From Anaerolineales bacterium (GTDB taxonomy: Bacteria > Chloroflexota > Anaerolineae > Anaerolineales > Villigracilaceae): a stretch of DNA of 64,000 nt. The notes below the pieces were generated by a model. The model saw nothing but the letters and a program-made list of their open reading frames with translations, was not told where the DNA came from and searched no databases. Shown one piece after another: positions 1-64,000 of the stretch. Location of the stretch: the NCBI GenBank assembly GCA_030018695.1, contig JASEHI010000001.1, forward strand, positions 60,391-124,390. The letters are read 5' to 3'. Both the position numbers and the translations under genes were made by a program. Each line of letters begins with the position of its first letter. Position 1 is the stretch's first letter.

Positions 1-80
1 GTCCGCGACTTTGAGAAAGCCATATATTGAGCAGTTTCCCCGCTTGCTTCTTTGCTTAAAAATGATACAATCATTACAGA

Positions 81-278
81 ATGGACGCTGAAACGCTGCG
101 CCTCCTGCTGGCGGGTTTCCTGGTCGCCATGTACATCCTGGCGATCCTATACCTGCGGCGCAGGAATTTGACACTCGGCGAGTATGCCTTCTGGGGGCTG
201 TTCGCGCTGTTCATCCCGGCGCTGGGACCGTTTCTGGTCATCATCAGCCGGCCCGGAAATATCAGGAGGTCAAGATGA
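81..278 (+). CDS. small membrane protein, PLDc_N-like
   Basis: two TM-like segments followed by a short basic tail; similar style to 14067..14273. Confidence 0.6.
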   Translation: MDAETLRLLLAGFLVAMYILAILYLRRRNLTLGEYAFWGLFALFIPALGPFLVIISRPGNIRRSR

Positions 279-481
279 AATTGATCGTGAGCCTCGACCG
301 CGATGAAGACGGCGTCTGGATTGCAGAATGTCCGTCAATTCCCGGCTGTGTCAGCCAAGGTTCGACTAGAGAAGAAGCATTAGAAAACATCAAAGAAGCT
401 ATCCAGCTTTGCCTTGAAGTTCGCTCAGAACAAGGTCTTCCCCTGACCATTGAAACTCGCCAGGTGGAGGTATACGCCTGA
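275..481 (+). CDS. hicB: HicB-family antitoxin
   Basis: MKLIVSLDRDEDGVWIAECPSIPGCVSQGSTREEALENIKEAI is typical HicB; overlaps the next ORF. Confidence 0.85.
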   Translation: MKLIVSLDRDEDGVWIAECPSIPGCVSQGSTREEALENIKEAIQLCLEVRSEQGLPLTIETRQVEVYA

Positions 482-708
482 TGCCCACGCTTCCCCGACT
501 GAGCGGTCGGGAAACCGTACGAGCCTTTGAATCTCTTGGTTGGAAGGTGGTCAGGCAAAAAGGGAGCCACATCATCCTGATCAAAGTTGGGCATATTGCA
601 ACATTGTCCGTACCCAATCATAAAGAAGTTGCCAGGGGCACTCTGCGCAGCCTGATCCGTTCAGCAGGACTAACCGTATCAGAGTTCATAGACGTTCTGA
701 AAGATTAG
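481..708 (+). CDS. hicA: HicA-family toxin (mRNA interferase)
   Basis: GRETVRAFESLGWKVVRQKGSHIIL..VPNHKEVARGTLRSLIRSAGLTVSEF matches the HicA dsRBD-like fold. Confidence 0.85.
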   Translation: MPTLPRLSGRETVRAFESLGWKVVRQKGSHIILIKVGHIATLSVPNHKEVARGTLRSLIRSAGLTVSEFIDVLKD

Positions 709-750
709 CCGTGAAAGTTGTTGCGATTTTATTCTTCAGGAGGTAAATTC

Positions 751-1236
751 ATGAAACAAGACCGTTTCCTGCTCGGGATTTTGATTTTCATCGGCTTGTT
801 GATTGTCGCCGCGCTGACGCTGTTTTTCGTCCGCCAGGATGCGCAGACCTACGGCGCGGAGGATACGCCGGAAGGCGTCATCCGCAACTACGCGCTGGCC
901 CTGCAAAACCGCGATTTCGAGCGCGCCTATGGCTACCTGGCCGAGAAGGACAATAGGCCCTCGCTCGATACCTTCCGCCAGGCTTTCCTCAGCCGCCAGC
1001 TCGACATTTCCAACGCGGCCATCCAGATCGGCAGCGTGGAGCTGACCGGCAGCGACCAGGCGATGGTGGATTTGACCGTCGTCTACGCCTCCAGCGATCC
1101 CTTCTCGACCGGCTGGAGCTCGAATGAAACGGCTACACTGGTCAGGCAGGAGGGCGGCTGGCGCATTTCCTATATGCCGTATCCCTACTGGGGTTGGGAT
1201 TGGTTCCAGCCGACGGCTGTACCGGTGAAGCCGTAG
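751..1236 (+). CDS. DUF4878-like membrane-anchored protein
   Basis: N-terminal TM then NTF2-like region; RBS aggaggt upstream of ATG at 751. Confidence 0.6.
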   Translation: MKQDRFLLGILIFIGLLIVAALTLFFVRQDAQTYGAEDTPEGVIRNYALALQNRDFERAYGYLAEKDNRPSLDTFRQAFLSRQLDISNAAIQIGSVELTGSDQAMVDLTVVYASSDPFSTGWSSNETATLVRQEGGWRISYMPYPYWGWDWFQPTAVPVKP

Positions 1237-1281
1237 TCCGCCCGCTTGACACGACCCGATTTATGACTATAATATTAGTCA

Positions 1282-1605
1282 ATGTCACCGACAATACCAT
1301 TTACCCTGATTTTTGCGCCAGAGATACGCCAGCATTTGGCAAGAATAGAGCGCAAGCATCAGAGTTTGATCCGGCAGACAATCAGGGAACAACTTCGGTA
1401 TTCGCCAAGTGTACAAACCAAGAACCGGAAATTATTGGAACCGCCGGCGCCTTATCAAGCGACGTGGGAACTTCGCTTTGGCCCTGAAAACCGTTTCCGA
1501 GCCTTTTACGAAGTGGATACTCCCGAGCATAAGGTGTACATTTTGGCGGTCGGAGTGAAAGAAGGTAATCGGTTATTTATCGGTGACGAGGAGTACACAA
1601 AATGA
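1282..1605 (+). CDS. RelE/ParE-superfamily toxin
   Basis: ORF overlaps a Phd/YefM-like antitoxin; LRFGPENRFRAFYEVD..VYILAVGVKEGNRL is RelE-like. Confidence 0.7.
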   Translation: MSPTIPFTLIFAPEIRQHLARIERKHQSLIRQTIREQLRYSPSVQTKNRKLLEPPAPYQATWELRFGPENRFRAFYEVDTPEHKVYILAVGVKEGNRLFIGDEEYTK

Positions 1606-1964
1606 GAATTGCTTCTTTAGCAGATGTCAAAACACGTTTCAGCGCCTATGTGGATAATTGCAAAGCGGATGGGCCTGTCGTCATCACACGAAATGGCAAG
1701 GCTGTTGCAGTACTCATCGCGCCATTGAATGATGATGATCTGGAAAGTATCCTGTTGGCGCGCTCGGCGCGGTTCCAGTCAATGCTGGAAAGATCACGGC
1801 AGAGTATTCGGGCTGGGGAAGGTTTATCGGAAGAGGAATTCTGGAATACGGTGGAGGAAAATGCCAAACTCGAAAAACGCGCCAAGCGCGCCAGCGAAGT
1901 GAAGTTTGATAAAACTATGGCGCAAGTAGCCAAAATCGAGCCTCCAGAATATGACCGTTTGTAA
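1602..1964 (+). CDS. Phd/YefM-family antitoxin
   Basis: MRIASLADVKTRFSAYVDNCKADGPVVITRNGKAVAVLIAP. Confidence 0.85.
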   Translation: MRIASLADVKTRFSAYVDNCKADGPVVITRNGKAVAVLIAPLNDDDLESILLARSARFQSMLERSRQSIRAGEGLSEEEFWNTVEENAKLEKRAKRASEVKFDKTMAQVAKIEPPEYDRL

Positions 1965-2154
1965 GGCCGAGGGCCAGCCGACGGCTGCGCCGGTGAAACC
2001 TTAAATGCAACCCGCCCCACTAGCCCGATCCATCACGTGTAGATGGGGGCAGGCGGCCACAGGCGGCCACTCTTCGCGGGGCGGGAGAAGTCTTACGACT
2101 TTTACGCTTATATAATAACGATTCTTGCCGCTTGTGTCAATCTTTTTATGAAAA

Positions 2155-2268
2155 CAAACCTCACCAGCTTCGCTGGAAATGCAAAATGGCGCTTGGCACA
2201 TCATCAACATACCATACCCCTACTTGGGCTGGGACTGGTACCAACCGACGCCTCAGCCGGTCAAATGA
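2155..2268 (+). pseudogene. 3' remnant of a paralog of the 751..1236 gene
   Basis: frame reads LEMQNGAWHIINIPYPYLGWDWYQPTPQPVK*, aligning to EGGWRISYMPYPYWGWDWFQPTAVPVKP* of 751..1236. Confidence 0.7.
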
Positions 2269-2357
2269 TTTGGGTGCGTTTCAAATGAGACCTCATGCCC
2301 TGCGGGGCACCCTAAAGGATGAAAATACAGGCTATTTTCAAGTCAGTTAGACCAGAA

Positions 2358-2503
2358 CGTCCCGCAGGCGTTGTCCTGAGCCTGCCGTCTCGCACCGGCG
2401 TGCCGCCGATGTTCGCGGCACGAACGGTGTCGAAGGGTTGGATTGAGCCAATGCCTGCCCTGAGCTTGTCGAAGGGTGACCGTCTTTCAAAACCTGCGGG
2501 ACG
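2358..2503. repeat. composite repeat bounded by an 11-bp inverted repeat
   Basis: cgtcccgcagg (2358) and cctgcgggacg (2493) are exact reverse complements, with cctgagc...gtcgaaggg elements inside. Confidence 0.5.
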
Positions 2504-2726
2504 GTTGCTTCAACTGAAATGAAATACACCCAAATACTTTGTGTCACTTCGTGTCCTTTGTGTTTAGAAATGAGTCGTGTGTTCTTCGTCTGAGCAGATA
2601 CCCGTAACGCGGAATTCATTCCGCAACCAAAGGCGATATGAATATCGCGCTACCGAGTAGGTGCTGCGCACAAAATCTTCGCGGTTGGCATAGTTTTTAC
2701 AGAGTTATACTATAAGGAGAGAAAAC

Positions 2727-4637
2727 ATGCGCACCATTCGCCGTCTCTACTTTTACGCCGTTGCCTTTATCAGCCTGGAGGTCGTGCTCTGGGGCTTGAT
2801 TGGCCTGCTGCGCACCACTTTTTCGCCGGATGCCATCGGCGGAGGCGCAGAGCGATTGGCGCAGGCCCTGGCGCTCATCCTGGTGGGGGTGCCGGTCTTC
2901 GGCCTGCACTGGTGGGTGGCCCAGCGCAATGCCCGCGCGGAGATGGACGAGCGCGCCTCCGGCCTGCGCGCCTTCTTCCTCTACGCCGTCTTGCTGGCGA
3001 CGCAGATCCCCATCGTCCAGAACTTCCTGGCCCTGCTCAACCGCTTCTTGCTGGAGGCCTTTGGCATGTCGTCCTACCAGGCCATGTTCGGCGGCTCCCA
3101 GACCTGGACGGATAATCTCATCGCCGCGCTGATGAACGGCCTGGCAGCGGCCTACTTCATCGTCGTCCTGCGCGCGGATTGGAAAGAGATCACGCCCAAA
3201 GAAACCTTCGCCGACATCCGCCGCATCTACCGTTACGTTTGGGTGATCTACACACTGGTGATGCTCATCGCCGGTGTTCAGCAATTGCTGCGCTTCGTGC
3301 TGGAAATCCCGCCCAGCGCCTTTGGCCCGCTGACGCGCGCCGCGTTCGTCAACGGCCTGACCCTCTTGCTGCTCGGCGCGCCGTTATGGTTCTTCGCCTG
3401 GAAGACGGTACAGGACTCGCTGGCCGAGCAGAGTGAACGCGAGTCGCTGCTGCGTTTGGGCATTCTCTACCTGCTGGCGCTGTCTGGCGTGATCACCGTG
3501 CTGACCTCGGGCGGGATCGTGTTCGACGTGTTCCTCCGGCGCATCCTCGGTGAAGCCATGACCTTGCCGGAACTCTTCCAACAAGTCGGCGGGCCGCTCT
3601 CCATCGGCATTCCAATGGCAGGGGTGTGGGCGTATTACGGCCACTGGCTGAACCGTTCGATGGCCGAAATCCCCGATGCGCCGCGCCGCGCCGGGATGCG
3701 CCGCCTGTACTACTACGTCCTCTCGGCCATCGGCCTGGGCGCAACCTTCATCGGCCTGGGGATACTGCTCTCGTTCGTTGTGGATACTTCCCTGGGTGAC
3801 GTACTCTGGGCCGAGACGCTGCGACCGCGCCTGGCCGGTTCACTCGCCACGCTCTTTGCCGGTCTACCGCTCTGGCTGCTGACCTGGCGTCCGCTGCAGG
3901 CCGAAGCCCTCGCTTCCGGCGATACGGGCGATCATGCGCGCCGTTCCATTGTGCGCAAGGTGTATCTCTACCTGGCCTTGTTTACCAGCGTCATCGGCGG
4001 GATGGCTATGGCGGGTATCCTGATCTTCACCCTGCTCAACCAACTGCTCGGCGGCTTCTCGCCGCAATTCTTGCAGGATCTGCTCAAGTCGCTGGAATTT
4101 CTCGTCCTGTTCGCGCTGATGGGCGGCTATCACGGGTATTGCTTGCGCCGCGATGGCCGCATGGCCGCCCACGCGCTGGCAGCCAGACATGCGCTCTTCC
4201 CCGCGCTGATCTTCGATGACGGCGATGGCACATTCGCCCAGGCGGTTCTCGCCGCGATCCAAAAGCAGACCCCGCGCCTGCCGGCCGCGGCCCAGTCCAT
4301 CTCCCAGCCGATCCCGGAGGAGGCGCTGGCTACGGTCAAGGCCGTCATCCTGCCGGCCGACCTGGCGCTCGACCCGCCCGAAGCGCTGCGGCTGTGGCTG
4401 CGCGACTTTAACGGAAGCAGGTTGATCGTCCCGCGCGCCGCGCAAGGCTGGGTGTGGGTTGGCGGCGCACAGGCGGATGTCAACCAGGCCGCGCTGGCGC
4501 TGCGTCAACTAGCCGAGGGACAGGAAGTCCGCCAGCGCGCGCCGGCCTCGGGTTGGATGGTCGCGGTGTATATCATCGCCGCGTTGTTCGGCCTGCAAGT
4601 CCTGTTCATGCTCATCGGCCTCGGCATGTCATTCTAG
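2727..4637 (+). CDS. DUF5671-type polytopic membrane protein
   Basis: repeated RRLYFY(A/V)..FISLEV..WGL(I/L)GLL units. Confidence 0.7.
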   Translation: MRTIRRLYFYAVAFISLEVVLWGLIGLLRTTFSPDAIGGGAERLAQALALILVGVPVFGLHWWVAQRNARAEMDERASGLRAFFLYAVLLATQIPIVQNFLALLNRFLLEAFGMSSYQAMFGGSQTWTDNLIAALMNGLAAAYFIVVLRADWKEITPKETFADIRRIYRYVWVIYTLVMLIAGVQQLLRFVLEIPPSAFGPLTRAAFVNGLTLLLLGAPLWFFAWKTVQDSLAEQSERESLLRLGILYLLALSGVITVLTSGGIVFDVFLRRILGEAMTLPELFQQVGGPLSIGIPMAGVWAYYGHWLNRSMAEIPDAPRRAGMRRLYYYVLSAIGLGATFIGLGILLSFVVDTSLGDVLWAETLRPRLAGSLATLFAGLPLWLLTWRPLQAEALASGDTGDHARRSIVRKVYLYLALFTSVIGGMAMAGILIFTLLNQLLGGFSPQFLQDLLKSLEFLVLFALMGGYHGYCLRRDGRMAAHALAARHALFPALIFDDGDGTFAQAVLAAIQKQTPRLPAAAQSISQPIPEEALATVKAVILPADLALDPPEALRLWLRDFNGSRLIVPRAAQGWVWVGGAQADVNQAALALRQLAEGQEVRQRAPASGWMVAVYIIAALFGLQVLFMLIGLGMSF

Positions 4638-4703
4638 GTTGACTAGCCGCCTTTTCACTTTCGCCTTCTCAGGATATACTTTGTAGAGGAGAGGAACGAG
4701 ACA

Positions 4704-5906
4704 ATGAAAGTAACTGTCCTTCAAGAAAGCCTGGCTCATGGATTGAGCGTCGTTTCGCGAGCCGTGTCGCCGCGCACGACCCTGCCCGTCCTGGCAAATG
4801 TTTTGGTCGCAACCGATGAAGGCCGACTGCGCCTTTCGGCTACCAACCTGGAAATTGGCATCACCTGTTGGATCGGGGCCAAGATCGAGGAAGAAGGCTC
4901 GACCACCGTCCCGGCGCGCACCTTCGTTGACCTGGTCGCGACTCTGCCCGCCGAGCAGGTGAACTTCAGCCTGAACAGCGCCAACCAGACGCTCAACGTG
5001 CGCTGCGGGGCATCCAACACGGATATCAAGTGCATAGACGCCCAGGAATTCCCGCCGTTGCCGGTTCCGGAAATGGAAGGTGCGATGTCTCGACAGGGCT
5101 CGACACAAGTGTCTCGACAGGGCTCGACACAAGTGTCTCGACAGGGCTCGACAACCATCCAGATCAATGTGGCTGATTTCAAGGAGATGATCCAACAGGT
5201 GGTCTTTGCTGCCTCGGTGGACGAGGCGCGTCCGGTGCTGATGGGTGTGTTGATGACGGTGGATAAAGATACGATCTGCATGGCGGCCGCGGATGGCTTC
5301 CGGCTCTCGGTACGCAAGGCGACGCTTTCACAGCCCGCGCCGCAGCCGGTGACAGCTATCATCCCGGGGCGCTCCTTGAGCGAACTGGCGCGCGTCGCTG
5401 CGGATGGCAACGAGATGATCTCAATGGTGATGCCCAAAGGGCGCGGCCAGGTCATTTTCCACGTCAAGGATGTCGAACTGGTCTCACAGTTGATTGACGG
5501 CGCCTTCCCGGATTACCAGCAGATCATCCCGCGTTCGTATAAGTCGCGCACGCTGCTTTCCACGCAGGCGCTGCTCAAGGCCTGCAAGCAGGCCGAGATC
5601 TTCGCCCGCGAAGGCTCCAACGTAGCCCGGCTGAACATCAAGTCCAGCGGAGAACTGGAGCCTGGCACGGTCGAAATTTCCGCCCAGTCCGAAGAGACCG
5701 GCTCGAACGAGACCGTGGTCGCGGCGACCATCGAAGGGATCGGCCTGTTGATCGCCTTCAATGTTAAGTACATGCGCGAGGTATTGGAGGTGATCAAGAC
5801 CCCCAACGTGGCCTTGGAGACCTCCGCGGCGAACGCGCCCGGGGTGATCCGCCCGGTGGGAGATGACAACTTCCTGCACGTCATCATGCCGATGCACCTG
5901 GGTTGA
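4704..5906 (+). CDS. dnaN: DNA polymerase III beta subunit (sliding clamp)
   Basis: MKVTVLQESLAHGLSVVSRAVSPRTTLPVLANVL...DEARPVLMGVL...ending VIMPMHLG. Confidence 0.95.
   Translation: MKVTVLQESLAHGLSVVSRAVSPRTTLPVLANVLVATDEGRLRLSATNLEIGITCWIGAKIEEEGSTTVPARTFVDLVATLPAEQVNFSLNSANQTLNVRCGASNTDIKCIDAQEFPPLPVPEMEGAMSRQGSTQVSRQGSTQVSRQGSTTIQINVADFKEMIQQVVFAASVDEARPVLMGVLMTVDKDTICMAAADGFRLSVRKATLSQPAPQPVTAIIPGRSLSELARVAADGNEMISMVMPKGRGQVIFHVKDVELVSQLIDGAFPDYQQIIPRSYKSRTLLSTQALLKACKQAEIFAREGSNVARLNIKSSGELEPGTVEISAQSEETGSNETVVAATIEGIGLLIAFNVKYMREVLEVIKTPNVALETSAANAPGVIRPVGDDNFLHVIMPMHLG
5086..5155 (+). repeat. 3 tandem copies (last one partial) of a 24-bp unit inside dnaN
   Basis: tgtctcgacagggctcgacacaag x3, translated SRQGSTQV-SRQGSTQV-SRQGSTT. 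Confidence 0.95.
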
Positions 5907-6044
5907 AAGTTAGCAAGTTGAAGGTTGCAGGTTTGAAGGTTGAGCGTCAGGGTGTAGAATCACTCTGACGCTTTTCTAAATGGCATGCCCGCTGCATACT
6001 GCCTCTGCCTTCCGCCTTCTGCTCACCGCCTCCTGCCATCCGAA

Positions 6045-8363
6045 ATGACTCTACCCACGCCATCCACTGACCGAGTCCTGAACATCTATCTGGCGCTCAA
6101 CCAGTATCCGATCCTAAGCCCGCGCGTCCGCGCCCGCATGAGGCAGGAGTTGTTCGCGCGCGGCATCATCTCACTTGAAGTATTTGAAATAGAAGTACGC
6201 GAGAAAGCCATCCACTCCCAAGAGCGGGAGGGCTTGCACGACCCATACAGCGAAGAGGCATTCGATATCTGGGAAGCGCGCCTTTCGCGCATCCGCGATT
6301 CGCTGACCGACTTTTATTTCGCCTACAACCTGCCCTACGAGGAGTTCGAGCGCATCGTCAAGGAGATTGTCGGCGAACGCGGCGAGCCGCCGGACACGGT
6401 CACCTTCAACCCCGAACTCGCCCCACAGGATATGCTCTTCCAGCAGGCCGAGCTGCTCGAAGGGTTGCCTCTGGAAAAACGCAAGCCGCTCGAGGCGCGC
6501 CTGCAGGAGATCAAGGTTGTGCTGATCCGCACCATGATCAGCGATCAACTGGCCTATTTGAACATCGCCCGCAAATGGTTCACGGTAGATGACCTGAAAG
6601 ACATCCGCCGCCGTAAGATCGGTTACGGCAAGATCGGCGGCAAGTCGGCTGGGATGCTGCTGGCTTATCGCATCCTGAACGAGGTGGCCCCGCCCGAGGT
6701 GCGCACCGCGATCCGCACGCCGGTCTCATACTTCCTGGCATCCGATATGTTCTATACCTTCATGGCCGCCAATGGCCTGATCCACTGGGCAGACCAGAAG
6801 TACAAGCCCGAAGCGCAGATGCGCCTCGAGTACGCGCAGATTGTTCAGGAATTTGTCCACGGAGAGTTCCCAAAAGACATCCTGGAACGCTTGAGCGCCA
6901 TCCTGAACGAAGCTGGCGACCAGCCGCTCATCGTCCGCTCGTCGAGCCTTTTGGAAGACAATTTCGGCACTTCTTTCGCCGGCAAATACGATAGCTTTTT
7001 TTGCCCAAACCAGGGCACACCCAAAGAAAATCTCAACGCCCTCGCCGAGGCCATCGCCCGCGTCTACGCCTCCTGCATGAACCCCAATGCCTTACTTTAC
7101 CGGCACAACAAAGGCCTGCTGGACTACGACGAGCGTATCGCCGTTCTGATTCAATTCGTCCAGGGAGAACAATACGGACGTTACTTCCTGCCCCACGCGG
7201 CAGGTGTGGCCTTCAGCCGCAACCTGTACCGCTGGTCGCCGCAGATCCGCAAGGAGGACGGGTTTGTGCGCCTGGTCTGGGGTCTGGGTACCCGCGCCGT
7301 AGACCAGGTCGGAGATGACCACCCGCGCCTGGTTGCGCTCAGCCACCCGCAGCTTCATCCGGCCTCGGCCACAAAAATGATTCGCCGCTATTCTCAGGAA
7401 TATGTGGACTTGATTGACTTGCAAGATAACCAGGTCAAAACTCTGGCGGTTGGCGAAGTCCTCCAACCGCGTTATCCGGCCCTGCGCTACATTGCTCAAG
7501 TAGATGAGGGCGACTACCTGGCCGCCATCCGCACCAGCCTGGTTGAGGTGGACAAGCTGGTCCTCACCTTCGATGAACTCCTGCGCCGCACGCCTTTCGC
7601 CGAATATATGCGCCGAATCGTCAAGCTGCTCGAAGAACACTACCACTCCCCGGTGGATATCGAATTCACTCTGCAAATCATTGACCCGCAATCTGCCAGG
7701 CCGTCAATCCGCATCTCGCTCCTGCAGTGCCGCCCACAAAGCCAGATGGAAGATGAAGAGGCCAGAATACCGGAGAAGCTCCCACCCGAGAACATCATCT
7801 TCTCCAGCCGCCGCATGGTGCCGCATGGCACGGTGGACGGCATTCGCTACGTGCTGTTCGTCTCGCCCGAAGATTACTTCAACCTGACCTCCCAGGCCGA
7901 ACGCAGCAAACTGGAACGCGCCATCGGCGCGATCAACGCTGCCCTGAAAGGCGAGACCTTCATCTGCGTTGGGCCAGGACGCTGGGGGACTTCCACACCC
8001 GACATGGGGATACATATCAATTACGGGGATATTTACAACACGCGCGCCTTGATCGAGCTGACCGGACAGGGCATCGGGCCGGACCTGCAGCCGTCATTCG
8101 GCACCCATTTTTTCCAGGACTTGATGGAGTCTAGCATCTACCCCCTGGCCGTTTACCTGGACGACGAGGATGTCGTCTTTAATTCCAATTTCTTCTCTAA
8201 AACCCCGAACCGCCTGAACGACTGGCTGCCGGCGGATAAATCGCTGCGCGCCTGCCTGCGCATCATCGCAGTAGAAGACTACAAGCCTGGCCACCATCTG
8301 ACTTTGGTGATGAACAATGACGCCAGTCGGGCAATAGCCTTTCTGGAGCCGGATAAGAACTAG
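6045..8363 (+). CDS. PEP/pyruvate-binding domain protein (PpsA N-terminal-like)
   Basis: GYGKIGGKSAGMLLAYRIL, PLIVRSSSLLEDNFGTSFAGKYDSFF, FICVGPGRWGTSTPDMGI. Confidence 0.8.
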   Translation: MTLPTPSTDRVLNIYLALNQYPILSPRVRARMRQELFARGIISLEVFEIEVREKAIHSQEREGLHDPYSEEAFDIWEARLSRIRDSLTDFYFAYNLPYEEFERIVKEIVGERGEPPDTVTFNPELAPQDMLFQQAELLEGLPLEKRKPLEARLQEIKVVLIRTMISDQLAYLNIARKWFTVDDLKDIRRRKIGYGKIGGKSAGMLLAYRILNEVAPPEVRTAIRTPVSYFLASDMFYTFMAANGLIHWADQKYKPEAQMRLEYAQIVQEFVHGEFPKDILERLSAILNEAGDQPLIVRSSSLLEDNFGTSFAGKYDSFFCPNQGTPKENLNALAEAIARVYASCMNPNALLYRHNKGLLDYDERIAVLIQFVQGEQYGRYFLPHAAGVAFSRNLYRWSPQIRKEDGFVRLVWGLGTRAVDQVGDDHPRLVALSHPQLHPASATKMIRRYSQEYVDLIDLQDNQVKTLAVGEVLQPRYPALRYIAQVDEGDYLAAIRTSLVEVDKLVLTFDELLRRTPFAEYMRRIVKLLEEHYHSPVDIEFTLQIIDPQSARPSIRISLLQCRPQSQMEDEEARIPEKLPPENIIFSSRRMVPHGTVDGIRYVLFVSPEDYFNLTSQAERSKLERAIGAINAALKGETFICVGPGRWGTSTPDMGIHINYGDIYNTRALIELTGQGIGPDLQPSFGTHFFQDLMESSIYPLAVYLDDEDVVFNSNFFSKTPNRLNDWLPADKSLRACLRIIAVEDYKPGHHLTLVMNNDASRAIAFLEPDKN

Positions 8364-8424
8364 AACAAGTGTTCTACTTCTTCTTGCCGAGTAGGCCTTC
8401 GGCGAGCACACAGTAAAGCAAAAG

Positions 8425-8455
8425 GACTGGCATTTTGCCAGCCCTTTTTGATGAT
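8425..8455 (+). terminator. Rho-independent terminator
   Basis: GGACTGGCATTTTGCCAGCCCTTTTT hairpin plus T-run. Confidence 0.6.
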
Positions 8456-8463
8456 GAGGTTAC

Positions 8464-9258
8464 TTATGGCGCAATTCTCGCCTCGTCCGCTTTCGGCTGC
8501 ATGGCCAGGCGCATGGCAAACAAGATGATCAGGCTTACAACAGCAAAGCCGGCAATGACAACTTCCACCCCTGCCGCTCCCAGAGTGGGCAAAAGATGAG
8601 TTGCTGTCCCATTCACCAGCGCATGCCAGAGTATGGCCAGCCAGAACCAGAGCGGCTGCTTGAGAGTCACACTGCGCAGCACCATGACCGAGAGCGTGAT
8701 TTGCATGGCCATCGCGAAGATGCGTTCGACGAAACCAAGCACCGACAGGTACACCGGCGCAGACCAAAAGTCCGTTACCTGTTGCTGCAAGGCAGCTGCC
8801 TGATCAGCCGGAAGTTGAAGGACGGCAACATCCACACCGCGCAGAGACAACATAGTGAAGAACGCCAGGGCGGCGAGGATGCCCAGGAAAATAGCCTCGA
8901 TGCCTCCGTGACCCGCGCCGACCATCAGGCCTTCATTCCAGGTACGCGTTTTCTTGAGCACGAACTTGAAGAGGATGTAACGGGCAGTCTCTTCGAAGAT
9001 GCCGGCCAGCAGGCCAAGCACCACGGCATTGAAAAGCCTCGTCCAGGCCTCGGCAGGTGCGGGCAGCACACCGGCATTGAACAGCGCGGTCAGCCCCGAC
9101 AACACGGGAACGTGAACCACCTGTGCAGCGATGAAGGTCAATGCGCCTGCCAGAAAGAGTCTCCACGAGAGTTTGAAGCGGCGCGACAGGTAAATCCCCA
9201 GCAGGATGGGCAAAAGGATCATCCCCAGAAAATTGATGGCATAGGTAACGGCTAACAT
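8464..9258 (-). CDS. YhfC-like / PrsW-type intramembrane protease family protein
   Basis: polytopic, with EETARYILFK and GHGGIEAIFLG motifs. Confidence 0.65.
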   Translation of the reverse strand: MLAVTYAINFLGMILLPILLGIYLSRRFKLSWRLFLAGALTFIAAQVVHVPVLSGLTALFNAGVLPAPAEAWTRLFNAVVLGLLAGIFEETARYILFKFVLKKTRTWNEGLMVGAGHGGIEAIFLGILAALAFFTMLSLRGVDVAVLQLPADQAAALQQQVTDFWSAPVYLSVLGFVERIFAMAMQITLSVMVLRSVTLKQPLWFWLAILWHALVNGTATHLLPTLGAAGVEVVIAGFAVVSLIILFAMRLAMQPKADEARIAP

Positions 9259-9295
9259 AGTTTCTCCTTATTTTTGGCAACATGCCACAAACGTA

Positions 9296-10489
9296 TCATG
9301 TTCGGAACAGTACCTGCTCGCGATGGAACTGCCAGACGGCAAAAACAAGCCCGATGGCCGCGTACACTAGAGAGGAAGCCAGCACGACGCCAAATTCCAG
9401 CCCGCCAGCCGTGCCGAGGAAGAGATCGCGCAGGATCAGGTTGGAGCCAAAGATCGGGATGGCATAGGTTGGCAGGCCGGGAGTGAAATCGGGGATCAGC
9501 ATCACGGCCATCGCCGGAATGAGCACCACGAATTGCAGCGGCACGATGTAGTTCTGCGCCTCTTTGAAACTGCGGGCGAAGAGGCACACCGCGATCTCCA
9601 GCGCGCCGAACATCAGCGCGATGGGAAACGCGGCCAGCAGCACGAGAAGCGCCGTCTGCATAGAGACCGTATACGTCACTGCTCCATCCGCTGCCCCCAT
9701 TTCGGGCGTGGCGATCATGAAGGCGACCATCATGCTGGCGAGCGCCAGGATGATGGCGGCCAGCGAGGTGGTGATGACCGCCAGCAGTTTGCCGCTCACC
9801 ACCTGCACCCGCCCGGAGGGGGTCACCAGCAGCGGTTCGAGCGTCAGGCGTTCCTTTTCGCCGGCGGTCACGTCAATGGCGGTGTACATACCGCCCACCA
9901 GCCCCCACAAGATGGTGAACATGGGCAGCATCATGGCGAGGTACTTGCCGCCCATCTGCTGGGACGTGGCGAGGTTTTGGTACTCGGTCTCGAACGGCGC
10001 GAGCAGGGTCACGTCCACGCCGCGCGCCGCCATCCGCTGGGCGACGATGCCCTGGGCATATATCATCAGTAACGTCTCCACCCGCGTCATTTGCACGTCG
10101 GCGGTCATTTTGCTCTGGTCGGAAAGGACGACAATCTGGCCGGGCTGCTTTTCCTGAGCCAGGTCTGCTTCGAAGTTCTCAGGGATACGCAGCCCGACGA
10201 GCGCCTTTTTTTCGCGCAGGAGTGGTTCGATATCGTCGCTCTCGATGACCCCGATGGTCGGATCGGAACGCAGGAAGGCCATCAGCCCCGGCGCATGCTC
10301 GCCGCCGGAAACCGCCACTGTGATCACCGCGCTCTCCTGCTTTTCGAACTGATCGATCATCAGTTTCTGCGGCAGGATGACAAAGAGCGGCATGATCAGC
10401 ACTGGCCCAAGCACCATCGCCCAGAGTGTGCGGCGGTCGCGCAACGAATCCAGCATCTCCTTGAGCCAGACGATGAACACGGTTTTCAT
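9296..10489 (-). CDS. ABC-2 type transporter permease (NatB-like)
   Basis: KEMLDSLRDRRTLWAMVLGPVL, large extracytoplasmic loop, TM cluster; overlaps the ATPase gene. Confidence 0.8.
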   Translation of the reverse strand: MKTVFIVWLKEMLDSLRDRRTLWAMVLGPVLIMPLFVILPQKLMIDQFEKQESAVITVAVSGGEHAPGLMAFLRSDPTIGVIESDDIEPLLREKKALVGLRIPENFEADLAQEKQPGQIVVLSDQSKMTADVQMTRVETLLMIYAQGIVAQRMAARGVDVTLLAPFETEYQNLATSQQMGGKYLAMMLPMFTILWGLVGGMYTAIDVTAGEKERLTLEPLLVTPSGRVQVVSGKLLAVITTSLAAIILALASMMVAFMIATPEMGAADGAVTYTVSMQTALLVLLAAFPIALMFGALEIAVCLFARSFKEAQNYIVPLQFVVLIPAMAVMLIPDFTPGLPTYAIPIFGSNLILRDLFLGTAGGLEFGVVLASSLVYAAIGLVFAVWQFHREQVLFRT

Positions 10490-11223
10490 GATTTAATCTC
10501 CTCGGCCTCAACGCCCACCAGTTGGACAAAGGCCTCTTCCAGCGTGGCCTGGCCGCTCTGCCGCCGCAGTTCTTCCGGCGCGCCGGCGGCCACGATCTGC
10601 CCGCGGTGGATGATGGCAATACGGTCGCACAGGCGCTCGGCCTCGTCGAGGATGTGGGTGGAAAAAAGCACGCAGCGGCCCTCATCCCGAAAGCGGCGGA
10701 TCAGATCGCGCACGCCGCGCACGCTCATCACGTCCAGCCCGGCGGTGGGTTCGTCGAGCAGCATGGTCTTGGGATTATGGATCAGGGCGCGCCCCAGGGC
10801 GACCTTCTGCTTCATGCCTTTCGAAAACGGATCGCAGCGGCGGTTAGCGTATTCGCCCATTTCCAGCAGGGCGATCAGTTCTGTGATGCGCCGTTCCAGC
10901 GGGGCTTCGGCCATACCATAAAGTCGCCCGAAGTAGCGCAGGTGTTCGCGGGCGGTCAGGCGGCCATAGAGGCCCCAGTTCTCGGGCAGCACGCCAATGG
11001 CAGCGCGCACTTTTTCCGGCGCGCGCCGCAGGTCATGCCCGTCCACAGCAGCAGTCCCGGAAGTGGGGCGCAGGATGGTGGCGAGCATGCGCAGGATGGT
11101 GGTCTTGCCCGCGCCGTTCGGCCCGAGCAACCCCATCACCTCGCCGTCGTGCGCCGCGAACGAGACGCCGTTCACCGCGCGCAGCGCGCCGAAGTGTTTG
11201 GTCAGGTTATCAACTGCGATCAT
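10486..11223 (-). CDS. ABC transporter ATP-binding protein (NatA-like)
   Basis: GPNGAGKTT Walker A, LLDEPTAGLD Walker B. Confidence 0.9.
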   Translation of the reverse strand: MIAVDNLTKHFGALRAVNGVSFAAHDGEVMGLLGPNGAGKTTILRMLATILRPTSGTAAVDGHDLRRAPEKVRAAIGVLPENWGLYGRLTAREHLRYFGRLYGMAEAPLERRITELIALLEMGEYANRRCDPFSKGMKQKVALGRALIHNPKTMLLDEPTAGLDVMSVRGVRDLIRRFRDEGRCVLFSTHILDEAERLCDRIAIIHRGQIVAAGAPEELRRQSGQATLEEAFVQLVGVEAEEIKS

Positions 11224-11232
11224 TTTTTTCTC

Positions 11233-11676
11233 CTAAGAAGAATCCTCCCGCAACAACGCTCGAAATCCCGCCTGTTTAAAATGCTCATCCGTGGTCAACG
11301 CTTCGGTAATCCCGCGCTCTTGCATGACAACGAATGAGACACAATCGGTCAGTCCTCATTCCTTATCAGGACGCTCTCGATAGAGTTTGACAGCTCTCGC
11401 ATACAGGTCTTCTGACAGTGGAACAATCTTTACGTTGTGGTCTGCTTCCAGTGCGTTCAACAACTTTACCGCCGCTTGACGATAGCGTTGTTTCGCCAAA
11501 GCATTCCCAAGTTCCAACAAGACTGCACGCGTTGTTACCAAGCGTGTCTTCGCAGCTTCTAACTCGTTGGCAAGGCGAACTGCTCGTTCGTGGAAGGAGT
11601 CGCTTGACGAAGACAAGGCGATTGAGTACGACGAGTCAAGAAACACCTCAGTTCTCACCGGCCAGTGCTCCACCAT
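11233..11676 (-). pseudogene. PIN-domain toxin interrupted by in-frame TGA
   Basis: EVFLDSSYSIAL...YRERPDKE-[TGA]-GLTDCVSFVVMQERGITEALTTDEHFKQAGFRALLREDSS*; the frame continues past the stop at 11356..11358. Confidence 0.85.
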
Positions 11677-11881
11677 ACAGGTACTCTTCCAAGTTGGCTG
11701 ACCAATCTGGGGGGCCTTCTAAGTCGAGTGAGCGTGCTATCTGTAAGAACGATGTCTCTTGTTCTACAGCAGGCGGTATGGTTTCGATAACAATCAACAC
11801 GCGAGTGTTTGGTTCAAGTACGATTGGCTCAGCAGGACGGAACACCGCGCCGTCAAATAATGCTTCAATTGTTCTAGCCAT
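11648..11881 (-). CDS. AF2212/DUF104-like antitoxin
   Basis: MARTIEALFDGAVFRPAEPIVLEPNTRVLIVIE, overlapping the PIN gene. Confidence 0.75.
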   Translation of the reverse strand: MARTIEALFDGAVFRPAEPIVLEPNTRVLIVIETIPPAVEQETSFLQIARSLDLEGPPDWSANLEEYLYGGALAGEN

Positions 11882-12008
11882 TGTTTTTCCTCCAACACTA
11901 AAAGTGCTTTCAGCATTCCATGCCATGCAGAGTATAGCACGGATATGCGCCTTATGCGCAGGGCGCTCATAGGCTTCCTCGCGCCCGCCTAACCACCGAA
12001 ACACCGGC

Positions 12009-12227
12009 TTACCCCGGCCAGCTGTGCCGACGGCGTACCTCGGCAGAAAGTGATCGCTTGGCAACAACGGTGATTTTATTACTGTTTGTGATGGTGTAGG
12101 TACCGACCACTTCCCAGCCTTCCAGGCCCAATTCGTTTAACGTGGCCTCCAGTTCATCTTCCTTCGGCCCGCGCCACATGTTACCCAGGCTGAAAACAGT
12201 GTATTCCCATTTATTTGTATCTGCCAT
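12009..12227 (-). CDS. DUF4177-like small protein
   Basis: KWEYTVFSL...LNELGLEGWEVVGTYT. Confidence 0.6.
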   Translation of the reverse strand: MADTNKWEYTVFSLGNMWRGPKEDELEATLNELGLEGWEVVGTYTITNSNKITVVAKRSLSAEVRRRHSWPG

Positions 12228-12250
12228 ATAACGCTCCTTCGCAGTCTACA

Positions 12251-12266
12251 TGTTTCACGTGAAACG
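12251..12266. promoter_or_regulatory. parS-like ParB-binding site
   Basis: TGTTTCACGTGAAACG, 15/16 to TGTTTCACGTGAAACA. Confidence 0.75.
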
Positions 12267-12293
12267 AGGCGTAAAACGTAATGTCACGCTTTG

Positions 12294-12329
12294 CGTTTTA
12301 CGTTTTACGTTTTACGTTTTACGTTTTAC
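12294..12329. repeat. heptamer tandem array (cgtttta)n
   Basis: gcgttttacgttttacgttttacgttttacgttttacc. Confidence 0.95.
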
Positions 12330-12363
12330 CCTTATTTTGAGATTATCAATTTTGAAGGCAATT

Positions 12364-12379
12364 CGTTTCACGTGAAACG
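12364..12379. promoter_or_regulatory. parS-like ParB-binding site
   Basis: cGTTTCACGTGAAACg, perfect 14-bp palindromic core. Confidence 0.75.
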
Positions 12380-13141
12380 TTACATTTCCTGTTTACGAAA
12401 AACCAACCCGGCGGCCAACAGCGCCGCGAAAATCAATCCCACGCTGACCCAGAGCGCCGGCCAGGCGGCTTCTCCGCTGCCCAAGGTCATGGCTGCGCCC
12501 CAGCCGAACAACCTGCCAGGGGAATAGTCGCTGATGCGGGGCAGCGAGCCGATGCCGCCAATCAGGATGAGCGCGGCAAAGGATAGTCCGGCAGTGGCTG
12601 CCTGTGTCCGCGCCAGTGTGCTGCACAACAAGGTAACCGCGATATAAACCAGAAAAACCAGCAGCATCAAGCCATTGAGCGCCAGGAACGTTCCCCACGG
12701 CAGCGCCTCGAACAGCAGCAGCGTGTAGTACCAGCACCCCAGCGCAGCCAGTATCAGGCTGGCGGCGAAAGTCAGCGCCTGAGCTGTGAATTTCGCCAGC
12801 AAAAACGTTCCACGTGAAACCGGACGCGTCAAGATCAACGCCGCGGTGCCGCGTTCTTTCTCCTGGGCGACCATGCCCATCGTCATCAGCAAGGCCAGCA
12901 GGATGCCGAACTGGCTCATATTCTTGACGTATTGCGTCACTGCATCCGCCAGCGTCGGCGCGGGGATGATAGACGCCAGTTCGGGCGGCATGTTGGGGAT
13001 GGTTTTCAAGATTTCAGGCGTGAACTTTGCCAAGAGCGGAGAACTTAAGCCAAAAGCAACCAGCACCGCCGCGACGATCAGAAATCTAAAGGTGCGCCAT
13101 TGTTCGAGCAATTCTTTGCGCAAGACGATGACGAAATTCAT
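12380..13141 (-). CDS. ABC transporter permease (ABC-2 family)
   Basis: six TM-like segments, RKELLEQWRTFRFLIVA start; coupled to an ATPase gene. Confidence 0.8.
   Translation of the reverse strand: MNFVIVLRKELLEQWRTFRFLIVAAVLVAFGLSSPLLAKFTPEILKTIPNMPPELASIIPAPTLADAVTQYVKNMSQFGILLALLMTMGMVAQEKERGTAALILTRPVSRGTFLLAKFTAQALTFAASLILAALGCWYYTLLLFEALPWGTFLALNGLMLLVFLVYIAVTLLCSTLARTQAATAGLSFAALILIGGIGSLPRISDYSPGRLFGWGAAMTLGSGEAAWPALWVSVGLIFAALLAAGLVFRKQEM
12806..12821. promoter_or_regulatory. parS-like site inside the permease CDS
   Basis: cGTTCCACGTGAAACc, core equal to the B. subtilis-type parS core. Confidence 0.65.
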
Positions 13142-14070
13142 GACACACCTTCCTTCACCAGTTGCAGAAAAACATCCTCCAGCGCCGGCTTGACCTCCGC
13201 GTAGCGCGTCAGCTCCAGTTTGGCCTGCACCGCCGAAGCCAGCAATTCGCGGCGGGCAAAGGCCACATCCTTGACCGTGACCCGCGCCGTCTCACCTTCC
13301 AGACTGACGGCTGTCACCCAATCCGCCTGACGCAGTGAATCAGCCCAGCGGCGCAGTGATTCGCTTTCGATGGCCTCCAACTCGAACACCGGCACGGCGT
13401 ACTGCGCCAGCAGCGCCTCGCGCGGCGACTGGACGACCAGTTTTCCATGATTGATGATGCCAACCACGTCACAGATACGCCCTACATCGGCCAGGATGTG
13501 CGTGGACATGAACACGGTACAACGGCCGCGCAGGCTGTCAATCAGTTCGAGCACGTCCTTGCGCCCGGCAGGATCCAAGGCGCTGACCGGCTCATCCAGG
13601 AACAGCACAGACGGGCGGTGAATGAGCGCCGCGCCCAATCCCAGCCGCTGCCGCATACCGCGCGAGAATCCGCCGATGCGCCGTTTTCGAGTCTCATATA
13701 ATCCGACCTGTTCAAGCAGTTCGCGGATATGCGCCTTGCGCTCGGTGGTGGCAATGCCGTACAAGCGGCCAAGATAATCGAGGAATTCCAGCGGCGTCAT
13801 CCAGGGATAAAAGGCCGGTTCCTCGGGCAGATGACCAATGGTGCGGGATAAAGCGCGTCCGTCGGCAGCGAGGTCAATTCCAGCAACCCTGGCCCGGCCG
13901 GCGGTCGGGCGCGCCAGGCCGGTCAGGATGCGGATGGCCGTCGTCTTACCGGCCCCGTTCGGGCCGAGGAAGCCGAAGACCACGCCCGGTTCGACGGTCA
14001 GGTCCAGTCCGTCGAGGGCGCGCACCGTGCCGTAGACTTTCGTCAGCGATTCGATCTGGATGGCAGTCAT
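13138..14070 (-). CDS. ABC transporter ATP-binding protein
   Basis: GPNGAGKTTAIRIL, FLDEPVSALDP. Confidence 0.9.
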   Translation of the reverse strand: MTAIQIESLTKVYGTVRALDGLDLTVEPGVVFGFLGPNGAGKTTAIRILTGLARPTAGRARVAGIDLAADGRALSRTIGHLPEEPAFYPWMTPLEFLDYLGRLYGIATTERKAHIRELLEQVGLYETRKRRIGGFSRGMRQRLGLGAALIHRPSVLFLDEPVSALDPAGRKDVLELIDSLRGRCTVFMSTHILADVGRICDVVGIINHGKLVVQSPREALLAQYAVPVFELEAIESESLRRWADSLRQADWVTAVSLEGETARVTVKDVAFARRELLASAVQAKLELTRYAEVKPALEDVFLQLVKEGVS

Positions 14071-14273
14071 TCTTCAATCTCTTCTTCCCGGCCGGCAACG
14101 AAATACACGATCGGGCCGATGAAGTTGACGAGAACGATTACCACCGCCCAGAGCCATTTGGCGCTTTTCGTGCGCGGGCGGCGGATCAAATCGGCCAGCG
14201 CGGCGATCATCAGCGCCAGCTGGATGATAATCACTGGCACAAGCAGGGGGATATATTCGCGAATGTTTTCCAT
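14067..14273 (-). CDS. PLDc_N domain membrane protein
   Basis: LLVPVIIIQLALMIAALADLIRRPRTKSAKWLWAVVIVLVNFIGPIVYFVAGR. Confidence 0.85.
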   Translation of the reverse strand: MENIREYIPLLVPVIIIQLALMIAALADLIRRPRTKSAKWLWAVVIVLVNFIGPIVYFVAGREEEIEE

Positions 14274-14328
14274 TTGCTATTTGCCCTTTGCTATTTGCTA
14301 TTTGCTATTTGCTATTTGCCATTTGCTG
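14273..14328. repeat. heptamer tandem array (tttgcta) x8
   Basis: eight consecutive 7-mers, six exact or one mismatch. Confidence 0.95.
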
Positions 14329-14331
14329 ATA

Positions 14332-15333
14332 TTATTTCTTCTCTTTCGGCAAATTCTGCTGCGCCAGCGCGGCCATGCCGCTGATGCCGCCCAGGTTCAT
14401 CGTGTCCACCGCGCTGCTGGGGACGATGATCAGCGCGCCCTTCTCTTTCAGACCCTCGAAGAGCATGTTCATCGCCCGCAGGTGCAGGGCGGTGGGATTA
14501 TCCACGTAGGCTTTGGATGCCTCGGCAAAACTATCGGCGATTTGCATCTCGGATTCGCCCAGGATGACGCGCGCCTGGCGCTCGCGCTCGGCTTGCGCCT
14601 GGCGGGACATGGCGTCCTCGAGATCCTGCGGGATGACGATATCGCGGATCTCGACCGACTGCACGGCCACGCCCCACGGGGTGGTGCGCTCGTCAATCAC
14701 CATCTGTAGTTCCTTGTCAATCGCGCTGCGCCCGACGAGAATATCCGCCAGCATCATGCGCCCGATGATGTCGCGCAATGCGGTCTGCGCCGCCCAGTCC
14801 ACCGCAGCGCGGTAGTTCTCGACTTCCAGAGCGGCCTTTTCGGCATCCCAGACCATCCAGAACAGCACCGCGTCCACGTCCACCGGGACGGTATCCTTCG
14901 TCAGCGTCTTTTGAGCGGCAAAGGGCGTGACCATCACTCGGTGATCAATCCAGGTCGGGGTGGTTTCGACGATAGGAATGATCCAGAACGGTCCCGGCCC
15001 GGCCAGTTTGTGGAATTTGCCCAGCCGCAGGACGATGGCCTTTTCCCACTGCGAGGCTACCTTCAATGCAAACAGGAGGTAGATGCCAATCAGGGTCAGG
15101 CCGATGGTGGTGAGGCCGGTGATATTGTCCGCCACGCCATTTTCAGGCATGAGGATGGCGCTCAAAATGGCCGCCAGCATGAAAATTCCGAACAACGCCC
15201 CGGCGACGCCCGGAATGTGCGGATTGGGTTGTTGGCTTTTCTGGCGGGTGGATTGTTCTTTAGACATGGTTGTCGGGCTCATTTCATTCTCCTTTTTTGG
15301 GTGCAGGTTAATGATCTGGATTTGAATTGTCAT
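14332..15333 (-). CDS. SPFH/Band 7 (slipin-like) protein
   Basis: LRLGKFHKLAGPGPFWIIPIVE...VDVDAVLFWMVWD...GVAVQSVEIRDIVIPQDLEDAMSRQAQAERERQAR. Confidence 0.9.
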   Translation of the reverse strand: MTIQIQIINLHPKKENEMSPTTMSKEQSTRQKSQQPNPHIPGVAGALFGIFMLAAILSAILMPENGVADNITGLTTIGLTLIGIYLLFALKVASQWEKAIVLRLGKFHKLAGPGPFWIIPIVETTPTWIDHRVMVTPFAAQKTLTKDTVPVDVDAVLFWMVWDAEKAALEVENYRAAVDWAAQTALRDIIGRMMLADILVGRSAIDKELQMVIDERTTPWGVAVQSVEIRDIVIPQDLEDAMSRQAQAERERQARVILGESEMQIADSFAEASKAYVDNPTALHLRAMNMLFEGLKEKGALIIVPSSAVDTMNLGGISGMAALAQQNLPKEKK

Positions 15334-15757
15334 CCATGACAGGCTGCCAGTCAGCCGCCTGGTCTTGCCGAGTAGGCGCTGCGCGCAGGAGTTTGGTCAA
15401 CTCTTCCGGCGAGACGCCCAGACGGGCTGCGTCGGTCAGATAGCGCTGGGTGAGGGCTTCCACGGCCTCATGCCGGATGTTCTCGATCATCTCCGGCGGC
15501 GGCATCTCCAGGATGTACGTGCCGCGCCCCTGCTGGGTCGAGATGACGCCCGCTTCGTCCAGAATGCGGTAGGCGCGGGCGATGGTGTTAAAGTTGACGC
15601 GCAATTCCAAAGCCAGGGCGCGGACGGTGGGGAGCTGGTCGCCCGGCTTGAGTTTCCCGGCGGCAAATTGCTGTTTGATCTGCTCGATGATTTGCAGGTA
15701 GATTGGCACGCCGGAGCGCAGGTCAAGGTGGATGGTTTCGCCGAAATTCTTGTTCAT
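15308..15757 (-). CDS. GntR-family transcriptional regulator (YtrA-like)
   Basis: PIYLQIIEQIKQQFAAGKLKPGDQLPTVRALALELRVNFNTIARAYRILDEAGVI. Confidence 0.9.
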   Translation of the reverse strand: MNKNFGETIHLDLRSGVPIYLQIIEQIKQQFAAGKLKPGDQLPTVRALALELRVNFNTIARAYRILDEAGVISTQQGRGTYILEMPPPEMIENIRHEAVEALTQRYLTDAARLGVSPEELTKLLRAAPTRQDQAADWQPVMDDNSNPDH

Positions 15758-15907
15758 AGGAATTGTATCATTGTATGATTGTACTAATTGTATGCCGATG
15801 TTACGACTTTGTCAAGTCCTTTAGTTATTGTGACATTCGTCACTTTTTTTTATTTTTGCCTGATGTATGCTGTATATACAACAATCCATATTTTGGAGGC
15901 GCTCAAA

Positions 15908-16603
15908 ATGACACGTCTCAAATTCCCGCAAATCACAATAGAGAATTTGACTTCAACGCTGACCCTTCTGATTTTAAGTGTACAGGTGATTTTGCTTGTG
16001 TTACTTTCAACCAGAATCGGGAGACTCGAAAAAATATTCGCCAACCTGGCTGGAGGAAATGTTCCTCCACCAATACCTGTTGTCGTTGAACGCACTCCAG
16101 ATGAGCGCGGACAGGTAATCGGGCCAGATAACGCTGAGGTTACAATCGTTGAGTTTTCTGATTTTGAGTGCCCCTATTGCGCTGACGCTGTGCCGGTCAT
16201 AAAAGAAATTCTCGAAAAATACCCATCTCAGGTCCGCTTTGTATATCGACATTTTCCTCTGACGGATATTCACTCTAATGCGTTTCGCGCCGCAGAGGCA
16301 GCCGAAGGCGCCGGCGAACAGGGGAAGTTTTGGGAGATGCACGACAAACTGTTTGCCAATCAAACCGCATTGGACATAGAAAATTTACGCCAATACGCCG
16401 CTGAAATAAATTTGGATCTGGCACTGTTTGCCGTCTGTCTGGAAAGCGGCCGCGCCAGGGCTGCAATCGAGCTAGATCTCGCCGATGGGGAAAAATATGG
16501 GGTGAACAGCACCCCAACTTTCTTTGTCAATAACATGATGGTAATAGGCGACTCTGAATTAGATGATGCAGTAGAAAATGTTCTGAGCAAATCTAATGAG
16601 TAG
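15908..16603 (+). CDS. membrane-anchored DsbA-family thiol oxidoreductase
   Basis: N-terminal TM, EFSDFECPYCADAVPVIKEI (CPYC), GVNSTPTFFVN cis-Pro motif; RBS GGAGG. Confidence 0.85.
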   Translation: MTRLKFPQITIENLTSTLTLLILSVQVILLVLLSTRIGRLEKIFANLAGGNVPPPIPVVVERTPDERGQVIGPDNAEVTIVEFSDFECPYCADAVPVIKEILEKYPSQVRFVYRHFPLTDIHSNAFRAAEAAEGAGEQGKFWEMHDKLFANQTALDIENLRQYAAEINLDLALFAVCLESGRARAAIELDLADGEKYGVNSTPTFFVNNMMVIGDSELDDAVENVLSKSNE

Positions 16604-16636
16604 TTTTGATTTCCTGTTTGTGAAAGGAGTACCACT

Positions 16637-17020
16637 ATGAGAACACTTCGCATTTTAGTTGGCTGTCTATTGCTGGCCGTCACAGTTGTCAATACTGTTT
16701 ATGTGTATGCCCAAGGGGAAGATTCCTTTGGCTGTGGAGGAGATATTCAAACAATCTCCATAGACGAGGTACCTGGCTGTAAAGTACCTTGTGACTCTCG
16801 CTCAATGTGCCGTCAGTATGCATACCACTACCGTACGCCGTGCGGTCGGGATTGTAGTAATGAAGAACAACAATTAAAGCATTATTGTGTAAGATGTTGC
16901 TATCCCAAGCAGTGTAGATGCGGCAATTGGGATTGCTGGCCCATTGGATGTGTCTACAATGAAAACTGTCCCTCTTATTATCTACCGGATGTTTGTGGCA
17001 GTTGCAGCGGAGGTTGTTGA
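16637..17020 (+). CDS. secreted cysteine-rich protein of unknown family
   Basis: signal peptide RILVGCLLLAVTVVNTVYVYAQG; about 17 Cys in about 103 predicted mature residues; RBS AAGGAG. Confidence 0.75.
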   Translation: MRTLRILVGCLLLAVTVVNTVYVYAQGEDSFGCGGDIQTISIDEVPGCKVPCDSRSMCRQYAYHYRTPCGRDCSNEEQQLKHYCVRCCYPKQCRCGNWDCWPIGCVYNENCPSYYLPDVCGSCSGGC

Positions 17021-17035
17021 GAGGAGAGCCAGTAC

Positions 17036-18922
17036 ATGGATAAGCAGAGTTCAATTTCCTCCCCGCACAAGTCACTGCCCAATGCGCTTTTGTTCATTTT
17101 GGCCGTATTGTTCAGCAGCCTGTGGCTTGCCAGTTGCCAACCGGCAACAAGCGGTTTCGGAAATCCTCATCCACTGCTTGGCGATGTGCGCGTCCGACGG
17201 GGAATAGCCTACTGCACCAACCGCGCTGCGCTGTTTCATGCGGTCTATCCATGGGTGGACAATAGCGAGCCGTTCGTCATGGATGCTCTGCTCCCAACCG
17301 TGCACCTGCTTTACCAGCAGCTCGGATCCGACTTTTCCCGTTACCCCTTTGATCCCGAACGCGGCCAAGCCTTGTTTGAAGAGGCCGGCTGGAAACTGAT
17401 TGAAGGTGCTACCTATCGTACCAACGTACAGGGGCAGGAAATGACTCTCACCTTGATTACAACACTGTCCCAATTCAGGCAAACATGGACAACCGCCTTC
17501 GCGGAGCAAATGGCGGCTTGCGGACTGAGGGTGGAGCGGGTGCATGTACCAGCAGAGGAATTCTTTGCCGAGGGGGGCATTCTGAGCCAGCGCGAATTTG
17601 ACCTGGCGGCGCTTGCCACTCGGCATAGCCAGAGCAACGGCAGCGAACTGAGCGAATACCGTTGTGACCGCATCCCTACCGCCGAAAACAACTGGCAGGG
17701 GGATAATTTTTCCGGCTGGTGCAATCCCAAATTCGACCTTGCCCTTCAGCATGTCCAAAATACCCTGCTTAACAAGGATTATCTGGCAGCATATCGCATT
17801 CTCCAACGTGAATACTCCGATGAACTGCCCGGCCTTCCCCTGTTCTCGCGAGTGGAGACTTGTGTAACGCAGCCGAACCTTATGAACTTTGTCCCCACAG
17901 ATATTTTCACCTGGAACGCCGCACAATGGACAATCCCGGGCAGGGACGTTATCGTGATCGGCAGTAAATCAGAACCCGTTTCGCTGTATGAACCGGGCGC
18001 ATTCATTGCTGACCTAATTCGGGCAATGGTATTTGGCACTGATGTTGTGCGGCGGGATTTTCTATTCCAACCAGTCATGCTCAAGCATTTGCCAAGCGTT
18101 GAAAACGGTGAGGTTCTCATCAACACCATTGAGGTCCGCGCGGGCACAACAGTAGTGGATGCCCATGGAACACTTGTTGAAGTCAACTCAGGCACACGCA
18201 TCCAAAACGCAAAAGGGGAAGAAGTAGAATATACGGGAGGCACTGTCGAGATGCGTCAACTCACGGTGACCTATGAATTCGTGGATGGCCTGATGTGGTC
18301 CGATGGCGTTCCAGTTTCGCGCCGCGACTATGCGCTGGCTTATCGCCTACTCTGTGAATTCTATCAAAGCCAACGCGAGGTATATCCTATTCCCCTCCCT
18401 CGTGATTATATTGAGAAAGTGGATTTCAGCAGCGATACCTCGTATCAGGTGACTTGGAAACCCGGCTACCAAGGCTGGATTGCGAATTACCCCGGCCCTG
18501 CTTATTTTGAACCACCCATTGGAAGACTGCCAGCGCATTACACACTCGAGGATGGGCGGAAGCTGGCAGAGATTTCAACCTCAGAATGGATTTGGCTTAT
18601 GCAGGAGGTAAAGACTCCACCAGCAGCGGGGCCATATTCAATCGCTCGCTGGGAATCCGGCAAAGAGATAGTTTTCACGGCCAATCCGTTTTACTATCAA
18701 GGCCCCCCGGCTACATCCACCATCGTCATTCGCTTTATTCCACAGAATGAGACCGCCAACCATTTCCTGCGGGGGGAAGTGGATGTGTTGTGCTCGGACT
18801 CGCTCATGCCTGAACACATTGAGATGTTGCTGCCCATGCAGGAAGCCGGAACGGCGCTTTTGTATTTCTACCCATCGCCAATCTATGAGTATCTCGCCTT
18901 CCACCTGTGGGAGGTAAGGTAA
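17036..18922 (+). CDS. SBP_bac_5-type solute-binding lipoprotein with apparently circularly permuted halves
   Basis: lipobox LASC, then a C-terminal SBP half (HPLLGDVRVRRGIAYCTNR...), then an N-terminal SBP half (VIGSKSEPVSLY...SDGVPVSRRD...GEVDVLCSD). Confidence 0.8.
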   Translation: MDKQSSISSPHKSLPNALLFILAVLFSSLWLASCQPATSGFGNPHPLLGDVRVRRGIAYCTNRAALFHAVYPWVDNSEPFVMDALLPTVHLLYQQLGSDFSRYPFDPERGQALFEEAGWKLIEGATYRTNVQGQEMTLTLITTLSQFRQTWTTAFAEQMAACGLRVERVHVPAEEFFAEGGILSQREFDLAALATRHSQSNGSELSEYRCDRIPTAENNWQGDNFSGWCNPKFDLALQHVQNTLLNKDYLAAYRILQREYSDELPGLPLFSRVETCVTQPNLMNFVPTDIFTWNAAQWTIPGRDVIVIGSKSEPVSLYEPGAFIADLIRAMVFGTDVVRRDFLFQPVMLKHLPSVENGEVLINTIEVRAGTTVVDAHGTLVEVNSGTRIQNAKGEEVEYTGGTVEMRQLTVTYEFVDGLMWSDGVPVSRRDYALAYRLLCEFYQSQREVYPIPLPRDYIEKVDFSSDTSYQVTWKPGYQGWIANYPGPAYFEPPIGRLPAHYTLEDGRKLAEISTSEWIWLMQEVKTPPAAGPYSIARWESGKEIVFTANPFYYQGPPATSTIVIRFIPQNETANHFLRGEVDVLCSDSLMPEHIEMLLPMQEAGTALLYFYPSPIYEYLAFHLWEVR

Positions 18923-18925
18923 GAT

Positions 18926-19108
18926 GTGAATAAGCCCGACTTTTCGTTCACAACCAGAATCAGCCATTACAAATGCTGTCTGAATTATTGCCAATGGGGA
19001 TGCAACAAATGCAGGAAAAACGCGTACCCTTACAATATTTGCTACTGCTCCCACGAGGATCTTGTTTCCTGCGGAGGTGGACAGTGCGGTCGTTTTCCAC
19101 AGCCCTGA
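18926..19108 (+). CDS. possible small Cys-rich ORF (9 Cys)
   Basis: GTG start; HYKCCLNYCQWGCNKCRKNAYPYNICYCSHEDLVSCGGGQC; no clear signal peptide. Confidence 0.25.
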   Translation: MNKPDFSFTTRISHYKCCLNYCQWGCNKCRKNAYPYNICYCSHEDLVSCGGGQCGRFPQP

Positions 19109-19224
19109 TAGCAGATGTATAATTTCAGAGGTTGACCAATGTGGTGTTGTGGTGCTGCCAGTGGCCTGATGAGCCTTTCCCATTGATCCTTTCGAAAGCC
19201 GCTCACATGTGAACCGGCAATGAG

Positions 19225-22089
19225 GTGCTTGCGATGGGCTTTCTCCAGCGAAAGTGCGCTCTCTCATGGGTGGCTATTGCGCTGCTATTTGCGGCCACCA
19301 ATGGTTGTACTACTGGCGCGCCATCTAACCCATCTTCAGTGGCAACAAAATCAATACCAGAGGCGACCGCTACGCTGCCGGCCTTTTCGACACCTGTTCC
19401 AGGCAGCCCGGGTAGCGCCGAAAATCCTATCATTATAGGCGCTGAATATGCCGGTGCTTACGACCCCGCGCTGCTGGATCGCTGGCAGGAATGGGCCGAA
19501 AGATTAGAGAATGCGACCGGCCTGAGTTTCGTCGTCGAACCGGGCCCGCCAACCGAACTGGAACTGTTGGAGGCCATGCGCACGGGGGAAATCGGCTTGG
19601 CTTTTCTTACCCCCCTCGCCTATGCCTTTGGACACGAGCGAGGCTGGGTGAAACCGGCTGCTAACGCAGTAGCTACCTGGAACGGGCAGGATGCCAGGCG
19701 CATTATGTTCATCGCCCGCACAGGTACCGGCCTCCATCCAGGCGAGCCGCCTCAAGTCTTCGAGCAATTAAAAGATAAGCGCCCTTGCTATCGGAAACTT
19801 TATCCGCAACTGCCCAGTCTGGCTCCACTTGAGGAATATATCCTCCCTTCTGGCTTATTGGCACTCAATTCGGTCACGACTGGCGCTCCGGTATTTGTTG
19901 GGGGCAGCGATGGCTTTGGCAATGTAGAAGTTGGCGTTTTCTCCAAGGGCTGTGACTTTGCGGCCGTGGATGCATTGCCTCCAGAGCAATTTAGAAACAA
20001 TCTGCCGGAAGGATTATCCGACTTTTCCCGCTGGGCGCAGGAGATGCAGATTCTCTATACTACTCCTCCCATCAATCCATTGGGTGTGATAGCCCTCTCT
20101 TCCACCTTGCCCCAATCGGTACAAGCCCAGATTGCTCATGCCATTGTCTCAATCCCCGGCTTGGATACAGAAATAAAGGAAGTAGATTTTAATGAGTCCC
20201 TGTACAATGAATTCGAGCGTATCGTTGCAGCCTCCGGCGTAGACATCCATAAATATCTCCGTGTATCATGGTGGGCACCGGAAGCGGCAATTTCAGCTGA
20301 TAACCAGTGGGTGGCTCCTCCAAAAGATACGTTGGTAGCAGATGTCCCCATACAGGGAGGCGCGCCCTTTCTCCCTTTCTGGATTTATCAATCTTTGAAC
20401 AGCTTGGTGATTCCCGCAATCTACGCTGAATTGGCCCGACTCGATGCCGGTGGTAATTATTTCCCCTACCTGGCGGCCGACCTCCCCACCCTGCAGAACG
20501 GCTTGGCGCGCTTCACCGGCGCTGGCGAAGACGAGCAGTTCGTGGTCGAGTTTCGTCTGCGCCCCGGCTTGACCTGGCAGGACGGGCAGCCGCTCACGGC
20601 CGATGACCTGGTCTTCTCCTGGAACCTGGTGATGGATCCTGCCTGGCAAGGCTCACACTGGGGGCAGGCCGGCGGGTACGCCCCCGAAATCTATGTGGCT
20701 TCAGTCGAAGCTCCTGGGCCCGACCGCGTCATTTACCGCTTCATGAGCCAGCTCCAGGCGCGCGAAGCCGCCCAGACCGGCGGCAGGTTGGGTATCCCAT
20801 CGTATGCTGCCAGTCTGGCCGGGCAGTCCGGCCCGGTGGTGACTCTGGATTATATGGATGTAGGCCGAAATGTTTTTCCCAAGCATCTCCTGGAAAATAC
20901 CACGCCCCAAAGAATTGCCTCCAGTGAATTTGCCCGCCGCCCGGTGTACGCCGGGGCCTACCGGCTGGTGGAAGGTGGGGAAATGGACAAACCGGTCGTC
21001 CTGGAGGCTTTCGACGATTTCGCTTTGGGGAGACCCCCGATCAAGCGGGTGGTGTTTGGCGCGCAATACTACTCCCCACAGGCTTCTCCCTATTGGCAGA
21101 CCCCCGACATTCTGGCGCAAGCGCTGCCAGCCGGCGCCATCCAGGCTCAATTGGGCTTGCCAGCGGCAAGATTTCGCGAAGGAGAGGATGCGAGCGGGTA
21201 TGATGTACTGACCGCCGACGCGCTGGCGAATGTCAACTGGGTATCCAGAGGATCCTGGGAAGTTCTGGATTTCAACCTCGACAATCCCCACCTGGCCGAT
21301 TTAAGAGTGCGCCAGGCCATCGCCCATGCGATTGACCGGCAGGCGATCATAGACCAGATCCTGCTTGGTCACGGAGAGCAAATGAGAAGTTACCTGCCTG
21401 CCTGGCATCCGCTCTACGCGGGGGACGCAATGCTGCCCGATTATGCCTATGATCCGGGCCAGGCCCGCGCCCTTCTTGAAGCAGCCGGATACGATCTCAG
21501 CCAATATCCTGCCGTGCATCCCAGCCGCGGCGCGCTGACATTGCAGTTGGCTTCCATGGACGTGTACGTTTATCCGCGTCCGCCCATCGCGGCCATGATT
21601 CAGGAGCAGCTTGCCGGGGTGGGCATCCAGGTTGAAGTGGAGTTCTATACCTGGCCCGAATTCGAGGGAGATGATTGTTCGGCCATCCGAAACGGGCGCA
21701 AGTTCGATTTGGGGCTGGCCGCTTGGATGGGTATGGATCTTTATCCCCTCGGGTGGGTGGAGCAGGTAACGGCGATTGCAAGCATCCCCACGGCGAAGAA
21801 CGGCTGCCCCTATGAAAAATCCAACTGGTCGGGTTGGCGCAACCCTGAGGCTGAAACCCTTCGGGTCCAGTTGCATGATGGCCTGCTCGCTCTCGAACGT
21901 CCGGATGAATACCTTGAACTATGGGCCGAGCACCAACGCCTGTGGGCAACCGATTTGCCCAGCCTGCCACTGTTCAGTATGGAGCGCCCGGTGGTGACAG
22001 CGCCGCAACTGCTGGGCGTGCGGCCCAGTCCCTTTGCTTTCGCTGGCGTGGAGGATACGTGGAATATCTTCGCGTGGGTGCTGAAATGA
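19225..22089 (+). CDS. PhnD-like domain fused to SBP_bac_5 domain, lipoprotein
   Basis: PhnD-like ELLEAMRTGEIGLAFLTPLAYAF, then RLRPGLTWQDGQPLTADDLVFSWNLV...NPHLADLRVRQAIAHAIDRQAII; likely start at 19234. Confidence 0.85.
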   Translation: MLAMGFLQRKCALSWVAIALLFAATNGCTTGAPSNPSSVATKSIPEATATLPAFSTPVPGSPGSAENPIIIGAEYAGAYDPALLDRWQEWAERLENATGLSFVVEPGPPTELELLEAMRTGEIGLAFLTPLAYAFGHERGWVKPAANAVATWNGQDARRIMFIARTGTGLHPGEPPQVFEQLKDKRPCYRKLYPQLPSLAPLEEYILPSGLLALNSVTTGAPVFVGGSDGFGNVEVGVFSKGCDFAAVDALPPEQFRNNLPEGLSDFSRWAQEMQILYTTPPINPLGVIALSSTLPQSVQAQIAHAIVSIPGLDTEIKEVDFNESLYNEFERIVAASGVDIHKYLRVSWWAPEAAISADNQWVAPPKDTLVADVPIQGGAPFLPFWIYQSLNSLVIPAIYAELARLDAGGNYFPYLAADLPTLQNGLARFTGAGEDEQFVVEFRLRPGLTWQDGQPLTADDLVFSWNLVMDPAWQGSHWGQAGGYAPEIYVASVEAPGPDRVIYRFMSQLQAREAAQTGGRLGIPSYAASLAGQSGPVVTLDYMDVGRNVFPKHLLENTTPQRIASSEFARRPVYAGAYRLVEGGEMDKPVVLEAFDDFALGRPPIKRVVFGAQYYSPQASPYWQTPDILAQALPAGAIQAQLGLPAARFREGEDASGYDVLTADALANVNWVSRGSWEVLDFNLDNPHLADLRVRQAIAHAIDRQAIIDQILLGHGEQMRSYLPAWHPLYAGDAMLPDYAYDPGQARALLEAAGYDLSQYPAVHPSRGALTLQLASMDVYVYPRPPIAAMIQEQLAGVGIQVEVEFYTWPEFEGDDCSAIRNGRKFDLGLAAWMGMDLYPLGWVEQVTAIASIPTAKNGCPYEKSNWSGWRNPEAETLRVQLHDGLLALERPDEYLELWAEHQRLWATDLPSLPLFSMERPVVTAPQLLGVRPSPFAFAGVEDTWNIFAWVLK

Positions 22090-22176
22090 GCAGCCGCGCC
22101 CAGGTTGCCACCGTCAATGGAAGATGCAGGATGGTGGGCTAGCGTAAAGAACATCCCGATGTCCGAAAGCAGAAAA

Positions 22177-22207
22177 AAGGCGCTTCACTCGAAGCGTCTT
22201 TTTTTTG
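22177..22207 (+). terminator. Rho-independent terminator
   Basis: CGCTTCactcGAAGCG followed by tcttttttttg. Confidence 0.8.
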
Positions 22208-22263
22208 CCTGGCTGGCGTGGTAGAATCTAATCAGAAGTTTACATATTCAGGAGATAAGTTTT

Positions 22264-23151
22264 ATGGAACAACAAACTGGTACTTTCGCCGTCAAAAAAG
22301 GATTGGCGCAAATGCTCAAAGGCGGCGTCATCATGGACGTGGTCACGCCCGAACACGCCAAAATCGCCGAAGAGGCCGGCGCGTGCGCGGTAATGGCTTT
22401 GGAACGCGTCCCGGCCGATATCCGCGCCCAGGGCGGCGTGGCGCGCATGTCGGACCCGGAACTGATCCTAAGAATCATGGACACGGTCAGCATCCCGGTG
22501 ATGGCAAAATGCCGCATCGGGCATTTCGTCGAGGCGCAGATTCTCGAATCGCTCGGTGTGGACTACATTGACGAATCCGAGGTGCTGACCCCCGCCGATG
22601 AAGAGCATCACATTTTGAAGCACAACTTCAAGGTCCCGTTCGTCTGCGGCTGCCGCAACCTGGGCGAGGCGCTGCGGCGCATTGGCGAGGGCGCGGCGAT
22701 GATGCGCACCAAGGGCGAGGCCGGCACCGGCGACGTGGTCGAGGCCGTGCGTCATGCGCGCGCCGTGCTGGGCGAAATCCGCCGCCTGCAGACGATGGCC
22801 GATGAAGAACTGATGGCCTACGCCAAAGGAATCGGCGCGCCGTATGAACTGGTCAAAGAGACGAAAGAAATGGGCCGCATGCCGGTGGTCAACTTTGCCG
22901 CCGGAGGTATCGCCACACCCGCCGACGCGGCGCTGATGATGCAACTCGGCGTGGACGGCGTCTTCGTCGGCTCGGGTATCTTCAAATCTGGCGACCCGGC
23001 GCGGCGCGCCGCCGCCATCGTCAAGGCCACCACCCACTTCCGCGACGCCTCCATCCTGGCCGAAGTCAGCAAAAACCTCGGCGAGCCGATGGTCGGGCGC
23101 AATGTCTCCACCATGCCGGAGATCGAGAGAATCGCCGGGCGAGGCTGGTAA
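22264..23151 (+). CDS. pdxS: pyridoxal 5'-phosphate synthase lyase subunit
   Basis: [46 protein letters not shown]. Confidence 0.98.
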
Positions 23152-23171
23152 CGTGAGGTTCCCTTGCGTAG

Positions 23172-23342
23172 CATCTGGAAAATCCGCTAGCTATCGGGCA
23201 AACAAAAGCTGGCCGGTATCTCCGGGTTATTTACATACCCGACTCGGAGGCTGGCAGCGTCTTCGTGATAACCGCGTATGAGCTGCGTGGAAAAGCTCTC
23301 GCCGCGTACCGGCGGCGCAAACACAGGAGAAGAAAAGAATGA
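23172..23342 (+). pseudogene. C-terminal fragment of a DUF4258/BrnT-like toxin
   Basis: frame HLENPLAIGQTKAGRYLRVIYIPDSEAGSVFVITAYELRGKALAAYRRRKHRRRKE*, no start; ATGA overlap with the next ORF. Confidence 0.7.
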
Positions 23343-23548
23343 AAAACAATCGTTTCCCACCAGGATGGGATGAGGCGCGAGTTAAGCGAGTCCTGGCTCA
23401 CTATGAGACTCAATCCGAGGATGATGCTGCTGTCGAGGACGAAAAAGCATTCAAAGGCAAAACACGCACCGTCATTGAAGTTCCAATCGAACTAATGCCG
23501 GTTATCCGCGAGATCATCGCACAATACGAGGCCGTTGGACGCGCCTGA
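23339..23548 (+). CDS. antitoxin-like small protein
   Basis: FPPGWDEARVKRVLAHYETQSEDDAAVEDEKAF; 4-nt overlap with the toxin fragment. Confidence 0.6.
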   Translation: MKNNRFPPGWDEARVKRVLAHYETQSEDDAAVEDEKAFKGKTRTVIEVPIELMPVIREIIAQYEAVGRA

Positions 23549-23564
23549 TGCCCAAAAAGCACCT

Positions 23565-24155
23565 ATGAAAATCGGAGTCCTTGCAATTCAAGGCGATTTC
23601 GCAGAACACATCGCCATGCTCAAGCGCCTGGGCATCGAGACCACCGAAGTGCGCCTGCCCGCGCATCTCGAAGGATTGAGCGGCCTGATCATCCCCGGCG
23701 GCGAATCGACCACCATCGGTAAACTGGCCGCGGACTTCGGCATGATGGAGCCATTGCGTGAATTTGGGAAAAGTCATGCCATCTGGGGCACCTGCGCCGG
23801 GGCGATCTTCCTCTCGAAGGACGCCCGCCGCGCCCAGCCCTTGCTTGGCCTGATGGACATCATCATCCAGCGCAACGCCTTTGGCCGTCAGGTGGCTTCC
23901 TTCGAGGCGGATCTCGACATTCCCGAACTCGGCTCAGGCGGCGCGTACCATGCCGTCTTCATCCGCGCTCCCATCATCGAATCCGTGCAGGGCGATGCCA
24001 GGATTCTTTCAGCCCTTCCCGATGGCCGCATCGTTGCCGCGCTGCAAGGAAAACTGCTCGCCACCTCGTTCCACCCGGAACTGACACAGGACACGCGCTT
24101 TCACGAGTTCTTTCTTGCGGTGGCAGGTTGGCAGGTTGACATGTTGGCAGGTTGA
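23565..24155 (+). CDS. pdxT: pyridoxal 5'-phosphate synthase glutaminase subunit
   Basis: MKIGVLAIQGDFAEHIAML, IIPGGESTTIGKL, WGTCAGAIFLS. Confidence 0.97.
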   Translation: MKIGVLAIQGDFAEHIAMLKRLGIETTEVRLPAHLEGLSGLIIPGGESTTIGKLAADFGMMEPLREFGKSHAIWGTCAGAIFLSKDARRAQPLLGLMDIIIQRNAFGRQVASFEADLDIPELGSGGAYHAVFIRAPIIESVQGDARILSALPDGRIVAALQGKLLATSFHPELTQDTRFHEFFLAVAGWQVDMLAG

Positions 24156-24187
24156 CATGTTGGCAAGTTGGCAGGTTGGCAGGTTGC
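24120..24187. repeat. 8-bp-period tandem array (gttggcag) overlapping the pdxT 3' end
   Basis: gttggcag gttgacat gttggcag gttgacat gttggcaa gttggcag gttggcag. Confidence 0.9.
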
Positions 24188-24262
24188 ATCCAACCAGAAT
24201 CCATGCGAACCCGTAAACCCGAAAACATGCTAACTTGAAAACGTGCAAACCTGAAAACGCCA

Positions 24263-25198
24263 ATGACGATAAGATCACTCGACCTCCTCGACCTGCCCTC
24301 CCTCGCCCGCTACAGTCGAGACGTGCTACCCCTCGACAGCGCGCGGATGTTGACGCGCGGCAATCCGCTCGGCGCGGCGGCACTGCTTTCGTACCTGAAC
24401 CCGCGCCGCCATATCTACACCGCCGTCAGCACGGATGGCGCCGTCTCCTTCATTGGGCAGGTTGCCCAGCAATACGGCGAGACCTTTGCCCGGCTCTCTT
24501 TTCTGGCTCCCAGCGCGGCGCTCGACGGGGGCGAGATCGCCCTGCTCGACCATCTCGCCGCGCAAGCCGGAGAGTGGGGCGCGCTGCACTTGCTGGCCGA
24601 AGTGGACGAGCAGTGCATGGTTTTTAAGTCGCTGCGTAAATCCGGTTTCTCGATGTACGCCTGGCAGAGGGTCTGGAAATTGGCCGAACTGCCTCCCCAT
24701 CAAAATGTCCCCGCCTGGCAGGAAACTGTTTCGAGCGACCTCATTGCCATCCAAAGCATGCACAGCCAGATCGTCCCGGCCCTGATCCATCCGGTGGATT
24801 CTGCCCCGCGCAAACCAGGCGGCTTGGTTTGCAAAACGAAGGGTGAGATGAAAGCCTACATCAGCCTGGATAGCGGCCCGGCGGGGATCTGGCTGCAACC
24901 GCTGGTGCACCCTGATTCGGATTGCGTGCCGGAAAAATTCTCAGCCCTGCTGGATGATATCCCGCTGCGCGCCGGACGCCCGGTTTATGTCTGTGTGCGC
25001 TCGTACCAGGCCTGGTTGGAATCGGCGCTCGAAGGCTTGGGCGCGGAAGCCGGCCCGCGTCAGGCTGTGATGGTCAAGCGGCTGGCAAAAATGCAGAAGG
25101 TCGAGGAAAAAATCTCGGTCATGGAAAAAGCCCTCAAGCCCGCCGCGCCGATTGCAAGTTTGAAGGAAATGTTGTATAGTGGCAAAGAGAAGAAATGA
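24263..25198 (+). CDS. GNAT-like / conserved hypothetical protein
   Basis: long ORF with GNAT-like N-terminal half. Confidence 0.5.
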   Translation: MTIRSLDLLDLPSLARYSRDVLPLDSARMLTRGNPLGAAALLSYLNPRRHIYTAVSTDGAVSFIGQVAQQYGETFARLSFLAPSAALDGGEIALLDHLAAQAGEWGALHLLAEVDEQCMVFKSLRKSGFSMYAWQRVWKLAELPPHQNVPAWQETVSSDLIAIQSMHSQIVPALIHPVDSAPRKPGGLVCKTKGEMKAYISLDSGPAGIWLQPLVHPDSDCVPEKFSALLDDIPLRAGRPVYVCVRSYQAWLESALEGLGAEAGPRQAVMVKRLAKMQKVEEKISVMEKALKPAAPIASLKEMLYSGKEKK

Positions 25199-25248
25199 GA
25201 AACGGTGATCCAGATAGAAAGTCATTTTCGTGTGACAGGCGTGATACA

Positions 25249-25464
25249 ATGAATGAGATGAGTCCTAAAATTTTTATACGCAGAGGCAAAATCCAGGAAA
25301 TGGACAGGTCTTTCGACCTGGAATTCTGGCAGGCGCAGTCGCCCAAATGCCGCTTCGACGCTGTCTGGGAATTGATCGCCTTCGCCGCACAGGTTAAGGG
25401 GAGAGATGTTCGTCAACTCCGACTTCAGCGATCTGTTGAGAATTTTCAACGCCAACCGCGTTAA
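25249..25464 (+). CDS. small partner protein of nucleotidyltransferase
   Basis: MSPKIFIRRGKIQEMDRSFDLEFWQ..RFDAVWELI..A...KGRDVRQLRLQRSV; overlaps the NTase ORF. Confidence 0.6.
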   Translation: MNEMSPKIFIRRGKIQEMDRSFDLEFWQAQSPKCRFDAVWELIAFAAQVKGRDVRQLRLQRSVENFQRQPR

Positions 25465-25864
25465 GTACTTGGTGATCGGCGGTTATGCAGTTGTCCAGTA
25501 TGCAGAGCCGCGCTACACCAAAGACCTTGACATGTGGATCAGCACAGATATTGCCAATGCCGAGGCAGTCTACAAATCTCTGCGTGAATTTGGCGCGCCT
25601 CTGGAAGGGCTGACCGCCAAAGACTTTTCCGAAGAAGGCTACTTCTTCCAAATGGGGATTCCGCCTGTCCGTGTGGATATCATAATGGGCATCCCCGGAG
25701 CGAACTTCGATGAATCCTGGCAGAGACGAAACGGAGTGGATTTTGACGGCCTGGAGGTGTGTTTCATCTCCAAACAGGATTTGATCGCCGCAAAGCGCGC
25801 CGCCGGACGCCCACAGGATTTGATTGACGCAGACTTGCTCTCAAAGACGGATACTGAATACTGA
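25406..25864 (+). CDS. nucleotidyltransferase (DUF6036/AbiEii-like)
   Basis: KYLVIGGYAVVQYAEPRYTKDLDMWIS; FISKQDLIAAKRAAGRPQDLIDADLL. Confidence 0.75.
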   Translation: MFVNSDFSDLLRIFNANRVKYLVIGGYAVVQYAEPRYTKDLDMWISTDIANAEAVYKSLREFGAPLEGLTAKDFSEEGYFFQMGIPPVRVDIIMGIPGANFDESWQRRNGVDFDGLEVCFISKQDLIAAKRAAGRPQDLIDADLLSKTDTEY

Positions 25865-25892
25865 TCACTGTTTACTGAAAACTGGTTTTTAT

Positions 25893-27491
<1,599 letters not shown>

Positions 27492-27584
27492 ATTCACCGC
27501 GAAGACGCGACGAACGCGAAGATTATTTGTTTTCTCTTCGCGCCCTTCGCTTCTTCGCGGTTAAGAGATGACGGGCGGGAAATT

Positions 27585-28193
27585 ATGTTCATCACCCTCG
27601 AGGGCCCCGAAGGCTCCGGCAAGACCTCGCACCTGAAACCCCTAGCCGAATGGCTCGCGGGACAGGGCTACCGCGTCCACACGGCGCGCGAGCCGGGCGG
27701 CACATCCATCAGCGAACAAATCCGCGCCGTGATCCACGATTTGAAGAATACCGAGATGCACCCGCGCGCCGAGACCCTGCTCTACCAGGCGGCGCGGGCG
27801 CAGATTGTGGAGCAGGTCATCCGCCCGAAACTGGCCGAGGGCTTCATTGTGCTCTGCGACCGCTACGCCGATTCGACGCTGGCCTACCAGGGCTACGGCC
27901 ACCAGCAGGATTTGGAGCAGGTGCGCGCCCTCATCCGCTATGCCACCGGCGGGTTGATTCCCGATTTGACGATTTTGCTGGATGTGGATGTGGAAGTGGG
28001 GTTAAAACGTAAAACGAAAAACGTAAGCGAGTGGAACCGCCTGGATGCGTATACGCTCGAATTCCATCAGCGGGTACGCACTGGATACCTGGAGATGGCG
28101 AAGCAGGAGCCGGGGAGGTGGGCGGTGGTGGCTGCGAGTCAAGGGTGGGAGGATGTGCAGGCAGACCTCCGCGCCAGGATTCTAAGCGTTTAG
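27585..28193 (+). CDS. tmk: thymidylate kinase
   Basis: MFITLEGPEGSGKTSHLKPLAEWL, REPGGTSISEQIR, DRYADSTLAYQGYG. Confidence 0.95.
   Translation: MFITLEGPEGSGKTSHLKPLAEWLAGQGYRVHTAREPGGTSISEQIRAVIHDLKNTEMHPRAETLLYQAARAQIVEQVIRPKLAEGFIVLCDRYADSTLAYQGYGHQQDLEQVRALIRYATGGLIPDLTILLDVDVEVGLKRKTKNVSEWNRLDAYTLEFHQRVRTGYLEMAKQEPGRWAVVAASQGWEDVQADLRARILSV
28001..28027 (+). repeat. heptamer array (aaaacgt)x3 inside tmk
   Basis: ttaaaacgtaaaacgaaaaacgtaag, translated KRKTKNV; same heptamer (reverse complement) as 12294..12329. Confidence 0.85.
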
Positions 28194-28289
28194 AGGTTGA
28201 GAGCGTACCCCGAATACGTGAGAAGCATCTTGCGCACAGGTGAGGATTGTTGTATATTAAGTTCACCCTGACCAACAACAGGTAAACAG

Positions 28290-28532
28290 GTGCCTATGAC
28301 CACAGAGATTTTTATACCCCATCCCCTCACCAGGGCAGCAGAACGGCTGGCGCGGCGGTTGGGCATTTCATTGAACGAGTTATACACGGCTGCGCTCAAT
28401 GCCTACGTCACCGAGCATCAAGAAGGCGAAGTGACCGAAATGCTCAACCAGCTCTACGATGCAGAAACATCTGCCATGGAACCAGCAATGATCCAACTCC
28501 AGGTAAATGCCTTGGGCGGTGAAACTTGGTAA
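28290..28532 (+). CDS. MazE/RHH-type antitoxin
   Basis: RAAERLARRLGISLNELYTAALNAYV; overlaps mazF. Confidence 0.75.
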   Translation: MPMTTEIFIPHPLTRAAERLARRLGISLNELYTAALNAYVTEHQEGEVTEMLNQLYDAETSAMEPAMIQLQVNALGGETW

Positions 28533-28870
28533 TCCGGCGCGGGGAAATATGGTGGGCATCACTGCCCGACCCGGCTGGATCTGAGCCTGGCTATCGCAGG
28601 CCGGTGCTGATCATCCAATCCGACGACTTTAACCGCAGCCGGATTGCGACGATTATCGCGGCTGTTATCACATCGAATATCCGCCTGGCACAAGCGCCCG
28701 GTAATGTATTGTTGCCAGCCAAATCTTCCGGTTTGCTGAAAGATTCCGTGATCAATGTCTCGCAGGTTGTCACCATTGACAAATCTTTCTTGACCGAACG
28801 AGTCGGAGCAATCTCCTCTCATTTGCTCGAGCAGGTTGAAGAAGGATTGCGTCTGTCGTTATCGCTTTAG
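28526..28870 (+). CDS. MazF/PemK toxin
   Basis: IRRGEIWWASLPDPAGSEPGYRRPVLIIQSDDFN...NVSQVVTIDKSFL. Confidence 0.9.
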   Translation: MVIRRGEIWWASLPDPAGSEPGYRRPVLIIQSDDFNRSRIATIIAAVITSNIRLAQAPGNVLLPAKSSGLLKDSVINVSQVVTIDKSFLTERVGAISSHLLEQVEEGLRLSLSL

Positions 28871-28881
28871 GTCATGCAGCT

Positions 28882-29742
28882 GTGAACAAAAGCGGCATCT
28901 TGAAGACTGTGGGCATTATCCTTCTGGTAATCGCTGCCTTCGCCGGCGGCTTTACCCTACGCGGCTTGATGTTGAAAACAACGCCCGTGCCAGAGGTTGA
29001 GGCGACCGCGACGCCCTATGCAACCGTGACGCCAGCCGGGCCGACCGCGACGCCGACAATGGATGCCTCCGGCTGCGTGGCCCAGACCAGCGAGGCAAAA
29101 TTCTTCTGCGACACGGTTCTTGCGACAGAGTCGGAACTCTACCAGTCTGCCCTTGACATTGGCGGGGTGAATGTCCCGCAAACACTCGCAGGCATAGTTG
29201 ACGCCCACCCGGAGGTCTTTTCCGAACTCGGCGCGAAGAACGAGACGTATGCAAGGTCAATGCTGCATATCGGGGTGGGCGTGCAGGACGCGGCGACGTA
29301 TGAAACACACGATTTTTTTACTGATCCATCTAAAGCAACATCGCAGCCGGTTGAAGGCGTTGGCATAACTGATTTTTCTCTTCTCGGTGGGCCGGAGTTC
29401 CTTGACGCTGCGACAAAGGGATATGCGTACTGGTTTTTTGACAATACCAATACAAGGAACTTTTTTTGGGGCTCTGGAATCTGAAAACACAACCGCTTTC
29501 ATTTTGTCTTTGACCCGTCCGACCCAAAGAACCCCGCGGGTTTTGAATGGAAGCCAGGCATGGTTGATCCGATTGCAGCCAAATCCATCGGGCTGAACAT
29601 ACCAGATAAAGGGATGCAGTACATCCCGACAGATGACGTGGAAAGATATCTGACCCAGCGGGCGATACCAAACGTGATTTTCACTAACAACTTTTGCCCT
29701 CCATACTCAGACAACGAAACGTTCCGACCCAAAGCATGGTAA
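28882..29742 (+). pseudogene. exported hypothetical protein interrupted by in-frame TGA at 29482..29484
   Basis: ORF to ...NTRNFFWGSGI-[TGA]-KHNRFHFVFDPSDPKNPAGFEWKPGMVD...KAW* in the same frame. Confidence 0.65.
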
Positions 29743-29744
29743 CG

Positions 29745-29772
29745 AAAACGCGTGAGCCTCGCACCCACGCGC
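29745..29772 (+). terminator. hairpin terminator, copy 1 of a direct repeat
   Basis: AAAACGCGTGagcctcgcacCCACGCGctttatt. Confidence 0.65.
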
Positions 29773-29817
29773 TTTATTTCGCTTGAAATAGCATACGTTC
29801 CGTGTTATCATATATCC

Positions 29818-30126
29818 ATGATACAGTCCCTCAAGAATACTGGCACAGAAGACATATTCAACGGCGTCAACAGCGCCGCCGCGCGAAGGACGTGTCCCGA
29901 AAATCTATGGAGAATTGCTGCCCGCAAACTCGACCAACTCGACTCGGTCACAGCATTGCAAGAGTTACGAATCCCGCCCGGAAATCAGCTCGAAGCTCTG
30001 TCCGGTGACCGGAAAGGTCAGCACAGTGTTCGTGTCAATGCTCAATATCGCATCTGTTTCACGTGGACAGAGCAAGGCCCCGGCCAGGCAGAAATTGTAG
30101 ACTACCACCAGGAGAACCAATCATGA
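29818..30126 (+). CDS. higB: HigB toxin
   Basis: RRKLDQL-type RelE fold, LEALSGDRKGQHSVRVNAQYRICFTWTE..GPGQAEIVDYH. Confidence 0.9.
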   Translation: MIQSLKNTGTEDIFNGVNSAAARRTCPENLWRIAARKLDQLDSVTALQELRIPPGNQLEALSGDRKGQHSVRVNAQYRICFTWTEQGPGQAEIVDYHQENQS

Positions 30127-30443
30127 TCCGCGTGCCAACCTCCCGCACCCCCACTCACCCCGGCGAAATGTTGCTCGAGGAGTTCCTCGTCCCGATGGGC
30201 ATCACCCAGCGCGAACTGGCGGATGCCATCCATGTTCCGTATCAGCGCGTCAACGACCTTGTCAATGGGCGTCGGGGCGTTACGACCAGCACCGCACTGC
30301 GCCTGTCAAAATACTTTGGTACCTCGCCTGATTTTTGGATGAACCTGCAACTACGTTGGGATTTGTATTTCGCGCAGCAGGGCGAGTCGCCCATCCTGGA
30401 AACGATTCAACCGCGCGTGCCCGCCACATCAATAGCCGCGTAG
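30123..30443 (+). CDS. higA: HigA antitoxin
   Basis: HPGEMLLEEFLVPMGITQRELADAIHVPYQRVNDLVNGRRGVTTSTALRLSKYFGTSPDFWMNLQ. Confidence 0.95.
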   Translation: MIRVPTSRTPTHPGEMLLEEFLVPMGITQRELADAIHVPYQRVNDLVNGRRGVTTSTALRLSKYFGTSPDFWMNLQLRWDLYFAQQGESPILETIQPRVPATSIAA

Positions 30444-30449
30444 AAGGAT

Positions 30450-30477
30450 AAAACGCGTGAGCCTCGCCGCCCACGCG
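30450..30477 (+). repeat. hairpin repeat, copy 2
   Basis: AAAACGCGTGagcctcgccgcCCACGCG, near-identical to 29745..29772. Confidence 0.65.
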
Positions 30478-30484
30478 TTCCTCT

Positions 30485-30535
30485 CTCACCGATCACTGTT
30501 CACTCATCACTCATCACTCATCACTCATCACTCAA
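30485..30535. repeat. heptamer array (tcatcac)n overlapping the stop of the next gene
   Basis: tcaccgatcactgttcactcatcactcatcactcatcactcatcactcaa. Confidence 0.95.
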
Positions 30536-30938
30536 ACCCCATCCCCATATCCGCGCCGCCCATACCTTCGCCCCCTAAATCAGGGATTTCCTTCTCGATC
30601 TCCTCCGGGCTTTGACCCTTCTCCAGGCGGTCTATCACTTCATCAAACTCAGGCGGCATTTCCTCGCCCAATTCTTTCCCCATTTTTCGCATCATGCGTC
30701 CCATCGCCTGCGGATCGTTCTCCAGCCCGGCCAGCGCGGAGGGATCGGAGAAGTCGCCGGCCAGATCGTCCATGCGGCTCTCCTCGGATTTAGCCACGCG
30801 CACGCGCGGCACGCGCCGGCGGACGTGGTCGCTCAGACAGTGGGAACAGGCGACGGGTCGCGCGCCGTATTCGCTGTAGGAAAGGTAAATCTCAAAGCGT
30901 TTGTGACAGTCGAGGCAGATATAATCATATATTGGCAT
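30528..30938 (-). CDS. FmdB-type zinc-ribbon protein
   Basis: MPIYDYICLDCHKRFEIYLSYSEYGARPVACSHC. Confidence 0.85.
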   Translation of the reverse strand: MPIYDYICLDCHKRFEIYLSYSEYGARPVACSHCLSDHVRRRVPRVRVAKSEESRMDDLAGDFSDPSALAGLENDPQAMGRMMRKMGKELGEEMPPEFDEVIDRLEKGQSPEEIEKEIPDLGGEGMGGADMGMGFE

Positions 30939-31083
30939 ACCCCTATTTTAACGCGAATGGCGCGAATGAGCAAATTTCGCGAATGCTTTTAAAAATTGAA
31001 TTCGCGACATTCGCCTATTCGTGACACATCGTACTCGGAGAGTATTCGCGTTACTCTTTTCCCGTTTCGGGTACAATTGAGAG

Positions 31084-31707
31084 ATGACTTCCGACCCCGA
31101 TTTCAACCTCTTCCATCCCCAGCCGCTGCTGATCGTGCTCTCCGGGCCATCCGGCGCGGGCAAGGACACCGTGCTGCAACGCATGAAGGAGCGCAATATG
31201 CCCTTCCACTTTGTCATCACGGCCACCACCCGCCCAAAGCGCGAGAACGAGGTGCACGGCAAGGATTACTTCTTCGTCTCGAAAGACGAGTTCGCCCGCA
31301 TGATCGAAGCCGACGAATTGCTCGAATACGCCATCGTCTATAATGATTACAAGGGCATCCCCAAGCAGCAGGTGCGTGAGGCGCTCGCCTCGGGCCAAGA
31401 CGTGGTCATGCGCATTGATGTGCAAGGCGCGGCCACCATTCGCAAGCTGGCGCCGGAGGCCCTGCTCATTTTCCTGACCACCACGAGCGAGGAGGAAATG
31501 GTCAGCCGGTTGAAAGCGCGCAAATCCGAGAACTCCGCGGGGCTGGCTTTGCGCATCGCCACCGCCCGCCAGGAATTAAAACGCATTGACGAATTCGATT
31601 ACGTCATCGTCAACTCGGATTTTCGCCTGGATGAGGCGGTGGACACGCTGGCTGCCATTATCCAGGCCGAGCATCACCGCGTCAAGCCGCGCAAGGTGAG
31701 TTTGTAA
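31084..31707 (+). CDS. gmk: guanylate kinase
   Basis: LLIVLSGPSGAGKDTVLQRMKER, TTRPKRENEVHGKDYFFVSKDEF. Confidence 0.95.
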   Translation: MTSDPDFNLFHPQPLLIVLSGPSGAGKDTVLQRMKERNMPFHFVITATTRPKRENEVHGKDYFFVSKDEFARMIEADELLEYAIVYNDYKGIPKQQVREALASGQDVVMRIDVQGAATIRKLAPEALLIFLTTTSEEEMVSRLKARKSENSAGLALRIATARQELKRIDEFDYVIVNSDFRLDEAVDTLAAIIQAEHHRVKPRKVSL

Positions 31708-31740
31708 AAGACTTTAACACAAAGGCCACAAAGGAGAACT

Positions 31741-32565
31741 GTGAGTCAATATCCAACCCCAGCGCCATATTCACAACCACCCCAATCCCAGGTTGTGCGC
31801 GTCAATATGCCCAACGTCAAGCCGTATGCTACTTACACCCTGATTGGCCTGACCGTTTTCATCTACCTGCTGCAATTGCTCGGCCCATTCGTGACCAGCA
31901 GCCAATTCCTGTCCGCCCTCGGTATTCATCCCTCTGGATTCCCCTCCCAGGGTTTTGACATCGTTCAGGCTTTCGGCCTCAAATATGGCCCCTGGATCCG
32001 GGCCGGCCAAATCTGGCGGCTCATTACCCCGGTCTTCCTGCACGGTTCGATCCTCCACATCGCTTTCAATATGTACGCCCTGTTCAACTTTGGTCGGGGC
32101 ATCGAAGCGCGCTTCGGACATTTGCGTTTCCTGGCGCTCTATTTTCTAAGCGCATTCGCCGGGAACGTACTCTCGTTCGTGCTGACCCCGGCCGCCTCGC
32201 TGGGCGCCTCGACCGCGGTCTTCGGCCTGTTGGCGGCGGAAGGTACCTTTCTTTTCCAAAATCGCGAGCTGCTGCGTGAGCAGTTCCGTCGCATCATTAC
32301 CAGTATTCTCTACATGGCAGCCATCAACCTGATTTTCGGCTTCACCATTTCCGGCATTGACAACTGGGGACACATCGGCGGCCTGCTGGGCGGCGTGCTC
32401 TTCACCTGGTTCGGCGGCCCGCGCTGGAAGGTGGAGGGTTTCTTCCCGTCCTTGCATGTAGTGGACGAGCGCGATGGTCACGGGCTGCTCGCCGGGACGA
32501 CTGCCGTGCTGCTGTTCTTCATCCCGCTGGCGGCCCTGGGCTGGATCTGGCCGGTGGGCAAGTGA
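31741..32565 (+). CDS. rhomboid-family intramembrane serine protease
   Basis: GRGIEARFGHLRFLALYFLSAFAGNVLSF, GASTAVFGLLAAE, GIDNWGHIGGLLGG. Confidence 0.92.
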   Translation: MSQYPTPAPYSQPPQSQVVRVNMPNVKPYATYTLIGLTVFIYLLQLLGPFVTSSQFLSALGIHPSGFPSQGFDIVQAFGLKYGPWIRAGQIWRLITPVFLHGSILHIAFNMYALFNFGRGIEARFGHLRFLALYFLSAFAGNVLSFVLTPAASLGASTAVFGLLAAEGTFLFQNRELLREQFRRIITSILYMAAINLIFGFTISGIDNWGHIGGLLGGVLFTWFGGPRWKVEGFFPSLHVVDERDGHGLLAGTTAVLLFFIPLAALGWIWPVGK

Positions 32566-33242
32566 CCACCTGGGTGGTGAAGGTGACCAAAAACATAAAT
32601 CCGTCCGGCAAACAAGGCTTGCTGCGCAGCCTGCTGACAGCAAGCGTTGTCATTCTTCTGCTCATCGGACTTTCCTACACCCTTCGCTCGCAAATCCTTA
32701 CCGGCGCGGCCGACTTCCTGATCGTTGAGGATCGCCTCCAAACGGCGGATATGATCTTCGTGCTGAACGGGGATCACGACACACGTCCGTTTCGAGCCAG
32801 CGAACTGTATCAGCAGGGACTCGCCCCGCTCATCGTCATCGCCCGGGCCGAGAGCCTGCCGGCTGAAAAACTTGGCCTGGCGCCCAACGACACGGATATT
32901 TCCATCGGTGTGATGAAGGAACTGGGCGTGCCGCCCGAAAAGATCGTCGTTCTCCCCATCGAAGGAGGCACAACCAGCACTTTCGACGAGGCGATTGCGC
33001 TGCGCCAATATATTGAATCCCAGAACATTCGGAACATCATTCTCCTCACATCCGCCTTTCACACCCGCCGCGCAAAGTGGATCTTCGACAAAGAACTTGC
33101 CGGGCTGCCGGTCAGGCTCGAGGTCGCGGCTGTGCCACACTACGACTTTAACGAGACCAATTGGTGGCAAAGCGAGGATGGATTGATCACGATGAACAAT
33201 GAGTACATAAAGTTGGCCTATTATTTCGTGAAATACCGGTGA
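32562..33242 (+). CDS. DUF218 (YdcF/SanA-like) protein
   Basis: TADMIFVLNGDHDTRPFRASELYQQGLAPLIVI...TSTFDEAIALRQYIE..NIILLTSAFHTRRAKWIF. Confidence 0.8.
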   Translation: MTTWVVKVTKNINPSGKQGLLRSLLTASVVILLLIGLSYTLRSQILTGAADFLIVEDRLQTADMIFVLNGDHDTRPFRASELYQQGLAPLIVIARAESLPAEKLGLAPNDTDISIGVMKELGVPPEKIVVLPIEGGTTSTFDEAIALRQYIESQNIRNIILLTSAFHTRRAKWIFDKELAGLPVRLEVAAVPHYDFNETNWWQSEDGLITMNNEYIKLAYYFVKYR

Positions 33243-33299
33243 GGTGGTGATAATTGAAAAGTCGCCATGAACTACGTTCACCACCAAGCATGAAAAAGG

Positions 33300-33360
33300 A
33301 ATCCAACGTCTCCTGACGTTGGAGGTTGCAGGAACGCCGAAGTCGGGAGACTTCGGACTC
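33300..33360. repeat. two adjacent hairpins sharing a GTC-TCCY-GAC core
   Basis: CCAACGTCtcctGACGTTGG and CCGAAGTCgggaGACTTCGG. Confidence 0.75.
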
Positions 33361-33447
33361 CGTGCGCTATTTTCATACCAGATACCCGTATCTCTTCATT
33401 AACAAAAGGCGTTCTATCAATAAATACCACCCGCCAGGAGGAATCAG

Positions 33448-35352
33448 ATGAGCACTGCGAATATGCCTGAAATGGAAGGCGAAGTTTACTTTCCCTCACA
33501 ACAGGTAATCGAGCAAGCCTATGTCAAAGACTGGGATGCGCTCGCCAAACGCGCCAGCGCCGACCTGTCCGGTTTTTGGGAAGAACAGGCCGAGGAACTG
33601 GAATGGTTCCAGAAATGGGACACAGTGCTGGATGATTCGGACAAACCTTTCTTCAAGTGGTTTGTCGGGGGCAAGGTCAACATCACCCACAACTGCATTG
33701 ACCGCCATCTAAAGACCTTCCGCAAGAACAAACTGGCGCTTTTCTGGGAAAGCGAAGATGGCAAGCTGGAGCGCACATTTTCCTACTTTGCCGTCAACCG
33801 CGAAGTCAACCGCATGGCCAACATCATCAAGGCCATGGGCGTGCAGAAGAGCGACCGGGTCACCATCTACATGGGGCGCATCCCGGAGATTATTTTCGCC
33901 ATGCTGGCCTGCGCCAAGATCGGCGCCGTCCACTCGGTGGTCTTTGGCGGCTTCTCGGTGGACGCCCTGCAGGGGCGCATCGAGGACAGCCAATCCAAAC
34001 TGGTCATCACCTGCGACGGCAGCTACCAGAACGGCAAGGTCGTCGAACTCAAGCGCACAGTGGATGCCGCCCTCAAAGGCTGCGCCAGCGTTGAAAACGT
34101 TGTCGTGGTCAAGCGCACTGGTCACGAGGTGCCGATGGAAGCCGGGCGCGACCACTGGTATCATGACATGTGCGCCCTGCCCATCGCCAATGGCAAGTGC
34201 GCCACCGAAGTGATGGACGCGGAGGACCCGCTCTACATCCTTTACACCTCCGGCTCGACCGGCAAACCGAAGGCCATTGTTCACACGCATGGCGGCTATA
34301 TGGTCGGCGTTTACACCACCCTGAAATACGTCTTCGACCTGAAGGACGACGACCGCTGGTGGTGCGCCGCGGATCCGGGTTGGGTTACAGGACACTCTTA
34401 CATCGTCTACGGGCCGATGCTCAACGGCGCGACCTCGTTCATGTTCGAGGGCGGCCCGGCTTACCCCTATCCCAATCGCTGGTGGCAGTGCATCGAACGT
34501 TTTGGGATCACGGTCTTCTACACCGCCCCAACCGCCATCCGCGGCCTGATGCGCTTCGGCGAGGCCTGGCCGAACAAGCACGACCTCTCCTCCCTGCGCC
34601 TGTTGGGTTCGGTCGGCGAACCAATCAACCCCGAGGCCTGGAAGTGGTACTACCGCGTCATCGGCAAAGAACGATGCCCGATCATGGATACCTGGTGGCA
34701 GACCGAGACCGGCATGTTCATGATCACCCCAACTCCGAGCGTGCCACTCAAGCCCGGCTCCGCGACGCGTCCGTTCTTTGGACAGGAAGCTGAAATCTTG
34801 AACGAAGAAGGCCAACCTCTCCCGGACGGCGAAGAAGGCTATCTGGTGCTCAAGAATCCCTGGCCGGCCATGCTGCGCACCATCTATGGCGACCCTGAGC
34901 GTTACGTCACGCAGTATTGGAGCAAGTACCCCGGCAAGTACCTGACCGGCGACTCGGCCAAGCGCGATAAAGATGGCTACTTCTGGATCATCGGCCGCGT
35001 GGACGACGTAATCAAGGTCTCCGGGCATCGCCTGGGCACGGCGGAGGTCGAATCGGCCCTGGTCAGCCACCCGGCGGTAGCCGAGGCGGCCGCCATCGGT
35101 TTGCCGCATGATATCAAAGGGCAAGGTATCCACGTTTTCTGTCTGCTGCGGATGGGATTCAGCGCCTCACCCGAACTGGCCGAGGAGCTGCGCCAGCACG
35201 TCGCCACCCACCTGGGCCCTATAGCCCGCCCGGAGGAAGTCAAAATCGTGGAACAGCTTCCCAAGACCCGTTCCGGCAAGATCATGCGCCGGGTGCTCAA
35301 GGCGCGCGCTCAGGGTCTGCCGGAAGGCGACATCTCGACATTGGATGAGTAA
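33448..35352 (+). CDS. acsA: acetyl-CoA synthetase
   Basis: DPLYILYTSGSTGKPKAIVHTHGGYMVG, TWWQTETGMFMITP, KTRSGKIMRRVLKA. Confidence 0.97.
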   Translation: MSTANMPEMEGEVYFPSQQVIEQAYVKDWDALAKRASADLSGFWEEQAEELEWFQKWDTVLDDSDKPFFKWFVGGKVNITHNCIDRHLKTFRKNKLALFWESEDGKLERTFSYFAVNREVNRMANIIKAMGVQKSDRVTIYMGRIPEIIFAMLACAKIGAVHSVVFGGFSVDALQGRIEDSQSKLVITCDGSYQNGKVVELKRTVDAALKGCASVENVVVVKRTGHEVPMEAGRDHWYHDMCALPIANGKCATEVMDAEDPLYILYTSGSTGKPKAIVHTHGGYMVGVYTTLKYVFDLKDDDRWWCAADPGWVTGHSYIVYGPMLNGATSFMFEGGPAYPYPNRWWQCIERFGITVFYTAPTAIRGLMRFGEAWPNKHDLSSLRLLGSVGEPINPEAWKWYYRVIGKERCPIMDTWWQTETGMFMITPTPSVPLKPGSATRPFFGQEAEILNEEGQPLPDGEEGYLVLKNPWPAMLRTIYGDPERYVTQYWSKYPGKYLTGDSAKRDKDGYFWIIGRVDDVIKVSGHRLGTAEVESALVSHPAVAEAAAIGLPHDIKGQGIHVFCLLRMGFSASPELAEELRQHVATHLGPIARPEEVKIVEQLPKTRSGKIMRRVLKARAQGLPEGDISTLDE

Positions 35353-35477
35353 GAGAACGCTGCATCGAATGCCACGAATTGACCGAAATTTTTAGCCTGC
35401 ACTGGCAGCAGGCCAGGGAGAAATTCGCGGAAATTCGATGCAAAAACAGAGCTGTTCAATGGGAAAGAAACAAAAAA

Positions 35478-35630
35478 TATCTGTCATTGCGAGGGCGGTG
35501 TTCTTCCGCCCGAAGCAATCTCATGGCAGGGGAGGGGATTGCTTCATCGCCGCTATGCGCCCCTTCGAGGTGCAAGCGGCTGCTCGCAACGAGACAAAGC
35601 GAACGCCCCTCAGGGCAGGCCTCGCCGCCG
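35478..35630. repeat. dispersed palindrome-type element (gtcattgcgagg...gaagcaatctc)
   Basis: gtcattgcgagggcggtgttcttccgcccgaagcaatctc...ggggattgcttc...gctcgcaacgag. Confidence 0.55.
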
Positions 35631-35645
35631 AGACGTGTTCTACCT

Positions 35646-36119
35646 TCAGGGCCGTGGTAGTGCTTGCAAGAGATTTGCCATCTCGATGGCGCTCGCGGCC
35701 GCCGCAAAGCCCTTGTTCCCTGCCTTGGTGCCGGCCCGCTCGATGGCCTGTTCAATGGTGTCAGTGGTGAGCACGCCGAAAATGGTCGGCACGCCGGTGC
35801 TCAACCCCACAGCGGCCACTCCCTTGGCGGTCTCGGCGGCCACGTAGTCGAAGTGGGGGGTAGCGCCCCGGATGATGGCCCCCAGGCAAACGATGGCGTG
35901 GTAGCGGCCACTTTCGGCCAGCCGCTTGGCCACGAGGGGGATTTCTAGGGAGCCCGGCACCCACGTCACGTCCACACCTTCATCGGCCACTCCGTGCCGC
36001 CGCATGGCGTCGCGGGCCCCCTCCAGCAGTTTCCCGGAGATGAACTCGTTGAAACGGGAGACGACCACGGCGAAGCGGAGTCCCTCTCCAATCAGTCGGC
36101 CTTCGAATGTCTGTCCCAT
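35646..36119 (-). CDS. ribH: 6,7-dimethyl-8-ribityllumazine synthase
   Basis: [54 protein letters not shown]. Confidence 0.95.
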
Positions 36120-36144
36120 AGTTTTTCCTCCGTGTTACGGTTTT

Positions 36145-37356
36145 CTATTCGACTTCCAGCAGGTGTCCCAACTTCTCCCGCTTGGTTCGCAGGTAGGCGC
36201 GGTTCTCCGGCGTAGGAGGCACGAGCAGGGGGATGCACTCTACCACCCGCATCCCGTACCCCTCCAGTCCCACCACCTTGCGTGGGTTGTTGGTCAACAG
36301 GCGTAACTCCTCTACCCCCAGGTCAGCCAGGATCTGGGCGCCGGTGCCATAGTCCCGCAGGTCAGGGAGAAAGCCCAGCCGCTCGTTAGCCTCCACGGTG
36401 TCCAATCCCTGCTCTTGTAAGGCGTAGGCCCGCAGTTTGTTGCACAGGCCGATGCCCCGTCCCTCCTGGCGCATATAAAGGATGACTCCGCGCCCCTCGG
36501 CGCCGATGATCGCCATGGCCTTCTCCAATTGGGGGCCACAGTCGCAGCGCAGGGAGCCAAAGACCTCGCCGGTGAGGCACTCGGAGTGAGCGCGGACCAG
36601 CACCGGGCGGTCGCCGTCCACATCGCCTATCACCAGGGCCAGGTGGTGGAGTCCCGTGACAGTGTCTTCATAGGCCAAAACGGTGAACTCTCCGTGGCGG
36701 GTCGGCAGGCGGGCCTTGGCCATGCAGTGCACCAGCCTTTCGTGCCGCCAGCGGTAGGCAATCAAGTCGGCGATGGTGATGATTTTCAGATCGTGGGTCG
36801 TGGCGAAGGCTTCCAGTTGTGGCAGCCGGGCCATGCTGCCGTCCTCGGCCATAATCTCGCAGATGACACCGGCCGGGGACAACCCGGCCAGGCGGGCCAG
36901 GTCTATTGCCGCTTCGGTATGCCCGGCGCGTATCAACACCCCACCCTCGCGCGCCCGCAAGGGGAAGACGTGGCCCGGTATCGTCAGGTCCTCCGACTTT
37001 GTGGGCGGATCGGCCAGCGCCCGCACGGTGATAGCCCGATCGTAGGCCGAGATGCCGGTCGTGGTCCCGTGACGTGCATCCACCGAGACGGTGAAGGCCG
37101 TCTCGAAGCGCGAGGTGTTCGCATTGGAGGGCGTCATCATCGGGATACGCAACGCCTCCAGCCGCTCGGCGGGCAGAGCGACGCAGACCAACCCGCGCCC
37201 GTGAAGCGTCATAAAGTTGATTGCTTCCGCCGTGACTTTATCGGCCGCCAGCACCAGGTCGCCTTCGTTCTCGCGGTCCTCGTCGTCCACCACGATGATC
37301 ATACGCCCGGCCTGCAGGTCCTCTAAAGCCTCCGGAATTGCTGCCAGTGCCATCAT
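36145..37356 (-). CDS. ribBA: bifunctional DHBP synthase / GTP cyclohydrolase II
   Basis: [25 protein letters not shown]...[21 protein letters not shown]...[12 protein letters not shown]. Confidence 0.96.
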
Positions 37357-37365
37357 GCCTCCTTT

Positions 37366-37974
37366 TTAGGGTCTTTTAATATAATCCCTTGCCATGAGAA
37401 ATCGCTCCACGTACTTGCCCAAGATGTCCACCTCGAGGTTCACCCGGCTGCCTACCCGGTAATTGCCGGCAATGGTGCGGGCCAGGGTATAGGGGATGAA
37501 GGAGATGGTGAAGCCATCCGCCGACCGATCCACCACCGTCAGGCTCATCCCATCCACGGCGATGAAGCCCTTGGACGCCACGTAGCGCATCACCGCAGGC
37601 GGGGCGGCGAAAGTGGCGATGACCGTCTCCCCTGCGGGCCTCAGAACTCGCACGCTGCCGACCTCGTCCACATGCCCCTGCACGAAGTGGCCGCCCATGC
37701 GCGCTCCCAGCGCCAGGCCGCGCTCCAAGTTGACCGGGCTGCCCGGCCGCAGCCCGCCCAGGTTGGTGCGTCGCAGGGTCTCCGGCGACAGGTCTGCGGC
37801 GAAGTGGTCGGCTGCCACCTTCGTCACCGTCAGACAGGCGCCGTTGACGGAGATGCTATCGCCGACGTGCGTTCCTTCCAGCACCTGCCGGGTGGCTACT
37901 TCCAATACCGCCGATTCGCCTCGCCGCTCCAGGCGACTGACCTTGCCCTTCTCCTCCACAATGCCGCTAAACAT
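37366..37974 (-). CDS. ribE: riboflavin synthase alpha chain
   Basis: MFSGIVEEKGKVSRLE...GDSISVNGACLTV...GGHFVQGHVD. Confidence 0.95.
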   Translation of the reverse strand: MFSGIVEEKGKVSRLERRGESAVLEVATRQVLEGTHVGDSISVNGACLTVTKVAADHFAADLSPETLRRTNLGGLRPGSPVNLERGLALGARMGGHFVQGHVDEVGSVRVLRPAGETVIATFAAPPAVMRYVASKGFIAVDGMSLTVVDRSADGFTISFIPYTLARTIAGNYRVGSRVNLEVDILGKYVERFLMARDYIKRP

Positions 37975-39081
37975 CTAGGCCGCCTCCCGAATGGGGTATC
38001 CGCTGATCAAGACGTCAGGTCCCAGTTGGCGAACGCGGACGCGCTCCAGCCGCCATGCTTCGGCGATGCAGGCCACGCCTGCCCCTCCAACGGGTGTCGG
38101 GGCGTCGCGCCCGCCGATGATCAGGGGGGCGAGGAAGGCCAGGGCTTTATCCACCAGTCCGTGGGCGAAGAAACTGCCCAAGACCGTCCCGCCGCCCTCC
38201 ACCAGCAGGCTGGTGACTTGCCGCTGCCCTAGCGTTGCCAGCAGCGCTGTGAGGCTGACACGTCCATCGTCGGCGGGCAGCACCAGCACCTCGACGCCGC
38301 CAGCCATCAGCGCCTGGTGGCGCTCTGCCGGCATGACCTCCGTGGCTGCGATCACCGTCCGGCCGGGCAGGGCCGCATCGAGCACACGGGCCGTGGGCGG
38401 GATACGTCCCGTGCTATCGAGGATGACGCGCAGCGGGTGGCGCACGTCCGCCCTCTCCAGCCGCGCCGTGAGCAGCGGATCGTCGGTGATGACGGTCTCC
38501 ACGCCCACCAGGATGGCATCCACCTGATTGCGCAACCGGTGGACGTAGTGGCGAGCCACCGGACCGGTGATCCAACGCGCGTCGCCGGTGCGGGTGGCGA
38601 TCTTGCCGTCCAGGCTCATAGCGAACTTGGCGATGACGAAGGGGCGGCCGGTGGTGATCCAATGGGCAAAGACTTCGTTCAGGGCTCGGGCTTCGGCTCC
38701 CCGTTCGCCGACTATGGTACGTATGCCGGCCGCTTCCAGTTCGGCCCGCCCGCGACCCGCAACGAGCGGGTTGGGGTCGAACATGGCCAGGTGGACCTCG
38801 GCGACGCCGGCGGCGATGAGGGCCTGGGTACAAGGCGGTGTCCGTCCATGGTAACAGCAGGGTTCCAGGTTGACGTAGAGGGTGGCGCCGCGGGCCTGCT
38901 CGCCGGCCTGCCGCAGGGCGAATATCTCGGCGTGGGGCTCACCGGCGCAGGGATGAAACCCTTCGCCCACGATTCGACTGTCTTTGACCAGCACTGCCCC
39001 TACCATTGGGTTGGGACTGGTGCGCCCCCGGCCGCGTTCGGCCAGGCGCAAAGCGCGTTTCATGAGATCTTGCTGTCCCAT
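37975..39081 (-). CDS. ribD: bifunctional deaminase/reductase
   Basis: MKRALRLAERGRGRTSPNPMVGAVLV...GEPHAEIFALRQAG..LYVNLEPCCYHGRTPPC. Confidence 0.96.
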   Translation of the reverse strand: MGQQDLMKRALRLAERGRGRTSPNPMVGAVLVKDSRIVGEGFHPCAGEPHAEIFALRQAGEQARGATLYVNLEPCCYHGRTPPCTQALIAAGVAEVHLAMFDPNPLVAGRGRAELEAAGIRTIVGERGAEARALNEVFAHWITTGRPFVIAKFAMSLDGKIATRTGDARWITGPVARHYVHRLRNQVDAILVGVETVITDDPLLTARLERADVRHPLRVILDSTGRIPPTARVLDAALPGRTVIAATEVMPAERHQALMAGGVEVLVLPADDGRVSLTALLATLGQRQVTSLLVEGGGTVLGSFFAHGLVDKALAFLAPLIIGGRDAPTPVGGAGVACIAEAWRLERVRVRQLGPDVLISGYPIREAA

Positions 39082-39156
39082 TGACCTGCTCCAAAGGGAA
39101 CGCCCCGTGGGGCATTGTGCTCACACACGGGGCAAGAAGACGCAGCATGACGAAAA

Positions 39157-39182
39157 CCCCGAAGACCGTGTGGCCTTCGGGG
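39157..39182 (-). terminator. terminator hairpin of the FMN riboswitch expression platform
   Basis: minus strand CCCCGAAGgccacacggtCTTCGGGG-TTTTCG. Confidence 0.7.
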
Positions 39183-39232
39183 CGTGAATCATCGCATCCT
39201 GCGCTGCAGGACGCGGCTGTGCCACTCACCTT

Positions 39233-39423
39233 CTTTCATCCGGACTGTAACCGTCGGCCCCGGAGTTCACTTGCACCGCACTGCGTTTGGTGCAGTGCAG
39301 GTGTCACCGGATCATGCCTGAGATTCTTCGCTACTCCTTCGCTGCGCTCAGGACATGGCTCAGAATGACATACAGGCTCGCGGGCTTTACCGCCGATCGG
39401 GAATTTCACCCTGCCCCGAAGGT
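39233..39423 (-). ncRNA. FMN riboswitch (RFN element)
   Basis: minus strand GGGGCAGGGTGAAATTCCCGATCGGCGGTAAAGCCCGCGAGCC...GATCCGGTG...ACTCCGGGGCCGACGGTTACAGTCCGGATGAAAG. Confidence 0.97.
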
Positions 39424-39485
39424 CTATATTCAATTGTACGAAATTATATCCCGCTCACGAAAACGTGTCAAACCTCTCTTGATGG

Positions 39486-39677
39486 TTACGCCTTGAGGAT
39501 GCACTCCACCGGGCAAACGGCGATGCACTGGGGCGCGTCGTAGTGACCGACACACTCCACGCAGGTGGCGGCATCAATGACGTAGAGAACGCCGTCACCT
39601 TCGCTGATCGAATCGGTCGGGCATTCCGGCACGCACGCGCCACATGCGATGCACTCTTCGGTGATTTTCATTGCCAT
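39486..39677 (-). CDS. 4Fe-4S ferredoxin
   Basis: CIACGACVPECP and CVECVGHYDAPQCIAVCPVECI motifs. Confidence 0.93.
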   Translation of the reverse strand: MAMKITEECIACGACVPECPTDSISEGDGVLYVIDAATCVECVGHYDAPQCIAVCPVECILKA

Positions 39678-39774
39678 AGTTTGTTTCTCCTGATATTGAT
39701 TAAAGTTAACCTTAAAATTACTTTATAGGCGCATGGGTGTCAAATGACAAATGTCTTGGGTTTGACCGCTTTTG

Positions 39775-40269
39775 TCATAGCGATTTTTCCAGGCGCAGAG
39801 TCTCCCGGCGAGCCAGCCAGAGCGGTATTATACCGAAAATGCCAAAGGCTATGTCCGCCAGTCCCCACAAGGGCGGGATGCCGCGCACTGCCCCGAAGAC
39901 CAGCGCCCAGGGAATGATCAGGACACAGGCAATCATCCCGTACTCGATGATCCAGCGGTTGCGCACCGGGTCCTTGATGGCTCCCAGGAACGAGATGGCG
40001 ATGACAATGTGGCCGAACGCCAGCCAGTCTGTGCCGTATGCCAGAAAGGGATACTGCCCGTACCCGTTCTGGACACCAGCGTTGACACGCCCGATCCACT
40101 CACCCAGCCCAGGCATCCGCGCTCCAAGCGCGGACCCAGGACCTGCCAGCCGGTCTAGCAGGCCGAGTTCCCACCGGAGCGGGATGGCCGTCAACCCGCT
40201 GGCGGCCAGAGCGAGCATAAAGAAAATCAAAATGGTTCGGACAAGACGCAGACGGTTCTTGTTGATCAT
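39775..40269 (-). CDS. small integral membrane protein
   Basis: multiple TM segments, start MINKNRLRLVRTI. Confidence 0.55.
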   Translation of the reverse strand: MINKNRLRLVRTILIFFMLALAASGLTAIPLRWELGLLDRLAGPGSALGARMPGLGEWIGRVNAGVQNGYGQYPFLAYGTDWLAFGHIVIAISFLGAIKDPVRNRWIIEYGMIACVLIIPWALVFGAVRGIPPLWGLADIAFGIFGIIPLWLARRETLRLEKSL

Positions 40270-40378
40270 AACGACCTCCTCGCCTTGAAACATAACAAAC
40301 CGGAGGTTGCATTTGCTATCATTCCTCCTCCAGTCGCTCTCCGCGCTTGCAGTGGCTAAGCCCCTGCAGAAACAATCT

Positions 40379-41881
40379 CTAGATTTTGTACAACTCGTCG
40401 TACTTGGCGCGCAGGTAAGCGATATACGGCTGGATGGCAATCTCAGAGCCGGTCACCCGTTTCACCAATTCCGGCGCGGTGTACTTGCGCCCGTGAGTAT
40501 AGATGTTCTCTTTCAGCCATGTATGCAGCCTGTCGAACTTGCCCTGCTTCATCTCTGCCGGGATTTCGGGATGCGCCTCGAGCGCCGCGGCATAGAACTG
40601 CGCCCCGAGCAGGTTGCCCAGCGTGTAACCCTGGAACATGCCGCCAACGATGCCGCCGAACCAGTGAACGTCCTGCAAACAGCCATCCTTGTCGTCCGGG
40701 GCGCGCAGGCCAAAATCCGCCTCGAAGCGTTCGTGCCAGGCTGCGGGCAAATCCTTCACCGCCAGTGTGCCTTCCAGCATTTGCAGCTCAAAGTCGAAGC
40801 GCAGCATGACGTGCAGGTTATAGGTCACTTCGTCGGCGTCCGTGCGGATGAGTGAACGTTGGACTTTGTTGATCGCGCGGTAGAAGGTCTCCAGCGAGAC
40901 GTTCTTCAGGTGTGGGAAGGTCTTTTGCAAATCAGGATAGAAATACTCCCAGAAGCCGCGGCTGCGCCCGACCAGGTTCTCCCAGGTGCGGGATTGGGAT
41001 TCGTGGACGCCGGCCGAGGTCCCGGAAGCGAGCGGAGTCCCCTCGTAAGCCGGGTTGACGCCCTGCTCGTACATGGCGTGTCCGGCCTCGTGGATCATGC
41101 TGAACAGGCAGTCGCCCAGGTCATTTTCCTGGACGCGCGTCGTGATGCGCACGTCGTTGACCGAGAAACTGGTCGTGAAGGGGTGATGGGTTTTGTCGTC
41201 CCGCCCGCGTTCGTAATCAAAGCCCAGGCGTTTGACGACCTGGCACGAGAAGGCGATCTGCCCCTCTTCGGGGAAAGTCTGTTTCAGGCAGGCGTCGTCC
41301 GCCGCGGGCTGGGAGGTGATCGCCTGCACAATGGGCACCAGGTTCTCGCGCAGTTGCGCAAATAACGCCCGCACCGAGGCGGCTTTCATGCCGTAATCGG
41401 CCATGTCTATCAGCGGGTCGGCGATGTGTGCGTAGCCGGGGAAGTAATTGGCAAATTCGCGACTCAGCTCGAGGGTCTTTTCGAGATGCGGGCGGACCTT
41501 GGCAAAGTCATCCGCCGGGCGCGCCTGCGTCCAGGCCTGGTAGGACGCGGCCTGATGCGCAGAGAGGCGCGCGACGAATTCTGGTGGCACCTTGGTGGCG
41601 CGTTCGTAGTCACGCCGCGTGACGCGGATCAGGCTGGCGTCGTCCGAATCGTAGGGCAGGCTCTCGGCGTATTTCTGCAAATCATCCAACAGTTTGCCGA
41701 CCGCCGGGTCAATGATTTTTTCCTGCGACATCTGCGCCAGCATGGCCATCTGGCGACCGCGCGCCGCCGCCCCGCCCGGCGGCATGTAGGTGGACTGGTC
41801 CCAGCCGAGCAGCATGCCGATGTGGTCGAGGTCGTAGATTTCTTGCAGGCGTTGTTTGAGTTCTTGCAGTTTTTGTTCCAT
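40379..41881 (-). CDS. carboxypeptidase Taq (M32) metallopeptidase
   Basis: HEAGHAMYEQGVNPAYEGTPLASGTSAGVHESQSRTWENLVGRS. Confidence 0.95.
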   Translation of the reverse strand: MEQKLQELKQRLQEIYDLDHIGMLLGWDQSTYMPPGGAAARGRQMAMLAQMSQEKIIDPAVGKLLDDLQKYAESLPYDSDDASLIRVTRRDYERATKVPPEFVARLSAHQAASYQAWTQARPADDFAKVRPHLEKTLELSREFANYFPGYAHIADPLIDMADYGMKAASVRALFAQLRENLVPIVQAITSQPAADDACLKQTFPEEGQIAFSCQVVKRLGFDYERGRDDKTHHPFTTSFSVNDVRITTRVQENDLGDCLFSMIHEAGHAMYEQGVNPAYEGTPLASGTSAGVHESQSRTWENLVGRSRGFWEYFYPDLQKTFPHLKNVSLETFYRAINKVQRSLIRTDADEVTYNLHVMLRFDFELQMLEGTLAVKDLPAAWHERFEADFGLRAPDDKDGCLQDVHWFGGIVGGMFQGYTLGNLLGAQFYAAALEAHPEIPAEMKQGKFDRLHTWLKENIYTHGRKYTAPELVKRVTGSEIAIQPYIAYLRAKYDELYKI

Positions 41882-42224
41882 GAGGGCTCCCTTGACCGTG
41901 TCTTTGCGAGCACCCGCGTTCTTTGCGGGGGCGTGGCAATCTCAACTCACATCTAATCCTATCTTTATAAGTCGTCACGACTATTTTACATCCAAAACCA
42001 AAAGGCGGGATCGAATCGGTCGCAAAGAACGCTCCCTCAGGGTGACAATTTGAGTAGGTTTTATTGAACCTTGCGCTGTAATACTAGCGTGATTTACGCT
42101 AGTTTACAAGCGAAAACCAGCTATTTAGATGGTTTGCTCGCGAAATAGATTCAAGACCATCCCTTCAATTCAAGACCTTCGCCAAAATCTGGCGTTGGAC
42201 AATTCTATAGAATTGTCCAACAAG

Positions 42225-45017
42225 TTACCGCTTAAACTGTCCCTTCAACTTCTCGGCGGTTTCCTTGAACGCGGACAGTTTCTCGCGTTCCTTCGCGACC
42301 ACGGGTGCGGGGGCTTTGTCCGCGAAGTCACTGGAGAGCAGTTTCTCCAGCCGCGCGACGTGCGACTCGACCTCAGCCAGTTCGCGTGTCAGGCGCTCGC
42401 GCTCGACGGACTCGTCTACCATGCCCGCCAGCGGCAGGTGGATTTCCACCGCGCCGATGACGAGGGCAATGCTGTTCTTCGGCTTCGCCGGAAGAGAGTC
42501 GAGAATAGAGAGTAGAGAATAGTCGAGGCCGGCCAGCGCGGCGATGACATTGGACTGCTCCTTGAGCAGATCCGTCTTCGCCCCGCCGGCGATGGTGGCC
42601 GGGATGCGCTTCGCCGGGCTGACCTTCTTCTCGGCGCGGGCATTGCGGATGGCGCGGACAATATCCTGAACGAGCGTGAAATCGGCAATTTTGTCTTCTT
42701 CCCAGCCTTCCGCTTCGCGCGGCTCGGGCCAGGGGGCAATGATGAGGGCGTCGGGCCAGTCTTGCGCAAGAGTTGCGAGTTGCGACCCTTCGACTGCGCT
42801 CTGGGCAAGGTTGCGAGTTGCGGTACGCAGATGTCCCCAGAGTTCCTCGGTCACAAACGGCGTGAAGGGATGCAGCAGCCGCAGGCACATATCCTGCACG
42901 CGCGCCAGCGTCACTATTGTCTGCTCTCTACTCTCTGCTCCCTGCATCTGCAATTTCGCCACCTCCACGTACCAGTCGGCGAACTCGCTCCAGAAGAAAT
43001 CGTAGATCTGCCGCCCGGCCTCGCCGTATTGGAAGGTCTGGAACAGGCGCTCGACCTCACGGATGAGGGCTTGCAGGCGCGCCCAGATCCAACTGTCCGC
43101 CAAAGTCCAGACCGTGGACGGTTGACCGTAGACAGCGCCTTCACCGTTCACCGTCTTCGATCCACCGTCCACTGTCCACTGTCCACTGTCTGCCAGCGAA
43201 GTGAGGGCCGCGATCACAAACCGCCCCACATTCCACATCTTGTTGGCGAAGTTGCGGTTGGCCTCCACCTTTTTGATATCCATGTTCACATCGTTGCCGG
43301 GGGTGGAACCCACCAGCAGGGTGAAGCGCAGCGCGTCGGTGCCGAAATCGTCCATAACCGGCAGCGGGTCGATCACGTTGCCCTTGCTTTTGGACATCTT
43401 CTGCCCGTTTTCGTCGCGGATCAGGCCATGCAGATAAATGGTGTGGAACGGTATCTGTCCGGTGAACTCCAGCCCCATCATGATCATACGCGCCACCCAG
43501 AAGAACAGGATATCGTAGCCGGTCTCCATGATGGCGGTCGGGTAGAAATACTTGTAATCCGGCGTCTCGTCTGGCCAGCCAAGGGTGGAGAAAGGCCACA
43601 ACCCGGAGGAGAACCAGGTATCCAGCACGTCCGGGTCCTGCTCGATTCTGGCCGAGTCGCAGTGGGCGCATTTCAGCGGGTCCTGGCGGGCGCAGGTCTC
43701 TTTGCCGCATTCGGCGCAGTACCAGACCGGGATGCGGTGTCCCCACCACAACTGGCGCGAGATGCACCAGTCCTTGATATTGTCGAGCCAGTTGTAATAT
43801 ATTTTCTCGAAGCGTTCCGGAACGATGCGAATGCGCCCGTCCTTGACCGCGGCCAGCGCGGCCTCGGCCAGCGGCGCGATCTTGACGAACCACTGCGTGG
43901 AGATCATCGGCTCGACGATCTCGCCGCCGCGCTCGGAGCGTGGGATGGTCGTGCGGTAAGGTTCGGTCTTGATGACCAGCCCGGCGGCCGCCATATCCGC
44001 CCATAAGTTTTTGCGGCACTCGAACCTGTCCTGACCCTGGTACGGGCCGCCGCTTGCGGTGACGCGCGCCGCCTCGTCCAATACAGATAGGATCGGCAGG
44101 TTGTGCCGTTGGGCGATGGCGTAGTCGTTCGGGTCGTGGCCGGGCGTGACCTTGAGCGCGCCCGTGCCGAACTCGCGGCTGACGTAATCATCGGCGATGA
44201 CCAGTATCTCGCGCCCCAGCCTCGGCACGATGACTTTCCTGCCGATATACTTTTTGTAGCGCTCGTCTTCGGGATGCACCGCCACCGCCGTATCGCCGAG
44301 GATCGTCTCCGGGCGGATGGTGGCGACAGGGATGTAGCCTTCCGAAGGTTCGGAACCTTCGGAAGGTTTGAGCATGTATTTGAAATAATACAGCGTCACA
44401 TCCTCTTCGCTGTACTCCACTTCGAGGTCGGAGACCGCCGTCTTCAACCCCGGCGACCAGTTGACCAGCCTCGGGCCGCGATAGATGAGTCCCTTCTCGT
44501 ACAGGCGCACGAAGGCTTCGCGCACAGCGCGCGACAGGCCATCATCCAGCGTGAATCGCTCGCGCTCCCAGTCGCAGGAGGCGCCCAGGCGGCGGATCTG
44601 GTTGCCGATGATGCTGTGATACTTCACTTTCCACGTCCAGGCGCGCTGGATGAATTTCTCGCGCCCCAGTTCCTCGCGGGTCACCTCCTCGACGCGCAGC
44701 AGATCCTTCTCCACCTGCAACTGGGTGGCGATGCCGGCGTGATCGCTGCCGGGCAGCCACAGCGCGGGGATGCCCTTCATGCGGTGGTAGCGGATCATCA
44801 GGTCTTCCATGCTGACGAACATGGCGTGGCCGAGGTGTAATTCGCCGGTGACATTGGGAGGAGGTATCGAAATGACGAAGGGCTTTTTGGCTGGGTCGAA
44901 ATCCGCCCGCTGCGGGTCGTTGGACGGCTTGAAGTAGCCTCCTTTTTCCCACATCTCGTAGATGCGCGGCTCGGTGGATTTGAAGTCGTATGCTTTGGGA
45001 AGATCATATTGGGTCAT
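42225..45017 (-). CDS. valS: valyl-tRNA synthetase
   Basis: PPPNVTGELHLGHAMF, RMKGIPALWLPGSDHAGIATQ, QKMSKSKGNVIDPLPVMDDFGTDALRF. Confidence 0.97.
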   Translation of the reverse strand: MTQYDLPKAYDFKSTEPRIYEMWEKGGYFKPSNDPQRADFDPAKKPFVISIPPPNVTGELHLGHAMFVSMEDLMIRYHRMKGIPALWLPGSDHAGIATQLQVEKDLLRVEEVTREELGREKFIQRAWTWKVKYHSIIGNQIRRLGASCDWERERFTLDDGLSRAVREAFVRLYEKGLIYRGPRLVNWSPGLKTAVSDLEVEYSEEDVTLYYFKYMLKPSEGSEPSEGYIPVATIRPETILGDTAVAVHPEDERYKKYIGRKVIVPRLGREILVIADDYVSREFGTGALKVTPGHDPNDYAIAQRHNLPILSVLDEAARVTASGGPYQGQDRFECRKNLWADMAAAGLVIKTEPYRTTIPRSERGGEIVEPMISTQWFVKIAPLAEAALAAVKDGRIRIVPERFEKIYYNWLDNIKDWCISRQLWWGHRIPVWYCAECGKETCARQDPLKCAHCDSARIEQDPDVLDTWFSSGLWPFSTLGWPDETPDYKYFYPTAIMETGYDILFFWVARMIMMGLEFTGQIPFHTIYLHGLIRDENGQKMSKSKGNVIDPLPVMDDFGTDALRFTLLVGSTPGNDVNMDIKKVEANRNFANKMWNVGRFVIAALTSLADSGQWTVDGGSKTVNGEGAVYGQPSTVWTLADSWIWARLQALIREVERLFQTFQYGEAGRQIYDFFWSEFADWYVEVAKLQMQGAESREQTIVTLARVQDMCLRLLHPFTPFVTEELWGHLRTATRNLAQSAVEGSQLATLAQDWPDALIIAPWPEPREAEGWEEDKIADFTLVQDIVRAIRNARAEKKVSPAKRIPATIAGGAKTDLLKEQSNVIAALAGLDYSLLSILDSLPAKPKNSIALVIGAVEIHLPLAGMVDESVERERLTRELAEVESHVARLEKLLSSDFADKAPAPVVAKEREKLSAFKETAEKLKGQFKR
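42493..42525. repeat. heptamer array (tagagar) inside valS
   Basis: aagagag tcgagaa tagagag tagagaa tagtcga. Confidence 0.85.
42770..42822. repeat. nested repeat inside valS: gagttgc array split by a cccttcgac...gggcaag palindrome
   Basis: gagttgcgagttgcgacccttcgactgcgctctgggcaaggttgcgagttgcgg. Confidence 0.8.
42917..42946. repeat. heptamer array (ctgctct) inside valS
   Basis: ctgctct ctactct ctgctcc ctgcatc. Confidence 0.8.
43104..43194. repeat. about 13 consecutive heptamers (tccaccg/tccactg family) inside valS
   Basis: gtccaga ccgtgga cggttga ccgtaga cagcgcc ttcaccg ttcaccg tcttcga tccaccg tccactg tccactg tccactg tctgcca. Confidence 0.9.
44338..44366. repeat. 29-bp perfect palindrome inside valS
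   Basis: ccttccgaaggttc-g-gaaccttcggaagg. Confidence 0.95.
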
Positions 45018-45062
45018 TTCTCGCTCCTTTTTTTCACCGCGGAGATCGCTGAGTCCGCAGAG

Positions 45063-45344
45063 TCATTCTTTTTTCTTCTCTGCGGTTGAGAATTCTGTTT
45101 CCTCACTCCGCCATCCCGGCACGAAATATTGGATTTGCTTGAATGGCTTGACCTGCTCGCCGACCGCCTCACGCATGATGTTCCCTGAAATGTGCATTAG
45201 CGTGTCGCTGTAATCGGCCACCTGAGGATACGCCCGCGCCGCCTCCCATACCTCGATCTGCCAGGTTCCCGGCGCGTGCTTGCGGATGTTATCCACGTGC
45301 CGGCGGCCGTAGTCGCTGTTGACGATTGCCAGTATCCTCATCAC
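45063..45344 (-). CDS. hypothetical protein, DUF166-like N-terminus
   Basis: MRILAIVNSDYGRRHVDNIRKHAPGTWQIEVWEA; lies between the T-box and valS. Confidence 0.4.
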   Translation of the reverse strand: MMRILAIVNSDYGRRHVDNIRKHAPGTWQIEVWEAARAYPQVADYSDTLMHISGNIMREAVGEQVKPFKQIQYFVPGWRSEETEFSTAEKKKE

Positions 45345-45365
45345 GGTCTCCGTTTGCGCATTTCA

Positions 45366-45427
45366 AGTTGCACGTTGGAACGTTGGCAGGTTGGCACGTT
45401 GGAACGTTGGCAGGTTGGCACGTTGAG
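45366..45427. repeat. 8-bp-period array (gttggcac/gttggaac/gttggcag)
   Basis: seven units of 8 bp. Confidence 0.9.
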
Positions 45428-45434
45428 AATTCTT

Positions 45435-45518
45435 TCCGTCCACCGTCCACCGTCCACCGTTCATCGTCCACCGTCCACCGTCCATCGTCCACCGTCTATC
45501 GTCCGTCATCCACCGTCA
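45435..45518. repeat. heptamer array (gtccacc)n
   Basis: about 12 consecutive 7-mers. Confidence 0.95.
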
Positions 45519-45524
45519 AAAACA

Positions 45525-45905
45525 AATACGCCTCCGTCCATTATGAGGACGAAGGCGTTCCTTCGCGGTACCACCTCATTTCGCTTTTTTCACCTTCGTG
45601 CTACTTTGTGTCCTTTGTGGTGAAAAAAGCGCACTCCATGACCGGCCAACACCGGTCTGCGGCTGTAACGGGCGCACCCGTGCCGTTCTACTTTTGTTGG
45701 TAAATTGGTGATTGGTAAATTGGTTACCAGATTACCAACCTACCACTTACCAATTTACCGCTTCCCAATTTCTTCGGCATCCCACCGGACGACTTCGGCG
45801 GCGCTTCCCTGTGGAGACTTCCACCGTCGGTCTCGATACCTTCATACTCGACCTTCGTCTCCTTCTCTATCAGGTCACCGTCCGCTTACTCCTCCCGGCG
45901 ATATT
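45525..45905 (-). ncRNA. T-box leader upstream of the valS locus
   Basis: minus strand GAGGTGGTACCGCGAAGGAACGCCTTCGTCC, then terminator ACGCCTTCGTCC..GGACGGAGGCGT-ATTTGTTTTT; stem-I-like pairing GGAGAC..GTCTCC upstream. Confidence 0.9.
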
Positions 45906-46011
45906 GTTGGGCTGATTATACAGAGAGATGCGGGAGGAGTCAAGAAAAATATAGACCGGCGAGGGTCTCAGGACAACTATCTGCAATCTGCAATCAGCCA
46001 TTCGTTTTACT

Positions 46012-46491
46012 TCACGGGTGATTGTTGGGATTGTCGGCGGTCAACCCCTCGGCGGCGGCAGCCTGGAGGAGGATGGCATCGGAAGACACGAAAAGGAGAG
46101 GGCCTGCCCTGGCGGCTCGCAGGATTTTGTTGAACGATAAGGCCGATGCCAGATGGACAGCGTCGTAGCCTCGTAAGGGATACTGCTGTGTCAATTCGCT
46201 TGCTTTGAATATTATTTCATCGGTTAACGCCAGTGTCGTAAAATCCTGGCTGACGGCGGTCAAGAAATCCTGGTAGAGATTCTGTTGTGTATCCGGTGTA
46301 ATATTTCCTGTTCGCGCCCGCCGGCCAATAGCAGCGCAGGTTTCGACAATGGCAACTTTGGAAAAAGAGATCGTGTTTTTCCTCGAACCTGATGCATCAC
46401 ACTCTCTGACGATATATTCGACCCATCGGCTGCCGGTCTCGGAGACATACAGTTTGACGAGAGCGCTGGTATCAAGGTAATAGATGGTCAT
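46012..46491 (-). CDS. VapC-type PIN-domain toxin
   Basis: MTIYYLDTSALVKLYVSETGS...LRGYDAVHLASAL. Confidence 0.9.
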   Translation of the reverse strand: MTIYYLDTSALVKLYVSETGSRWVEYIVRECDASGSRKNTISFSKVAIVETCAAIGRRARTGNITPDTQQNLYQDFLTAVSQDFTTLALTDEIIFKASELTQQYPLRGYDAVHLASALSFNKILRAARAGPLLFVSSDAILLQAAAAEGLTADNPNNHP

Positions 46492-46820
46492 TAGCGTGGC
46501 TCCCGTTCTTCGATAATGGCTTCAGAGAGAGGCGGGACGCCACTCAATTTCTCGCGCCACTCTCGATAACTCAACTTGGGTGCACTTTCCGAGTATTTCT
46601 TCCACTCCGTGCCCTGTGGTTCCCATAACCCACTATCACGGAGCACTCGGATGACGCGCTCACGCTCGGTTTCAGGATAGGTTGTCTCTTCCGAGAGTCC
46701 GTGCTGTATTGTTTCTACCAGTACCGTGTTGAGTGAGCGCTCGGTGGTGCGCGCGCGTTGCCATAATTTCTCGTGCAATCCTGCCGGGATGCGTAGGGTG
46801 AGTTTAACAGTTGCTTGCAT
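46491..46820 (-). CDS. VapB-like RHH antitoxin
   Basis: KLTLRIPAGLHEKLWQRARTTERSLNTVLVETIQHGL; abuts the toxin. Confidence 0.7.
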   Translation of the reverse strand: MQATVKLTLRIPAGLHEKLWQRARTTERSLNTVLVETIQHGLSEETTYPETERERVIRVLRDSGLWEPQGTEWKKYSESAPKLSYREWREKLSGVPPLSEAIIEEREPR

Positions 46821-46907
46821 TTCGACCTCCTTGATGCCACTATGGTGGCATTCAGTTTATCATATCCCGCCAGCGATGTCAAATCTCTAAAAAACATTCG
46901 CCATCTA

Positions 46908-46960
46908 TCTTCATCCTTCATCTTTCATCTTTCATCCTTCCGCTTTCATCCTTCATCCCT
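46908..46960. repeat. heptamer array (tttcatc/cttcatc)n
   Basis: catctatcttcatccttcatctttcatctttcatccttccgctttcatccttcatcc. Confidence 0.9.
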
Positions 46961-47019
46961 TCGACTTCGCTCAGGGCAAGCCTTCAAAATATGGTATCCT
47001 TAACCCCATCAACTTTCCG

Positions 47020-47046
47020 TAGGGCGAAATTAATTTCGCCCTACCC
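47020..47046. repeat. dispersed palindrome gggcgaaattaatttcgccc
   Basis: tagggcgaaattaatttcgccctacc; related copies at 52133 and 52161. Confidence 0.85.
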
Positions 47047-47060
47047 TACCGGGAGAACCC

Positions 47061-47702
47061 ATGTACATTGCCATCGAAGGAGTCATCGGAGTAGGGAAAA
47101 CCACCCTGGCGCGGCTGCTCCAGCCCGCCTTTGATTCCGAACTATTGCTCGAAGTCTTCGAGGAAAATCCCTTTCTCTCGGATTTCTATTCCGACCGCGC
47201 CCGCTACGCCTTCCAGACGCAGATCTTCTTCCTGCTCAGCCGCTACCACCAGCAGCGGCGGGGCGTGACGGCCATCCTCGCCGCGGGCAAATCCCTGCTC
47301 TCGGATTACACCTTCGCCAAAGACGCCCTGTTCGCCAGCATTAACTTGAAAGGCGATGAACTGGAAATGTACCACCGCGTCCACGCCGCGCTGGCCGAAA
47401 AAATCTCCCGTCCCGACCTGCTCGTCTATCTCAGAGCGGATACCGACGTGCTGATGCAGCGCATTGCCCTGCGCGACCGCACCTACGAGCGCAACATGGA
47501 ACGCGGCTACATTGACGAACTAAACCGGGCTTACGATGATTTCTTCTCCAAGCCGTATGACGATACGCCCGTGCTGGTGCTTGACTCTAATCCGCTGGAT
47601 TTTGTCCGTCACCCGGAGCATCTCAAACTAATCGAGAATCGCATCCGCCAGAGCCTCGGCCTGCCACCCTTCCAGGCCGAGCTACCCCTCGAGACGTCCT
47701 AA
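47061..47702 (+). CDS. deoxynucleoside kinase (dCK/dGK family)
   Basis: MYIAIEGVIGVGKTTLARLL...FEENPFLSDFYSDRARYAFQTQIFFLLSRY. Confidence 0.9.
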   Translation: MYIAIEGVIGVGKTTLARLLQPAFDSELLLEVFEENPFLSDFYSDRARYAFQTQIFFLLSRYHQQRRGVTAILAAGKSLLSDYTFAKDALFASINLKGDELEMYHRVHAALAEKISRPDLLVYLRADTDVLMQRIALRDRTYERNMERGYIDELNRAYDDFFSKPYDDTPVLVLDSNPLDFVRHPEHLKLIENRIRQSLGLPPFQAELPLETS

Positions 47703-47774
47703 AAGCCCTCCGAAAATTCTTTGCGCAGCACCCTTCGATAAACTCAGGGCAACGCCTACTCGGCAGGTAACACC

Positions 47775-48770
47775 ATGCATCTGATGATTGAATCAATGAT
47801 CCTGATCGCCAAAGAGGCTGCCCTCCAGCGCGCCAAGTCCAACAGCGACATCCTCGCCGCCTACCTGACCGGCTCGTTGCTGGACAACGATCCCTTCCTG
47901 GGCGGAAGCGCGGATATTGACCTGGTCTTCGCCCACGCCCAAGAACCGACTGTCCGTCGCGAGATCCTCTCGCTCACACCTGAAATCCACCTGGATATCA
48001 AACATAACCCGCGCCGCGAGTACAACCCTCCGCGCGAATTGCGCCTCCATCCCTGGCTGGGGCCGGAAGCATATGACCCGCTGCTGATCTACGAGTCCGG
48101 GCACTTCTTCCAATTCCTCCAGGCCGGTTTACGGGACAAATTCCACGAACCGGTGAACACCCTCCTGCGCTCCCGCCGCAACGCCGAACATGCCCGCCAG
48201 ATGTGTAACGGGCTGCAAGTCCCCGCCGAGACTGGCCCAGCGCTCGTCCTGAAATACCTAAAAGCGGTCAACCACGCCGCCAACGCGGTCGCCATCTTGA
48301 ACGGCAAGCCATTGGCTGAACGTCGCCTCCTGTTACAATTCCCGGCGCGGGCTGAGGCGGCCGGGATCCCCGCTCTCAGCGCCGGCCTCCTCGCTCTGCT
48401 GGGCGCTCAGAATATGGATTTGTCATCCCTGGCCGGTTTCCTGCCCGAGTGGGAAAAAGACTTCCTGGAAGCGGCCGGCAGTCCCGGGGTCGAGGCGCGC
48501 ATCCACCCGGCGCGGCTGGGGTATTACAAAAAGGCGTTCGAGAGCTTATTGGGCGGCGAAAATCCACAAGCCCTCCTCTGGCCCTTTATCCACACCTGGA
48601 GCCTGGCCGTGGCCGTCCTCCCGCCAGAGAGCCTGACCGCTTGGAAATCCGCCTGTCAGCAATTGGGACTGGTTGGCGCTGCTTTCAAGGCACGCCTTCA
48701 GCAATTGGATCATTATCTGGACAGCATCGAAGAACTATTGGATAAGATGGCCGCGGCGAACGGGGTTTAA
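47775..48770 (+). CDS. nucleotidyltransferase-domain protein
   Basis: AYLTGSLLDNDPFLGGSADIDLVF. Confidence 0.6.
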   Translation: MHLMIESMILIAKEAALQRAKSNSDILAAYLTGSLLDNDPFLGGSADIDLVFAHAQEPTVRREILSLTPEIHLDIKHNPRREYNPPRELRLHPWLGPEAYDPLLIYESGHFFQFLQAGLRDKFHEPVNTLLRSRRNAEHARQMCNGLQVPAETGPALVLKYLKAVNHAANAVAILNGKPLAERRLLLQFPARAEAAGIPALSAGLLALLGAQNMDLSSLAGFLPEWEKDFLEAAGSPGVEARIHPARLGYYKKAFESLLGGENPQALLWPFIHTWSLAVAVLPPESLTAWKSACQQLGLVGAAFKARLQQLDHYLDSIEELLDKMAAANGV

Positions 48771-48794
48771 TTCGGGAAAGGCGTGTCCTTATTC

Positions 48795-48871
48795 GGTGGA
48801 TAACTGGCAAAAAACTGTGGATAAACCCCGCAAACTGTGGATAAGTCGCTCAATTGTTCGAGTTATGCACC
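48795..48871. promoter_or_regulatory. DnaA-box cluster
   Basis: tgtggataa at 48816 and 48836, ggtggataa at 48795, ttatgcacc at 48863; spacing about 20-21 bp. Confidence 0.65.
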
Positions 48872-49192
48872 CCAAGATATGGGGGAGTGCAAATCCTGCG
48901 CCCAAAATGTGGTTCAGTTAAAAATGAGCCATAAATTTCGTCCCTTTTCTTACAATTTTCTCCACAGACAGTGAAACTCCTGAGTAATCAAAAACCCCCA
49001 CATATGGGACTGGTCAATGCCGCGAGGCTGCCCCTGTGCGGAAAGCGCTCTTTTCCACATTTCCACAACCCTTACTACGACTACTAATATTCATATCAAT
49101 AACATAAACTACTTGAATATTATCCGCAAATCTTGTACAATCATTTTAGAGACGACCCATTCATTCGACATTGTTCATCAAGGGAGATCACT

Positions 49193-49453
49193 ATGGATAT
49201 TATCAAGGTGGCTGCAACCTCCCGTACTTCTGCAGTAGCCGGGGCGATTGCGGGTGTAATCCGCGAGCATAAACGGGCAGAAGTGCAAGCGATTGGGGCC
49301 GGAGCAGTGAATCAAGCGGTCAAGGCTTTGGTGATCGCTACTGGCTACCTCAAGAATGACGGCATTGATGTGGTCTGTGTACCACAATTCGTGGATGTGG
49401 AGATCGAGGAGAAGGTACGCACGGCTATCAGGCTGGTCGTCGAGCCTCGCTAA
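49193..49453 (+). CDS. spoVS: stage V sporulation protein S family
   Basis: MDIIKVAATSRTSAVAGAIAGVIREHKRAEVQAIGAGAVNQAVKALVIATGYLK. Confidence 0.95.
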   Translation: MDIIKVAATSRTSAVAGAIAGVIREHKRAEVQAIGAGAVNQAVKALVIATGYLKNDGIDVVCVPQFVDVEIEEKVRTAIRLVVEPR

Positions 49454-49509
49454 ATCTTACATTCGCTCCTTAGGAAATTCCCGCGCTAAGGGGGGACGAG
49501 GTTCCTTTC

Positions 49510-52125
49510 ATGTTGCATGACCGGCGTTATCGTGCATGGGCGATCGTTGGGCTGTTCCTGGTTGGGACTTGCTTAAGTATTGGGCGGCTGAACTTGAGGC
49601 CGGCTGAAGTCGTCCGCGCCGCGCCGCTGAAGCAGGCAGGCAGCCCGGCCAATCACCTGGTCATCAGCGAATTTCGCACGCGAGGGCCGAACGGGGGGAA
49701 CGATGAGTTCATCGAGATTTTCAACCCCACCGGCGATTCTATAGAAATCAGCGGTTGGATTATCAAGGGGTCAAGCAACACGGGCAACGTAAGCACACGG
49801 GCTACAATAAATTCAGGAATAACGCTTTTACCAGGTCAGCACTATCTACTAGCGCATTCCGGTTATAGCGGAGCGATCATTGCAGACCAATCCTACAGTG
49901 TTGGTATAACAAACGACGGAGGAATTGCTCTGCTCTTGCCAGACGGTATCACTCCTGTAGATCGGGTGGGGATGAGTAGCGGTTCAGCCTATAAAGAGGG
50001 AGAGACTCTTTTCCCCCTCCCTTCCGATACAAACCAGAGTTATGAGCGCAAACCCGGCGGGACGGCAGGCAGTTGCTACGACACCGATAACAACGTCTCC
50101 GATTTCGCCCTAATTTCCCCCAGCGAGCCGCAGAACATGGACAGTTCGCTGATGGTCTGCGCAGGCGCTGCCACGGCCACTCCCACCTCGACCAATACTG
50201 CTACACCCACCTCGACCAATACTGCTACACCCACGCCGACTAAGACCGCCACAGCCACGCCGTTTGCACCCCCTCACCTGGTCATCAGTGAATTCCGCAC
50301 GCGAGGGCCGAACGGGGGGAACGATGAGTTCATCGAGATTTTCAACCCCACCGGCGATTCTATAGAAATCAGCGGTTGGATTATCAAGGGGTCAAGCAAC
50401 ACGGGCAACGTAAGCACACGGGCTACAATAAATTCAGGAATAACGCTTTTACCAGGTCAGCACTATCTACTAGCGCATTCCGGTTATAGCGGAGCGATCA
50501 TTGCAGACCAATCCTACAGTGTTGGTATAACAAACGACGGAGGAATTGCTCTGCTCTTGCCAGACGGTATCACTCCTGTAGATCGGGTGGGGATGAGTAG
50601 CGGTTCAGCCTATAAAGAGGGAGAGACTCTTTTCCCCCTCCCTTCCGATACAAACCAGAGTTATGAGCGCAAACCCGGCGGGACGGCAGGCAGTTGCTAC
50701 GACACCGATAACAACGTCTCCGATTTCGCCCTAATTTCCCCCAGCGAGCCGCAGAACATGGACAGTTCGCTGACAGTCTGTGCAGGCGCTGCCACGGCCA
50801 CCCCCACCTCGACCAATACTGCTACGCTCACAGCGACCAATTCCACCACAGCCACGCCGACTAAGACCTATGCGCCAACTTCAACCCGAACCCCCACCCC
50901 GACGACTGTTCCGTCTCTCGCTGTGCTGATTAACGAGGTGGCCTGGGCGGGTACTCAAGCAGATTCCAACGATGAATGGATCGAACTCTACAACCCGGGC
51001 GCGCAGGCCATTAGCTTGACCGGCTGGAAACTGGTCGCCTTGGATGGCAGCCCGGAGATCATCCTCAGCGGGCAGATCGCGGCAGGCGGCTATTACCTGC
51101 TGGAACGCACCGATGACAACACCGTCTCGGATGTGCCTGCCAGTTTGATCTACGGCGGGGCGCTATCGAACGACGGCGAGGTGCTGAAACTGCTGGACCC
51201 CAATGAAAGCGTGGTGGATACCGCCAACCTGGACGGCGGCTCATGGCCGGCGGGCAGCGGCTCGCCCAATTACGCCAGCATGGAGCGGCGCGGCGTGCTG
51301 CCGGATAGTGCAACGGCCTGGATCACCAACACCGGCGCGGTCGCCAACGGGCGCGATGCCGCCGGAAACGCCATCAAAGGAACGCCGGGGCAGCCTAACT
51401 GGGCTTACTCGGTCACGCCCACCGTCATCAGCACCCCGACCCGCACGCCGACGCGAACTCCCACGCCGACGCGAACCCCCACTCCGACCAAGACACCAGT
51501 GCCAGGAAATATCGTCATCAACGAGTTCCTGCCGCGCCCGCGCAGCGATTGGAACGGCGACGGCCTGTCCAACGTTTACGACGAGTATATCGAGATCATG
51601 AACGTTGGGACTGAGGCGGTCAATCTGAAAAACTGGAAACTGGACGATGATCTCGGCGGCTCCAGCGCGTACACTTTGCCGGACATCACCTTAGAACCGC
51701 GCGCCATCACCCGTTTCTTCCGCTCCAATTCTGGCATACTCCTCGGCGACGGCGGCGATGCGGTGCGTTTGCTAAAGCCGGGCGGACAGACGGCGGATAT
51801 TTACACTTACCCGGTCGTGGAAAAGGCGGACATTGCCTGGTGTCGCCTGCCGGACGGGAACGGGGCCTGGACCTTTGCCTGCCGCCCGACCCCGGGCCGG
51901 CCCAACGCCCGGGCCGAATCCGGCTACCTCACCCCGACGCCGTCCAGCGGGACGGGAGGGCGGAACGCGCCGGCTGTTTGCCCGCTGGCCGATACCCTCC
52001 CGCAGGGTATCCTTCAGGCCGAATGTGGAGACGGGCGACCAGAGATATGGAATTGGGGTTTGTGGGGGGAAGGCGAAGAACGTTGGCTGGAAAACCGGTT
52101 CAAATGGGGGTTGTTTATCCAGTAA
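49510..52125 (+). CDS. exported protein with four lamin-tail domains and TP-rich linkers
   Basis: signal peptide; LVISEFRTRGPNGGNDEFIEIFNPT (x2), LINEVAWAGTQADSNDEWIELYNPG, VINEFLPRPRSDWNGDG..DEYIEIMNVG. Confidence 0.9.
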   Translation: MLHDRRYRAWAIVGLFLVGTCLSIGRLNLRPAEVVRAAPLKQAGSPANHLVISEFRTRGPNGGNDEFIEIFNPTGDSIEISGWIIKGSSNTGNVSTRATINSGITLLPGQHYLLAHSGYSGAIIADQSYSVGITNDGGIALLLPDGITPVDRVGMSSGSAYKEGETLFPLPSDTNQSYERKPGGTAGSCYDTDNNVSDFALISPSEPQNMDSSLMVCAGAATATPTSTNTATPTSTNTATPTPTKTATATPFAPPHLVISEFRTRGPNGGNDEFIEIFNPTGDSIEISGWIIKGSSNTGNVSTRATINSGITLLPGQHYLLAHSGYSGAIIADQSYSVGITNDGGIALLLPDGITPVDRVGMSSGSAYKEGETLFPLPSDTNQSYERKPGGTAGSCYDTDNNVSDFALISPSEPQNMDSSLTVCAGAATATPTSTNTATLTATNSTTATPTKTYAPTSTRTPTPTTVPSLAVLINEVAWAGTQADSNDEWIELYNPGAQAISLTGWKLVALDGSPEIILSGQIAAGGYYLLERTDDNTVSDVPASLIYGGALSNDGEVLKLLDPNESVVDTANLDGGSWPAGSGSPNYASMERRGVLPDSATAWITNTGAVANGRDAAGNAIKGTPGQPNWAYSVTPTVISTPTRTPTRTPTPTRTPTPTKTPVPGNIVINEFLPRPRSDWNGDGLSNVYDEYIEIMNVGTEAVNLKNWKLDDDLGGSSAYTLPDITLEPRAITRFFRSNSGILLGDGGDAVRLLKPGGQTADIYTYPVVEKADIAWCRLPDGNGAWTFACRPTPGRPNARAESGYLTPTPSSGTGGRNAPAVCPLADTLPQGILQAECGDGRPEIWNWGLWGEGEERWLENRFKWGLFIQ
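49654..50895 (+). repeat. two near-identical 621-bp direct repeats in the LTD gene
   Basis: cacctggtcatcag.gaatt.cgcacgcgaggg begins at 49654 and 50275; few substitutions seen over the LTD part, divergence in the linker. Confidence 0.9.
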
Positions 52126-52132
52126 AAAGTAG

Positions 52133-52187
52133 AGCGAAATTTATTTCGCTCCCAGTAAAGAAGAGAGCGAAATTAATTTCGCTCTAC
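52133..52187. repeat. tandem palindromes agcgaaat(ta)atttcgct
   Basis: agagcgaaatttatttcgctcc...agagcgaaattaatttcgctct. Confidence 0.85.
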
Positions 52188-52190
52188 AGT

Positions 52191-52856
52191 TCAATCGGAA
52201 GCTGCGCGCGCCACTTCATCCGGGGCGAAGATGACCTCCTCCTTGCCGGTCAATTTCTCCTGAACTTTAACGGCGATCAGGCTCAAGTGGCCGGGGTGGG
52301 CGACGTAATCCACCTCGTCGGAGGGAACGGTCAGCACCGGGCAAAGGGTGAAGTTTTCTATCCAGGATTCGTACAGGTTGTTCAAGCTGGCCAGGTAATC
52401 GGTCGGGATGCTGCGCTCGTAATCCCGTCCACGCCGGGAGATGCGTTGAACCAGGGTAGGGACGGATGAGCGCAGGTAAATGACCAGGTCGGGCGGGGGA
52501 AGGAACTCGATCAGGGTGCGGTAGAGTTCCCGGTAGGTATCGTAATCGCGCTGGCGGATGTGCCCCTGCAAGAATAGGTTGTGAGCGAATATCTCGGCGT
52601 CCTCATAAACGGAGCGGTCTTGGATGACCGAGGACGGGTAAAGCGCCAATTGATGGTGGGCGCGCAGGCGATGGGTCAGGAAGAATATTTGCGAATGAAA
52701 AGCCCAGGCTTGCATGTCGCGGTAAAAGTCGGCCAGGTAGGGGTTCTCGGCGACCGGCTCGAAGAAAGGAGTCCAGCCCATTTTTTGGCACAACATCTCG
52801 ACCAACGTGGATTTGCCCACGCCGATATTCCCGGCAACGGCGACGAATTTTTTCAT
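52191..52856 (-). CDS. deoxynucleoside kinase (second paralog)
   Basis: MKKFVAVAGNIGVGKSTLVEMLCQKMGWTPFFEPVAENPYLADFYRDM. Confidence 0.92.
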   Translation of the reverse strand: MKKFVAVAGNIGVGKSTLVEMLCQKMGWTPFFEPVAENPYLADFYRDMQAWAFHSQIFFLTHRLRAHHQLALYPSSVIQDRSVYEDAEIFAHNLFLQGHIRQRDYDTYRELYRTLIEFLPPPDLVIYLRSSVPTLVQRISRRGRDYERSIPTDYLASLNNLYESWIENFTLCPVLTVPSDEVDYVAHPGHLSLIAVKVQEKLTGKEEVIFAPDEVARAASD

Positions 52857-53545
52857 GGAATTTCCCCCGCCAGTTCCTTGTCAATGACCTGTTTGAACAC
52901 CTCGTAAGGTTGTGCGCCGACGATGGGGATGCCGTTGATGAAGAACGTCGGCGTCGAGCGGACACCCAGGTTCACCGCATAGTTGTAATCTGCCATCACT
53001 TCGGATTCATAGCGCCGGTCTGTCAGGCATTTGGCGAAGGCTTGCGTGTCCAGCCCGAGTTCGACTGCATATTGCTGGTAGCCAGCTGTGGTCAGATCGT
53101 ACTTCATGCTGAAGAGAGCCCTGTGGAAAGGCCAATAGGCGCCTTGCGCGCCGGCGCAATCAGCAGCTTCTGCGGCGGGGGCAGCGCCTGGATGGATGCT
53201 AATCAGCGGAAAATCACGGTAGACGAAGCGGACCTGGCCCGGATAGTTGGCCAGCAACCGGTCCAAGACCTCATCGTGCCACTTTTTGCAGTAGGAACAC
53301 TGATAATCGCTGAACTCGATGATCGTAATCGGGGCGTTATCTGGACCCAGGCTGGGATCGTCATCCACCGGCACGTCGTAGCGCCTGACTTGCGCGGTCG
53401 GTGTGGCAAGGGTGGCAGGCGCGGCGTCTGCAACAGATGTACGTCCCCAGATCAGGTAACCGGAGCCTATCCCGAGGACGAAAATCACGGGCAATAGTAA
53501 ACTGTAAATAAAGGGGCACTGAAAGAAGGGAGTGGAATTCTGCAT
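52853..53545 (-). CDS. DsbA-family thiol oxidoreductase
   Basis: EFSDYQCSYCKKWHDEVLDRLL, GVRSTPTFFINGIPIVGAQPYEVF. Confidence 0.9.
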   Translation of the reverse strand: MQNSTPFFQCPFIYSLLLPVIFVLGIGSGYLIWGRTSVADAAPATLATPTAQVRRYDVPVDDDPSLGPDNAPITIIEFSDYQCSYCKKWHDEVLDRLLANYPGQVRFVYRDFPLISIHPGAAPAAEAADCAGAQGAYWPFHRALFSMKYDLTTAGYQQYAVELGLDTQAFAKCLTDRRYESEVMADYNYAVNLGVRSTPTFFINGIPIVGAQPYEVFKQVIDKELAGEIP

Positions 53546-53593
53546 GGCGGGATTATATCATCCCCGGAGGGGATATCATCCCCGCAGGGGGTA

Positions 53594-54244
53594 TCATCTC
53601 TGTTTTTGTTCGCGATCCAGCCACAGCTCGCGGTACTCGCGGTTCCAGTCAATGGTAAAGCGAAAAGCGATCACCAGCCCCGTCGCCGCGGCAACCCAGA
53701 CGACCGGGCTGCCAAAGCCAAGCAGCCAGAAGGCTGGGGCGATCAACAAACCGGTCAGCACACTGGCGCGGGCGCTATGGCGGATGATCAGCACCAGCGC
53801 CACCAAAATGCCCAGACCGATGACGAAGGCAAGTGGATTGGCCGCCAGAATAGCCCCGCCCGCACTGGCATTGCCCATCCCGCCGCGGAAACCGGCGAAG
53901 ACCGGCCAGCAGTGCCCGACGACGACCAGCGCGGCGGTGAGGGGCGCGACCCAGGGCATGTAGGACAAAATTCCATTTTGTCCCCCTGCGTGCAATGCCA
54001 GCCAGGTGGGTAGAAAACCCTTGGCGATATCCAGAACTAAGACGAGCGCGCCCCAGCCGAACCCGGCCTGGCGGATGGTGTTGGTGGTCGTGGCGTGACC
54101 GGAGCCGGCGTCGCGCACATCCACGCCCTTCGCCAGGCGCGTGATCCAGACGGCGAAAGGCAGCGAGCCGCACAGGTAGCCGAGCATGCCGAAGCCGAGG
54201 GTGGTGAGCAGGGGGAGGAGCAATACGTTCAATTTACCGCCCAA
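53594..54244 (-). CDS. plsY: glycerol-3-phosphate acyltransferase
   Basis: GYLCGSLPFAVWITRLAKGVDVRDAGSGHATTTNTIRQAG, VVGHCWPVFAGFRGGMGNASAGG. Confidence 0.85.
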   Translation of the reverse strand: MGGKLNVLLLPLLTTLGFGMLGYLCGSLPFAVWITRLAKGVDVRDAGSGHATTTNTIRQAGFGWGALVLVLDIAKGFLPTWLALHAGGQNGILSYMPWVAPLTAALVVVGHCWPVFAGFRGGMGNASAGGAILAANPLAFVIGLGILVALVLIIRHSARASVLTGLLIAPAFWLLGFGSPVVWVAAATGLVIAFRFTIDWNREYRELWLDREQKQR

Positions 54245-54259
54245 GTTAGGCGCAGTTCT

Positions 54260-54619
54260 TCATCCAGAAGAATAACCGTAATCATCAAGAACGTTCTTCA
54301 ATTGATTGACAAGTTTTGGCAAATCCTCCTGTACTGTTCTCCATACCACAGGCAAGTTCACACCGAAGTACTCGTGAATGAGCTTGTCCCTCGTGCCTGC
54401 TACCTCTCGCCAGGGTATCTCTGGATAGGTGTCTCGCAAATCTTTGGGAATATTCTTTGTTGCTTCGCCAATGACTTCTATGGCCCGGATAACAGCATAG
54501 ATCGTTCTTTCATCCTCTGTAAATTCTTCAAAGCCCATTCCCTTTACAAACCGTAATGCCTTTTCTGCGTTCTCCAACATATCCCGAATGTAATCCAGGT
54601 GCACACGCTGATGGCTCAT
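54260..54619 (-). CDS. HepT-like (DUF86/HEPN) toxin
   Basis: [46 protein letters not shown] (Rx4HxY). Confidence 0.93.
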
Positions 54620-54921
54620 ATTGGCCGGGCCTCTTCCAAGATGAATTTTCCGATGAACGGTTTCAAACTATCCTTCATCACCAAATCCACTTTCATGCCC
54701 AAAGCGTCGCTCAATTGGTTTTCCAACGCCACGAAGCTGAACAGCGAGGGGATTTCGTCAAAGGTCACCAGCAAATCCAAGTCGCTATTTTCTTTTTCTT
54801 CCCCGCGCACAAATGAACCAAACACTTCCAGCGTGCGGACATGATGCTGCTCTCGCAGCGTTGGGAGCTGGTTCCTGATCTTTGCCAAAAGCTCGTCGAG
54901 ATTTCTGGATGGTTTGTTCAT
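54616..54921 (-). CDS. MntA-like nucleotidyltransferase antitoxin
   Basis: [32 protein letters not shown]. Confidence 0.93.
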
Positions 54922-55197
54922 ACCGCTCATTATACAGCAAGTCGCCTCATGTTCCACAGATGAACCGTTGAGCGGCAAGGTTTAGGCAGCGGCGGGACTG
55001 GCAAGACGTGCCCGTTGCGGAACATCAGGTCATGTACCGATTTCTCGGTCACGACAATTACTGATGCGACTTCATGTCGCACACACTGAGGTTAATCGGT
55101 AGCCCGTTTTTCGAGTAAAACTCATGTTTTTGAGCCTATGACGAAACAGAACAAATCCTAAGAAAGTAAGAGGATTTCCTAAGATGGAGGGGGAGGG

Positions 55198-55296
55198 TCA
55201 TGGGCTAGTAATATTACCCTGCGCATCGGTTTTAATTATCCATAAATCAACTCCGCCATATCCGTCAGCAGAGAGATACATTCCGCTGACTATGGC
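55198..55296 (-). pseudogene. C-terminal remnant of a delta-60/PQQ-like repeat protein
   Basis: minus frame IVSGMYLSADGYGGVDLWIIKTDAQGNITSP*. Confidence 0.4.
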
Positions 55297-55721
55297 TTGG
55301 ACTTTTGACAAAATTTGACAAAAAATGAGAACTGCGGCAAACTGAGTGCATGAACGAAGCATCCCAATTGTCGCAGTTCTGGCAACAAGTTTACCAGAAC
55401 TTTAACAAACGAGCCGATGCTTCCAAGGATTTGGTGGATGCCCTGACCGAGCTCCTCGATTTCGGCCTCGCCCAGGCTTTGAAAGGCAGGCTTGTGCGCG
55501 GCAATGATTTCATAGGCCGTCCAGCGCTGGCCGAAGGTTTTGAAGAGTTCTCGCGCCACGCCCAGAACAAATTCCGGCGCGGCCTTTTTGAGCAGCTGCG
55601 AATATTTACGGCGGACGGCGCGTTCGTTGGGAGTATTCTGCAATGGCAGGGAGCGCAGTTCGGCGTCCATGGCAGTAGCGAGGTTTTTGGCATCCAATTC
55701 GGATTGTCCCATGCGGATCAC
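55290..55721 (-). pseudogene. truncated DNA-alkylation-repeat (AlkD-like) protein
   Basis: ERAVRRKYSQLLKKAAPEFVLGVARELFKTFGQRWTAYEIIAAHKPAFQSLGEAEIEELGQGI, then unrelated residues. Confidence 0.5.
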
Positions 55722-55722
55722 C

Positions 55723-55917
55723 TCAACCGATGATCTCTTTCACCCGCCCAACCTCCCCGCTCAACAGACGTACCTTGATGCCGTGCGGGTGCGTCGCCGA
55801 GCTAGTCAGGATTTCCTTGACGATGCCTTCGGTCAGTTTGCCAGAAGGCTGGTCTTTCTTCAAGACGATGCGGACGCGGAGGCCGGGTTTGATGTTGGCG
55901 CGATTATTGCCATTCAT
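55723..55917 (-). CDS. YwbE family protein
   Basis: NRANIKPGLRVRIVLKKDQPSGKLTEGIVKEILTSSATHPHGIKVRL. Confidence 0.93.
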   Translation of the reverse strand: MNGNNRANIKPGLRVRIVLKKDQPSGKLTEGIVKEILTSSATHPHGIKVRLLSGEVGRVKEIIG

Positions 55918-55977
55918 AGGGGAGACCTTCGGTCAATTTCGTGACAGGGTTAGAGATCATGTCACGACAAATCAAGC

Positions 55978-56172
55978 CTATTCCCCTGAAAGCCGCCATA
56001 AGTCGCGCACCAAGAATGTCTGAAAATCACGTATCTGTTCGCTCAGACGTTCATTGGTGAGCATTTCTGGCCTGGGATCAACATATGCCAGATCGAAATA
56101 GTCAGTCAACGCGTTGAAAGCAGTTTTATCCTGTACATTGGCCTGCAGGTCAAGGAGTGTAGTTTCAGTCAT
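55978..56172 (-). CDS. hypothetical protein downstream of methyltransferase
   Basis: 4-nt overlap with the methyltransferase ORF; short. Confidence 0.35.
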   Translation of the reverse strand: MTETTLLDLQANVQDKTAFNALTDYFDLAYVDPRPEMLTNERLSEQIRDFQTFLVRDLWRLSGE

Positions 56173-57191
56173 CGAATGGATTTCCTCCTGCGCTCATTTT
56201 CAAGATCGTATTGTATCCACTTTTCCACCGACCAGTTCTCCGCCAGTTCTATCCTTTCAGCGGCCCAATGGCAATACTCCGGTGATATATCACATCCTTT
56301 CCACTTCCGTTCAAGTTGTTCTGCAACAACCGCTGTTGTCCCGGAGCCTAAAAATGGGTCAATCACCATGTCTCCAGGATTTGAAGAAGCCAGCACGAAT
56401 TTTCGTAACAGTTCCTCGGGCTTTTGTGTGGGGTGGTTTGTTTTTTCGTGCATCCCATTACAGGTCGTTGGGATTTCGATTACATCCCTGGGCTTTGCAC
56501 CGGCCGGATTGGGCTGCCAGATTCTACCTTTGCTATTTTCCCCATTCCCATATTGACTGGTCTCCGCTTGAGGATGTTCGGGATACTTCAAAGTATGGTC
56601 TCCGTAGGAAATGCGCACATTGTCAATATTCATCGTAAACGATTTGCTTTTCCTGAAGTGTAGAATACTCTCGTGAGACCGCCCCCAATCCAAGCCAAGA
56701 TTGGCTTTGTTCTTATAATGCCAGACCAGCCACCTGCACCCCTTGAAGAATTTCGAGGCGGGGAGCTTTATGTCCGCGAGTATTTCCGAAAAACCACAGA
56801 TATATAGTGTGCCGGTCGGTTTGAGAATGCGCGCGGCTTCCTCTATCCATTTCAATGACCAATTAACATATTGCTCCTGTGACTCAAATTCATCCCATTC
56901 CGCCTTCTTGATGTTGTAAGGGGGGTCAGCAAAAATCAAATCCACCGACGATGCTTCTAGGGAGCGCAACCACTCTATCGCATCTCCCGTCCAAATTTTC
57001 CCATTGGGATGCGAATAAAAGAGTCTGGGTGAAAGAGACTCTGACCCTTCCGCAGCAAGTTCGTGAAAAGTGCCTTTAAGCATTGGTTGACCAAAGAAAG
57101 TAGGGATTTCTTTGGTGCGCACATATTCCGCGACTGGCTCTCGGATGTTTAGGCTGTGTAACTTTTCGGACCTCGACTGCTTTTTACTCAT
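56169..57191 (-). CDS. site-specific DNA methyltransferase (N6-adenine/N4-cytosine)
   Basis: DLIFADPPYNIKKAEWDEF; DPFLGSGTTAVVAEQLERKWKGCDI. Confidence 0.93.
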   Translation of the reverse strand: MSKKQSRSEKLHSLNIREPVAEYVRTKEIPTFFGQPMLKGTFHELAAEGSESLSPRLFYSHPNGKIWTGDAIEWLRSLEASSVDLIFADPPYNIKKAEWDEFESQEQYVNWSLKWIEEAARILKPTGTLYICGFSEILADIKLPASKFFKGCRWLVWHYKNKANLGLDWGRSHESILHFRKSKSFTMNIDNVRISYGDHTLKYPEHPQAETSQYGNGENSKGRIWQPNPAGAKPRDVIEIPTTCNGMHEKTNHPTQKPEELLRKFVLASSNPGDMVIDPFLGSGTTAVVAEQLERKWKGCDISPEYCHWAAERIELAENWSVEKWIQYDLENERRRKSIR

Positions 57192-57339
57192 CGTGAGACT
57201 CTCTTACTGCACCGAGCGACTATCAAGATTATACGGCATTCTCACCTGTCTCGGACAATCACTTCAGCAAGGGCAAGCGGGCGGGGTCTCGATACGCCTG
57301 AAGAACACGGGCTACTCGACCACCGCCCTCGCGATGAAG

Positions 57340-58743
57340 TTATGCCAACAATCCCTCCGCAAACTTCAAGAATTCCTGCACATCCTCGAAATTGCTGACC
57401 AGCCCCAGCGAAACCCGCACCGCGCCGGAGGCTTTGCCGTCAATGCACAGGCGGAAGTCGTCGTAGCTCAGGCGCTGGTCGTGGCCGGGACTGGAGAAGC
57501 AGGCAGCCAGTTCGGGCTTGGAGATGCCCAGGGCCACCTCGCCCGCGCCCGGGTTGCAGAAACAGCCCGTCCGCAGGGAGATGTTGTGCTGGTTGGCCTG
57601 TTGTTCGATGAAACGGTGGTCAATCGGGATCCCGTCCTTATCATAGAAGTTGACCGTCACCGCGCCGCCGCGCGCGCGGGTCATCACCGGCCCGTAGACG
57701 CGGGCAAGCGGCTCGCCGCTGCTGTGCCTCATCGCCGTCAGCTTATCCAGCAGCCAGCCGGTCAGACAGCGCACGCGCTCGTGGATTGTCTTGTATCCGA
57801 TGGATTCGAGGTGCTTCAGGCCGATCTCGATCGCCGGGATGTTGAGATAGTCGAGCGTGCCGTCCTCGAAGGCGGCGTGACCTTCGGCCAGGTAATATTT
57901 ATCGCCCTGCACCGAGGCGACCGTGATCGTCCCGCCCGCGAACCATGGACGGTGCAGCTTGGCGAGTTTATCGCGGCGCGCCAGCAGCGCGCCGATGCCG
58001 GTCGGGTAGCCGAACATTTTGTAGAACGAGACCGGCACGAAGTCCGGCTGGACAGCGCTCAAGTCGAGGCGGTTGGTGGGGACGAAGGCGGCCGTGTCCA
58101 GCAGCACGTCCCAGCCCCGGTCGTGGGCGCGCTCGATCCACTCCAGCGGGTGCTGCACGGCCGAGAAGTTGGATTGGGACGGGTAGGCGAACAGGTTGAA
58201 ACAGTCGCCCTCCGCGAGGTTGAGAAAAGAATCGAGTTGCCCCTCGTCCACGCGCATATCCGGCAGGGCGACCGGGATGTAGGTCACCTCGGCGCCTTTG
58301 GCGTGGGCGAATTCGCGGATGCCGTTGACCGAGTTGTGGTTGTCGAAGGTCAGCAGGTAGTGGCAGCCCTGCCCAAAGGGATAGGATTCCCCAACCAGCT
58401 TGAGCGCGCCGCTGGCGTTCTGGGTGAAGATGCACACATACTCATCCGGTGAGGCGTTGAAGAATTGCAGAACGTATTCGCGGGCGCTTTCGATCATACG
58501 TGTCACGGCCTGCGAGGTCGGGTTGGACGAGTGCGGGTTGCCGAAGACGTTCTCGTCGAGTAGCGTGTGATGCTGGCGGATCTGCGACTCGGCGTACAGC
58601 CCGCCACCGGTGTAATCGAGATAGATGTGGCCGAGGCGGTCGAGACGGCTGTATTCGCGCTGGCGCAGTTCGTCAATGTCGTGGGTGGTGTCGTAGATGG
58701 CATAGGATTGGACGAAGTCAGCGTAGGCGGGATCGAATGGCAT
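57340..58743 (-). CDS. class V aminotransferase
   Basis: HIYLDYTGGGLYAESQI, FTQNASGALKLVGESYPF, DFVPVSFYKMFGYPTGIGALLARRD. Confidence 0.88.
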   Translation of the reverse strand: MPFDPAYADFVQSYAIYDTTHDIDELRQREYSRLDRLGHIYLDYTGGGLYAESQIRQHHTLLDENVFGNPHSSNPTSQAVTRMIESAREYVLQFFNASPDEYVCIFTQNASGALKLVGESYPFGQGCHYLLTFDNHNSVNGIREFAHAKGAEVTYIPVALPDMRVDEGQLDSFLNLAEGDCFNLFAYPSQSNFSAVQHPLEWIERAHDRGWDVLLDTAAFVPTNRLDLSAVQPDFVPVSFYKMFGYPTGIGALLARRDKLAKLHRPWFAGGTITVASVQGDKYYLAEGHAAFEDGTLDYLNIPAIEIGLKHLESIGYKTIHERVRCLTGWLLDKLTAMRHSSGEPLARVYGPVMTRARGGAVTVNFYDKDGIPIDHRFIEQQANQHNISLRTGCFCNPGAGEVALGISKPELAACFSSPGHDQRLSYDDFRLCIDGKASGAVRVSLGLVSNFEDVQEFLKFAEGLLA

Positions 58744-58804
58744 GGTGTCTCCTCGGTTTGTTGCTAATCCTTCGGCATCGAATAGCACGAATTTGTCGAA
58801 ATTT

Positions 58805-59614
58805 TCAGTAAGGCGGCCAGGGGATTTCGATCCCTTTTGTATAACCGTGCTTCTCGACGGCGTAGAGCCGGCCATGCGAAGGTTCGTCACAGCCGGGTTC
58901 ATCCGTAATTTTGGCCGTCGTAAGGTATGAGCCGAGCGGGGCAAAGTGGATCTGTCCATTTTGGCAGACCCAGGCTTCGATCAGGTAAGGGAACTGCTCA
59001 GAATCATCGCCTGCTCTCAGGGTGATCCCATTCCAGGAGATCGTAACCTCGCTCCCCTCACGCGCCGCGCTGACAAACGTCAGCGGGCCGTAGTAAGGCG
59101 ACTGGGGCAGCACCATGTCTTCCGGCTTGACAGGCGCGACGCTCATCAGGTCGCCCTTGATGTTCATCAGCTTTGCGTTGACCCAGCAGGGATTATTCCC
59201 GCCGATGGCGCGCACGTTGATCCAGGTGGCGGGTGCCCAGCCGCCGCCTTCGGTCTGGCTGAGGAGCTCCATGCGACCGATGATCTCCAGGTTGCTGCCC
59301 CCGACCAATCCATATTTGTAGAGATAGGGCGCGCCAGGCCCATAACGGCAACTGGCGTGCTCGACGATGACTTCGCCACGCAGGATGGCGTATGTCGGCG
59401 TGGGTGTGGCCGTGGGCGTCTCGGTAGGGGTTGGGGTGATCGTCGGTGTGGAAGAGGGAGTGAGGGTAGGCGTCTCGGCCGTTCGAGTCGCAGCGGCAGC
59501 CTGTGTTGCCGGTTGAGGGGTTTCCTTCGGTGCGCAAGAAGCGCTGAAGAGGATGAGCAACAAGGCAGTGACAAGAGTTCGATAGGGATTAACGGAATTG
59601 GTGTTTGCGGTCAT
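58805..59614 (-). CDS. TP-rich lipoprotein
   Basis: lipobox FSASC followed by (TPT)n linker and an SH3b-like region. Confidence 0.65.
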   Translation of the reverse strand: MTANTNSVNPYRTLVTALLLILFSASCAPKETPQPATQAAAATRTAETPTLTPSSTPTITPTPTETPTATPTPTYAILRGEVIVEHASCRYGPGAPYLYKYGLVGGSNLEIIGRMELLSQTEGGGWAPATWINVRAIGGNNPCWVNAKLMNIKGDLMSVAPVKPEDMVLPQSPYYGPLTFVSAAREGSEVTISWNGITLRAGDDSEQFPYLIEAWVCQNGQIHFAPLGSYLTTAKITDEPGCDEPSHGRLYAVEKHGYTKGIEIPWPPY

Positions 59615-59679
59615 GAAGATTCTTTGGCTCAATCCGAGAGATTTGTCCGGTAGAGAAGGAGAAAAGACGAGATCAAGGA

Positions 59680-60549
59680 TCACAACGCGATCAATACAAT
59701 TGCCGCAAACGCCAAGGCAATCCCAATGGCCTGCATACGCAGGATACGTTCCCTCAACACCAGCCGCGCCAGGGCGACGGTCGAACCGGGATAGAGCGAG
59801 CCGAGCACGGCGGCCACGTCCATGCGGCCAATTTGCCCAGCGAGAATGTAAAAACTATTGCCTCCGATGTCAAGCACGCCGCTCAGGGCGACCAGCGGCC
59901 AAAGGGCGCGCTTTGGCCGCCAGGGCTGCTTTTTGACAAGGTCGTATACCAGCAGGCTTGTGATGGATGTCAACCGCGAGGCGACAATCGGCCATAGGAC
60001 GGACACGCGACTGGCCTGGTGCATGAAGACAAAAAACAGGCCGAAGGTCAGGCCAGCCGCCAACGGCAGAACCAGCTCTTTCAGGCGGATGGCGGCGCCG
60101 TCTTCGCCGCGTGAGATCAGCCAGATGGCCGCCAGCGCCAGCGCGAAACCGGGTAACGTCCACAGCTTCGGCAGTCCCTCCGTCCATGCACCGACCAGCA
60201 CCGGGAGGATGGCCGCTGAAAGAGCGGAGACTGGCGCGGCCACGCTCATCCGGCCATCCGCCAAGGCGCGGTACAGGATGGAGAGCCCGACTCCGCCGCA
60301 CAGCCCGGCCGCGCCACCCCAGAGCCAAATGGCTAGAGACGGCAGAGGCTCGCCGGTAAAGTTGACCAGCGCGAGCAACAACGCCAGTCCGGTAGCCTGC
60401 CCACCGATGACCACACCGTAAGCGCTGCTGTGCCTGGAGGCCAGCCCGCCGCTGAAATCTGCCGCGCCCCAGGTCAGAGCGGAGAGGAGTCCAAAGAAGA
60501 TGGAAATCAGGAATTCCTCATAATGGAGCGCAGACTTCAGTCTGCACAT
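59680..60549 (-). CDS. EamA/DMT family transporter
   Basis: ten TM-like segments, LSALTWGAADFSGGLASR. Confidence 0.8.
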   Translation of the reverse strand: MCRLKSALHYEEFLISIFFGLLSALTWGAADFSGGLASRHSSAYGVVIGGQATGLALLLALVNFTGEPLPSLAIWLWGGAAGLCGGVGLSILYRALADGRMSVAAPVSALSAAILPVLVGAWTEGLPKLWTLPGFALALAAIWLISRGEDGAAIRLKELVLPLAAGLTFGLFFVFMHQASRVSVLWPIVASRLTSITSLLVYDLVKKQPWRPKRALWPLVALSGVLDIGGNSFYILAGQIGRMDVAAVLGSLYPGSTVALARLVLRERILRMQAIGIALAFAAIVLIAL

Positions 60550-60626
60550 TTTGCGGACTGAGGTCCGCGTTCCGGCTCTTCAGCATCTTCGCCATTTCCA
60601 GCACGCCTTCAGCGGCTTCACGTGGG

Positions 60627-61343
60627 CTAAAAGTCAAGGTCAAAATCTGCGTCGCCGGTGTAGCCGCACTGACCGACGCGCGGCGAATTGACGAGAGGCA
60701 AAAAAGCCTCATCGCCGCATTTGTGTTTCCGGGAACACTTTTTGCACAGCCAGCCCCCAGGCGCATAACTACAATATCCACACACAACGACTGCCGGTTT
60801 ACCGCACTCACTGCACGGGATGGCGGGAGGCTGATTGCGCGCCAGAATGCGGACACCTTTGTTCTGAATGGATCTTTCCCCTTCGGCCACGACTTTGCCA
60901 GCCAGCTCGGTGGTTGTGCCGAAGTCGTACTCGTGATCGAACTTCAGCCCAGGCTGCAGAACGGTGTACAACTTTGCGCTCATGCTTTTCGTGGGCATGG
61001 ATGGGCCGAAGAAATCCTTCCACATGGCATCCACCTGGCCAGTGTCCTCTTCGTAGCGGGTGTTGCCAATCGTGAACGCGCTCAGGTGTCCGCAGCATTC
61101 CAGCCAGATATCGCGCAAGAATTGGTCGAGTTCCGCCAGCTTCGCGGAGGCCGGTACTTCCAAATGAAGCCAGTATTCGGGCAGGTACTTTCCCCAGACG
61201 TTGATCCAGAACGTCTTTTGGGTTTTCCCACCCGCAGAGGCAGCCTGCTCTTGAAGGCATTTCTTGATGTGGCGGGAGATGACATTTTTTGCAAAGTCTT
61301 TCCCGCACAGATTGCAGGTTCCGGTGGACATTGGGCCTGTCAT
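60627..61343 (-). CDS. pRiA4-ORF3/IS1096-passenger-like protein with zinc fingers
   Basis: CNLCGKDFAKNVISRHIKKC; LHLEVPASAKLAELDQFLRDIWLECCGHLSAFTI; FDHEYDFGTTTEL. Confidence 0.7.
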   Translation of the reverse strand: MTGPMSTGTCNLCGKDFAKNVISRHIKKCLQEQAASAGGKTQKTFWINVWGKYLPEYWLHLEVPASAKLAELDQFLRDIWLECCGHLSAFTIGNTRYEEDTGQVDAMWKDFFGPSMPTKSMSAKLYTVLQPGLKFDHEYDFGTTTELAGKVVAEGERSIQNKGVRILARNQPPAIPCSECGKPAVVVCGYCSYAPGGWLCKKCSRKHKCGDEAFLPLVNSPRVGQCGYTGDADFDLDF

Positions 61344-61396
61344 AGATTTGTATCCTTTCTTTTTGTTTCTTGAGGAGTTTGTTTTGGCGGCCTTGA

Positions 61397-61756
61397 CTAG
61401 CGCGGCGGTTCACGCGGCTCGGTAATCAACCTGAGGCCGTCTAGAATCTGGCGTACTCGCTTTTGGGATAACGTGCCAATGTATTCACGCAGCAGGTTTT
61501 TATCTACCGTGAAAAGCTGGGATACCACAGCCACGTTTTGTTTGGAGAGGCCGCCTTCCCCGATCTCGAGCGAAACGTTGCCAGGTACAGCCGAGCGTTG
61601 GGTGTTCGAGGTAAGACTACAAACGAGAACGGTATTGATGCTGCTATGGTTGAACATATTGTTCTGGAGGGCCACACCTGGACGGCTATAGCCAGGTCCT
61701 GACCCGCTCGGCTCCTCCAGATCAATCCAGTAGATGTCCCCTTGATTGATTACCAT
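61397..61756 (-). CDS. MazF/PemK toxin
   Basis: NQGDIYWIDLEEPSGSGPGYSRPGVALQNNMFN...NVAVVSQLFTVDKNLL. Confidence 0.93.
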   Translation of the reverse strand: MVINQGDIYWIDLEEPSGSGPGYSRPGVALQNNMFNHSSINTVLVCSLTSNTQRSAVPGNVSLEIGEGGLSKQNVAVVSQLFTVDKNLLREYIGTLSQKRVRQILDGLRLITEPREPPR

Positions 61757-62007
61757 TCGCCCTCCGCAATGCGGCGCTGTTGACGCCGGATTTGTTGGAG
61801 GTGTAATTGTTCAGCCTCGTCCGGCGGAACATCTTCATAGGCCTTGTTGATTTGATCGAACAAGCGCTTATCCTGATAGTCACGGATGAAATTTTCCAAA
61901 GCCAGCACAAATACGCGGCTTCGGGAGACCTTCAACTCGTGGGCAAGGTTTTCCACCTGTTCGAAGAGTGAACCCTGGAGAGAGATTGCCGTTTTTACAT
62001 TCGCCAT
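61750..62007 (-). CDS. MazE/CopG-like antitoxin
   Basis: MANVKTAISLQGSLFEQVENLAHELKVSRSRVFVLALENFI. Confidence 0.85.
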   Translation of the reverse strand: MANVKTAISLQGSLFEQVENLAHELKVSRSRVFVLALENFIRDYQDKRLFDQINKAYEDVPPDEAEQLHLQQIRRQQRRIAEGEW

Positions 62008-62093
62008 TTTGTTATACCTTTTTTGTAGTTTAGTATAACTTCACGCCCTCCCTTTGTCAACAATTTTCCAAAAAGACAAACCTGTACGACGCT

Positions 62094-62963
62094 CTAAATC
62101 TTCCCCGCGGCTCGCGCCCGCGCCAGCACATTCTGCGCCGCCTTGACCAGCGGCATGTCAATCATCTTGCCATCCAGCGCAAACGCGCCGGACCCTTTGG
62201 CCTGATGCTCCTCGAAGGCCTCCACCAACCGCCGCGCGTGGGCGATAGCATCGTCATCCGGCGTGAAAGCCTCCTGCGCCGGCTGGACTTGATTGGGATG
62301 GATGATCTGCTTGCCCGTGCAGCCCAGCCGCGCCCCGAACTCGGCCTCGCGGCGGACTTTCTCGATATCGTGAAAATCTATTGTCACCATGTCAATCGCC
62401 CCCAGGCCGTAGGCCGCCGCCGCGGTGACGGCAGCGCTGCGGGCGTAAAATACCTCCCAGGCCTCCGGTGTGCGTACTGCGCCGACGCTGGCGGCGAAAT
62501 CCTCCGCACCGAAGATGAGCGCGTCAAGCCGAGGGTGGGAGGCGATTTCTTTCAGATTGAGGATGGCTTTGGGGGTTTCCACTCCCACCAATATTCTGAT
62601 GGAGTTGAGCGGCCAGCCGTGTGCCAGTTCCGCGGCCTCGATGATTTCGCTCGCCCATTGGATTTGCTCCAGCGATTCGATTTTGGGAATAACGATGCCA
62701 TCCGGACGATAAGGCAGGACGGCCTCGATATCATCCTTTTCCAGCCCCGAGCCGACGGCGTTGATGCGCGCCAGTTTTTCAGATATGCCGAAGTCCAGTT
62801 CCTGCAAAGCGCGGGCGATGGTGGTGCGCGCCTCGGTTTTGCGATTCAAGGCCACGCCGTCTTCCATATCCATGCAGATACAGTCCACGCCGAAGGTGAG
62901 GGCTTTTTCGATCTTGTGCCGGTCGTCGCCGGGGGTGTAGAGCAGGGCGCGTCGGGAGGGCAT
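62094..62963 (-). CDS. HpcH/HpaI aldolase / citrate lyase beta-like
   Basis: MPSRRALLYTPGDDRHKIEKALTFGVDCICMDMEDGVALNRKTEAR. Confidence 0.9.
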   Translation of the reverse strand: MPSRRALLYTPGDDRHKIEKALTFGVDCICMDMEDGVALNRKTEARTTIARALQELDFGISEKLARINAVGSGLEKDDIEAVLPYRPDGIVIPKIESLEQIQWASEIIEAAELAHGWPLNSIRILVGVETPKAILNLKEIASHPRLDALIFGAEDFAASVGAVRTPEAWEVFYARSAAVTAAAAYGLGAIDMVTIDFHDIEKVRREAEFGARLGCTGKQIIHPNQVQPAQEAFTPDDDAIAHARRLVEAFEEHQAKGSGAFALDGKMIDMPLVKAAQNVLARARAAGKI

Positions 62964-62976
62964 GGGATTCTCCGCG

Positions 62977-63342
62977 TTACCGCCATTCCGCAGGCCGGCG
63001 CAGGGTAAATCCATCGGGCTTGACCACTTCGTCTGGGAAAACGCTTTTCGAGAGTTTATCCCGCCCAATAAAATAAAATCCATGCGCTGTGCGTTGCAAG
63101 GCGACCGATGACCGTGCGGGAGGAAAAGCTACAACTACCTTAAAAACAGCCTGTCTCCGATGCCGCCCCTCTGGATAATTCACAATTGTTGTGAAATACT
63201 TTGTGCCAACCAGTTCTTGACCAGGTTTCATAAGATGTTGTGCCAGTAATTGGACATTGAGCCAATAAAACCATTTCCACTGCTTGTGTCGCAAGCCGTA
63301 GTAAAGGTTATAACCATCGATGTAAGCGATGACACGTTCCAC
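62977..63342 (-). pseudogene. NYN-domain protein lacking its middle (internal in-frame deletion)
   Basis: VERVIAYIDGYNLYYGLRHKQWKWFYWLN..LLA..LMKPGQELVGTKYFTTIV joined to VVVAFPPARSSVALQRTAHGFYFIGRDKLSKSVFPDEVVKPDGFTLRRPAEWR. Confidence 0.65.
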
Positions 63343-63354
63343 GAGAAATTCCTT

Positions 63355-63455
63355 CCCTGTTAAGAGACGACCCACCTTTCGGTGGGCGTCGGCCCGGAGA
63401 TGCTATCTCCGGGGGGTTGATTTGATTGTACTCCATTGCATGAAATTGTCAATCC
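63355..63455 (-). promoter_or_regulatory. promoter plus two-hairpin leader of the NYN cassette
   Basis: minus strand TTGACA-N16-TACAAT, then CCGGAGAtagcaTCTCCGG and GACGCCCACCgaaaGGTGGGtCGTC. Confidence 0.6.
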
Positions 63456-63579
63456 TTTTTCGTCGCCGGGGGTGTAGAGCAGGGCGCGGCGGGAGGGCAT
63501 TTTTTTCACCACGAAGTACACCCTGGCCTAGTCCGCCAGGGCAGGCGAAGGGTCACGAAGGAAAAACCGAAAGGTTTTC

Positions 63580-63633
63580 GGTTGCAGGTTGAAGGTCGAG
63601 AGGTCGAAGGTCGAAAGTTGAAGGTCGCAGGGG
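63580..63633. repeat. 7-bp-period array (gtcgaag/gttgaag)
   Basis: gttgcag gttgaag gtcgagag gtcgaag gtcgaaa gttgaag gtcgcag. Confidence 0.85.
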
Positions 63634-63993
63634 TTACAGCCAGATGGTTTGTCTTGTACGGGCGGATTCCAGCAGGGCGAGGATGGTTGCCACATTGCCG
63701 CGGCTCTCGGCCAAGCTCACGCGCGAAGGCTTGCCGAGCAGGATGGCGTCAGCCATGTCTTCCACTTCGCCCAAGTATAACTCCTGGCCGGGAACGCGAA
63801 TGGTCTTCACCTTACCATTGCGAGTGAGCAGGATTTTTTCCCGTCGTCCGGGCTTGAAGGGCGTGGGGATGGTGAGGCTCCCCTCGCTGCCGACGATTTC
63901 CATCTGGGCGCGGAACGGAGCGCGAAAACCGCAATCGAACTGGGCGAGGATGTTCCCTGCAAATTGCATCTGGCCGGCAAGCACCTCGTCCAC
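63634..63993 (-). CDS. Gfo/Idh/MocA oxidoreductase, C-terminal part (runs off the window)
   Basis: FRAPFRAQMEIVGSEGSLTIPTPFKP...LGEVEDMADAILLGKPSRVSLAESRGNVATILALLESA. Confidence 0.75.
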   Translation of the reverse strand: MDEVLAGQMQFAGNILAQFDCGFRAPFRAQMEIVGSEGSLTIPTPFKPGRREKILLTRNGKVKTIRVPGQELYLGEVEDMADAILLGKPSRVSLAESRGNVATILALLESARTRQTIWL

Positions 63994-64000
63994 CCCGCTG

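Follow-up and report, generated by a model that had tools for sequence, protein, structure and literature searches.

A rare, putatively exported cysteine-rich protein encoded ahead of a permuted solute-binding lipoprotein in an Anaerolineales bacterium, and its possible role as a disulfide-folded partner

Solute-binding proteins (SBPs) are usually thought to act alone, passing their ligand to a permease, and those of family 5 (Opp/Dpp/Nik) often bind peptides. Some disulfide bacteriocins have dedicated thiol oxidoreductases, as sublancin has BdbB. In methylamine dehydrogenase, MauE and MauD oxidise the disulfide-rich light chain (MauA), which then docks on the co-encoded heavy subunit. In Streptomyces, MauE, with or without MauD, lies beside genes for Cys-rich precursors (at least 8 Cys), in what were described as candidate RiPP clusters (decRiPPter, PMC7794033). 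The locus analysed here recalls each of these systems in part. It belongs to a window of 64,000 nucleotides from an Anaerolineales bacterium (contig JASEHI010000001.1, positions 60,391 to 124,390), in which the following features were recognised:

15308-15757, minus strand: GntR-type regulator (PF00392, E 1e-16), divergent from the run of five ORFs
15758..15907, no strand: intergenic region upstream of the five-ORF run, common to the divergent GntR-type regulator gene
15908..16603, plus strand: membrane-anchored DsbA-family thiol oxidoreductase with CPYC (PF13462, E 3e-30; PF01323, E 2e-19)
16624..16629, plus strand: ribosome-binding site (RBS) aaggag of the Cys-rich gene, read from the sequence 7 nt before its ATG
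16637..17020, plus strand: Cys-rich protein, predicted to be exported, 127 aa with 17 Cys in about 102 mature residues
17036..18922, plus strand: solute-binding lipoprotein of family 5 with lipobox LASC, permuted so that the C-terminal half of its fold precedes the N-terminal half
18926..19108, plus strand: second Cys-rich ORF, 5'-truncated, 60 aa, 9 Cys, no signal (profile match, E 2e-27)
19225..22089, plus strand: lipoprotein with a PhnD-like phosphonate-binding domain and a canonical family-5 SBP (PF12974, E 7e-16; PF00496, E 1e-54)

The five plus-strand ORFs (DsbA, Cys-rich protein, permuted SBP, second Cys-rich ORF and PhnD-SBP fusion) are separated by gaps of 33, 15, 3 and 116 bp, the first running from the DsbA stop (16603) and the second reaching to the SBP start (17036), and they are followed by the PdxS and PdxT genes. 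No sigma-70-like promoter match was found on the plus strand of 15758-15907. Among the divergent genes at 10486-15757 are those for two ABC ATPases, one ABC-2 membrane protein and the GntR regulator, and a gene for an SPFH protein also accompanies the regulator and the ABC genes upstream of the run.

The 16637-17020 protein carries Cys at positions 10, 33, 48, 52, 58, 69, 73, 84, 87, 88, 93, 95, 100, 105, 111, 120, 123 and 127, one of them inside the predicted signal peptide (MRTLRILVGCLLLAVTVVNTVYVYA, a hydrophobic N-terminus judged by eye) and 17 in the ~101-102 mature residues, that is, about one mature residue in six. Against a background of 0.95% Cys in the window's ORFs of at least 300 aa, the binomial chance of at least 17 Cys is ~1e-16, and only five stop-free 100-aa stretches with at least 16 Cys occur in all six frames of the window. 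The earlier note had described this ORF as encoding about 17 Cys behind a signal peptide, with a good RBS and in no recognised family, and the count, the aaggag and the database searches agree with it: no family match was obtained in Pfam, NCBIfam, PADLOC or PHROGs, a PDB search with a profile of the three-member family described below gave no significant match, and our literature searches returned no description of the family. With three sequences as input, too few for a reliable structure or a covariation analysis, the AlphaFold model reached a pLDDT of 47, too low to be usable.

A search of 152 genomes from the same family gave a single true homologue, in a genome of the same genus (G004, E 1e-16). 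This homologue is longer (204 aa) and has its Cys domain at the C-terminus, where identity is 51% over 79 aligned codons; substitutions between the two genes are mostly synonymous (dN about 0.52, dS about 2.5). The ORF is thus not a chance frame, because this same-genus homologue keeps a Cys at 16 of the 17 mature positions and also lies directly upstream of the orthologous SBP. A more distant homologue, from another family of the order (G169), was found with a two-member profile (E 7e-7; pairwise BLAST against the window protein, P0001, E 9e-8); it bears a Tat-type leader and shares the core PCDSR, H.C.R.CYP..C.C..W. Conservation in relatives, on which the earlier note had made its reading depend, was indeed present in both. 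Searched against 85,462 GTDB species genomes, the three-member profile matched only the records of G004 (a MAG from African mines labelled Chloroflexus sp.) and G169 (an Anaerolineales MAG). Found in three genomes, the family is therefore very rare, which suits a secreted effector that evolves fast no less than a transport subunit. In other genomes of the taxonomic family, weak tBLASTn matches (E 0.004-0.1) were rejected as mostly stop-containing frames or known genes, e.g., ABC ATPases, and weak profile matches in the order and class were likewise mostly chance-read frames or known genes, G169 being the exception. Viral contigs and plasmids yielded no relative, only one chance phage match (E 0.8).

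The upstream gene belongs to the DsbA family by its fold match, its CPYC and its NSTPTFF (TP before a strand, the cis-Pro site), with 3gyk_A as best solved relative (E 4e-19) and BdbD also matched (E 5e-11). The CPYC thiol oxidoreductase that the earlier note had placed 33 bp before the Cys-rich ORF was hence found again, in motif, Pfam domains and gap. Its description as dedicated to that protein would be a guess from position, given that the genome encodes three further DsbA-like and two VKOR-family proteins. A second DsbA-family gene lies within the window itself (52907-53374, minus strand) and its product is 44% identical to that of 15908-16603.

Permutation of the SBP encoded 15 bp after the Cys-rich ORF, which had also been reported, was confirmed by the order of its matches: residues 49-286 match positions 315-542 of Opp4A, while residues 408-623 match positions 16-207 of PF00496. 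Permuted homologues with E below 1e-110, strong matches over the full order, occur in about 30 genomes of the family, and the architecture is a real, conserved one. Examples are G000:C119, G004:C44 and G076:C2 (L089, L090 and L094), and in G000 and G004 a canonical SBP also adjoins; in several genomes, the permuted SBP sits in Opp-type operons beside permease genes. No such Cys-rich neighbour was found at the ~25 permuted-SBP loci inspected elsewhere in the family. Both downstream window genes resemble family-5 SBPs in matching PF00496 and carrying lipoboxes, but one is permuted, the other is fused to a PhnD-like domain, and no ABC permease adjoins either.

Among family-5 SBPs there are binders of nickel chelates, and NikA-type models gave weak scores. 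In line with this, and with a Cys density compatible with metal binding, the 16637-17020 protein could hold metal through its Cys, in a metallothionein-like or cluster-binding manner, with the SBPs importing metal or chelate and the oxidoreductase keeping thiols reduced. We regard this as very unlikely: the protein carries an export signal, the neighbours are oxidising components of the DsbA or MauE type and not DsbD-type reductases, and the Cys spacing is irregular, unlike the repeated CxxC of metallothioneins.

The gene order around the Cys-rich genes was compared over five loci (window, G004, G169, G121 and G326) and two Cys-rich families, the draft contigs of G004, G169 and G326 ending close to the genes. 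In G004, the Cys-rich gene is separated by ~4 bp from an orthologue of the permuted SBP, 50% identical to that of the window, and what lies directly upstream is a divergent transketolase gene, with no thiol oxidoreductase there. In G169, the order is a MauD-like protein, the Cys-rich gene and a canonical SBP, the last two overlapping by 8 bp. This MauD-like protein (L095:14550-15152, minus strand) matches TIGR02661 at E 0.002, below its cut-off, and lacks a CxxC; the contig ends just upstream, and a MauE, if present, would lie beyond the readable sequence. The two remaining loci, G121 and G326, were found through this MauD-like protein and carry the second Cys-rich family, in the order MauE (PF07291, E 5e-27 and 7e-26, respectively), MauD with CxxC, a Cys-rich protein with a Tat leader and a PhnD-SBP lipoprotein. 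The link with the SBP is accordingly the constant feature of these loci and the DsbA a replaceable one, absent beside the gene in the nearest relative, G004, because an SBP comes immediately downstream in 3/3 loci of the 16637-17020 family and in 5/5 once the second family is counted, while a thiol-redox gene lies directly upstream in 4/5, and is of three kinds. Three SBP types (permuted, canonical and PhnD-fused) occupy the downstream slot. The conserved association of DsbA, Cys-rich ORF and SBP that the earlier note had proposed looking for thus stands for the Cys-rich ORF with the SBP and fails for DsbA, which is missing beside the gene in G004 and elsewhere gives way to MauE/MauD or to the MauD-like protein without CxxC; its export-and-oxidise unit fits the anatomy and is supported in part. 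One may consider the neighbours coincidental, the Cys-rich protein being a secreted orphan specific to its lineage and functionally unconnected with DsbA or SBP, as the absence of DsbA from this position in G004 and a family of only three genomes would allow. We hold that to be improbable in view of the recurrence of a Cys-rich gene directly upstream of an SBP at every locus, across two families and three SBP types.

The second family is also represented in the window, by the 18926-19108 ORF, which the earlier note had not reported. It corresponds to the C-terminal part of the Tat Cys-rich protein of G121 and G326, without the leader, and shares its reading frame with the permuted SBP, only the SBP stop and one codon lying between. 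Compared with the G121 protein (67% identity over 48 codons; dN/dS about 0.18), it keeps 9/9 Cys and is evidently under purifying selection, as judged from these substitutions. Downstream, the 19225-22089 lipoprotein is 63% identical over 950 aa to the SBP that follows the Cys-rich gene in G121, and a search of further genomes for the fusion and for MauE showed the combination of a PhnD-SBP fusion with a Cys-rich gene only in G121, G326 and the window. The window's genome has no MauE at E<=1e-8 with that of G121 as query. The simplest history would be that a module of DsbA, Cys-rich gene and permuted SBP took the place of MauE and MauD together with the 5' part of the second Cys-rich gene. The AlphaFold model of the second family reached a pLDDT of 43, likewise too low for a fold comparison. 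Homology between the two Cys-rich families was rejected, as the profile score was reached by 44/100 shuffles. An unrelated Cys-rich ORF with a Gly-rich tail (15 Cys in 174 residues) was noted near a distant SBP in G056 (L093:10423-10944, minus strand), cut by the contig end.

As the SBP occupies the partner slot, we propose that the Cys-rich protein is a subunit of, or a ligand for, the SBP: the 16637-17020 protein may be a disulfide-folded extracytoplasmic component working with the SBP encoded next, a reading to which we give a little less than an even chance. From a mechanistic point of view, the protein would be exported by Sec through its N-terminal signal (the relative in G169 having a Tat-type leader), oxidised by the upstream membrane-anchored DsbA, itself re-oxidised by VKOR-type proteins, of which the parts are present in the genome, and folded outside the cytoplasm around about eight disulfides. 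The folded knot would then bind, cap or be bound by its cognate SBP, much as the oxidised MauA docks on its heavy subunit. Export and oxidation are the least doubtful of these steps, because the signal, the conserved Cys, the DsbA neighbour and the VKOR and other DsbA proteins of the genome all point to them, whereas the role of the folded protein is deduced from the gene order alone. The points counted against an SBP partner are the missing oxidoreductase in G004, the MauD-like protein without CxxC in G169, the AlphaFold pLDDT of 47, the rarity of the family, the absence of a permease near the window SBPs and the permuted SBPs of Opp operons that have no Cys-rich neighbour. A broader version, somewhat doubtful in our view, would be a two-part surface complex of a disulfide-knotted subunit and a solute-binding lipoprotein with a swappable oxidation module (MauE/MauD or DsbA), which would have arisen at least two times, with unrelated Cys-rich subunits and with three SBP architectures, the permuted one included. 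If true, a recurring cysteine-knot partner that brings its own oxidation gene would be something unusual for SBPs, and MauE/MauD pairs would gain a role outside amine oxidation.

The main alternative to a working partner of the SBP is that the product is secreted for antimicrobial action or signalling and has the SBP as its receptor. Here, DsbA or MauE/MauD would oxidise a disulfide-rich precursor, which after its release would be sensed or taken up again through a peptide-type SBP, in a pheromone or bacteriocin-like loop. The rare, fast-diverging family, the peptide binding common among family-5 SBPs and the precedent of bacteriocins with their own oxidoreductases favour it, and the divergent ABC ATPases, ABC-2 protein and GntR regulator could serve export or immunity. 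As in sublancin with BdbB, a product predicted to be exported and to hold disulfides is encoded with a thiol oxidoreductase. However, the plus-strand run, made up of DsbA, two Cys-rich ORFs and two SBPs, contains no maturation protease, modifying enzyme such as a glycosyltransferase, peptidase-exporter or recognisable immunity gene; the 102 mature residues with 17 Cys are long for such a peptide; and the relatives' clusters, in their readable parts, are without the divergent ABC genes. The Streptomyces clusters proposed for RiPPs (PMC7794033) add to its case, as they too place MauE(/MauD) beside genes for Cys-rich proteins of unknown function; the likeness is one of description, and it differs in that the constant neighbour here is a family-5 SBP lipoprotein and that the window has a DsbA. 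Altogether, we find a peptide of this kind rather unlikely.

The comparison with MauA calls for similar care. Both are small exported Cys-rich proteins with membrane thiol-redox helpers encoded beside them and a partner subunit after or nearby, and the 16637-17020 protein might be a degenerate MauA-like redox subunit, a scaffold without the quinone cofactor now serving as an electron-transfer or structural light chain. In favour of such a descent, the G121 and G326 genes of the second Cys-rich family immediately follow MauE and MauD, and their products have extended Tat leaders that resemble that of MauA (hmmsearch matches in a six-sequence set, E 8e-7 and 1.5e-4); moreover, the MauA of Thermomicrobium roseum precedes its partner genes in the same order. 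By contrast, PF02975 was matched neither by P0001, P0004 and the G004, G169, G121 and G326 proteins nor in the window's genome, and our own MauA profile, built from verified sequences (a reference identical to 1mg2 and further ones from plasmid records), gave no score for P0001. The mature-domain profile score was reached by 93/100 shuffles for the 16637-17020 family and by 15/100 for the second, both thus no better than shuffled sequence. By eye, SW..C and CPxG motifs in G121 had suggested homology, which neither the profile nor the shuffle tests bore out. Of the two conserved Trp that form the cofactor, the 16637-17020 family does not have the pair: tryptophan tryptophylquinone could not form, because W98 is the sole Trp invariant among the three members. 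No MauE or MauD lies beside 16637-17020, where DsbA takes the helper's place and the leader resembles the Sec type, and no beta-propeller heavy chain was found near it, the neighbours being SBPs and PdxS/PdxT. We therefore give little credence to a MauA-derived subunit, and the analogy drawn above for a partner of the SBP is one of working, not of descent. In T. roseum itself (megaplasmid NC_011961, 479628-503852; L118), about five MauA-like genes stand in tandem. One of them is annotated and exceeds the PF02975 cut-off, the rest lack annotation in the gene table, and one gene looks frameshifted; they alternate with genes for ~400-aa predicted beta-propeller proteins, and a gene fusing a propeller to MauE closes the set together with a MauD-like gene.
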